Assembly: GCA_014377775.1 (NCBI GenBank) | Contig: JACMOW010000127.1 | Span: 1 to 40,537, forward strand | Direction: 5' to 3' | Length of the DNA: 40,537 nucleotides | DNA from: Pedobacter sp. | GTDB taxonomy: Bacteria > Bacteroidota > Bacteroidia > Sphingobacteriales > Sphingobacteriaceae | Shown: positions 1-40,537 of the stretch, in pieces | Position numbering within the stretch: the stretch's first letter is position 1 | Layout: every line of letters starts with the position of its first letter | Notes under the pieces: model-generated | The model's input: only the letters and a program-made list of their open reading frames with translations | Told to the model about the DNA's origin: nothing | Database searches by the model: none | Translations under genes and position numbers: made by a program

Positions 1-5
1 AAAAG

Positions 6-416
6 ATGTATCCAGAATATTTAGTAGAGCCTATGCGTGCAGAGTTAACCAACGTAGGTTTTGAAGAGTTAAAGTCAGCAGAAGAGGTAGATAGTGCAAT
101 TAAAAGCGAGGGAACGGTTTTTGTAGTCGTAAATTCTGTTTGTGGTTGTGCCGCAGCTAATGCGCGTCCGGCAGCTAAACTGGCCGCATCAAACGCTAAA
201 CATCCAAATAAACTGGTAACGGTTTTTGCAGGTATGGAAAAAGATGCGGTTGATAGAGCAAGAGCATATATGATGCCTTTTCCACCTTCATCGCCAGCAA
301 TGGCACTGTTTAAAGATGGTAAATTGGTGCACATGATTGAGCGTCATCAAATTGAAGGTAGGCCAGCACAAATGATAGCTGATAGCTTAATTGGAGCTTT
401 TGAACAATATTGTTAG
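6..416 (+). CDS. BrxA/BrxB family bacilliredoxin (YphP/YqiW-like)
   Basis: ORF with MYPEYLVEPMRAEL N-terminus and CGC motif (VNSVCGCAAANARPA) typical of the bacilliredoxin family. Confidence 0.93.
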   Translation: MYPEYLVEPMRAELTNVGFEELKSAEEVDSAIKSEGTVFVVVNSVCGCAAANARPAAKLAASNAKHPNKLVTVFAGMEKDAVDRARAYMMPFPPSSPAMALFKDGKLVHMIERHQIEGRPAQMIADSLIGAFEQYC

Positions 417-1213
417 AAATCTTTGTTTAGTAGTTTCTCTAATTCTCCAAAGGATACATTCATTCTTACCCGGCCTTGTTTTGCGTAGGCAATTTCTCCT
501 GTTTCTTCGGAGATAATTACGGCAACGGCATCGGTATTTTCAGAAATTCCTATTCCTGCCCTATGGCGCAAACCAAATTGTGGAGGTAACTTTTCATTAT
601 CTGTTAAAGGCAAAATACAACTGGCGCTTTTAATTTTATTTTCGGCAATTACAACGGCACCATCGTGTAAAGGACTGTGTTTTTGAAAAATACTTTCCAA
701 TAAACGTTTTGATATTTTCGATTCGATAATCTCGCAACTGTTGGCAAAAAGCTGATCATCATAAAACTTTACAAATACAATTAATGCCCCTGTTCGTGTT
801 TTTTTCATGCTCTTACAAGCATCGATAATCGGTTTTATCCGCAATAAATTGTCTCTTTCTAAATCTTTACTTCCAAATAAGTTTCCCCACCATGTTTTGT
901 TCTTTTGCAAGAAAGTGTTTTTTCCAATATGTAAAAGAAAACGTCTAATCTCAGGCTGAAATATCACCACTAATGCCATAATGCCTACGCTCATGAATTT
1001 GTTAATGATGGTAGATAGCAAATCCATGTGCAAACTAGTTACCAAATGATAAAACAGAAAGATGATAAGGAGGCCAAGCAGTAAATTTACCGCAAGCGTG
1101 TTTTTAATTAAACTGTAGATATAATATAATAGAATGGCAACTACGATGATATCTATGACATTAACCCAAGTAATTTTAAGGAAATCAAAGTCGAGGTTTT
1201 TCATGTTGCACAA
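413..1213 (-). CDS. cdaA: Diadenylate cyclase CdaA (DisA_N domain, membrane-anchored c-di-AMP synthase)
   Basis: N-terminal TM helices followed by DisA_N motifs: SPLHDGAVVI (DGA) and FGLRHRAGIGISE (RHR). Confidence 0.93.
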   Translation of the reverse strand: MCNMKNLDFDFLKITWVNVIDIIVVAILLYYIYSLIKNTLAVNLLLGLLIIFLFYHLVTSLHMDLLSTIINKFMSVGIMALVVIFQPEIRRFLLHIGKNTFLQKNKTWWGNLFGSKDLERDNLLRIKPIIDACKSMKKTRTGALIVFVKFYDDQLFANSCEIIESKISKRLLESIFQKHSPLHDGAVVIAENKIKSASCILPLTDNEKLPPQFGLRHRAGIGISENTDAVAVIISEETGEIAYAKQGRVRMNVSFGELEKLLNKDF

Positions 1214-1221
1214 GATAAGAA

Positions 1222-2076
1222 TTATTGAGATAATTGTTTAAACAATGTTATGCACTCAACAGCCTCTTTTACATCATGAACCCTTAAAATAGAAGCTCCT
1301 TTTGTTAAAGCTATGGTATTTAAAACGCTGGTACCATTTAGCGCATCAACCGTTCTATTGTGGAGTACCTTAGTAATGATAGATTTTCGTGAAAAACCCA
1401 CCAAAATGGGAAGTTCGAAGCAATTTAAAACCTCCATTTCTCGTAGTAATTCGTAATTATGGTCTGTCGTTTTTGCAAAGCCGAAACCCGGATCAATTAT
1501 CACATCCTTAATCCCATATTCTTTCGCGATTTTTATTTTCTCTGTAAAATAATTAATCACCTCGCTAGTTATGTTTTCATAAGTAGGATTTTGTTGCATC
1601 GTTTGCGGATTACCCTTCATGTGCATCATAACGTAAGGAACATTTAATTTCGCAACAGTTTCAAACATCAGCTCATCTAAACTTCCGGCCGAAATATCAT
1701 TAATTAAATGCGCACCACCATTTATGGCAGCTTCAGCAACTTTTGATCTGAAAGTGTCGATAGAAAGCAATACTTCTGGAAATTCTTTTGCAAGGGCTTC
1801 AACTACAGGAATTAAACGTTTCATTTCTTCTCCTTCGCTAATGTGAGTGGCTCCCGGGCGAGAAGAATAGGCGCCGAGATCGATAAATCTTGCGCCTGCT
1901 GTTAAAAAATCTGCTGTTCTTTGCAAGGCTGCATTGATGTTTGTTATTCGGCTATCGCTATAAAAGGAATCTGGTGTTAAATTTAAGATGGCCATTACTT
2001 CCGGGCGACTTAAATCAATCAAATTACCCTTGGTGTTTAGTGTAATTTTTCGGTTTAAAAATGTATCTTTAGCCAT
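1222..2076 (-). CDS. folP: Dihydropteroate synthase
   Basis: Motifs VMAILNLTPDSFY, DLGAYSSRPGA, NDISAG, IIDPGFGFAKT, GFSRKS. Confidence 0.95.
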   Translation of the reverse strand: MAKDTFLNRKITLNTKGNLIDLSRPEVMAILNLTPDSFYSDSRITNINAALQRTADFLTAGARFIDLGAYSSRPGATHISEGEEMKRLIPVVEALAKEFPEVLLSIDTFRSKVAEAAINGGAHLINDISAGSLDELMFETVAKLNVPYVMMHMKGNPQTMQQNPTYENITSEVINYFTEKIKIAKEYGIKDVIIDPGFGFAKTTDHNYELLREMEVLNCFELPILVGFSRKSIITKVLHNRTVDALNGTSVLNTIALTKGASILRVHDVKEAVECITLFKQLSQ

Positions 2077-2134
2077 AATTTAACACAAAAATAAGCATTA
2101 AAACAGCTTTAAACCGACAAAAAATTTAATTGTT

Positions 2135-2674
2135 TTGGCAGCAAACACCTCACAAGAATTTGACCACGTAATAGCGGTATGTAAAACGCTATTTTTAAAG
2201 AAAACAAAAGATTACGGTACTGCATGGCGTATCCTTAGGCCTTCATCCATTACCGATCAGATTTTCATCAAAGCACAGCGTATTCGTACGCTAGAAGAAA
2301 AAAAGGTGTCGAAAGTTGGCGAAGATATTACCTCTGAATATATGGGCATTGTAAATTACTGCGTAATTGCCATGCTACAGTTAGAATTAACCGAGGCCGA
2401 CCCGAATGAAATGGAAGTAAATTTGGTAGAAAGCTTGTTTGATAAAAGCGTTACTGAAACCAAAGATTTAATGTTTGCCAAAAACCACGACTACGGTGAA
2501 GCTTGGCGAGATATGCGGATTAGCTCGTTAACTGATTTAATTTTAATGAAAATTTTTAGAGTAAAACAAATCGAAGATAATTTGGGGCAAACCTTAGCTT
2601 CTGAAGGGGTAAAGGCAAATTATCAGGACATGTTAAATTATGCCGTGTTTGCGTTGATCAAAATTAGTATATAG
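2135..2674 (+). CDS. DUF1599 domain-containing protein (two tandem copies of the domain)
   Basis: Internal repeat: KDYGTAWRILRPSSITDQIFIKAQRI / HDYGEAWRDMRISSLTDLILMKIFRV. ORF opens with TTG, no in-frame ATG nearby. Confidence 0.85.
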   Translation: MAANTSQEFDHVIAVCKTLFLKKTKDYGTAWRILRPSSITDQIFIKAQRIRTLEEKKVSKVGEDITSEYMGIVNYCVIAMLQLELTEADPNEMEVNLVESLFDKSVTETKDLMFAKNHDYGEAWRDMRISSLTDLILMKIFRVKQIEDNLGQTLASEGVKANYQDMLNYAVFALIKISI

Positions 2675-2705
2675 TAATTAGTATATAGTGCTTAGTATTT
2701 AGATT
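2664..2705. repeat. Short tandem repeat, 14-bp period (heptamer pairs), about 3 units
   Basis: TTAGTATATAGTAA / TTAGTATATAGTGC / TTAGTATTTAGATT starting at 2664, 2678 and 2692; overlaps the DUF1599 stop codon. Confidence 0.75.
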
Positions 2706-2733
2706 AGGCAATTAGCTAAATTTAATAAAATAT

Positions 2734-3885
2734 ATGCAAAAAATATTTCTTCACTTTTCTCGTTGGTTTGTTGGCCTGTTATTCATCTTTTCGGGGTTGA
2801 TTAAGGTAAACGATCCACTGGGTTTTGGCTATAAGCTTCAAGAATATTTCGAGGTTTTTCACCTTAATTTCTTGAGCGGTTGGGCAACAGGCATTGCAAT
2901 CGTTTTGTGTGTATTAGAAATTGTTTTAGGTGCGCTTTTGCTGTTTGGATTTTGGCGTAACCAAATAACTAAAGGCCTTTTGGCGCTTATTATTTTCTTC
3001 ACTTTTTTAACTTTTGTATCTGCTGCCTTTAAAGTAGTTACTTCATGTGGGTGCTTTGGAGACGCTATCCCGCTTACTCCATGGCAATCGTTTAGTAAAG
3101 ATTTAGTATTATTGGTTTTAATTATTTATTTATTTATTCATAGGGAAAAAATTAACCCTATTACAACGAATAGTAGGTGGCAAGACGCCTTATTCGGAGT
3201 TGTTACGTTTACTTCATTGGGCTTTGGAATTTTCACCTACAATTATTTACCTGTAGTTGATTTTTTACCATATAAAGTTGGTTCAAGTATTCCCGAGTCG
3301 ATGAAAGTGCCTGAGGGAGCGCTAGCAGATGAGTTTTTGATCATTTATCAGCTTAAGCATAAAAAAACTGGAGAAACGAAAACCATGAGTGATAAGGATT
3401 ACTTGAAGCTAGAGATATGGAAGGATGAAAATTGGGAGGTTGTTGGCGAGCCCGAAAAAAAACTAATTAAAAAGGGTTATGAAGCCAAAATTAAAGATTT
3501 AGTTATCAGTGATGATTCTGGTACAGACTACACCAAAGAACTGGTCGAAAATCCGTTTTATAATTTAATAATTGTTGCCTATAACTTAAACGATGTTAAT
3601 GAAGAAGCAGTAGCTAAAACCAACGCACTTGCACTAAATGCAGTTGAGCAATTTAACATCCGATCGGTGATGTTAACTTCTAATTCGGCCAAGGATGCTG
3701 CAGTATTTAGTAAAAAAATGAAACTCTTTATGGAGGTGTTTTATGCGGATGCAGTACCATTAAAAAGTATGGTTCGGGCTAATCCAGGTATTTTATTATT
3801 AAAGAATGGAGTGATTGTAAATAAATGGCATTATCATAATTTACCTTCTTTCGATGAACTCTCTACCACTTATTTTACTAAATAA
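2734..3885 (+). CDS. DoxX/MauE-like membrane protein (BT_3928-type)
   Basis: Four TM N-terminal DoxX-like domain (RWFVGLLFIFSGLIKVNDPLGFGYKLQEYF, TSCGCFGDAIPLTPWQSFSKD) plus a C-terminal soluble domain. Confidence 0.85.
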   Translation: MQKIFLHFSRWFVGLLFIFSGLIKVNDPLGFGYKLQEYFEVFHLNFLSGWATGIAIVLCVLEIVLGALLLFGFWRNQITKGLLALIIFFTFLTFVSAAFKVVTSCGCFGDAIPLTPWQSFSKDLVLLVLIIYLFIHREKINPITTNSRWQDALFGVVTFTSLGFGIFTYNYLPVVDFLPYKVGSSIPESMKVPEGALADEFLIIYQLKHKKTGETKTMSDKDYLKLEIWKDENWEVVGEPEKKLIKKGYEAKIKDLVISDDSGTDYTKELVENPFYNLIIVAYNLNDVNEEAVAKTNALALNAVEQFNIRSVMLTSNSAKDAAVFSKKMKLFMEVFYADAVPLKSMVRANPGILLLKNGVIVNKWHYHNLPSFDELSTTYFTK

Positions 3886-4940
3886 TGGGCGCTTACGTTC
3901 TTAGGAAATTCTTATATGGTTTGGCAGTAATGGCGGGTGTAATACTTGTTGTTTTTGTATTGTTTAATATTTTACCAAGCGATCCGGCACGGATGACGAT
4001 GGGGCAACGCTCGGATGTACAATCGCTAGATGCCGTAAGAAAGGAGTTTGGCTTAGATCGATCAAAACCTATACAGTTTTTACTTTATATGAATGATTTA
4101 TCGCCATTAAGTATTCATTCTTTTACGGCCGAAAATCAAGAAAAATATCATTATCAACAATTGTTTAGAGTGGGGAGGGATGTTATTGTAATCAAGATGC
4201 CCTATTTACGGCGCTCTTATCAAACCAAGCGGGATGTAACTACTATCTTGTCTGAAACGGTACCCAATACTTTTGTATTAGCCTTAACGGCGATGTTGTT
4301 TGCAACGCTGATTGGTGTTTTTTTAGGGGTTTTATCTGCTGTGCATAAAGATACGTGGATTGATAATGCGGCTAATTCGTTTGCTATATTAGGTATTTCG
4401 GCTCCATCATTCTTTGCCGGTATTATTATTGCCTGGTTGTTTGGTTTTGTTTTGGCCGATTATACAGGCTTAAATATGAGTGGGAGTTTATACAGTTACG
4501 ATCCTTTTAAAGGAGAAATTATTACTTGGAGAAACTTGTGGTTACCGATGATTACTTTGGGTTTAAGGCCATTGGCTATTATTGTGCAACTCACACGGAG
4601 TGCGATGCTCGATGTGCTGGCACAAGATTACATCCGCACCGCGAAAGCAAAAGGATTAGGCAGGAATGCAATTATTTATAAACACGCGCTTAAGAATGCA
4701 TTAAATCCGGTAATTACGGCTATTTCGGGATGGTTTGCCTCTCTATTGGCGGGTTCTTTTTTTGTGGAATATATTTTTGGCTACAATGGGTTGGGGCGTA
4801 CAACGGTTACCGCCTTAGAAATGTCGGATTTTCCGGTAGTAATGGGTGCAATTTTGTTTATTGCTTTTGTGTTTGTGGTGATGAATATTCTGGTTGATAT
4901 TTTATATGCCTGGGTTGATCCTAGGGTTAAATTGGTATGA
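3885..4940 (+). CDS. ABC transporter permease (DppB/OppB family)
   Basis: BPD_transp_1 features: LFNILPSDPAR, EYIRTAKAKGL-like EAA loop (QDYIRTAKAKGLGRNAIIYKHALKNALNPVIT), FFVEYIFGYNGLG. Confidence 0.9.
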   Translation: MGAYVLRKFLYGLAVMAGVILVVFVLFNILPSDPARMTMGQRSDVQSLDAVRKEFGLDRSKPIQFLLYMNDLSPLSIHSFTAENQEKYHYQQLFRVGRDVIVIKMPYLRRSYQTKRDVTTILSETVPNTFVLALTAMLFATLIGVFLGVLSAVHKDTWIDNAANSFAILGISAPSFFAGIIIAWLFGFVLADYTGLNMSGSLYSYDPFKGEIITWRNLWLPMITLGLRPLAIIVQLTRSAMLDVLAQDYIRTAKAKGLGRNAIIYKHALKNALNPVITAISGWFASLLAGSFFVEYIFGYNGLGRTTVTALEMSDFPVVMGAILFIAFVFVVMNILVDILYAWVDPRVKLV

Positions 4941-5419
4941 AAGTTTTTTTAATTGGATTCATGGGCTGCGGTAAAAGTACCAAAGCAAAGCAGTTGGCTA
5001 ATCGATTAGACTGTTCGGTTATCGATTTGGATGCGGTAATTGTAGCAGCGCAAGGCAAATCGATTGCCGATTATTTTGCCGAAAATGGAGAAGCTGCTTT
5101 TCGAACATTAGAAAGTAACACGCTTAAAAATTATGATTATCCCGAAACTTGTGTCGTGGCTACCGGAGGCGGATTGCCCTGTTTTTTTGATAATATGGAG
5201 TGGATGAATGCGAATGGCAGAACATTTTATCTGCAGATGACACCGCCGCAACTGGTTTCTCGGCTGCATAATCGCGAAAAAAGACCTTTGCTAAAAGGGA
5301 TGGATGATGAACAACTACTGGCTTTTGTAGAGCTGAAATTAGCGGAGCGAAATGCTTTTTATACGCAGGCTCAAATGGTGGTAAATGCGTTTGATTTGGA
5401 TGTGGAGGAGTTACTTTAA
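4937..5419 (+). CDS. aroK: Shikimate kinase
   Basis: P-loop GFMGCGKST, DLD, FRTLE, TGGGLP, REKRPLL; overlaps the permease by 4 bp (ATGA). Confidence 0.94.
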   Translation: MKVFLIGFMGCGKSTKAKQLANRLDCSVIDLDAVIVAAQGKSIADYFAENGEAAFRTLESNTLKNYDYPETCVVATGGGLPCFFDNMEWMNANGRTFYLQMTPPQLVSRLHNREKRPLLKGMDDEQLLAFVELKLAERNAFYTQAQMVVNAFDLDVEELL

Positions 5420-5806
5420 ATCTTCGAACTGTTCTTCAATGTATTTAATCTTCGTTTTGCCGTGGGGTGTTGGCTCACCATAATCGTTAATGTTTACGAA
5501 AACGATTTTATCAATCGTTAAAATACTTTTTCTAGTAATTTTATTTCTTACTTCACAACACATGGTGATGGAAGTGGTGCCAAAAGATGTTGCTGTTATT
5601 CCGAGTTCGACAATATCGCCCAGCTTGCCAGAGCTTACAAAATTAATTTCCGACATGTATTTGGTTACTACTCTAGGGTTTTCGAGTTGTACAATAGCAT
5701 AAATTGCCGCCTCTTCATCAATCCATTTTAAGAGGCTGCCGCCAAATAAGCCTCCATTGGGGTTTAAATCTTCGGGTTTGATCCATTTACGGGTGTGAAA
5801 ATTCAT
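5411..5806 (-). CDS. Acyl-CoA thioesterase (hotdog fold)
   Basis: NPNGGLFGGSLLKWIDEEAAIYA motif of the acyl-CoA hydrolase hotdog family. Confidence 0.88.
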   Translation of the reverse strand: MNFHTRKWIKPEDLNPNGGLFGGSLLKWIDEEAAIYAIVQLENPRVVTKYMSEINFVSSGKLGDIVELGITATSFGTTSITMCCEVRNKITRKSILTIDKIVFVNINDYGEPTPHGKTKIKYIEEQFEDLK

Positions 5807-5812
5807 GAGATT

Positions 5813-7516
5813 CTATTTTAATTCCTTCAAATATGTGTTGGTCTGTTTCTCAACTTCCAATGTTGCTACTTTAATGCTTGAACCTACTCTAGTTGTTTTC
5901 GGATTAACGGCCATTTTACCTATGGTCGCTAAAGCATCCACATAATATTTACCCCAAACCTCAACAATGTGTTTCTCATCAGCCGCAACTTCCCCATCGG
6001 CAATTGCTTTTTTACTGAGCTCAAATTCTGTTTTTAAGCGAACAAGCGCATCTAACTTAACTTGTGCAACGGTACTAACTGCAGTGGCTTCATCAGCCGT
6101 AACTAAAGTATAAGCTGCTGTTAATGCGCTAATACCAACATTTTTCATCGTGGTGGCTGATACTTTATCAATCCGATCATTATCAGTATGGTAAAATACA
6201 TCTGTAAAATGCCACATCAGCAAACCTGGAATTTTGTGCTGTAAAAATGGGGTATGATCACTTCCGCCTTCAAAAGGGTTGTAGTTAACCGTCCAGTTGG
6301 CAAATTTTCCTTGCATTTTACAGATGTCGAAAATAAAATCATTAAAATAATGAGGGAAAAGATCTTTCTCTTGTACGTTTCCAGCTCCCCATTCACTGTG
6401 TTTATCGGTTCCTCTCGTCCAAATAGCTGATGGATCTGGCATTTTTTCCAATAAAAATGAACCACCTGTTTTTTGGGTATCTTCACCAACCATATCTAAG
6501 CTCATGCCCCATAATATGCCTTTGGCACGTTTTTTATCCTCGGTAATGTATCTTCCAGTCGAAACAATTTCATCACCCCATAAAAAAGTTAAAGTGCGTT
6601 GTGGTTTAAACTTTCCCGATTTTAGTAAAGTTGCAGTTAATCGAGCCATTTCTGCTAAAGTACCTACCCCAGTTGCATTATCATTAGCGCCTGGCTCTTG
6701 GACGTGCGCACTATAAACAAAACGTTCATTTGGTTTAAGTGAACCTTTAACATTAGCTACAATAGTTAACTCTTCCGATGGGTATGTTTTCGTTGTAATT
6801 TCAACTTTTAACTCTACTTTCCCTTTTAAGCAAGCGGCTTTTAATTTTTCTTTTACGCCATACGATAAAAATAGCGACCAAATTCCAGCATTAGCTTGCA
6901 TACTGCCAAATTGAATTGAAGTCTGATGTACTTCTGGTTGCGTGTATTTTGGCATCGAATAACCCATGGCGCCAATTGCGCCAGCTTTTATGGCAGCACT
7001 TAATAGTCGGCCAGTAGATACCTCTCCAAAAACAATTTTTCCTTTAAGATCTTTTCCTTCAAAATTAGCTGCGGTTCCTTTATCAACAAAAATAACTTCG
7101 GCAGTAACGCCTCCAATAGGGGTTGAAGGACAGTTAATTGGAATCATGTTGCGGTTGGTTTGATAAGCGATCAAAGGCAAGCTTTCGCCAACAATTTGTA
7201 CACTTGCATTTTCAGGCTCCCAAGTATTACGTTTCATCGGGCGTTTTTCAATGCGATAGGTGAGCGGCGCTTCAAATTCATTTGATTTCTGCTCTACATA
7301 TCCCGCTTTTTTTAAAATATCTTCAACATAGTGGATACTCGAATTAAAACCAGTATTACCCGGTACGCGAAAATATTTTTCTACAAAAGCGGTAGTGTTA
7401 TAGGCGTTTTTTTCGTTGAAGTTCTTTCGAGTAAGTTTAAAGTAATTTGTAGTTTGAGTTTGTGCAAACGTATTTGTGGTTAACAAAAGTAAGGTAGCAA
7501 GAAAAATTTTCTTCAT
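5813..7516 (-). CDS. M28 family metallopeptidase, exported
   Basis: Signal peptide; VQEPGANDNATGVGTLAEMAR, WGDE and GGSDHTPFLQHKIPGL zinc-aminopeptidase motifs. Confidence 0.9.
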   Translation of the reverse strand: MKKIFLATLLLLTTNTFAQTQTTNYFKLTRKNFNEKNAYNTTAFVEKYFRVPGNTGFNSSIHYVEDILKKAGYVEQKSNEFEAPLTYRIEKRPMKRNTWEPENASVQIVGESLPLIAYQTNRNMIPINCPSTPIGGVTAEVIFVDKGTAANFEGKDLKGKIVFGEVSTGRLLSAAIKAGAIGAMGYSMPKYTQPEVHQTSIQFGSMQANAGIWSLFLSYGVKEKLKAACLKGKVELKVEITTKTYPSEELTIVANVKGSLKPNERFVYSAHVQEPGANDNATGVGTLAEMARLTATLLKSGKFKPQRTLTFLWGDEIVSTGRYITEDKKRAKGILWGMSLDMVGEDTQKTGGSFLLEKMPDPSAIWTRGTDKHSEWGAGNVQEKDLFPHYFNDFIFDICKMQGKFANWTVNYNPFEGGSDHTPFLQHKIPGLLMWHFTDVFYHTDNDRIDKVSATTMKNVGISALTAAYTLVTADEATAVSTVAQVKLDALVRLKTEFELSKKAIADGEVAADEKHIVEVWGKYYVDALATIGKMAVNPKTTRVGSSIKVATLEVEKQTNTYLKELK

Positions 7517-7570
7517 ATCTGTAAGATAGGAAGTTTATATGGAATTTTAAATGTATTTAGAACTTTAAGT

Positions 7571-8020
7571 TTATCGCCAATGTTTCTTATTCAATTGCTG
7601 ATCAACTGAAAATGTTCCAGAACCAACTACCCAGAATAAAATTAAAAGGCTAAGCACTATAACGGACAACCACAATTCTGAATTCAAAATAGAAAAACCA
7701 TTCGAAATATTGACGAATAAAATGGCACAAATTAATATCGGAATTTGAATTACGGCAGCAAATCGAGTTACTAGTCCGACGGTGATTAAAATACCACCTA
7801 CCAAATGTGCAAATGCCACAATGTGCATTGCAATGCTGGCTATTACAGAAGAAAATGCAAAAATGCTATCTCGAAATAATAAATCTTGAAGATAACCAGT
7901 ATCGCTAATTAGTGCGATACCCTTACTGAAAATTATTAAGCCCAATACGATGCGAACAACAGCTAACCATTTTGCATGATGGGCATCGCCCCAAAGCTCA
8001 ACTTTTTGGATAACATTCAT
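7571..8020 (-). CDS. DoxX family membrane protein
   Basis: ORF 7571..8095, start reassigned to the internal ATG (MNVIQKVELW); four TM with AHLVGGILITVGLVTRFAA. Confidence 0.82.
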   Translation of the reverse strand: MNVIQKVELWGDAHHAKWLAVVRIVLGLIIFSKGIALISDTGYLQDLLFRDSIFAFSSVIASIAMHIVAFAHLVGGILITVGLVTRFAAVIQIPILICAILFVNISNGFSILNSELWLSVIVLSLLILFWVVGSGTFSVDQQLNKKHWR

Positions 8021-8124
8021 AATAAACCTCCTTTTTAAGCTATGTGAATATAAGAAATGAAAACGACAAATACAAATCGTAAAGGCTGGGCGCATAACGT
8101 TTAGCGCTGAATACCAACGCTTAA

Positions 8125-9624
8125 CTATTCTAACCTTCCAGCAGCCCTCTCTGTTCTTAGCAGTTTTGCAAGATCGAGTTTTGGTTCGCTTAGCAGAATT
8201 AGCTGAGTGTCTTTTTCTCGAGCAAATCTGTTCTCAATTTTCCCTACGTACCTCACAATTTTGAATAGTGAAAAATCTCGAGTAGAACCAGTATTCTCCG
8301 CTTCTTTAATCCGAATTACCGTTTTAATTTGTCTATCCAAATTAACCCAATCGATATAATCGTCTGTAAACGAGTCTGCTTTTAAACCCTTAATTTTCGT
8401 GTAATAATTTATTGCTCCTGCTTGTCCGTAATTATCGCAAAGGATAAAAACAGTTTCCTTATTGGGGAGTTTTTTATAGATAGAGTCTACTTTTGAAGCC
8501 AATTCTTGCCAACCTAACATATCGGCAAAATCTTGTGAAATAGGATGCTTTTTTCCATCTTCCCAAGTATGTTCTTTCCCAGCTTTAAAATATGCTGTAG
8601 GCGTTTTTAGAGGTAAAGTCCTATCTAATAATGGGATAAAAAGCAATAGGATGATGGCAATTGGAACCAAACGTAGATATTTCTTCCAGCCTGGCTGTAA
8701 TAAATAACTGAGATAAACAGCCCCAAAAGCTAGGAAAATAGGGTATAAGCCAATAGCATAATAGCCTTTGGCCTTTAAATAGATAAAAAGCGCAATGGTA
8801 AATGTAAAGGCTAAGAAAAGTAATCGGTAAGGCTTAAATGGTTTATAGGTAAATAAAGAAATAAAACCTGCAATAATAACAATCAACGAACTAAAGAAAA
8901 ATAGAAACTGCTCCTTCACAAAATCCATTCGGTTTACGTGAACAAGTTGCGTGTCTTGTAATTCTTTCAGGTGTTTAAACACAGGGAAATCATGTTGAAA
9001 TTGCCAAATCAAATTGGGACTTATCAAGGCCAAGCCGAGTATGAAAGCCAAGTAAAATTGAGGTTTTAAAAATAGTTTTCGATGCTCGGTTAACAACAAA
9101 GCTGGTAGTAAACCCAGTAGGCAGAATGTAATATTATACTTGTTTAAAAAGCCTATCGCAAAGCTGGTGGCCATAAAGTATAACCAATTATAGTTTTCGG
9201 TTTGGATAAATCGGATAAAGGTGTAATAAATCAGCGTCCAGCATAAAACATCTAACGAATTGGGCTGATACAACATATTTATACGCAACAAACTCGAAAA
9301 TGTTAAGGCGGTGGCTGTAAGTATACATGCGTATAAACTACCTTTTAAGCTTTCAACTGTTTTCCAAACCACAAGAATGGTAAGTGCCCCGAATAGTGCA
9401 GGAAAAAATTTAACCCAAAAGTAAGTGTTACCCAATTGTAAGATGATCCAGGAAATCCAAGATGTTAATGGTGGAATGGAATGATAGCCCCAAGCTAAAT
9501 GCTTAGCCTGATCTAAATGCAAATATTCATCGCGTTGTAAATCATAAATGGGATGAACAACAAGGTATTGTAAAATGATTTTAAGAGAGATAAAACTGAA
9601 AAGAATGAGCTTTTCCTTTTTCAT
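8125..9624 (-). CDS. Glycosyltransferase family 39-like (ArnT/PMT) membrane protein
   Basis: Polytopic; N-terminal YDLQRDEYLHLDQAKHLAWGYHSIPPLTSW pattern of PMT_2/GT39 proteins. Confidence 0.87.
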   Translation of the reverse strand: MKKEKLILFSFISLKIILQYLVVHPIYDLQRDEYLHLDQAKHLAWGYHSIPPLTSWISWIILQLGNTYFWVKFFPALFGALTILVVWKTVESLKGSLYACILTATALTFSSLLRINMLYQPNSLDVLCWTLIYYTFIRFIQTENYNWLYFMATSFAIGFLNKYNITFCLLGLLPALLLTEHRKLFLKPQFYLAFILGLALISPNLIWQFQHDFPVFKHLKELQDTQLVHVNRMDFVKEQFLFFFSSLIVIIAGFISLFTYKPFKPYRLLFLAFTFTIALFIYLKAKGYYAIGLYPIFLAFGAVYLSYLLQPGWKKYLRLVPIAIILLLFIPLLDRTLPLKTPTAYFKAGKEHTWEDGKKHPISQDFADMLGWQELASKVDSIYKKLPNKETVFILCDNYGQAGAINYYTKIKGLKADSFTDDYIDWVNLDRQIKTVIRIKEAENTGSTRDFSLFKIVRYVGKIENRFAREKDTQLILLSEPKLDLAKLLRTERAAGRLE

Positions 9625-10646
9625 AGCTTCCCAAAATCTGTTGCTAATTTTTGTATTTGTGCGTTGGAAATTGAATTTTTTCCTGCATCTACTACAATTC
9701 GATATTTGAATGTCACTTTTTCTCCTGTTTTTAACTTTAAGTTAGTGTTGCGGGCGCCGTTAGTGAATATTTTTTCGCCTAATGGGTTTGCAGCAAATAG
9801 GCCATAGCCTCGTGCATGCCAATAAGTAGGGTAATTTATGTTTTTTGGATAGTCGATGATGGTGACACTCACAGAGTCGGCGCCTATTTTCCCGAAAACT
9901 TTGCACCATGAGGCGCGAGTGCTCCATACCGCATCGCCCATTTTACCCTCACTGCTTACGTAATTGCCATTGGCAACTTTATCCGTTCCTCCCTTTACCA
10001 CCGTTACATTGCCTTTATCGTCGGTAAATTTTTGATCTTGTTGGGTTGGAATTTGAAGTTCGTGTGCTAATCGAATGCCTAAAAACCCATCTTTTACATC
10101 ATTAAATGTAACGTCGGTGGTTGCTATTAAGGTTGTTGATCGATCAATTATTCGGCTGTTACCTGTTGCACTAAATTCGAAATGCGTATTTTCTTCAAGT
10201 AACACATCATTATTCTGATTGGTCCAATTGGCGTGGTATTTTAAACTCCCTTTTGGCCCACTTTTAGTTTCTATAATTTTATCTGTTTTAATCCAACCGT
10301 ACTTGTCTTTTTTTTCTTTTGGAATAGCATAAGAGTTGTTCCAAAAGTCGAGCCCATTTACACTTTCATAGTTTAGCCAAATGCCAATATGATGCGGATG
10401 ATCGGTTGGGTCACCTTTTTTTGGATTCAATGGAAAGCCTCTAGTAACATCAGTTTGGTTAACCGTAAAAACAGGATATAAGAATGGTTTTTCGATGTTA
10501 TCTGGATATAAAAAACTAGTGAATAGCTTGTTTCCAATTAGTACATCAATTTTTTTTGCCTTTTGATCTTTAACTAGTTTTACTTGTGCAGCTAACGAAT
10601 GAGACAGAAGTACCAATATTAAGATAGATTTAAGAATGCTATTCAT
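9621..10646 (-). CDS. DUF6807 (PmoA-like) family protein, exported
   Basis: Signal peptide; TRGFPLNPKKGDPTDHPHHIGIWLNYESVNGLDFWNNS is diagnostic of the DUF6807/PmoA family. Confidence 0.85.
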   Translation of the reverse strand: MNSILKSILILVLLSHSLAAQVKLVKDQKAKKIDVLIGNKLFTSFLYPDNIEKPFLYPVFTVNQTDVTRGFPLNPKKGDPTDHPHHIGIWLNYESVNGLDFWNNSYAIPKEKKDKYGWIKTDKIIETKSGPKGSLKYHANWTNQNNDVLLEENTHFEFSATGNSRIIDRSTTLIATTDVTFNDVKDGFLGIRLAHELQIPTQQDQKFTDDKGNVTVVKGGTDKVANGNYVSSEGKMGDAVWSTRASWCKVFGKIGADSVSVTIIDYPKNINYPTYWHARGYGLFAANPLGEKIFTNGARNTNLKLKTGEKVTFKYRIVVDAGKNSISNAQIQKLATDFGKL

Positions 10647-10786
10647 TTACGCGGAGATTAAATACTTACTTCTACTAAAATAGGTATTTAGCCTCGGATT
10701 TTTTTATTTCTTGAAATATTATATGGTTTGCTTTTTATGAAATGTTTATAATTAAACTTGAAAAGTAGAGAGATTTTATTATTTTA

Positions 10787-10816
10787 ACTTTGTCAATCTT
10801 TAAAGATTGACAAAGT
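10787..10816. repeat. 30-bp perfect palindrome followed by T-tract on + strand
   Basis: ACTTTGTCAATCTTTAAAGATTGACAAAGT equals its own reverse complement; GTTTTTT follows. Confidence 0.9.
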
Positions 10817-10831
10817 GTTTTTTAATCCTAT

Positions 10832-12796
10832 TTATTTCTTTCCAGCTCTCTTATTTAATTCTTCAATTGGCATATTCATCATTCGGCCTATTGGAGTTTT
10901 GCCTCTGTAGGTAATCACTTTTAAAACAGTAGCATCAATAGGCGGAATTAATGGCGTGGTATATTTCGGATAAAAGCGGTCGGGAAAAGAATGGTCGAAA
11001 CTATAATAGATATCTAGACCTTCTACCTCTGTACTTAAAGTAACCTGCAATTGTCTGTCTGCACCTCTTTTTACCGTGAATATAGGGTCGTACACGCTTG
11101 GTGCATATTTAGTTTCGGCGATATCTAAACGCTTAAAATGTTGCTCAGTACGGGCAAAAAAGGTAGTCCAATTTTTTTTCTCTTTTGGCGACCATACTGA
11201 TTCGGCAATGGCGAAACCTCTTGGCCAGGTCATGTATTCAGCCTGACGGATATTATACACTTGCTCCGTCCATAAATTCGCTTGTCCACCCTTAATAAAT
11301 TTCGGATCTACATCTGCTGGTATTGGATCAAACTCGTAAGCTTTGCTTAACCGCAGCGAAGCATATACACGCGGTTCGGTTATTGCATCGGCTTGCATGT
11401 AATCTATATAGGCGTATTGTGTAGGGCTCATCACCACCTCGTGACCAGCTTTGGCTGCCTCAGTGCCGTATTTCATAGACCGCCAGCTCATTACTGCTGC
11501 GTTTTGAGAAACACCGCCTTCTAAAACTTCATCCCAAGCCATAAACTTTTTGCCCTTAGCCACTACAATCTGTTCAACTCTTTTTTCGAAATAAGCTTGT
11601 ACTTCTGGAATGGTTTTTAGTCCTTCACGTTTCATTAATTCTTTTATTTGATCATTTTTCTCCCAAAAATTGCGGGCAACTTCATCACCACCAACATGAA
11701 TATATTCAAAAGGAAAAAGCTTTGCTAATTGTGAAAATACGGTATCTAAAAAGATATAAACCTTCTCGTTGGCTGGGCACAATGTATTGTCTACTAAGCC
11801 TAGAGGAGGGGCACCTCGGCTCCAGTCCATAATCTTTTCTCCGCTTCGTACCTTATAATTCACCGCTTCGGAGCTGCACGACAAGTCGGGATAGGCTGCG
11901 ATGGCCGCTAAACTATGTCCGGGTACATCAATTTCGGGCATAATATTTACAAACCGTTCTTTTGCATAGGCTACCAATTCTTTAATGTCTTCTTGGGTAT
12001 AAAAGCCACCATAATTTCGAGGTTCATCAGCCGTTGGCGGAATAAAATCGCCAAATGATCCCACTCGGTTTACGCGCCAAGCCCCAACTTCGGTGAGTCT
12101 TGGTAATCCTTTGATTTCAATTCTCCACCCCTCATCGTCGGTTAAATGAAGGTGCAAAATGTTATATTTATACCGCACCATTGCATCAATATACTGCTTT
12201 ACTTCTTGCTTGGTAAAAAAGTGGCGAGCAACATCAAACATCAAGCCTCTCCAACCCAATCTCGGATAATCAGTTACTTGAACACAAGGAATAGCCCATT
12301 TTATACCTTTCACTTCTTCTTTGCTTTCTATTTCTTTTGGTAACAATTGCATCAAGGTTTGCACACCATAAAACAATCCGGCTGGTTTGTTTGCGGTGAT
12401 GATCACTTGCTTTAAACCCACAGTTAAATGATACCCCTCACTTCCTAGAATAGGATCAATTTTATCATTAATTATTAATTTAAAAGTAGCAATGGGCGAT
12501 GGTGTGTGTATTACACTTACAAAATGCCCTGTTGGTATAGTCAACCGCTGTTGTAAAAAGGCAACAGTTTGTTTTAGTTCAGGGGATTTATTAGCTAGAA
12601 TTACAATATTCGTAGGTAAAATAAAATGCCCTGTTTGTTTTATAAGGGTAACCGGTTCAGGAATAATAGCAATTTCTTGTAGCACTACCGGTAAGCCTGA
12701 TTCCATAGAACTTAGGTTTTCTACATCACCCTCGGCAGTTTGGGCTAGACTATGAAGTGTAAGTAAGCAAAATACGATAGCTAAAATTCGTTTCAT
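10832..12796 (-). CDS. Beta-N-acetylhexosaminidase (GH20), exported
   Basis: GWRGLMFDVARHFF, LHLHLTDDEGWRIEI, IHVGGDEV, ANLWTEQV. Start reassigned to MKRILAIVFC signal peptide within ORF 10832..12838. Confidence 0.93.
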   Translation of the reverse strand: MKRILAIVFCLLTLHSLAQTAEGDVENLSSMESGLPVVLQEIAIIPEPVTLIKQTGHFILPTNIVILANKSPELKQTVAFLQQRLTIPTGHFVSVIHTPSPIATFKLIINDKIDPILGSEGYHLTVGLKQVIITANKPAGLFYGVQTLMQLLPKEIESKEEVKGIKWAIPCVQVTDYPRLGWRGLMFDVARHFFTKQEVKQYIDAMVRYKYNILHLHLTDDEGWRIEIKGLPRLTEVGAWRVNRVGSFGDFIPPTADEPRNYGGFYTQEDIKELVAYAKERFVNIMPEIDVPGHSLAAIAAYPDLSCSSEAVNYKVRSGEKIMDWSRGAPPLGLVDNTLCPANEKVYIFLDTVFSQLAKLFPFEYIHVGGDEVARNFWEKNDQIKELMKREGLKTIPEVQAYFEKRVEQIVVAKGKKFMAWDEVLEGGVSQNAAVMSWRSMKYGTEAAKAGHEVVMSPTQYAYIDYMQADAITEPRVYASLRLSKAYEFDPIPADVDPKFIKGGQANLWTEQVYNIRQAEYMTWPRGFAIAESVWSPKEKKNWTTFFARTEQHFKRLDIAETKYAPSVYDPIFTVKRGADRQLQVTLSTEVEGLDIYYSFDHSFPDRFYPKYTTPLIPPIDATVLKVITYRGKTPIGRMMNMPIEELNKRAGKK

Positions 12797-12838
12797 GAGC
12801 AAAGGGGATTTATTTCTAATTAAATGGCAATTTATCAA

Positions 12839-13336
12839 TTATTTTCGAATGGCATATACCATTTCATCGTATACCGTTCCATTTTTATAGTAGGTGCCTT
12901 TAAATTCACCTTCAAGTTTAAAACCTGCTTTTTCCAATACGCGTTGCGATTTATAATTGGTGTCAAATGTTCTGGCATAAATTCGGGTAATGTCAAACAT
13001 TTTGAAACCATAGCTAACCATTTCTTTTATGGCTAAAGGCACTATTCCGTTTCCCCAAAATGGCTCAGCTAACCAATAGCCCATTTCAGCATTTTTGCAG
13101 TATAAATCTAGCTGCGGATGCACGCCAATGGAGCCAGCAACTTCTCCATCTATTACAATTGCAAAAATTTCGATGGGAGAGGCAGATAGGGCTAGGTTGA
13201 TAAATGCTATTCCGTCGCTCTGCGTATAAGGAAAATTAAATTTATTACTTAAGTTTTTAGAGATATTGTAGTTGTTAGCATATTTAACCAAGCAGGCTAA
13301 ATCGCTATGTTGAAAGGGGCGGAGTTCGAATTGCAT
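12839..13336 (-). CDS. GNAT family N-acetyltransferase (RimJ/RimL-like)
   Basis: MGYWLAEPFWGNGIVPLAIKEMVSYGF, RIYARTFDTNYKSQRVLEKAGFKLEG. Confidence 0.92.
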   Translation of the reverse strand: MQFELRPFQHSDLACLVKYANNYNISKNLSNKFNFPYTQSDGIAFINLALSASPIEIFAIVIDGEVAGSIGVHPQLDLYCKNAEMGYWLAEPFWGNGIVPLAIKEMVSYGFKMFDITRIYARTFDTNYKSQRVLEKAGFKLEGEFKGTYYKNGTVYDEMVYAIRK

Positions 13337-14391
13337 TAATTTGCCTCCTTCATAAACTTTATAATCCCTTTCATATAGGTTTGTTGGTCATCATAAAAAC
13401 TCATATGGCTTCCTTTCGGACAATATAAATAGCTTCCATTTTTTAATGCTGAGGCCATCCATTCCATGTGTTTAGGATCCATAGTATCGTACTGAGCGCC
13501 CACCGTTAATGTGGGGATCGTAATATTTTTTAACTGAGCAGAAACATCCCAATTAAGAAGTTTACCGGATACGCCAAATTCACTTGGCCCTTGCATGGTA
13601 ACGTATAAAGATTGATTCATTTTGCTAAAGGAGCGATTAATTGGCTCTGGCCATTGATCTAAAGGAATACGGCAAATGTGCTTCACATAAAAATTAGGCA
13701 TTAATAAACTCATGTATTCTGGATTTGCATAATCATTATTTGCCTCTATTGTTCTTATTTTTTTAAGGACAATTGGGTCCATTTGTTTTGCTAAAACCTC
13801 ATCAGCATATTTGCCATACGCAGGAATGCTGCTCATCATATTGCTAATGATCATTCCTTTCATATTTTTCTGATATTTTAATGCGTATTGCATTGCTAAT
13901 ATGCCACCCCATGAATGCCCTAACAGATAAAAATTATCTTTATCTAATTTAAGTGCTTGGCGCACCTGTTCAACTTCTTCAACATATCTATCCAGATCCC
14001 AAATGGGAGTGTCTTTAGGATTATCAGAATTGCCACAGCCCAGTTGATCGTAATAGATAAATTCTATGCCCTCTTTAGGTAAAAAATTTTCCATGCATTC
14101 GAAATATTCATGCGTTGCACCTGGTCCGCCGTTCAAAAGCAAAACTTTTATTTGTGGATTATTACCAATTCGCTTGGTCCAAACATTAAATTTTCCTTTC
14201 GGGGTTTGGATGGGGATAATTTTTACGCCACCTGTTAGCACGCCTGTATCTGGCGAATCAAAGTAAGTAGGATGTGCACTATTCCATAGTGAAGGCAAGG
14301 AAGCAACTCCTCTTATCCGTTTACCCTCGCAGGAAATAAATAGCGTAAAAATAGTAAATGTTAAAACCCAAATAACGTTTTTAAAGTTCAT
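13336..14391 (-). CDS. Proline iminopeptidase-family alpha/beta hydrolase, lipoprotein
   Basis: Lipobox LFISC; LLNGGPGATHEYFE, YYDQLGCGNSDNP, LLGHSWGGILAMQYA. Confidence 0.92.
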   Translation of the reverse strand: MNFKNVIWVLTFTIFTLFISCEGKRIRGVASLPSLWNSAHPTYFDSPDTGVLTGGVKIIPIQTPKGKFNVWTKRIGNNPQIKVLLLNGGPGATHEYFECMENFLPKEGIEFIYYDQLGCGNSDNPKDTPIWDLDRYVEEVEQVRQALKLDKDNFYLLGHSWGGILAMQYALKYQKNMKGMIISNMMSSIPAYGKYADEVLAKQMDPIVLKKIRTIEANNDYANPEYMSLLMPNFYVKHICRIPLDQWPEPINRSFSKMNQSLYVTMQGPSEFGVSGKLLNWDVSAQLKNITIPTLTVGAQYDTMDPKHMEWMASALKNGSYLYCPKGSHMSFYDDQQTYMKGIIKFMKEAN

Positions 14392-14426
14392 GATTGGAAG
14401 AGATTAAACTTGAAGATAGCAACAAA

Positions 14427-15842
14427 CTATTTAAGCACATCTAAAACCCTAAACAATTTTTTGCTAATCCCCGATCCATTGTAGTTATTAATATTAATTA
14501 CCGCGATATACTTATTTCCGTTAGCTGCGGTATAATATCCGGCGTAAGCCGAAACATCGTTAATACTTCCACTTTTTAATTTCATGCCGTTGTTTTCTGG
14601 AAAAGAATTTAAGTAATCGAAAAACCATTCTTCTTTTTGAGCTTGAAATAAAACAGAAGCCATAGCCATAGTGGTTACGCGTGTGCCGGGCGAAAGTCCG
14701 CTGCCATCTAAAATATTCAATGCATTTTTATCAATGCCTTTTGTTGCCCAAAAGTTAATTTCAGCGGCTGCACCAGTTCGAGTGGATGTGGCTTTTCCGC
14801 TTTTCCAAGCAATGGTTTTTAATAATTGCTCGCCATATAGGTTCACGCTCTTTTTATTAAACCAATATACAATCTCGCTTAAAGAAGGGGATGTTATCGT
14901 TGAAAGCTTTTGGGTGATGGTAGGTAGTAATGACCCCTCTAAACTAAGTTTTCGAGCTGTAGTTGGTGCTTTCGTGACTGCAATATTTAACCGATTTAAG
15001 GTGTCTTGCAATCGATAAGCCACATCAAAGGCTGGATCTGGCAGGGCCAATGAAATGCCAACCTTGCCTATTCCTAAGCCCCAGGTGCCGCGCAAATAGG
15101 CTAGTGAGCCGTATGGTGGTAAATAGCCATATGCATTGTCGCCCGAGCCCAAAGGCCCTGTTTTAAGCTCGTTAACTACCTGCAAATAGGGCATTGCAGG
15201 AACAATTTCTTTTAAATTAACTTCTGAACCAGCTGCACTTCCAGGTTTAAGGTGAACATCGAATTGGTTTTCGCGCCAAGTAAGCGATGAAGTTCCCGCA
15301 CCATAATAATTGCCCATGTCTTGCCAAATCCATCCTTCGGGCATGGTTTGCGTGCCAAATAAGCTATCATCACCAATTACATTTCCTTCAATTTTTTTAA
15401 TTCCTGCCGCTTTGATGGCATTTACCCATTGCGTTAAAATTATATTTTCTTTACTTTGTTCGTAGCGCCAAGAACCTAATGTTGGGTCGCCGCCGCCATT
15501 GATGATTAAATCTCCTTGCAAAGTGCCATCGGTGGTAATCTTTCCACTATAGCCCAAAGTGGTTTGATAACGAAAATCTTTTCCTAAAACACTAAATGCA
15601 GTTGCCGATGTTATCACTTTTAGCGTCGAAGCCGTTGCTAAGCCTATATTTTCATTTTTTGCAAAAATCACAGCACCCGTTTTTGCATCTAATAAACATA
15701 GTGAGGTAATGGCATATTTAGCTTGCTCATCGGCAATTAAATTTTGATAAGCCTGTTCTAGTTTTGCAATTGGAAATTGAGCAAAACAAGTTTGAGCAAG
15801 AAATAAAAGGAGGATAGAGATTTTTATTAGTTTCATTATCAT
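14427..15842 (-). CDS. dacB: D-alanyl-D-alanine carboxypeptidase/endopeptidase (PBP4, peptidase S13)
   Basis: SxxK (TASTLKVITSA), NGGGDPTLGS, DGSGLSPGTRVT, KLKSGSINDVSAYAGY. Confidence 0.93.
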   Translation of the reverse strand: MIMKLIKISILLLFLAQTCFAQFPIAKLEQAYQNLIADEQAKYAITSLCLLDAKTGAVIFAKNENIGLATASTLKVITSATAFSVLGKDFRYQTTLGYSGKITTDGTLQGDLIINGGGDPTLGSWRYEQSKENIILTQWVNAIKAAGIKKIEGNVIGDDSLFGTQTMPEGWIWQDMGNYYGAGTSSLTWRENQFDVHLKPGSAAGSEVNLKEIVPAMPYLQVVNELKTGPLGSGDNAYGYLPPYGSLAYLRGTWGLGIGKVGISLALPDPAFDVAYRLQDTLNRLNIAVTKAPTTARKLSLEGSLLPTITQKLSTITSPSLSEIVYWFNKKSVNLYGEQLLKTIAWKSGKATSTRTGAAAEINFWATKGIDKNALNILDGSGLSPGTRVTTMAMASVLFQAQKEEWFFDYLNSFPENNGMKLKSGSINDVSAYAGYYTAANGNKYIAVININNYNGSGISKKLFRVLDVLK

Positions 15843-15908
15843 TCTATTAAATATAATGGTTGTGCAGTAAAATTAAACTAATCTAAAGTTATTTAGTTTT
15901 TCAACATC

Positions 15909-15958
15909 AAGAAATTAAGATTATTAAGGGAAATAGTCTTAAATTTTCTTAATTTCTT
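15909..15958. repeat. Imperfect inverted repeat (12-bp perfect outer arms, 5-bp inner arms)
   Basis: AAGAAATTAAGA (15909-15920) / TCTTAATTTCTT (15947-15958), nested TTAAG (15924-15928) / CTTAA (15938-15942). Confidence 0.6.
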
Positions 15959-15968
15959 AATGGTTTAA

Positions 15969-16006
15969 AAAAAACATAAAAAAAGTGATGCTGTTCACAT
16001 CACTTT
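15969..16006 (-). terminator. Rho-independent-like terminator of asd
   Basis: Stem AAAGTGATG (15982-15990) / CATCACTTT (15998-16006), loop CTGTTCA; A-tract at lower coordinates gives a U-tract on the minus-strand transcript. Confidence 0.75.
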
Positions 16007-16027
16007 GAATTTATAAGATTTTTTATG

Positions 16028-17020
16028 TTAAACTAACTCTTTCCTTACCAAATATTCAGCAATTTGCACCGCATTAGTAGCAGCCCCTTTGCGTAAGTTA
16101 TCAGCGACAATCCACATGTTCAAGGTATTTGGCATCGATTCGTCTCTACGAATACGACCTACAAATACTTCGTCCTTTTCATGGGCATCTTTTGGCATTG
16201 GATATTTTAGGTTCGCAATATCATCAACTACAATAATTCCTTCGGTTTTTTCTAACAATGCAGTTACTTCAGCAAGATCAAATTCATTTTCAAACTCGAT
16301 GTTTACCGATTCCGAGTGGCCGCCCATTACTGGAATACGAACCGTAGTTGCAGTTAAACGGATACTATCATCTCCCATAATTTTACGGGTTTCATTGATC
16401 ATTTTCATCTCCTCTTTGGTGTATCCATTTTCGGTAAATACATCAATTTGAGGGATTACATTTAAATCAATCTGATAAGGATAAGCCATAGGGCCATCGT
16501 AAATGCCATTACGCTCGTTCATCATCTGATCAACCGCTTTTACGCCCGTTCCAGTTACCGATTGATAAGTGGATACTACTACACGTTTAATGCGATAAGC
16601 ATCATGTAAAGGTTTTAAAGCTACCACCATTTGGATGGTCGAACAATTTGGATTAGCAATAATTTTATCTTCGATAGACAAGGTAGAGGCATTCACTTCA
16701 GGTACGATTAAAGGAACTTTTGGGTCCATCCGCCATGCTGATGAGTTATCAATTACCGTTGTACCTGCTTCTTTAAAACGGGGAGCATGTTCAAGTGAAG
16801 TACTTCCACCTGCCGAGAATAAAGCAATTTCTGGACGCATACCTATTGCAGTGTCCATGCTAACAATTGGAAACTGTTTACCCTTAAACGTGATTAACTT
16901 ACCAACACTCTTTTCGGAGGCAACTGGAATTAATTCGGTTAATGGGAAATTTCTTTCTTCCAATACTTTTAACATTACGGTACCTACCAACCCGGTGGCA
17001 CCTACTACTGCAACTTTCAT
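16028..17020 (-). CDS. asd: Aspartate-semialdehyde dehydrogenase
   Basis: VAVVGATGLVGTVMLKVL, NPNCSTIQMVVALKPLHD, GGHSESVNIEFE. Confidence 0.95.
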   Translation of the reverse strand: MKVAVVGATGLVGTVMLKVLEERNFPLTELIPVASEKSVGKLITFKGKQFPIVSMDTAIGMRPEIALFSAGGSTSLEHAPRFKEAGTTVIDNSSAWRMDPKVPLIVPEVNASTLSIEDKIIANPNCSTIQMVVALKPLHDAYRIKRVVVSTYQSVTGTGVKAVDQMMNERNGIYDGPMAYPYQIDLNVIPQIDVFTENGYTKEEMKMINETRKIMGDDSIRLTATTVRIPVMGGHSESVNIEFENEFDLAEVTALLEKTEGIIVVDDIANLKYPMPKDAHEKDEVFVGRIRRDESMPNTLNMWIVADNLRKGAATNAVQIAEYLVRKELV

Positions 17021-17070
17021 TTGCTTTTTGAATTTTAGTATATTAAGTTAATTCTTAATACCTACCAAAG

Positions 17071-19674
17071 ATGAGAAAAACTTTACTTTTTTTACTGCTA
17101 TTGAGTGTTAAACTTACATTTGGGCAGTTGCGCGACAACTTTAATGATGGTAATTTTACGACTAACCCTATTTGGAGCGGACAAACATCGCTATTTTCCG
17201 TTAACACTGCCAAGCAATTGAAATCATCTTTGTCGTCTGTTTCACAAGCGATTAGCTTAGTTACGCCTAGTGTTTTAGCTTTAAATGTAGGTTGGGAATT
17301 CTCCGTCCAGCTTAATTTTGATCCCTCGACGACAAATTTTACAAGAATTTATTTAATTGCTGATAAGGAAGATTTGAAAGGCAGTTTAAATGGGTATTTT
17401 ATCCAGATTGGTGAAAGTGGAAGCGCAGATAGCTACGATTTATATAAACAAACAGGCAATTCGACAAGTAAAATTATCGACGGTTTGCCAAAAAATAGGG
17501 GCAATATTAATTTTTTATCCACAAAATTACGGGTAACCAGAGATGATTTGGGTAAATGGGATTTGTATATTTCTTTAGATGATGGTGCTAATTACACGTT
17601 AGAGGGAAGCGTTACGGATAAAACCTTTACAGGCACAAGCTGGTTCGGTGTATACTGCAAATATACAGCTACTCGTTCGGATGGTTTTGTATTCGATGAT
17701 TTCAATGTAGAAGAATTGGTGGTTGATATTACTCCTCCTCAACTGGTGCAGATTAAAGTGATTGATAATTTTAATATAGAGGCCACATTTTCGGAAGCAT
17801 TAGCAATTAATTCGGCCTTGATGGTAAATAATTATGTAGTTAAAGAACGCAACGAAAACCCCATTTCTATAATTTCAACTGCTTTGTTAAATGTAGTTAT
17901 ACTAAATTTTGTTCGCTCTTTTAATTCGGGTAGTTATTCATTATTGGTAAATGGTGTTAAGGATTTAAAGGGAAATAGTGCTAACAATGTTGAGGCCAGT
18001 ACATTTTATATTCAACCCTACACCGCTTTAAAGGGCGATTTGGTGATCAATGAAATTTTTGCAGATCCATCGCCACCCATTGATTTACCCACGGTAGAGT
18101 TTGTTGAGCTTTGGAACACGACTAACAACTATATACTATTGAGAGATTGGAAATTCAAAGATTTAACGTCAACACATACCTTTTTAGGAGATACACTTGC
18201 GCCTAATGGATTTGTAATTTTGTGCGCAACGGCGGATGTAAACCTTTTTAGAATTTTCGGTAAAACGATAGGGCTTTCGGTTTGGCCAACCTTAAATAAT
18301 GATAAAGATAAGCTGAGTTTGATTGATGCCGAGCAAACCTTAATTGACGAGGTTTTTTATACTGATAATTGGTACAAGGATGCTGAAAAGAAAAATGGAG
18401 GCTATAGCTTAGAATTAATTGACCCTAAAAATAAGTGTGTAGGCATACAAAATTGGCAAGCCAGTAACCATAGCATTGGAGGTACGCCAGGAACTGAAAA
18501 TTCTGTTTATCAATTACAAATAAACTCAATACCTCCTAAAATACTTACGGCTTCAATACTAGATGAAACCACGATAAGGATAGAGTTTAATAAAGCTATA
18601 GATAGCATAAGCGGAGTATTAATTGATAACTATAGCTTAAATAATGGAATAGGCAAGCCTTTAACTGCTACTCCACTCGCTCCGAATTTTACAACTGTGT
18701 TACTTAAGCTCTCCACAGCCTTAGTTAAGGGTATCGAACATACGGTTATCGTAAATAACATCACAGACTGTGCTGGGAATTTAATAGACAGTACTATAAA
18801 CACAGTTAAGCTTTTTATTGCCAAGGATATCGGGAAATCTGATATTTTAATTAGCGAGATCTTAGTGAATCCGAAATCTGGAGGGGTAGATTTTATTGAA
18901 ATTTATAATGCTACAGACCATGTTTTGGATTTGTCGACTTTAAACTTGGCCAATATCGATGTAACGGGAAATTTCGCTAGCATCAAAACGATAAGTACCA
19001 CAACTGCTTATATTCCAAGTAAAGCCTTCTGGGTGCTAACTGGTGATATTGACATTATTAGGAAGCATTACGAAGTGAAAAACGCAACTCACTTTACAAA
19101 AATGCCATCATTGCCCATATATAACAATGATAAAGGTTCGGTGATTTTGTTGGGTACTCAGGGAGTGGTTGATCGATTTGATTATCATGAAAAAATGCAT
19201 TTTCCTTTGTTGCAAATTGCAAAAGGTGTATCGTTAGAGCGTATTTCTTTTCAAAAAGCTACGAATGAGAAAAATAATTTTAGGTCGGCCGCCCAAGCGA
19301 GTGGTTTTGCAACGCCGACTTATAAAAATTCTCAGGGCGAAAGCTTAGGTGTCACAAACCAAATTTGGTTAAGCGCTACAGTATTTTCTCCAGATGGAGA
19401 TGGCATTGAGGATGTTTTACAGGTAAATTACCAACTTGTTGACCAAGATTACTTAGCGAATGTTACCATTTACAACGATAAGGGATTACCAGTTAAAAGA
19501 ATGCTTAGGAATAATAGCATTCCCAAAATAGGTTATTTTGTTTGGGATGGGTTAAATGATGCTGGAACTTTAAATAAAGTAGGGATTTATATCATTAGGT
19601 TTGTGGTTTTTGCCTTGAATGGAAAAACACTTCATTTTGAGAAGACCTGTGTATTGGCTACAAGACTCAATTGA
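17071..19674 (+). CDS. Lamin tail domain-containing exported protein with SbsA Ig-like segments and a C-terminal CHU_C/FlgD-like domain
   Basis: Signal peptide; two LTD segments (GDLVINEIFADPSPPIDLPTVEFVELWN; SDILISEILVNPKSGGVDFIEIYN); C-terminal FSPDGDGIEDVLQVNYQL...GIYIIRFVV. Confidence 0.85.
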   Translation: MRKTLLFLLLLSVKLTFGQLRDNFNDGNFTTNPIWSGQTSLFSVNTAKQLKSSLSSVSQAISLVTPSVLALNVGWEFSVQLNFDPSTTNFTRIYLIADKEDLKGSLNGYFIQIGESGSADSYDLYKQTGNSTSKIIDGLPKNRGNINFLSTKLRVTRDDLGKWDLYISLDDGANYTLEGSVTDKTFTGTSWFGVYCKYTATRSDGFVFDDFNVEELVVDITPPQLVQIKVIDNFNIEATFSEALAINSALMVNNYVVKERNENPISIISTALLNVVILNFVRSFNSGSYSLLVNGVKDLKGNSANNVEASTFYIQPYTALKGDLVINEIFADPSPPIDLPTVEFVELWNTTNNYILLRDWKFKDLTSTHTFLGDTLAPNGFVILCATADVNLFRIFGKTIGLSVWPTLNNDKDKLSLIDAEQTLIDEVFYTDNWYKDAEKKNGGYSLELIDPKNKCVGIQNWQASNHSIGGTPGTENSVYQLQINSIPPKILTASILDETTIRIEFNKAIDSISGVLIDNYSLNNGIGKPLTATPLAPNFTTVLLKLSTALVKGIEHTVIVNNITDCAGNLIDSTINTVKLFIAKDIGKSDILISEILVNPKSGGVDFIEIYNATDHVLDLSTLNLANIDVTGNFASIKTISTTTAYIPSKAFWVLTGDIDIIRKHYEVKNATHFTKMPSLPIYNNDKGSVILLGTQGVVDRFDYHEKMHFPLLQIAKGVSLERISFQKATNEKNNFRSAAQASGFATPTYKNSQGESLGVTNQIWLSATVFSPDGDGIEDVLQVNYQLVDQDYLANVTIYNDKGLPVKRMLRNNSIPKIGYFVWDGLNDAGTLNKVGIYIIRFVVFALNGKTLHFEKTCVLATRLN

Positions 19675-19742
19675 TTACTAAATGGAGTATCTGGAATTTC
19701 TTAAACAATACTTGAAAATGATTGTTATTTTTGAAAAGATAC

Positions 19743-20072
19743 ATGATGAACAATAGAAAATTAGTTGAAAAATTTCTTTCACAAAAATCAAATAAAAGTG
19801 ACGTATACGTAGCAGTAGCGCTTGTTGCCGGTTTAGCTGCAGGTGCTGTTGTTAGTATTTTATTTGCTCCAAAAAAGGGATCAAATGTACGCAAGAATAT
19901 AACAGACATTTATACATCCTTTAAGGACAGAATTTTAGGTTACCCTGATCTACAAGAATCTGCCCTTCTACCAGACGTGCCACATTTTATACATCATATT
20001 GAAAAAAAGCGAAAGTCAGATGTTAAGGACTTAATTAGTGAAGCACATTTGGATGGTCATCATCCCTCCTAA
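19743..20072 (+). CDS. YtxH domain-containing protein
   Basis: AVALVAGLAAGAVVSILFAPKKGSNVRKNI motif; ATG start chosen inside ORF 19722..20072. Confidence 0.85.
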   Translation: MMNNRKLVEKFLSQKSNKSDVYVAVALVAGLAAGAVVSILFAPKKGSNVRKNITDIYTSFKDRILGYPDLQESALLPDVPHFIHHIEKKRKSDVKDLISEAHLDGHHPS

Positions 20073-20075
20073 TCC

Positions 20076-20960
20076 TTATAAAAGCTCATTCTTAACATAA
20101 TCAAAACTCGTTTTGATAGATCCTAATTCATTTGGCTTATAGTTAAACTCATGCTCAACGAAATAATGTTTTACACCAGCTAGTTTTGTTTCGGCAAATA
20201 TCGACTTAAAATTAACTGCTCCCTGACCAATTTCAGTATTTATAGCATTATTCTTCTTGTCCATATCTTTAATGTGCCACATGGTAAATCGTTTAGGATG
20301 GGCTTTAAATAATACCAATGGATCCACTCCTGATCTGACCACCCAGTATAAATCCATCTCAAAATCTACCAAACTCTTATCGGTTTCATTGAGCATAATT
20401 TCATAGCCAGTAGTATTTCCGAATTTAGTAAACTCAAAATCGTGGTTATGATACGCTAATCTTAAACCAGAAGACTTACAAAGGCTGGCAGCTTTGTTTA
20501 ATTTACTGGCAATTTTTTTATAATCGTCTGCTGTTTTTCTAATATTTGCTCCTAAATAAGGAACAGTAATGTATTTGCTTCCAAGCACATTTGCAGCACC
20601 AATATAAGATTTTAGTTCCTCCATACCATTGCTTTTATTATTGATAAAACCATCCATATCAAAATGGCCGCTAGGCGATTTTAGGCCATTTTCCTTTAAT
20701 AAACTGGCAAAGGCCTTCGCATCTAATCCCCAAAAACCATCTTTTTTAGAATAGCCATAGGTTTCTACTTCTTTATAGCCAATAGCTGCAACTTTTTCAA
20801 TTATGCTGGTGATATCTTTGCCAATAATGTCGCGTAAGCTATATAACTGTAAACCAATTGCAGGTTTAGCAGAACCCATACTGGATGCAAAAGATGGAAG
20901 TAAGGTCGCTCCAGCAGCTAATAGGCCTGTATGCTTGATAAAATTTCTTCTAGTAGTCAT
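20076..20960 (-). CDS. Sugar phosphate isomerase/epimerase (AP_endonuc_2 TIM barrel), twin-arginine-type exported
   Basis: MTTRRNFIKHTGLLAAGATLLPSFASS (Tat-like) followed by PAIGLQLYSLRDII, AYHNHDFEF, WHIKDMD. Start reassigned to ATG at 20960. Confidence 0.9.
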   Translation of the reverse strand: MTTRRNFIKHTGLLAAGATLLPSFASSMGSAKPAIGLQLYSLRDIIGKDITSIIEKVAAIGYKEVETYGYSKKDGFWGLDAKAFASLLKENGLKSPSGHFDMDGFINNKSNGMEELKSYIGAANVLGSKYITVPYLGANIRKTADDYKKIASKLNKAASLCKSSGLRLAYHNHDFEFTKFGNTTGYEIMLNETDKSLVDFEMDLYWVVRSGVDPLVLFKAHPKRFTMWHIKDMDKKNNAINTEIGQGAVNFKSIFAETKLAGVKHYFVEHEFNYKPNELGSIKTSFDYVKNELL

Positions 20961-20985
20961 AATTGAAAATAAGTTAAGCTGTTGA

Positions 20986-22215
20986 TTATTTGTTTTCAGG
21001 CCTCGTTTTATCGTTGAAGAATAATGCAAATAAAAGAAATACTATAAATGCAATTCCTGCTGGAATAATCCAAATCATTTTCCAGTTCATTGTACCATCT
21101 GCTCCTTTATAGGTGTCTGAAATTAAGCCTGCAACTTCAAATCCAATTAGCATGCCAACCCCATAGGTTGCTAAAGTAATTAATCCTTGAGCTGAGCTTT
21201 TAAATTTCTCACCAGCTTTCGAATTTGTATAAATCTGACCGGATACGAAGAAAAAATCATAACAAATTCCATGGAGTGCAATACCTAAAATAAGTAAGAA
21301 ACTAAATTCGCCAGCATTTCCATAAGCGAAAAATGCATAACGAACGGCCCATGCCAACATGCCTACTAAAATTGTTCTTTTAAAACCGAATTTTTTAAAG
21401 AAAATTGGTAAGAACAAGAGGAACAATACCTCCGAAACTTGACCAATGGTCATCTTTCCAGTCGGATTATCAACGCCAATGGTAGATAAAAATAAGTTAG
21501 CATTTTGGTAATAGAATGCCAATGGAATACAGATTAAAATAGAAGAAACAAAGAAAATTAAAAAATTTCTATCCTTTAAAAGTTTCAATGCGTCTAAACC
21601 CAAAAGCTCAGAAATGCTTACTTTTTCGCCAGTAGTTGCTTTAGGGGGTGTTTTTGGCAATAGGAAGCTAAATAATCCTAAAACTAAAGAAGCTATCCCA
21701 GCCATTAGGAAGGTGTTTTTTAACAATCCTGTAATGGTCGACTCTTTTGAGTCCCAATGAAAATAAAAACTAATCAATAAGCCCGCAGCAATCCATCCTA
21801 TGGTTCCCCAAATTCTTATCGTAGAAAATTCTTTCTCAGGATCATTCATTTGATTAAAAGAAACCGAATTTACAAGTGCTAAGGTTGGCATGTATAAAAC
21901 CATATAGCCAAAAACATAAGGATAAAATACCGTTATATCTGTTGCATTATACATTTGAAACATTAAAACGGCACCAATGATATGTAAAAATCCGAGGATT
22001 TTTTCTGCGTTGAAATAACGATCGGCAATAAGGCCAATGATAAAAGGTGCTATAATGGCTCCCCAGGATTGAGTTGAGAAAACAGATGCAGTTTGCGCAC
22101 CTGAGGCTGTTAAATTTACAGCTAAAAATGTTCCTAGGGTTACAAACCATGATCCCCAAATAAAAAATTCTAGGAACATCATTAATGAAAGTTTAATTCG
22201 GATGGTTGAGTTCAT
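20986..22215 (-). CDS. MFS transporter, nucleoside:H+ symporter (NupG-like) family
   Basis: MFLEFFIWGSWFVTLGTFL, 12-TM profile, GICYDFFFVSGQIYTN. Confidence 0.88.
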   Translation of the reverse strand: MNSTIRIKLSLMMFLEFFIWGSWFVTLGTFLAVNLTASGAQTASVFSTQSWGAIIAPFIIGLIADRYFNAEKILGFLHIIGAVLMFQMYNATDITVFYPYVFGYMVLYMPTLALVNSVSFNQMNDPEKEFSTIRIWGTIGWIAAGLLISFYFHWDSKESTITGLLKNTFLMAGIASLVLGLFSFLLPKTPPKATTGEKVSISELLGLDALKLLKDRNFLIFFVSSILICIPLAFYYQNANLFLSTIGVDNPTGKMTIGQVSEVLFLLFLPIFFKKFGFKRTILVGMLAWAVRYAFFAYGNAGEFSFLLILGIALHGICYDFFFVSGQIYTNSKAGEKFKSSAQGLITLATYGVGMLIGFEVAGLISDTYKGADGTMNWKMIWIIPAGIAFIVFLLFALFFNDKTRPENK

Positions 22216-22216
22216 A

Positions 22217-22912
22217 CTATAGTTCTTTAATGGTTATGTTTTTATACCACACTTCGTCGCCATGATCTTGAAGTGCAATTTTACCAGTTTTATAAGTTCC
22301 GAAACCCTGCCATTTAGCAAATTTACTTCCTGCAATTAATGTTTTCCAATTATCGTCCCAAACGGTAGTTTGTACTACTTTTATTCCATTTAAAATCAAA
22401 GTTAAATTTCCATTATCACTAATGATTTCTGCTTTATTCCACTCGCCCACAGCCCTTACAGGCTCTGTAGTACTTTTAACCATATCATACAAATCGCCTG
22501 CTCTATGTTTTGTAATTTTACCATCAGGGTGGCCATCATTATCTATCACCTGCATTTCGGGCCCTGTTAAATACGTTTGCCCATATTTTGGGTCTTCGTG
22601 CACATAAAAAATAATTCCACTATTTGCCTTTGGCGCAACTTTCCATTCCAATTTTAAATGGAAATCGCCGTATTCTTTGTCTGTTACCAAATCGCCACCA
22701 CCAGTTTTACCTTTTTTAGTAGGGCTCATATGTATCGCGCCATCTTCAATATCCCATGCACTGCCCACCGTGGTTTTGTTGTAAGTATGCCAGCCAGTTG
22801 TTGTTTTGCCATCAAATAGCTTGACAAATCCTTTTTGTTTTTTTGTTGATTGTGCTGAAGTTCCACACCCCATTACAATTAGTACAATTGCAGGTAATAA
22901 GTATTGTTTCAT
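22217..22912 (-). CDS. DUF1080 / 3-keto-disaccharide hydrolase domain protein, lipoprotein
   Basis: Lipobox VMGC; FVKLFDGKTTTGWHTYN, DFHLKLEWKVAPKANSGIIFYV, GPEMQVIDNDGHPD. Confidence 0.92.
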   Translation of the reverse strand: MKQYLLPAIVLIVMGCGTSAQSTKKQKGFVKLFDGKTTTGWHTYNKTTVGSAWDIEDGAIHMSPTKKGKTGGGDLVTDKEYGDFHLKLEWKVAPKANSGIIFYVHEDPKYGQTYLTGPEMQVIDNDGHPDGKITKHRAGDLYDMVKSTTEPVRAVGEWNKAEIISDNGNLTLILNGIKVVQTTVWDDNWKTLIAGSKFAKWQGFGTYKTGKIALQDHGDEVWYKNITIKEL

Positions 22913-22929
22913 TTTATTTAAATATTAAT

Positions 22930-24387
22930 TTATAAACCTAAAGTCCAGCCTTTACGATATTCTCTTTTTACAAATTGATTTACTTCATCGAGATTAGTTA
23001 TTTTCATTTGATCATTATCCCACAACAGTTTTTTATACCTTCCTGGGAAAATTGTTTTTCCGTTGCTATCTTTTTGCATAAGATCAGCACCACGTATGGC
23101 TAAATTAGCCATTAATAAGGCTTCGGTTAGTGGGCCAGCAATTTCAAATGGTGAACTTACCTCATGCTTTCCATAGCCTGCAATTGCAGCTTCCACCCAC
23201 TGGGTATAATGCCCACTAGCCTCACCTTTTACACGAGCAAATCTCTCAGCTACTTTAATGTCAGCATTTTTTGATAAAGGAAGTAAACGAGGATTGGCAC
23301 TATAGGTGCTACTCATCATTTTCCCTTTGGTTCCGATGAATAGGGTTCCATTACCACCATCGCCAAAAGTTTCATTCGCTTGTAATTCAGCGGGTCTTTC
23401 AGGCTGTATGCCACCATCCATCCAATGCACTACTACTTCTCCTTTGGTTTTATTGGTTTTTGGGAATTTTAAAGTTACATGGCTAGAAGGTGGGCAACTA
23501 TCTGGAAAATAACCTCTTTTAAACTCATCAATATATACCGAACCTACACTAGCTTCAACTTCTGTAGCGTATTTTAAATTCAGCACACTAAATGGAGCTT
23601 CCAATAAGTGGCAACCCATATCGCCTAGTGCACCAGTTCCATAATCCCACCAGCCTCGCCAGTTAAAGGGTACCAGTTTGTTAACGTAATCTTTAAACGG
23701 AGCTGTTCCCAACCATAAATCCCAATCTAGTTCAGTAGGCACTTCTGCTTTATTAGCTGACCATGGAATACCTTGGGGCCAAACCGGTCTGTCGGTCCAT
23801 GCGTAAACAGTATGTACATCACCAATTAAACCTGCATCATACCACTCTTTCATGAGTCGAGGGCCATTATTCGATGCACCTTGATTACCCATCTGTGTAA
23901 CCACCTTATATTTTTTTGCAGCAGCTGTTAATGCACGCGCCTCGAAAATATCATGCGCTAATGGCTTTTGAACATATACATGTTTACCCAATTGCATGGC
24001 TGCCATGGCTTGCACAGCATGATTATGATCCGGGGTTGAAACTGAAACAGCATCGAAATTCTTATGCTCTTTATCGTACATTTCTCGCCAATCTTTATAA
24101 AATTTTGCTTTCGGGAAAGCTTTCACGCTATCTACAGCCCTACGTGTATCTACATCACAAAGGAAGCCAATATCGGCCTTTCCGCTTTGTGCAAAAGCCG
24201 CAATGTCGCTTTTCCCTTTTCCCCCAGCACCAACACCCGCTACAATTAATCTGTCACTCGGGGCTAAAAAGCCTTTTCCTCCTAAAACATGGCGTGGAAC
24301 AATCATAAATGAAGCAGTAGCAAGGGCTCCAGTTTTAAGGAAATCACGTCTACTATTTGTTGCTATTTCTTTTTTTAAGTCATTCAT
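22930..24387 (-). CDS. Gfo/Idh/MocA family oxidoreductase, Tat-exported
   Basis: NSRRDFLKTGALATASFMIVPRHVLGG Tat signal, GVGAGGKGKSDIA, STPDHNHAVQAMAAMQLGKHVYVQKPLAHDIFEAR. Confidence 0.93.
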   Translation of the reverse strand: MNDLKKEIATNSRRDFLKTGALATASFMIVPRHVLGGKGFLAPSDRLIVAGVGAGGKGKSDIAAFAQSGKADIGFLCDVDTRRAVDSVKAFPKAKFYKDWREMYDKEHKNFDAVSVSTPDHNHAVQAMAAMQLGKHVYVQKPLAHDIFEARALTAAAKKYKVVTQMGNQGASNNGPRLMKEWYDAGLIGDVHTVYAWTDRPVWPQGIPWSANKAEVPTELDWDLWLGTAPFKDYVNKLVPFNWRGWWDYGTGALGDMGCHLLEAPFSVLNLKYATEVEASVGSVYIDEFKRGYFPDSCPPSSHVTLKFPKTNKTKGEVVVHWMDGGIQPERPAELQANETFGDGGNGTLFIGTKGKMMSSTYSANPRLLPLSKNADIKVAERFARVKGEASGHYTQWVEAAIAGYGKHEVSSPFEIAGPLTEALLMANLAIRGADLMQKDSNGKTIFPGRYKKLLWDNDQMKITNLDEVNQFVKREYRKGWTLGL

Positions 24388-24403
24388 TTGATTTTTATTA
24401 GAA

Positions 24404-24781
24404 TTATTTTTTTAACGATAGGATGTAGGTAACCATTTGTTTCGCATCTTCTTGCGTAATTTTTGCATGCGGTGTCATGGGTACTGTTCCCCAAACACCC
24501 TTGCCTCCATTAATAATTTTATCTGCCAATAAATTAATATTCTCCTCATTAGAAGGGTATTTTTCGGCAATTGCTTGAAAAGCAGGTCCAATTAATTTAT
24601 TTTCTTTGTGGTGGCAACCTACGCAATCTGCTTTTGCAATTAACAATTCGCCACCTGTTTTAGCAGGCACCTCAGGGGTGGAGGTAACAGTGGTTGCACT
24701 TGTATCGGTAGAATCGGTTGAGCCCCCACAGGCAACTAATATTAAAGTAAATGCGCTTAAAAGTAAAAGTGTTTTTTTCAT
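24404..24781 (-). CDS. c-type cytochrome, lipoprotein
   Basis: Lipobox LVACGG; CVGCHHKENKLIGPAF heme motif; VPMTPHAKITQEDAKQMVTYILSLK. Confidence 0.93.
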   Translation of the reverse strand: MKKTLLLLSAFTLILVACGGSTDSTDTSATTVTSTPEVPAKTGGELLIAKADCVGCHHKENKLIGPAFQAIAEKYPSNEENINLLADKIINGGKGVWGTVPMTPHAKITQEDAKQMVTYILSLKK

Positions 24782-24791
24782 TTGTAATTAT

Positions 24792-25844
24792 TTATAGTCC
24801 TAGTATTTTTTTATTAAGGTTGCTATCTTTCCCCGCAGAAGCAAAATCGTCGAAAGCCTTTTTGGTTACTGGAATAATATGGTTTTTGATAAATTCGACA
24901 CCTTCTCTTGCCCCAGTTTCAGAATCTTTAATACAGCATTCCCATTCCATAACGGCCCAACCTTTATAATCGTATTGGGTTAATTTACTGAATATGCGTT
25001 TAAAATCTACTTGTCCATCACCCAAAGAGCGATATCGCCCTGCACGATTTGCCCAACTTTGGTAGCCGCCAAATGTTCCTTGTTTGCCTGTAGGATTAAA
25101 TTCAGCATCTTTTACATGAAAGGCTTTAATTTTTTCGTGATAAAAATCAATGTATTGGATATAATCAAGTTGTTGTAAAACAAAATGCGAAGGATCGTAA
25201 AGTAAACATGCTCTTGAGTGATGATTCACTTTATCTAAGAACATTTCATAAGTTTCGCCATCAAAAAGGTCTTCGCCAGGATGAATTTCATAACAAACAT
25301 CAACCCCACAATTATCAAATTCGTTCAAAATAGGTAACCATCGTTTGGCTAGCTCTGTAAATCCCTCCTCCACCAAGCCTTCTGGTCGCTGTGGCCAAGG
25401 ATGAAAGGTGTGCCAAAGGAGCGATCCGCTAAAGGTAGCATGCGCATTTAACCCTAAGTTTAGTGAAGCTTTTGCTGCGTATTTAAGTTGTTGAACTGCC
25501 CAAGCTGTCCGTGCAATGGGATTATTTTTTACTTCATCAGCCGCAAAGGCATCGAATAGTTTATCGTAAGCTGGATTTACTGCCACCAGCTGACCTTGTA
25601 AATGGGTAGAAAGCTCGGTAATTACTAAGCCATAAGAAGCTACTTTACCCTTTAATTCATCGGCGTATATTTTGCTTTCGGCAGCGAGTTTGAGATCAAT
25701 AAATCGAGCATCGAGCGTTGGCATTTGTATGCCTTTAAATCCTAAATCAGCGGCCCATTTACAAATGCCATCCAATGTATTAAATGGGGCTTCATCTCCA
25801 ATAAATTGGGCTAAAAATAGGGCTGGTCCTTGGATTGTTGTCAT
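24792..25844 (-). CDS. Sugar phosphate isomerase/epimerase (cytosolic TIM barrel)
   Basis: LGFKGIQMPTLDARFID, CYEIHPGEDLFDG, YDPSHFVLQQLDY, AFHVKDAEF; no signal peptide. Confidence 0.9.
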   Translation of the reverse strand: MTTIQGPALFLAQFIGDEAPFNTLDGICKWAADLGFKGIQMPTLDARFIDLKLAAESKIYADELKGKVASYGLVITELSTHLQGQLVAVNPAYDKLFDAFAADEVKNNPIARTAWAVQQLKYAAKASLNLGLNAHATFSGSLLWHTFHPWPQRPEGLVEEGFTELAKRWLPILNEFDNCGVDVCYEIHPGEDLFDGETYEMFLDKVNHHSRACLLYDPSHFVLQQLDYIQYIDFYHEKIKAFHVKDAEFNPTGKQGTFGGYQSWANRAGRYRSLGDGQVDFKRIFSKLTQYDYKGWAVMEWECCIKDSETGAREGVEFIKNHIIPVTKKAFDDFASAGKDSNLNKKILGL

Positions 25845-25848
25845 TATT

Positions 25849-27003
25849 TTAAATTTTAAAATCGAACCATTTTTGGTCAGATTTGCTAGAGGCCACTACA
25901 TTTTCTATAAAGGCCATTCCACGAATTCCGTCTATTGCAGTGGGGAAATCGAGCATTTCTGCTGAAGGTTCTATTCCTTCTTGTTTTGCTGCCAATGTTA
26001 AGGCAAAATTCTTATAAATATTAGCAAAGGCCTCTAAGTATCCTTCGGGGTGACCAGAAGGCGTTCGTGTATTGAATTTTGCAATGTCGGTTACATAACC
26101 ATTTCCTGTTCTGTAGATTTGTGATGGTTGATCTAGCCATTTTACAATTAGGGTATTGGGCTCCATTTGATGCCATTCTATTCCGCCTTTTTCTCCATAA
26201 ACACGAATTTTAATTGCATTTTCTTCGCCAGCGGCAATTTGAGAGGCCATTAATATGCCATTTGCACCATTATTAAATTTTAACAATACATTGCCATCAT
26301 CATCTAGTAAACGACCGTCGACCACAATATTTAAATCTGCACAAATTTTGGTAATCTGCAGGCCAGAAATGTATTCGGCTAAATGTGCGGCATGGGTTCC
26401 AACATCGGCCATGCAACCACTTATCCCACTTTTAGCTGGATCGGCCCGCCAAGCTGCTTGTTTATTGTCACTACGTGCAGGTAAACTTAACCAGCCTTGT
26501 GGGTATTCTACACAAACTTTTCTGATTTTGCCTAAAGCATCATCCTTAATCATTCGTTTAGCCTGTTTAACCATTGGATAACCTGAATAGGTATGAGTTA
26601 AACAGATTAAAAGGCCTGTCTCATCTGCTTTTGCTTTTAAGGCTTTCGCCTCTGCTAAACTAAATGTAATCGGTTTGTCGATTAATACATGAAATCCATG
26701 CGTTAATGCGAGCATTGCGGGTTCAAAATGAAGGTGATTTGGGGTAACGATGCTCACAAAATGCATTCTTTCAGAGGCAGGTAGCTTGCTTTCCGAAATC
26801 ATCATTTCTTCATAATTAGTATATATGCGTTCATCAGGTAAAAATAAATCTTTACCTGAAGTTTTTGCATTTTCGGTATTGGCACTTAAGGCACCACAGC
26901 ATAGCTCGATTAAGCCATCAAGGTTTGCTGCCATGCGGTGGACAGCACCAATAAAGGCCTGTTTTCCGCCACCTACCATTCCCATTCTTATTTTTTCTTT
27001 CAT
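25849..27003 (-). CDS. Gfo/Idh/MocA family oxidoreductase (cytosolic)
   Basis: RMGMVGGGKQAFIGAVHR, SIVTPNHLHFEPAMLALTHGFHVLIDKPITFSLAEAKAL; no signal peptide. Confidence 0.93.
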   Translation of the reverse strand: MKEKIRMGMVGGGKQAFIGAVHRMAANLDGLIELCCGALSANTENAKTSGKDLFLPDERIYTNYEEMMISESKLPASERMHFVSIVTPNHLHFEPAMLALTHGFHVLIDKPITFSLAEAKALKAKADETGLLICLTHTYSGYPMVKQAKRMIKDDALGKIRKVCVEYPQGWLSLPARSDNKQAAWRADPAKSGISGCMADVGTHAAHLAEYISGLQITKICADLNIVVDGRLLDDDGNVLLKFNNGANGILMASQIAAGEENAIKIRVYGEKGGIEWHQMEPNTLIVKWLDQPSQIYRTGNGYVTDIAKFNTRTPSGHPEGYLEAFANIYKNFALTLAAKQEGIEPSAEMLDFPTAIDGIRGMAFIENVVASSKSDQKWFDFKI

Positions 27004-27048
27004 ATTTTTTTCAGAGGAAAGCCTTTCTGTTTTAAGCTTTGGACTCTT

Positions 27049-28749
27049 TTATAAGTTTCCTTTTTTCAATTCATTAACAGCAAAATCGCAAGCTCTAGCT
27101 GTTAAAGCCATATAGGTTAATGAAGGATTCTGACAAGCGGCAGAAGGCATACAAGAACCATCGGTTACAAATACATTTTTTACCTCATGCATTTGGTTCC
27201 ATTGATTAAGAACAGATGTTTTTGGATCTCTGCCCATTCTTGCCGTACCCATTTCGTGAATAGCCATGCCTGGTGTGGAACCATTGTCAAATGTTTTAAC
27301 ATCTTTTAATCCTGCTAGTTCTAACATTTCGGCTGCATCGTTCATCATGTCTACACGCATTTTTGCTTCATTGTCTTTAAATTCACAGTCGATTGCCAAT
27401 ACAGGTTGCCCCCATTTATCTTTTTTGGTTTTATCGATATACACTCGATTTTCATGATACGGTAATGATTCTCCAAAGCCACCCAATCCCATGTTCCAGC
27501 TACCCGGTACAGACATCAGGTCTTTTATATCACCACCAAAGGCTAGCTCGGAAACTTCTTCATGCCAATTGCCTCTGCTTGCTCCACCTTGATAACCAAA
27601 GCCGCGTACATAATCACGTTTATCATTGCCAATATTTCTGTAGCGGGGGATATAAATTCCATTTGCTCTTTTTCCAAAGGTATATTTATCTTCAAAACCT
27701 TCGGCTTTACCATTTGCTCCACAACGGAAATGGTGATCCATAAGGTTATGACCTAATTCGCCACTTGCATTCCCCAAGCCATTAGGGTGTTCGGCAGAGG
27801 TAGAGTTTAAAAGTAAAAAAGTACTCCCCAAAGTAGAGCCGTTTACAAAAACAATTTTTGCGAAGTATTCAATTACTTCTTTGGTTTCTGAATCGATTAT
27901 TCTTACACCTTTCGCTTTTTGCGTTTCTTTGTCGTATATAATTTCATTTACCAATGAAAATGGTCTTAACGTTAAATTTCCCGTTGCTTCTGCGGCAGGT
28001 AGGGTAGACGATTGCGTGCTAAAATAGGCGCCAAATGGACAACCACGACTGCATAAATTCCGGTATTGGCAAATTCCTCTTCCACCATGTTCAACGGTTA
28101 GGTTGGCTACCCTGCCGATTGTCATAATTCGACTTCTTTTGTAATGTTCTTCAATTCGTTTCTTAACGGATTTTTCTACACAGTTCATGTCCATTGGCGG
28201 TAAATACTTCCCATCAGGAAGGGATGGAAAATTATCTACTGAGCCACTAATTCCTGCAAATTTTTCTACGTAATCGTACCATGGAGAAATATCTTTATAA
28301 CGAATTGGCCAATCTGCGCCATGTCCGTCCTTCAAATTTTCTTCAAAGTTTAGGTCGCCCAAGCGGTAACTTTGACGGCCCCACATTAGCGATTTTCCAC
28401 CCACATGAAAACCTCTGTACCAATCAAATCTTTTTACTTCAGTATACGGGCATTCTTTATCATCCACCCAAAAACTTTCGTTAAACTCGGTGTACGGGTA
28501 ATCTCTTTTTTGTACAGGGTGAGAATCTTTTTGTGCTTCCGTTAACCTGCCTCTGTGTTCAAACTCCCATGGCTTTTTCATCGCCGTAGTATAGTCTTTT
28601 ATGTGTTCAATGTTTCTGCCACGTTCTAGCATCAAAACTTTTAAACCTTTTTCTGTTAATTCTTTCGCTGCCCATCCACCACTTATTCCCGATCCAACTA
28701 CAATGGCATCATATGTATTTTGCGCGTCTGCTTTTAAATTTAAGTTCAT
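27049..28749 (-). CDS. GMC family FAD-dependent oxidoreductase (glucoside/gluconate dehydrogenase large-subunit-like)
   Basis: YDAIVVGSGISGGWAAKELTEKGLKVLMLERG (GxGxxG), GGKSLMWGRQSYRL, HEMGTARMGRDP, VFVTDGSCMPSAACQNPSLTYMALTAR. Confidence 0.93.
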   Translation of the reverse strand: MNLNLKADAQNTYDAIVVGSGISGGWAAKELTEKGLKVLMLERGRNIEHIKDYTTAMKKPWEFEHRGRLTEAQKDSHPVQKRDYPYTEFNESFWVDDKECPYTEVKRFDWYRGFHVGGKSLMWGRQSYRLGDLNFEENLKDGHGADWPIRYKDISPWYDYVEKFAGISGSVDNFPSLPDGKYLPPMDMNCVEKSVKKRIEEHYKRSRIMTIGRVANLTVEHGGRGICQYRNLCSRGCPFGAYFSTQSSTLPAAEATGNLTLRPFSLVNEIIYDKETQKAKGVRIIDSETKEVIEYFAKIVFVNGSTLGSTFLLLNSTSAEHPNGLGNASGELGHNLMDHHFRCGANGKAEGFEDKYTFGKRANGIYIPRYRNIGNDKRDYVRGFGYQGGASRGNWHEEVSELAFGGDIKDLMSVPGSWNMGLGGFGESLPYHENRVYIDKTKKDKWGQPVLAIDCEFKDNEAKMRVDMMNDAAEMLELAGLKDVKTFDNGSTPGMAIHEMGTARMGRDPKTSVLNQWNQMHEVKNVFVTDGSCMPSAACQNPSLTYMALTARACDFAVNELKKGNL

Positions 28750-28767
28750 TTTAAATGGATAATAGGT

Positions 28768-29412
28768 TTATGCCCAAACTTTTTGACCTGGCTTAAGATC
28801 TACACAGCCATCGTAACGACCCGGAATTTCTACATATTCATTGGCTTTTGTAACGCCAATTTCTGAAGTGAAAAATCCAAGTATGGTTAAATCTCTAGCA
28901 ATCGCAAAAAACATTGGCTTTGCTTTGTTTGAGTCTTTCATAGGGGCTGCTTTTACTGGACTGGTTTGTACATCAGCAGTTTTATCAGATTCCTTTGTGT
29001 TTTCAATCGCTTTTTTCTCGGCTAGGGTTTCATCTTTCAACTTAGTTATTAAACTAATACGTTCATTTACAGATATTTCTAGGAATGATTTGTTATATTC
29101 CTTTTTAGCACTAGCTTCTAAGTCTTCCAATCCTTTTACAAAAGCTTTTTGCGCTTCTTGTGGATAACAATCTTTAATCATCATGGTAATAAAAGGCCCA
29201 ACCGCGGCAGCCTTGGCTCCGGGAGATTTGGCTGTTGTAGGGAGGATAATATCTGCGATTTCAGCAACTAATTTTTCTTGGTCTTCTGAAAATAGCTTTC
29301 CACTGTTTTTTCCGGGCTGTGTACAGCTGTCAAATAAGGTAGCGATAGTAGTGGCCGAGAGTGCTCCTCCAATTAAAAAGGCTACACTTTTTACGGCGTC
29401 TCTTCTGTCCAT
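28768..29412 (-). CDS. Gluconate 2-dehydrogenase subunit 3 family protein
   Basis: MDRRDAVKSVAFLIGGALSATTIATLFDSC N-terminus; LFSEDQEKLVAEIADIILPTTAKSPGAKAAAVGPFITMMIKDCY. Confidence 0.9.
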   Translation of the reverse strand: MDRRDAVKSVAFLIGGALSATTIATLFDSCTQPGKNSGKLFSEDQEKLVAEIADIILPTTAKSPGAKAAAVGPFITMMIKDCYPQEAQKAFVKGLEDLEASAKKEYNKSFLEISVNERISLITKLKDETLAEKKAIENTKESDKTADVQTSPVKAAPMKDSNKAKPMFFAIARDLTILGFFTSEIGVTKANEYVEIPGRYDGCVDLKPGQKVWA

Positions 29413-29576
29413 AATATTCAGTTTGGTTGTTTTGAAGCAATTAAATTAGGAAAAATATCTTAAGATTAAGAAATTGAAATGAAATAAAGTAACAATAAAT
29501 TTAAAATATGTGTAAAAAGTACACTTACATGCATTTTTTGAAACTTAAAGTTATTGTAAAAATTATCTTACATTAA

Positions 29577-29588
29577 TAAAACGTTTTA
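29577..29588. promoter_or_regulatory. 12-bp palindrome with central CG (possible LacI-type operator)
   Basis: TAAAACGTTTTA in the divergent intergenic region between the oxidoreductase cluster and the SDR gene. Confidence 0.3.
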
Positions 29589-29672
29589 GTAAATTATCAT
29601 ACTGGCTTTCTCATTCATTTTATACCGATGAAAAATTAATGAAGGTCTTATATAAGGTTTGGTGCATTTTTT

Positions 29673-29680
29673 TAACTTTG
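29673..29680 (+). promoter_or_regulatory. Bacteroidetes-type -7 element TAnnTTTG upstream of the SDR gene
   Basis: TAACTTTG 17 bp before the ATG at 29698; the -33 TTTG spacing is not ideal. Confidence 0.35.
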
Positions 29681-29697
29681 CTCAAATTCAATAATGT

Positions 29698-30642
29698 ATG
29701 AACGATAAAATATTGGTTTTAGGCTCTAATGGTCAAATTGGTACTGAATTGGTTATCGCCTTGCGTAATGCGTATGGAAATGATAATGTGGTAGCTTGCG
29801 ACATTCGCAGACCAGATTATGAAACTAAAAATGCAGGTCCTTTCGAATTTGTAAACGTATTGGATAAGGAGATCTTAAAAGAGATTTTTCAGAAGTATAA
29901 ACCTACACAAGTCTATTTGTTGGCAGCACTTCTGTCGGCAACCGGAGAACAAAACCCAAAATTAGCGTGGGATTTGAACATGAATGGCTTATTGAATGTG
30001 CTAGATTTAGCACTGGCTTTTAAAACGGCCAAAGTATATTGGCCGAGTTCCATTGCAGTTTTTGGTCCTAATTCACCAAAAAGTAATACTCCTCAATATT
30101 GCACCATGGATCCAAATACGATTTACGGGATTAGTAAATTGGCAGGAGAACGTTGGTGTGAATATTATTACCAGAAGTATAATTTAGATGTTAGAAGTAT
30201 TCGTTATCCAGGATTAATTAGCTGGAAAGCTGCGCCTGGCGGTGGTACAACGGATTACGCTATCCATATTTTTCATGAAGCCCTAAAAAAGGGAAGCTAT
30301 GCTTCGTTTTTATCGGCTACAACAGAATTGCCAATGATGTATATGGACGATGCTATTAGAGGTACTATTGAGCTAATGGATGCGCCTGCAGCACAAATTT
30401 CTATTCGCTCGAGTTATAATTTTGCTGGAGTAAGCTTTACGCCAGAAGTATTAGCTGCAGAAATACGTAAACATATTCCTGATTTTAAATTAAATTACAC
30501 GGAGAATGATCCGAGACAAGAAATTGCCAATAGCTGGCCAAGTTCTATCGATGATAATTTAGCACAGAAAGATTGGCATTGGAAACCTACATTTGACTTG
30601 TCAAAAATGACAACGGATATGCTTAGCAATTTGAAAAAATAG
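29698..30642 (+). CDS. NAD-dependent epimerase/dehydratase (SDR), probably L-threonine 3-dehydrogenase type
   Basis: KILVLGSNGQIGTELVIAL, YWPSSIAVFGP, TIYGISKLAGERWCEYYYQKYNLDVRSIRYPGLISW. Confidence 0.9.
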   Translation: MNDKILVLGSNGQIGTELVIALRNAYGNDNVVACDIRRPDYETKNAGPFEFVNVLDKEILKEIFQKYKPTQVYLLAALLSATGEQNPKLAWDLNMNGLLNVLDLALAFKTAKVYWPSSIAVFGPNSPKSNTPQYCTMDPNTIYGISKLAGERWCEYYYQKYNLDVRSIRYPGLISWKAAPGGGTTDYAIHIFHEALKKGSYASFLSATTELPMMYMDDAIRGTIELMDAPAAQISIRSSYNFAGVSFTPEVLAAEIRKHIPDFKLNYTENDPRQEIANSWPSSIDDNLAQKDWHWKPTFDLSKMTTDMLSNLKK

Positions 30643-30719
30643 CAGAGGGCATGGAGTGTGGATCATGGAGGGTTTAAAAAGCAAAAAAGTAGAAATTAAC
30701 ATACTCAATACTATAAAAA

Positions 30720-31448
30720 ATGGGAAGAGCATTCGAGTTCAGAAAAGAAAGAAAATTTAAACGGTGGGCCAAAATGGCTGTTCAGTTTACACGTATAGGT
30801 AAGGATATTGTGATGGCGGTTAAGGATTCTGGACCCAATCCAGAAACCAACTCTCGTTTACGTACGGCGATGCAAAATGCGAAGGCTGTAAATATGCCCA
30901 AAGATAGGGTAGAAGCAGCAATTAAGCGCGCTTCGGATAAGTCGATGGCCAACTACGAAGAAATAGTTTATGAAGGTTATGCGGCACATGGCGTTGCTGT
31001 TTTAATTGAAACGGCTACTGATAATACCAATCGTACGGTAGCGAATGTTAGAAGCTATTTTAATAAAACCAATGGTACTTTAGGTAAAACGGGTTCATTA
31101 GATTTTGTTTTTAACCGCAAGTCAATTTTCAGATTTGTGCCTACCGATGACTTAGATTTGGAAGAATTGGAGTTTGAATTAATAGACGCTGGCTTAGAAG
31201 AATTATATGTTGAGGCTGATGAAGATGGGAATGATATTGCTGTTGCTCAAGGCCCCTTCGAAAATTTCGGTTCTCTACAAAAGGCCCTAGAAGAAAAGGG
31301 AATTGAGTTAAAAAGTTCGAAATTAGAGCGCATTGCACTTTCTCATCATCCAGTTAATGAAGAACAAGCCGTTGATGTTTTAAAACTAATTGATAAATTG
31401 GAAGAAGACGATGACGTTCAGGCCGTTTATCATAATATGGCAGAATAA
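30720..31448 (+). CDS. YebC/PmpR family protein
   Basis: MGRAFEFRKERKFKRWAKMAVQFTRIGKDI, YEGYAAHGVAVLIETATDNTNRTVANVRSYFNKTNGTLG, DVQAVYHNM. Confidence 0.95.
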   Translation: MGRAFEFRKERKFKRWAKMAVQFTRIGKDIVMAVKDSGPNPETNSRLRTAMQNAKAVNMPKDRVEAAIKRASDKSMANYEEIVYEGYAAHGVAVLIETATDNTNRTVANVRSYFNKTNGTLGKTGSLDFVFNRKSIFRFVPTDDLDLEELEFELIDAGLEELYVEADEDGNDIAVAQGPFENFGSLQKALEEKGIELKSSKLERIALSHHPVNEEQAVDVLKLIDKLEEDDDVQAVYHNMAE

Positions 31449-31454
31449 TTTCCT

Positions 31455-31484
31455 CTACACCTCGCAGGTACCTGCGAGGTGTAG
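31455..31484. repeat. REP-like palindrome, left copy (30 bp, perfect)
   Basis: CTACACCTCGCAGGTACCTGCGAGGTGTAG; 22-bp core shared with the copy at 32144-32169. Confidence 0.93.
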
Positions 31485-31554
31485 TTATTTAAATTGTTGA
31501 AAATCATTAAGATTTTTTCTGGGCTTCTTCCTTCGGTTTCCTTAGTTTTATTTC

Positions 31555-32130
31555 ATGATGATAACAACTGCATTGGATGAAGGATGTTTTTACCACATTT
31601 ATAACCGTGGTAACAATCGAGATGTTCTTTTTAAAGAAAAATCAAACTATCTATATTTCTTGTTATTAATGGAGAAATATGTGCTTCCAGTAGCAGATAT
31701 TTATGCATATTGCTTATTGAATAACCATTTTCATTTTTTGGTTAAGATTCGTGAAGATTATCAGGATAAAGGCTGCAAGCCACAACAAAATTTTTCGAAT
31801 TTCTTTAATGCCTATGCTAAATCATTTAATCAAAAAAACCATAGAACTGGGAAACTGTTTGAAGAAAGGTTTAAAAGGAAGAAGGTTGAAGATGATTTTT
31901 ATTTTACTGAACTCATATATTATATTCATGCAAATCCTCAAAAACACAAATTACTAGCAGATTTTAGGAACTACCAGTACTCTTCTTATTGCGATATCCT
32001 CTCTAATAAAAAAACGTTGCTAAAGAGAGAAGAAGTTTTAGCTTGGTTTGGAGGGAAAAAACTATTCGAAGAATCCCATGCAGATAAACAAATTTCTTTA
32101 ACTGAAGTTTGTTATTTTGAGGATTTATAA
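31555..32130 (+). CDS. REP-associated tyrosine transposase (Y1_Tnp / IS200-like HUH family, RAYT)
   Basis: YHIYNRGNNRDVLF, CLLNNHFHFLVKI (HxH metal-binding motif), NAYAKSFNQKNHRTGKLFEERFKRKKV (candidate catalytic Tyr), YIHANPQKH. Confidence 0.93.
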   Translation: MMITTALDEGCFYHIYNRGNNRDVLFKEKSNYLYFLLLMEKYVLPVADIYAYCLLNNHFHFLVKIREDYQDKGCKPQQNFSNFFNAYAKSFNQKNHRTGKLFEERFKRKKVEDDFYFTELIYYIHANPQKHKLLADFRNYQYSSYCDILSNKKTLLKREEVLAWFGGKKLFEESHADKQISLTEVCYFEDL

Positions 32131-32134
32131 TAGT

Positions 32135-32947
32135 TTATTCACTAGACCTCGCAGGTACCTGCGAGGTCTGGTTTTTTGTTTTGCTAAACAACCACGACAT
32201 TAATTCGGGTTCGGCGAAGGTAGAATCCCAACTGTTGTGGGTTGCTTTTGGGTAAACCGTGAATTTTGGAGTATGACCAACCTTTTTTAAGGCATGATAA
32301 ACATTATAAGAAAGCTGTGGATTAACAACATCATCAAGCCCCCCATGAAAAATCCATAACGGTATTTTTTTATACTTTTTTACATTTGCTACATTGTCGC
32401 CCCCACAAATCGGAAAAGCAGCAGCAAATGTTTTTGGCTTGCGCCTTAAAAGCTCGAAAGTTCCCATCCCGCCCATAGATAAGCCACCTAGATAAATTTT
32501 GGTCTGGTCTGCAAATGTTTTTTTTACTAATTCGTCTGTTAAACCGAGTAAAAGAGACATTGCTTTTGTAGGTGCCCCTCCTGTTAAGAAGTTAAAAAAT
32601 CGCTTGCCGGTTACGGTTTCTATTTCCACATTGGACCAAAAGCTATCCTCTGTACATTGAGGAAAAACCACAATAGCAGAAAATTTCTTCCTGAAATCAT
32701 CAGTTAAGAACATTTTAGAGCCATGTACCAATTGCTTTTCATTATCACTTCCTCTTTCACCACTTCCATGTAAAAAGAGAACAACAGGATATTTTTTTGC
32801 AGCATCGAAATTTTCAGGATATAGAATTCTGTACTTTAACGTATCTGCACCTTTAATAAAATTCTCCTTTTTAAACTTGGATAAATCTTGGGCAAAGGCA
32901 GATGTAAGTACTAAAGAAAAGACAAACAAGGAAATAAGCTTCTTCAT
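32135..32947 (-). CDS. Prolyl oligopeptidase/dienelactone hydrolase-family esterase, exported
   Basis: Signal peptide; YPVVLFLHGSGERGSDNEKQL, IYLGGLSMGGMGTFELL (GxSxG), WIFHGGLDDVVNP. Coding region ends inside the unit boundary. Confidence 0.9.
   Translation of the reverse strand: MKKLISLFVFSLVLTSAFAQDLSKFKKENFIKGADTLKYRILYPENFDAAKKYPVVLFLHGSGERGSDNEKQLVHGSKMFLTDDFRKKFSAIVVFPQCTEDSFWSNVEIETVTGKRFFNFLTGGAPTKAMSLLLGLTDELVKKTFADQTKIYLGGLSMGGMGTFELLRRKPKTFAAAFPICGGDNVANVKKYKKIPLWIFHGGLDDVVNPQLSYNVYHALKKVGHTPKFTVYPKATHNSWDSTFAEPELMSWLFSKTKNQTSQVPARSSE
32144..32169. repeat. REP-like palindrome, right copy (26 bp perfect, extendable to 41-72 via a T-G wobble)
   Basis: AGACCTCGCAGGTACCTGCGAGGTCT followed by GGTTTTTT; possible terminator between the convergent genes. 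Confidence 0.93.
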
Positions 32948-35229
32948 AATTGTTGTTTTACTAATTTAAAAGTAACCGCTTGTAGGTCGCGTGAGTTTGA
33001 TCCTACAAATACGTTAAAATCTCCAGGCTCGGCGACAAACTTAAGAGCGCTATTGTAAAACTTCAAGGTTTCTTCGGTAATTGTAAAGGTTACTACTTTA
33101 CTTTCGCCAGGTTGAAGCATGATTTTACTAAAATCCTTTAATTCTTTAATTGGCCTGGTTATGCTTCCCACCATATCGCGAATGTACAATTGAACTACCT
33201 CTGCACCTGCTAATTTGCCAGTATTGGTTACTGTTACATAAGCGGTAAGTTTTTGACCAGCCTTTAACACAGTACTACTTAATTTAAAGTTGCTGTAATC
33301 AAAAGTAGTATAACTTAAGCCAAATCCAAATGGGTACAAAGGATCGTTGCTTACATCTAAGTAGTTAGAACGGAATTTTGTAAACCATTTTCCTTCTTCC
33401 AACGGTCTACCTGTATTTTTATGTGCATAATACAAAGGTATTTGCCCAATATTTTGAGGGAAAGTAGTACTAAGCTTGCCAGATGGGTTTACCTTGCCAA
33501 ATAAGACATCAGCAATCGCATCACCAGCTTCACTACCCGGAAACCACACATTTAAAATGGCCGGTATATTTTCTTGTTCCCATTTTAAGGCTAATGGTCG
33601 GCCAGTAAATAAAACTAGCACAATAGGCTTACCTGTTTTAGCCAGTTCCTTTAATAGATTTTTTTGAGTTTGAGGAAGTTCAATGTTGGTTACACTGCTG
33701 CTTTCACCACTAAATTCAGAGCTTTCTCCCATTACCGCCACTATCACGTCTGATTTTTTTGCAACGTCTAATGCTTCTTTAATTAATTCTGCTTCAGGTC
33801 GTGGATCGCGTTTATAGCTTTTAGGGTTATGAACATTTACATAACGTTGTTCCAATGTAGAGTCGGCTAAAAAGTTAGACCCTAAGGCAGTTAAAATCTT
33901 AGCATTTGCACCCATTGCATTTTTCAGTCCTTGTATAACCGTTACCGATTTATCCATTTCGGCGGCTACGCTCCATGTACCAAACATATTGGCTGTATTA
34001 TTAACTAGCGGACCAATTAAGCCAATTGTAGTCGATTTTTTTAAGGGCAATATATTATTGTTGTTTTTCAAAAGCACAAAACTTTCTGTAGCTATTTTTC
34101 GAGAAATTTGGCGATTTTCGGGTGTAAAAACTTCTTTTTCAGCTCTTGATTCATCGCAAAATTTATAAGGGTCGGTAAATAATCCTAATTTGTATTTGGC
34201 CTGAAGAATTAAACGACAAGCGTTATTTATTTGTGCAATAGTAACTTTTTTCTCTGCTAATGATTTTTTTAAGGTCAGTAAGAACCCTTCTCCCACCATA
34301 TCCATATCAATTCCGGCATTTAAAGCCAGTGCGGAAACGGTTTGTAAATCGCCCATGCCGTGATCAATCATTTCTGGGATGCCTGTGTAATCGGTAACTA
34401 CAAAGCCTTTAAAGCCCCATTGGTTTCTTAATACTTCGGTCATTAACCACTTGCTACCGGTTGCCGGAATTCCTTCTACTTCATTAAATGAGGCCATAAT
34501 ACTTGCTGCACCTGCATCAACTGCGGCTTTATAGGGTGGTAAATACTCATTATACATTCGAATACGGCTCATGTCTACGGTATTATAATCTCTTCCCGCT
34601 TCTGCTGCGCCATAAAGTGCATAATGCTTAACACAGGCTAGGATTTCATTATTGGATTGTAGTTTACCCTGATAACCAGTAACCATTGCCTTTGCAATTT
34701 GCGATCCCAGATAAGGATCTTCTCCACTTCCTTCTGATACACGACCCCAGCGTGGATCTCTAGAAATATCGACCATAGGAGAGAAGGTCCAGTTAATCCC
34801 ACTTGCACTTGCCTCAATTGCTGCAATACGAGCTGATTTTTTAATCGCTTCCATATCCCAAGTACAACTTAAACCCAATGGAATTGGGAATACGGTTTGG
34901 TAGCCATGAATAACATCCATTCCGAACAATAGCGGAATTTTTAAACGTGTATTTTCGACGGCTATTTTTTGAACGGCTTTTATTTTATCAACTCCCTTTA
35001 TATTAAATAAACCACCCACTTGGCCCGCCTTAATTTGCTTGCCGATGTTTGAACTATTTGCCATACCAGTGGTAATATCGCCCGAAACGGGTAAATTTAA
35101 CTGGCCAATTTTTTCGTCAGTGGTCATCTTTGCCATCAAGCTGCTAATAAATGAATCCATCTTCTGCTGTGCGAAACTAATACTAGTGCTAAGGGCTATA
35201 ATTAATACTAAGGAACTGATTTTTTTCAT
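32944..35229 (-). CDS. bglX: Glycoside hydrolase family 3 beta-glucosidase (BglX-like), exported
   Basis: DEKIGQLN, LFGMDVIHGYQTVFPIPLGLSCTWD, VKHYALYGAAEAGRDYN, FKGFVVTDYTG, NPSGKLSTTFPQNIGQIPLYY, C-terminal Fn3-like domain. Confidence 0.94.
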   Translation of the reverse strand: MKKISSLVLIIALSTSISFAQQKMDSFISSLMAKMTTDEKIGQLNLPVSGDITTGMANSSNIGKQIKAGQVGGLFNIKGVDKIKAVQKIAVENTRLKIPLLFGMDVIHGYQTVFPIPLGLSCTWDMEAIKKSARIAAIEASASGINWTFSPMVDISRDPRWGRVSEGSGEDPYLGSQIAKAMVTGYQGKLQSNNEILACVKHYALYGAAEAGRDYNTVDMSRIRMYNEYLPPYKAAVDAGAASIMASFNEVEGIPATGSKWLMTEVLRNQWGFKGFVVTDYTGIPEMIDHGMGDLQTVSALALNAGIDMDMVGEGFLLTLKKSLAEKKVTIAQINNACRLILQAKYKLGLFTDPYKFCDESRAEKEVFTPENRQISRKIATESFVLLKNNNNILPLKKSTTIGLIGPLVNNTANMFGTWSVAAEMDKSVTVIQGLKNAMGANAKILTALGSNFLADSTLEQRYVNVHNPKSYKRDPRPEAELIKEALDVAKKSDVIVAVMGESSEFSGESSSVTNIELPQTQKNLLKELAKTGKPIVLVLFTGRPLALKWEQENIPAILNVWFPGSEAGDAIADVLFGKVNPSGKLSTTFPQNIGQIPLYYAHKNTGRPLEEGKWFTKFRSNYLDVSNDPLYPFGFGLSYTTFDYSNFKLSSTVLKAGQKLTAYVTVTNTGKLAGAEVVQLYIRDMVGSITRPIKELKDFSKIMLQPGESKVVTFTITEETLKFYNSALKFVAEPGDFNVFVGSNSRDLQAVTFKLVKQQL

Positions 35230-35239
35230 GTTTATATTT

Positions 35240-36556
35240 TTATTTCTTTAAAGCTGGACTTTCAAATCCTAATTTTATTAACCCCGATTTTACCTCTGGG
35301 CAACTCATAAAAAGCTTCCATAACAAACCCGTTCTGCCATTTTCAATCATCACTACTATCGGGCCTTGATCAATACCCAAATAGCGCTTCGGATACCAAC
35401 TGGCAGTTTCACTATAAGCGTCATAAAACCCGTATTCGCCCCAAACTTTATCGGCCATATCTTCGTATAAATGACGAATCATCTTCATTGATTCATTTGG
35501 GGTGTAGGGATAGGATGATAGGGCTGCAGTAGGAGAAATTACGCCTAAATCTTCGGATGGACTATGCCCTGCATAGCCTTTTATTGAATAGCTCGCTGTT
35601 AATCCCCACGAATTTTCGCCATATCCCTTATATTTTTTTGGATTTTCTATGCTGTATGCATGATGAATTAGGGTATGATTTTTGGCTTCAGACCAATAAT
35701 CGGCATAGCGATCTTTTAATCCCTTGGGGTTTAATCCTAAATACGAATATTGAGACCAGAATAAGGGGCCAACACTATTTTTCTGACCGTTATGGGAGAG
35801 TTTTATAGGAAAACCATAAGGTTTAATATCGGCATTAATGGCTCCACTTTTTGCCCAACCTTGGTGATAGACTTCGGCAGGGATGGTATGGGTAGGGGAG
35901 GAAGCAGCCATGATATACATAATCATACACTCATTAAACCCGGTTACTGGGAAGTTCATTTTCCATCCTATATTGGGCGACCAATGCCAGTAAAGTACAT
36001 TTTTTCCGCCGTTGCGGTACCAATCCCATTCTATGCCTTTCCAAAGTTTATCTATTTTTGCAGCTAATGCTTGCTCTTTTTCACTGCCATTGGCGAAATA
36101 CTGCCGAACACAAAGTAAGCCTTGCGCTAAATAAGCGGTCTCCACTAAATCGCCACCATCATCATTTCTTCCAAATGGCTTTACTTTGCCTGTTGGGTAA
36201 ATCCAATGCGACCATGCGCCATGAAATCGATCTGCTTTCTCTAAGAAATCTACCCCTTTCTTTAAACGTTCATAGCCTTGTTCTCTGGTGATAAATTTCC
36301 TTTCGATGGCAACCAGGATAGACATTACGCCGAAACCCGCAGCACCAGTAGCAATTACATCTTTATCGTTTTGGGGATAGATGTTATCACTATGAAAGCG
36401 CTCTCTTGCTAAACCGGAAATAGGTTCAGCACCATCCCAAAAGTAGTTGAAGGTTTGTTTTTGCACTAAGGTAAGTAACTGGTTATCGCTTAACTTTTGT
36501 TGCGCACTACAACTGCTTAATATTAATAATAAACCAACGGTGTATAATAATTTCAT
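35240..36556 (-). CDS. Glucoamylase-family (PF10091, GH144-like) protein, lipoprotein
   Basis: Lipobox LSSCSA; LVQKQTFNYFWDGAEPISGLARERFH, YWHWSPNIGWKMNFPVTGFNECMIMYIMAASSPTH, SWGLTAS, GPIVVMIENGRTGLLWKLFM. Confidence 0.9.
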   Translation of the reverse strand: MKLLYTVGLLLILSSCSAQQKLSDNQLLTLVQKQTFNYFWDGAEPISGLARERFHSDNIYPQNDKDVIATGAAGFGVMSILVAIERKFITREQGYERLKKGVDFLEKADRFHGAWSHWIYPTGKVKPFGRNDDGGDLVETAYLAQGLLCVRQYFANGSEKEQALAAKIDKLWKGIEWDWYRNGGKNVLYWHWSPNIGWKMNFPVTGFNECMIMYIMAASSPTHTIPAEVYHQGWAKSGAINADIKPYGFPIKLSHNGQKNSVGPLFWSQYSYLGLNPKGLKDRYADYWSEAKNHTLIHHAYSIENPKKYKGYGENSWGLTASYSIKGYAGHSPSEDLGVISPTAALSSYPYTPNESMKMIRHLYEDMADKVWGEYGFYDAYSETASWYPKRYLGIDQGPIVVMIENGRTGLLWKLFMSCPEVKSGLIKLGFESPALKK

Positions 36557-36568
36557 TTGTGTATTCTT

Positions 36569-38239
36569 TTATAAGTTAGGACTTGTAAATCCTAAATTTT
36601 TCATGCCCGTTTTTATTTCGGGAGCACTCATAAATAAATTCCATAATAACTTGCTCCGGTGATTTTCGATCATGATAATGATTGGGCCTTGATCTATTGC
36701 TAATGTTGATGTAGCAAACCAGGGATCACTTAGTTTAAATGCGTCTACAAAACCATATTCTTTCCAAATCTTATCCCCTAGCTTGTAATAGAAAAATTTT
36801 AATGCAGCCATAGACTCAGCTGGTGTATATGGAAATGAAGATAATGCAGCGGTAGGGGCAATCACGCCTAAATCATTTGTTGGTGAACTTGCAGCATACC
36901 CGTTAGGAATATCACTTGCTGTTAAACCCCAACATTCTGCGCTGTAACCAATATTTTTAGCTGGGTTGGCTACACAATAATTGTAATTGATTTGGGTATG
37001 CGCTTTTGTTTGTGTTTCGTAATTTGCGTAAGCATCTAAAAGCCCTATTGGATTAATTCCCAAGAAAGAATAATGTGCAAAAAATAAGGGTCCGCCATTT
37101 GCACTTCCCAATGGAAGCTGAACACCATAATAAGTATTCCCATTTTTTATCGCTCCATTTTGTGCCCAACCAGAATCATAAACCGATTTCGAGATGTGAT
37201 AAGTAGGAGAAGCTGCCGCTAATACATAGGTTACCAAGCATTCGTTCCAACCTTTTATGGGTAAATTCAAGTCCCAGTCGTAATTTGGACTCCAATGCCA
37301 GTAAAGAATATTGCCGCCGTCTTTTCTAAACCAGGTCCATTCTACGCCATTATAAATAGAACTAATATCGTTTCTTAAATTAGTTTCGGCTAGATCCAAA
37401 CCAGTGAAATATTGGCGAGCAGTAATTAGCCCTTGCATTAAATAGGAAGTTTCAACCAAATCTGCCCCATTATCTTTTGTGCTAAAGGGTACGGTTGCTC
37501 CAGTTACTCCATTTAACCAGTGCGGATAAGCACCGTGATATCTAGTTACGTTATTTTTAAGGAAGCCTACTATTTTTTGCATTCGATCTAAACCTTCTGC
37601 TCTAGTAATAAAGTTTCGACTAATGCCAGTTACAATTGCCATGATTCCAAAACCAGAACCACCAGTGGTAACTACGTCTCCAGATGTATTTCTTTCTCTC
37701 GCCAGTCCGCTTGTTGGATGTGCAAAATCCCAGAAATATTTAAATGTTTGTCTTTGTACTAAATTTAGCAGTTCATCATCTGTGATACGCATAAATTTAT
37801 CGGCATCGCTTACTGCTGTAATCAAATTTATACTGATACTTGATTGTAGTTTGTCGCCTGTTTTAGAGAGCAATCCTACATTAACAGTTAAAATATATTT
37901 TGTAATGGGTTGTAATGCTGTTGGTATAATTACAACGGTATTATCGTTATTTTCTAAAGATGGTGTAAAGCTAATTGCCTTGCCTAAGGGATCATTAAGC
38001 AAGATGTTTTCACCTACAGAGGCTAAATTGATGGGTGTTGAAAAAGTTATTTTTATAACAGGGGCGGTGTTTAGGGCATAATATGTAAAGCCACTGTATA
38101 TTCCATTTACTTTAAGATCTGCAAATGAATAGGTAGTTGTGATTGGTGTTTTTGGATTTGTAGGAGTTAGCGTATTACTTTTTTTACAGGTGAACAGAAC
38201 AAGGCAGGATAGTAAGATATAGAAATTGATTTTGTTCAT
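36569..38239 (-). CDS. Glucoamylase-family (PF10091, GH144-like) protein with N-terminal Ig-like domain, lipoprotein
   Basis: Lipobox LFTCKK; Ig-like N-terminus (ITFSTPINLASVGENILLNDPLGKAISFTPSLENND); catalytic domain paralogous to the 35240..36556 product. Confidence 0.9.
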   Translation of the reverse strand: MNKINFYILLSCLVLFTCKKSNTLTPTNPKTPITTTYSFADLKVNGIYSGFTYYALNTAPVIKITFSTPINLASVGENILLNDPLGKAISFTPSLENNDNTVVIIPTALQPITKYILTVNVGLLSKTGDKLQSSISINLITAVSDADKFMRITDDELLNLVQRQTFKYFWDFAHPTSGLARERNTSGDVVTTGGSGFGIMAIVTGISRNFITRAEGLDRMQKIVGFLKNNVTRYHGAYPHWLNGVTGATVPFSTKDNGADLVETSYLMQGLITARQYFTGLDLAETNLRNDISSIYNGVEWTWFRKDGGNILYWHWSPNYDWDLNLPIKGWNECLVTYVLAAASPTYHISKSVYDSGWAQNGAIKNGNTYYGVQLPLGSANGGPLFFAHYSFLGINPIGLLDAYANYETQTKAHTQINYNYCVANPAKNIGYSAECWGLTASDIPNGYAASSPTNDLGVIAPTAALSSFPYTPAESMAALKFFYYKLGDKIWKEYGFVDAFKLSDPWFATSTLAIDQGPIIIMIENHRSKLLWNLFMSAPEIKTGMKNLGFTSPNL

Positions 38240-38312
38240 TATGTGGAGTTAAAAAGGATTGCTATTACAGCAACCCTTTAATTTGTATTATTGCCGAATA
38301 AGTTGAAGAATT

Positions 38313-39137
38313 TTATTTTCCTCTGCCTTCTAGTTTTGCCAACGAACTAATTTCAGTATCACTTAGTGCTTTGTTATATATTCTAACTTCATCTAATTGA
38401 CCAGTTAAGTAACTCGCCCAACCTTGTGAACCTGTACTCGTAGTTAAACTAGGATTAGTTTGAAAATGAACAGTGCCAAATACCATTTTACTTGCATTTT
38501 GGAATAATAACGGCCCATTTCCAGCAATTACTTGAGTTGCAATTTTAGAACCATTCACATAAATTTTGTAAGTAGAGGTTATTTGATCATAACTAATCAC
38601 AATTTGGTTCCATTTATCCCAAGGATTAGTCATAACGTAATTACCTAACCAATTATCTACACCCGCATTATTTACATGAACCTTTAGGTTGCCAGATGTT
38701 GACATGCCTCCATTTTCGAAGAATACCGTTAAATTTCCCCAGAAAGCGGATGAATTGGATACATCCACTAAACCGACAATTCCATTTGAATTTAAGGGCA
38801 TATTCTCCCAACAAGTAAGCGTAAAGCTCTTTAAATTTTGAACCGCCGTTGGTGTATTCGTTGTTACATAGGCATTTAAACCACCTTGTAATGCTTGACC
38901 TTTGACACCTCCTGAAAATGAGGTGCCCGTGTTAACGCCCATTGTGCTGGATACGCTATCAATTAAACTTCCATTAAAAGCCCAATAAGCGATCAAACTA
39001 CTCGGTGCAATTTGTTTTGAGCTTGTATACCCTCCAATATTTAGGGCTGGCGCATAACTGGTCTCATCGAAATCTTTCTGACAAGAAGAAAAGCCGAGCG
39101 CTCCAATTGCCAATAGTATAAAATATTTTGTTTTCAT
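38313..39137 (-). CDS. LamG (concanavalin A-like) domain lipoprotein
   Basis: Lipobox FSSCQKD; IAYWAFNGSLIDSVS, FTLTCWENMPL, WNQIVISYDQITSTYKIYVNGSKIAT, GQLDEVRIYNKALSDTEISSL. Confidence 0.88.
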   Translation of the reverse strand: MKTKYFILLAIGALGFSSCQKDFDETSYAPALNIGGYTSSKQIAPSSLIAYWAFNGSLIDSVSSTMGVNTGTSFSGGVKGQALQGGLNAYVTTNTPTAVQNLKSFTLTCWENMPLNSNGIVGLVDVSNSSAFWGNLTVFFENGGMSTSGNLKVHVNNAGVDNWLGNYVMTNPWDKWNQIVISYDQITSTYKIYVNGSKIATQVIAGNGPLLFQNASKMVFGTVHFQTNPSLTTSTGSQGWASYLTGQLDEVRIYNKALSDTEISSLAKLEGRGK

Positions 39138-39159
39138 CTTTGATTTAAAATTTATACGA

Positions 39160-40537
39160 TTAATAATTTGGATTTTGGGTTAATTTACCAGCACTTTTAT
39201 CAATTTCTGTTGCTGGGATTGGCCAAACTTCATTTTTCCCAGCTTTCCAGCCCTTGGCACCAAAAACTGCGGTACCACGGCCTTGTCGCACAACATCAAA
39301 ATAACGATCAGATTCCATTGCCAATTCAACTTGTCTTTCTTTCCAGATGGCTTGGCGGACGGTTTCTTTATCTGTAGAAGTAATATCTGGTAAAACTCCA
39401 GCTACACCACCTCTTGCACGAGCTCTTACTCTATTTAATGAAGCTTTTGCAAGAACGATATCATTGGTTTCGTTTGCAGCTTCCGCATTCATTAATAAAA
39501 CATCAGCGAATCGAATTATGCGAACATTCTGTTGGCTTCCTTCATTGAAACCACTTACAATTGCATTAAACGGAACGTATGATTTTTGGTTATACATTGG
39601 ATTATCTCCAGTTGCAGGAATTGCATCACCTCCTGGCGTAGTTTCTCCCCTAAAAATAATCGTTGCATCTCTTCTAACATCCCCAGCTTCATAAGCGGCT
39701 GATAAAGTTGACGTGGGCACATTAAAGCCCCAACCGCCAATAGTTCCCCTTACACCTTGTACTTGGCTATATTGCGAATTAGACGCCGCCGCATTATTTA
39801 ACAGTAGCTCACATTGGATTTCAAAAATAGACTCAATGTTGTTCTCATTATTTGTACGAAAGCTTTGCTCATAATTTGTGAAAAGATCATAACCCATGGT
39901 TTTTACAGTATTGGTATAGGTTAATACTTGCGGCCATTTAGCTAAATACATGGCAACTTTAGCATGTAAGGATAAAGCAGCACCTTTTGTAGCTCTGCCG
40001 AGATCTATACTAGTATAAGTTTGAGGTAAAATTGCTGCGGCATCATCAAGGTCTTTCTCAATTGCAGCATACACTAGTATTTTTGATGTTCTGGCAATAT
40101 TAAATTCTGATGCATCTTTTGGTACGCTTAAACGTAAAGGAACATCGCCAAAAGCACGTACCAATCTGAAATAAGAATAGGCGCGAACAAATTTTGCTTC
40201 TGCTAGGTAACGTGACTTAAGGTTGGCATCCATGGTAATTGCTGGAATATTATCAAGCACTTGGTTACAAAGATTGATGTTTTGGTACTGACCTTCCCAA
40301 AATCCTTGCAGTTGCCCCTCCGTAGAAGAAACGGTAAAATTATCGAAGCTATTTAAGTAACTTGCATCATTTGCTGAACTGCCTTTTTCAACATCATCTC
40401 CAGCAATACTTTCAATTGCTAATGCAGGAAATGCAGTATTTGGCCAATTTCTAAGGTTTGCATAAATAGAATTAACAGCTTTAGTGGCATCACTTTCAGT
40501 TTTCCAAAAAGTAACAGCTGGCTGTTGAGCCTGAGGA
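39160..40537 (-). CDS. RagB/SusD family outer-membrane nutrient-binding lipoprotein (truncated at window edge)
   Basis: FVRAYSYFRLVRAFGDVPL, RIIRFADVLLMNAEAANE, AIWKERQVELAMESDRYFDVVRQG. The reading frame is open through 40537 (translates ...FWEGQYQNINLCNQVLDNIPAI). Confidence 0.93.
   Translation of the reverse strand, partial: PQAQQPAVTFWKTESDATKAVNSIYANLRNWPNTAFPALAIESIAGDDVEKGSSANDASYLNSFDNFTVSSTEGQLQGFWEGQYQNINLCNQVLDNIPAITMDANLKSRYLAEAKFVRAYSYFRLVRAFGDVPLRLSVPKDASEFNIARTSKILVYAAIEKDLDDAAAILPQTYTSIDLGRATKGAALSLHAKVAMYLAKWPQVLTYTNTVKTMGYDLFTNYEQSFRTNNENNIESIFEIQCELLLNNAAASNSQYSQVQGVRGTIGGWGFNVPTSTLSAAYEAGDVRRDATIIFRGETTPGGDAIPATGDNPMYNQKSYVPFNAIVSGFNEGSQQNVRIIRFADVLLMNAEAANETNDIVLAKASLNRVRARARGGVAGVLPDITSTDKETVRQAIWKERQVELAMESDRYFDVVRQGRGTAVFGAKGWKAGKNEVWPIPATEIDKSAGKLTQNPNY

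Follow-up and report, generated by a model that had tools for sequence, protein, structure and literature searches.

What connects a small HUH/Y1 protein with the two perfect palindromes that bracket its gene? This question is raised by a locus in the window, by which we mean the whole 40,537-nucleotide stretch of Pedobacter DNA analysed here (Table 1). The arrangement itself, recognized in an earlier sequence-only reading, was confirmed: the two perfect palindromes enclose the 191-codon open reading frame at exactly the coordinates and distances first given, and shuffled windows contained no such pair. The core common to both palindromes is the 22-mer ACCTCGCAGGTACCTGCGAGGT, which matches the window twice at up to three mismatches, against an expectation of 0 from 100 shuffles. 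The two copies have single-stranded DNA folding z scores of -8.0 and -6.9, and no Rfam family was found in the RAYT/palindrome region. The right copy is only partly intergenic, because the C-terminal tail of the convergent esterase-like ORF (..TSQVPARSSE*, 32135-32180) is read from it, and the insertion seems to have replaced an older esterase stop codon. This tail is read in the same way as the PARS linker of the HemF fusions described below. We take the upstream gene to be yebC, following the name given in the sequence-only reading and established knowledge of the family.

Table 1. Features of the RAYT locus in the window.
Feature	Position	Strand	Size and form	Remarks
yebC (YebC/PmpR-like)	30720..31448	+		Synteny; border of the conserved Pedobacter insertion site
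Left palindrome, CTACACCTCGCAGGT / ACCTGCGAGGTGTAG	31455..31484		30 bp, perfect	6 bp past the yebC stop (31448)
RAYT (TnpA_REP-like HUH/Y1 protein)	31555..32130	+	191 aa	Motifs NNHFHF and YYIHANP
Right palindrome, AGACCTCGCAGGT / ACCTGCGAGGTCT	32144..32169		26 bp, perfect	13 bp past the RAYT stop
Esterase-like ORF	32135..32947	-		Second border of the conserved site; function read from the translation

The protein is a RAYT, that is, a TnpA_REP-type member of TnpA_Y1 class 2. Across 41 homologues, His58, His60, and the catalytic Tyr123 are invariant (N57 H58 F59 H60 plus Y123, with the signature YIHANP), and Ser143 and Ser144, downstream of the core, are likewise invariant among the homologues. 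The NCBIfam model NF047646 matches the RAYT with 55 bits, below the cut-off of 80, which bars the equivalog label but not class membership because the model, as far as can be told, rests on other subclasses. While a PDB search with the single RAYT sequence gave no match, a profile of the 41 homologues returned E. coli TnpA_REP (4er8, E 5e-7) as its sole match. For the AF2 prediction of the RAYT (pLDDT 93.7), the best PDB match is again 4er8 (TM 0.60/0.68, E 7.8e-8), followed by IS608/IS200 transposases. The original designation as a Y1_Tnp protein thus holds for the family, through the sub-cut-off NF047646 score, the 4er8 profile match, and the predicted fold, but not for the Pfam entry of that name, since a Pfam scan of the RAYT reached nothing, Y1_Tnp included.

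The palindromes are not confined to the two window sites but belong to a dispersed, mostly intergenic family. In the window genome, a draft that is 88% complete, we found three exact 22-mers and one copy with an 11-nt centre, and a looser pattern brought the count to five. Six Pedobacter relatives with the same RAYT at the same site carry 9-23 copies. Because the relatives' units read ACCTCGCAGGT-TTTNAAA-ACCTGCGAGGT, the family is usually met as a 33-nt palindrome centred on a single nucleotide, in which two inverted mini-hairpins (ACCT-CGC-AGGT) surround TTTTNAAAA; since this centre is present in most of the relatives' copies, the 22-mer query alone undercounts the family. The absence of a loop spacer, stressed in the sequence-only reading, is therefore true of the window copies but not of the usual form, and on sequence comparison the window's loop-less version looks like a central deletion of the 33-nt unit. 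Genome-wide, as counted by pattern searches, the palindrome occurs in 26 of 251 genomes of the family, all within the window's genus, and in none of the 199 sampled genomes from 24 other genera of the family. It is present in all seven sampled genomes with a close RAYT (5-23 copies), as against two or more copies in 13 of the 45 genus genomes without one, a co-occurrence with a Fisher probability of about 6e-4 (hand-calculated and uncorrected for phylogeny). Intergenic positions account for 40 of 41 copies, with median distances of 31 bp to gene 3' ends and 144 bp to 5' ends, based on ORFs rather than annotation. The outer flanks vary (CTAC, CTAG, TTAC, and CAG/CAA in G145), and no conserved GT[AG]G foot was found 5' of the hairpin among the copies. 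Many intergenic regions of Pedobacter, the yebC-esterase gap among them, also share a longer repeat of another kind, ..AAGTCCTCG..CGGGCTTTCC..TTTTGTCGGGT.. (L077-L109, L179-L198).

As judged from sequence comparisons, the strongest evidence is the pairing of each RAYT with a palindrome of its own. The window RAYT, first described as a single-copy transposase, turned out to be one of three diverged RAYTs in its genome; its two paralogues share 44% and 40% identity with it, and the three go with mutually unrelated palindromes, namely ACCTCGCAGGT units for the window RAYT, ACTTTGACAATCTTTAAAGATTGTCAAAGT for the second, and CGTCATCSGATGACG units for the third. The second RAYT (contig C91) is bracketed by its palindrome, a family found at eight places genome-wide, one of which is a solo copy, ACTTTGTCAATCTTTAAAGATTGACAAAGT, in the window at 10787-10816. 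The third paralogue (locus L010, contig C17 of G000, 126-934) is bracketed by units that start with CGTC, whereas De Nocera et al. 2013 (PMC3733652) state of CGTC-tagged REPs, a class in which this family might fall, that no dedicated transposase goes with them. Across the homologues, most adjoin palindromes, and 25 of the 45 unfused ones have the same palindrome in both flanks. Palindrome density reaches 2.66 per kb within 200 bp of the RAYT ends versus 0.08 per kb in the rest of these loci (about 33-fold), and the more alike two proteins are, the more alike are their palindromes (Mantel r 0.53, 0 of 5000 permutations), a relation also supported by the tree. In Pedobacter genomes, the dispersed copies mostly have the form that brackets the resident RAYT, CGC where the bracket is CGC and CGT where it is CGT (p 8e-8, but from few independent lineages).

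The arms of the palindromes hint at how such pairing might be encoded. They typically contain small internal hairpins (ACCT-CGC-AGGT, ACCT-GCA-AGGT, ACTT-ACG-AAGT, AGTAAC-GAG-GTTACT), and the stem length summed over 26 arms is 108 versus 65.7 +/- 3.9 in shuffles, although the arms share ancestry and the cases are not independent. Internal symmetry is weak in some families (CTTTGACAA), and the mini-hairpin fold itself is weak, at -1.1 kcal/mol versus -14.4 for the long hairpin. The unit can be read as a very short REPIN whose loop triplet is its most variable part. By analogy with group 3 RAYTs, in which loop positions are critical for recognition (PMC8266576), specificity may be set by this triplet.

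The closest description in the literature is that of TnpA_Y1 subclass 2.6 (group 5 of Bertels), a mostly Bacteroidetes set with 'atypical secondary structures' (Quentin et al. 2018, PMC6006769). Like that set, the window RAYT and its homologues come from Bacteroidota, from Pedobacter and other members. The window unit has in common with subclass 2.6 the NH-x-H and Y-I-H-x-NP motifs, a downstream Ser-Ser, a length of about 180-190 residues, and GTAG-free flanking structures with copies elsewhere in the genome. It differs in the motif residues, NHFH and YIHANP as opposed to the NH[LIV]H and YIH[QN]NP of the subclass summary table, and in the palindromes, which are strong here (26-33 nt, perfect or near-perfect) whereas the structures are 'weaker' in that paper (PMC6006769). 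Judged against the paper's description of features, the unit would match as subclass 2.6-like. The proposal of a Bacteroidetes counterpart with its own palindrome family is borne out insofar as a Bacteroidota RAYT does go with cognate palindromes, but the group is not new because subclass 2.6 was published in 2018 (PMC6006769). The E. coli REPtron (TnpA_REP, subclass 2.2, 4er8) has a similar fold with HUH and a single Tyr and is likewise a chromosomal gene of low copy number with its own repeats on either side; unlike its REPs, the window palindrome has neither a GTAG foot nor a bulged asymmetric hairpin. Because the palindrome has an identical sequence on its two strands, the choice of strand cannot rest on a foot motif. 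The contrast with classic imperfect REPs, as originally drawn, needs correction, since perfect-palindrome REPs are already known from group 3 RAYTs (Stenotrophomonas, Marinomonas; PMC8266576). Those REPs share perfect stems with the window family and also resemble it in the loop, whose positions are critical for recognition there and which is the variable part here; they differ in being single short hairpins with GTAG, whereas here two inverted mini-hairpins form one palindrome (PMC8266576). In this respect, the unit may resemble REPINs, in which a pair of inverted REP-like hairpins is dispersed as one unit through intergenic DNA (Bertels and Rainey 2011, PMC3116915), but with units of 22-33 nt, a spacer of 0-11 nt, tens of copies at most, and no GTAG (PMC3116915).

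The history of the site bears on whether the repeats depend on the gene. The RAYT occupies the same yebC-esterase gap in P. petrophilus (where the unit is inverted), P. fastidiosus, P. jeongneungensis, P. soli, P. miscanthi, P. paludis, and G158. In many RAYT-less genomes (G061, G191, G182, G115, G110, G105, G154, G224), the gap keeps one, a degenerate, or half a palindrome, a pattern that fits a putative loss of the RAYT between its two palindromes with a solo copy left behind. RAYT presence is scattered on the yebC tree, the middle of which is poorly resolved (18 of 35 inner branches open). Two pairs of sister genomes are informative: G173, without the RAYT, has 40 copies and its RAYT-bearing sister G145 has 22, and G212, without the RAYT, has 23 copies, as does RAYT-bearing G248. 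The repeats thus outlive the protein, and the claim that the transposase maintains them is contradicted on short time scales if a need for the gene is implied. Among six orthologous sites of G145 and G173, four are shared, one is degenerate, and one is present only in G145; as these sites are mostly shared and none is a clean empty site, the repeats turn over slowly and the comparison revealed no transposition event. In G110 (L084, L122, L142, L143), most of the 38 copies are of the CGT form, and the sister genome G105 has a single copy; we read G110 as an expansion for which the enzyme has been lost or has escaped recognition. A search for another RAYT bracketed by the same palindrome in high-copy RAYT-less genomes yielded none among the Y1 loci examined in G110, G173, G061, G182, G191, G212, G150, and G203, covering all NF047646 hits for G110, G173, and G191 and all but a few for the others.

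Persistence of copies where the RAYT is gone is also expected under the main rival explanation, namely that the palindromes are bidirectional intrinsic terminators kept by selection, next to which the RAYT is incidental. Both window copies do score as terminator-like, the right one on the + strand, and copies lie close behind gene 3' ends. However, terminators leave unexplained why homologues are bracketed by palindromes that track the protein sequence, why three paralogues have three palindromes, and why the family does not extend beyond a single genus, and we consider this explanation improbable as the whole account, although terminator function is plausible as a secondary role. Another possibility is that the RAYT and palindromes form a still-mobile IS200-like insertion sequence with the palindromes as its ends, as the matching ends around the gene, the status of Y1 transposases as IS enzymes, and the inverted unit in P. 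petrophilus might suggest. IS200/IS605 elements are recognized by several near-identical complete copies, whereas here each genome has a single copy, which occupies one shared, inherited site in seven of seven genomes with a close homologue, and the nearest paralogues are just 40-44% alike. Solo palindromes moreover far outnumber complete units, and in fold and sequence the RAYT is nearer to TnpA_REP than to IS608 TnpA, which leaves a mobile insertion sequence very unlikely. Least likely of all, and only slightly behind the last, is a dyad binding site of a host DNA-binding protein at which the RAYT inserted, an idea in keeping with the perfect dyad symmetry, the conservation at orthologous sites in sister species, and the persistence without the RAYT, but not with a palindrome that varies across Pedobacter in step with the RAYT, with copies behind genes instead of in promoters, or with three RAYTs in one genome accompanied by three unrelated palindromes.

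We consider it very probable that the locus is a Bacteroidota RAYT/REP unit, subclass 2.6-like, with hairpin recognition and dispersal as its proposed activity. As a plausible mechanism, the site would become single-stranded at the replication fork or on the lagging strand, allowing each strand to fold into a hairpin, either a small one (a 4-bp ACCT/AGGT stem with a 3-nt loop, CGC or GCG depending on the half) or a long one of 13-16 bp. The HUH/Tyr protein would recognise this hairpin, its specificity probably being set by the variable loop triplet, cleave beside it, and occasionally join it elsewhere. The RAYT gene would itself stay fixed at one inherited site, where it could be inverted or be lost between its palindromes to leave a solo copy, while established repeats would persist without the protein and may serve as transcription terminators. 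Counting against this RAYT/REP explanation are the lack of a conserved GT[AG]G foot, the six orthologous G145/G173 sites that revealed no movement, the high copy numbers in genomes without a cognate gene (38 in G110, 40 in G173), and the count of only five copies here.

The homologue survey also revealed a RAYT joined in frame to HemF, the oxygen-dependent coproporphyrinogen III oxidase, at 16 flavobacterial loci (L049, L050, L051, L053, L054, L056-L060, L062, L066, L067, L069, L070, L072; L067 ends at a contig end). The hosts are marine Flavobacteriaceae (Winogradskyella, Seonamhaeicola, Lacinutrix, Flavivirga, Hanstruepera). The HemF part is recognized as PF01218 (E about 1e-134) and NF003727, and the HUH and Tyr motifs are intact in the fused RAYTs, which group together on a single branch in the RAYT tree (support 91). 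The linker is the translated RAYT palindrome (..RPARFEKPARS.. or ..DLSGFENLTG..). No start codon precedes HemF within 21 codons in five fusion loci, and in one of these five, L072, there is none within 40 codons. A literature search, with subscription papers mostly outside its reach, found no earlier report of a RAYT-HemF fusion, which may be a more novel lead than the window locus.

Taken more broadly, and tentatively enough that we would sooner doubt than assert it, Bacteroidota RAYTs could use a GTAG-free code in which the 3-nt loop of a nested mini-hairpin identifies the repeat that belongs to each RAYT. Under such a code, several RAYT/palindrome pairs could share one genome without cross-talk, and some of these RAYTs would have become host proteins, as in RAYT-HemF. 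For a little-studied Bacteroidota RAYT group, the present data provide a clear substrate family and a predicted specificity element, the loop triplet. They also provide natural test material: a genome whose three RAYT/palindrome pairs are apparently separate, sister species that differ in whether they have the gene, and CGC/CGT subtype switches at one conserved locus. Whether a RAYT is needed for the upkeep of its repeats, a general question for REPs, is one that the pairs G145/G173 and G248/G212 are suited to address.
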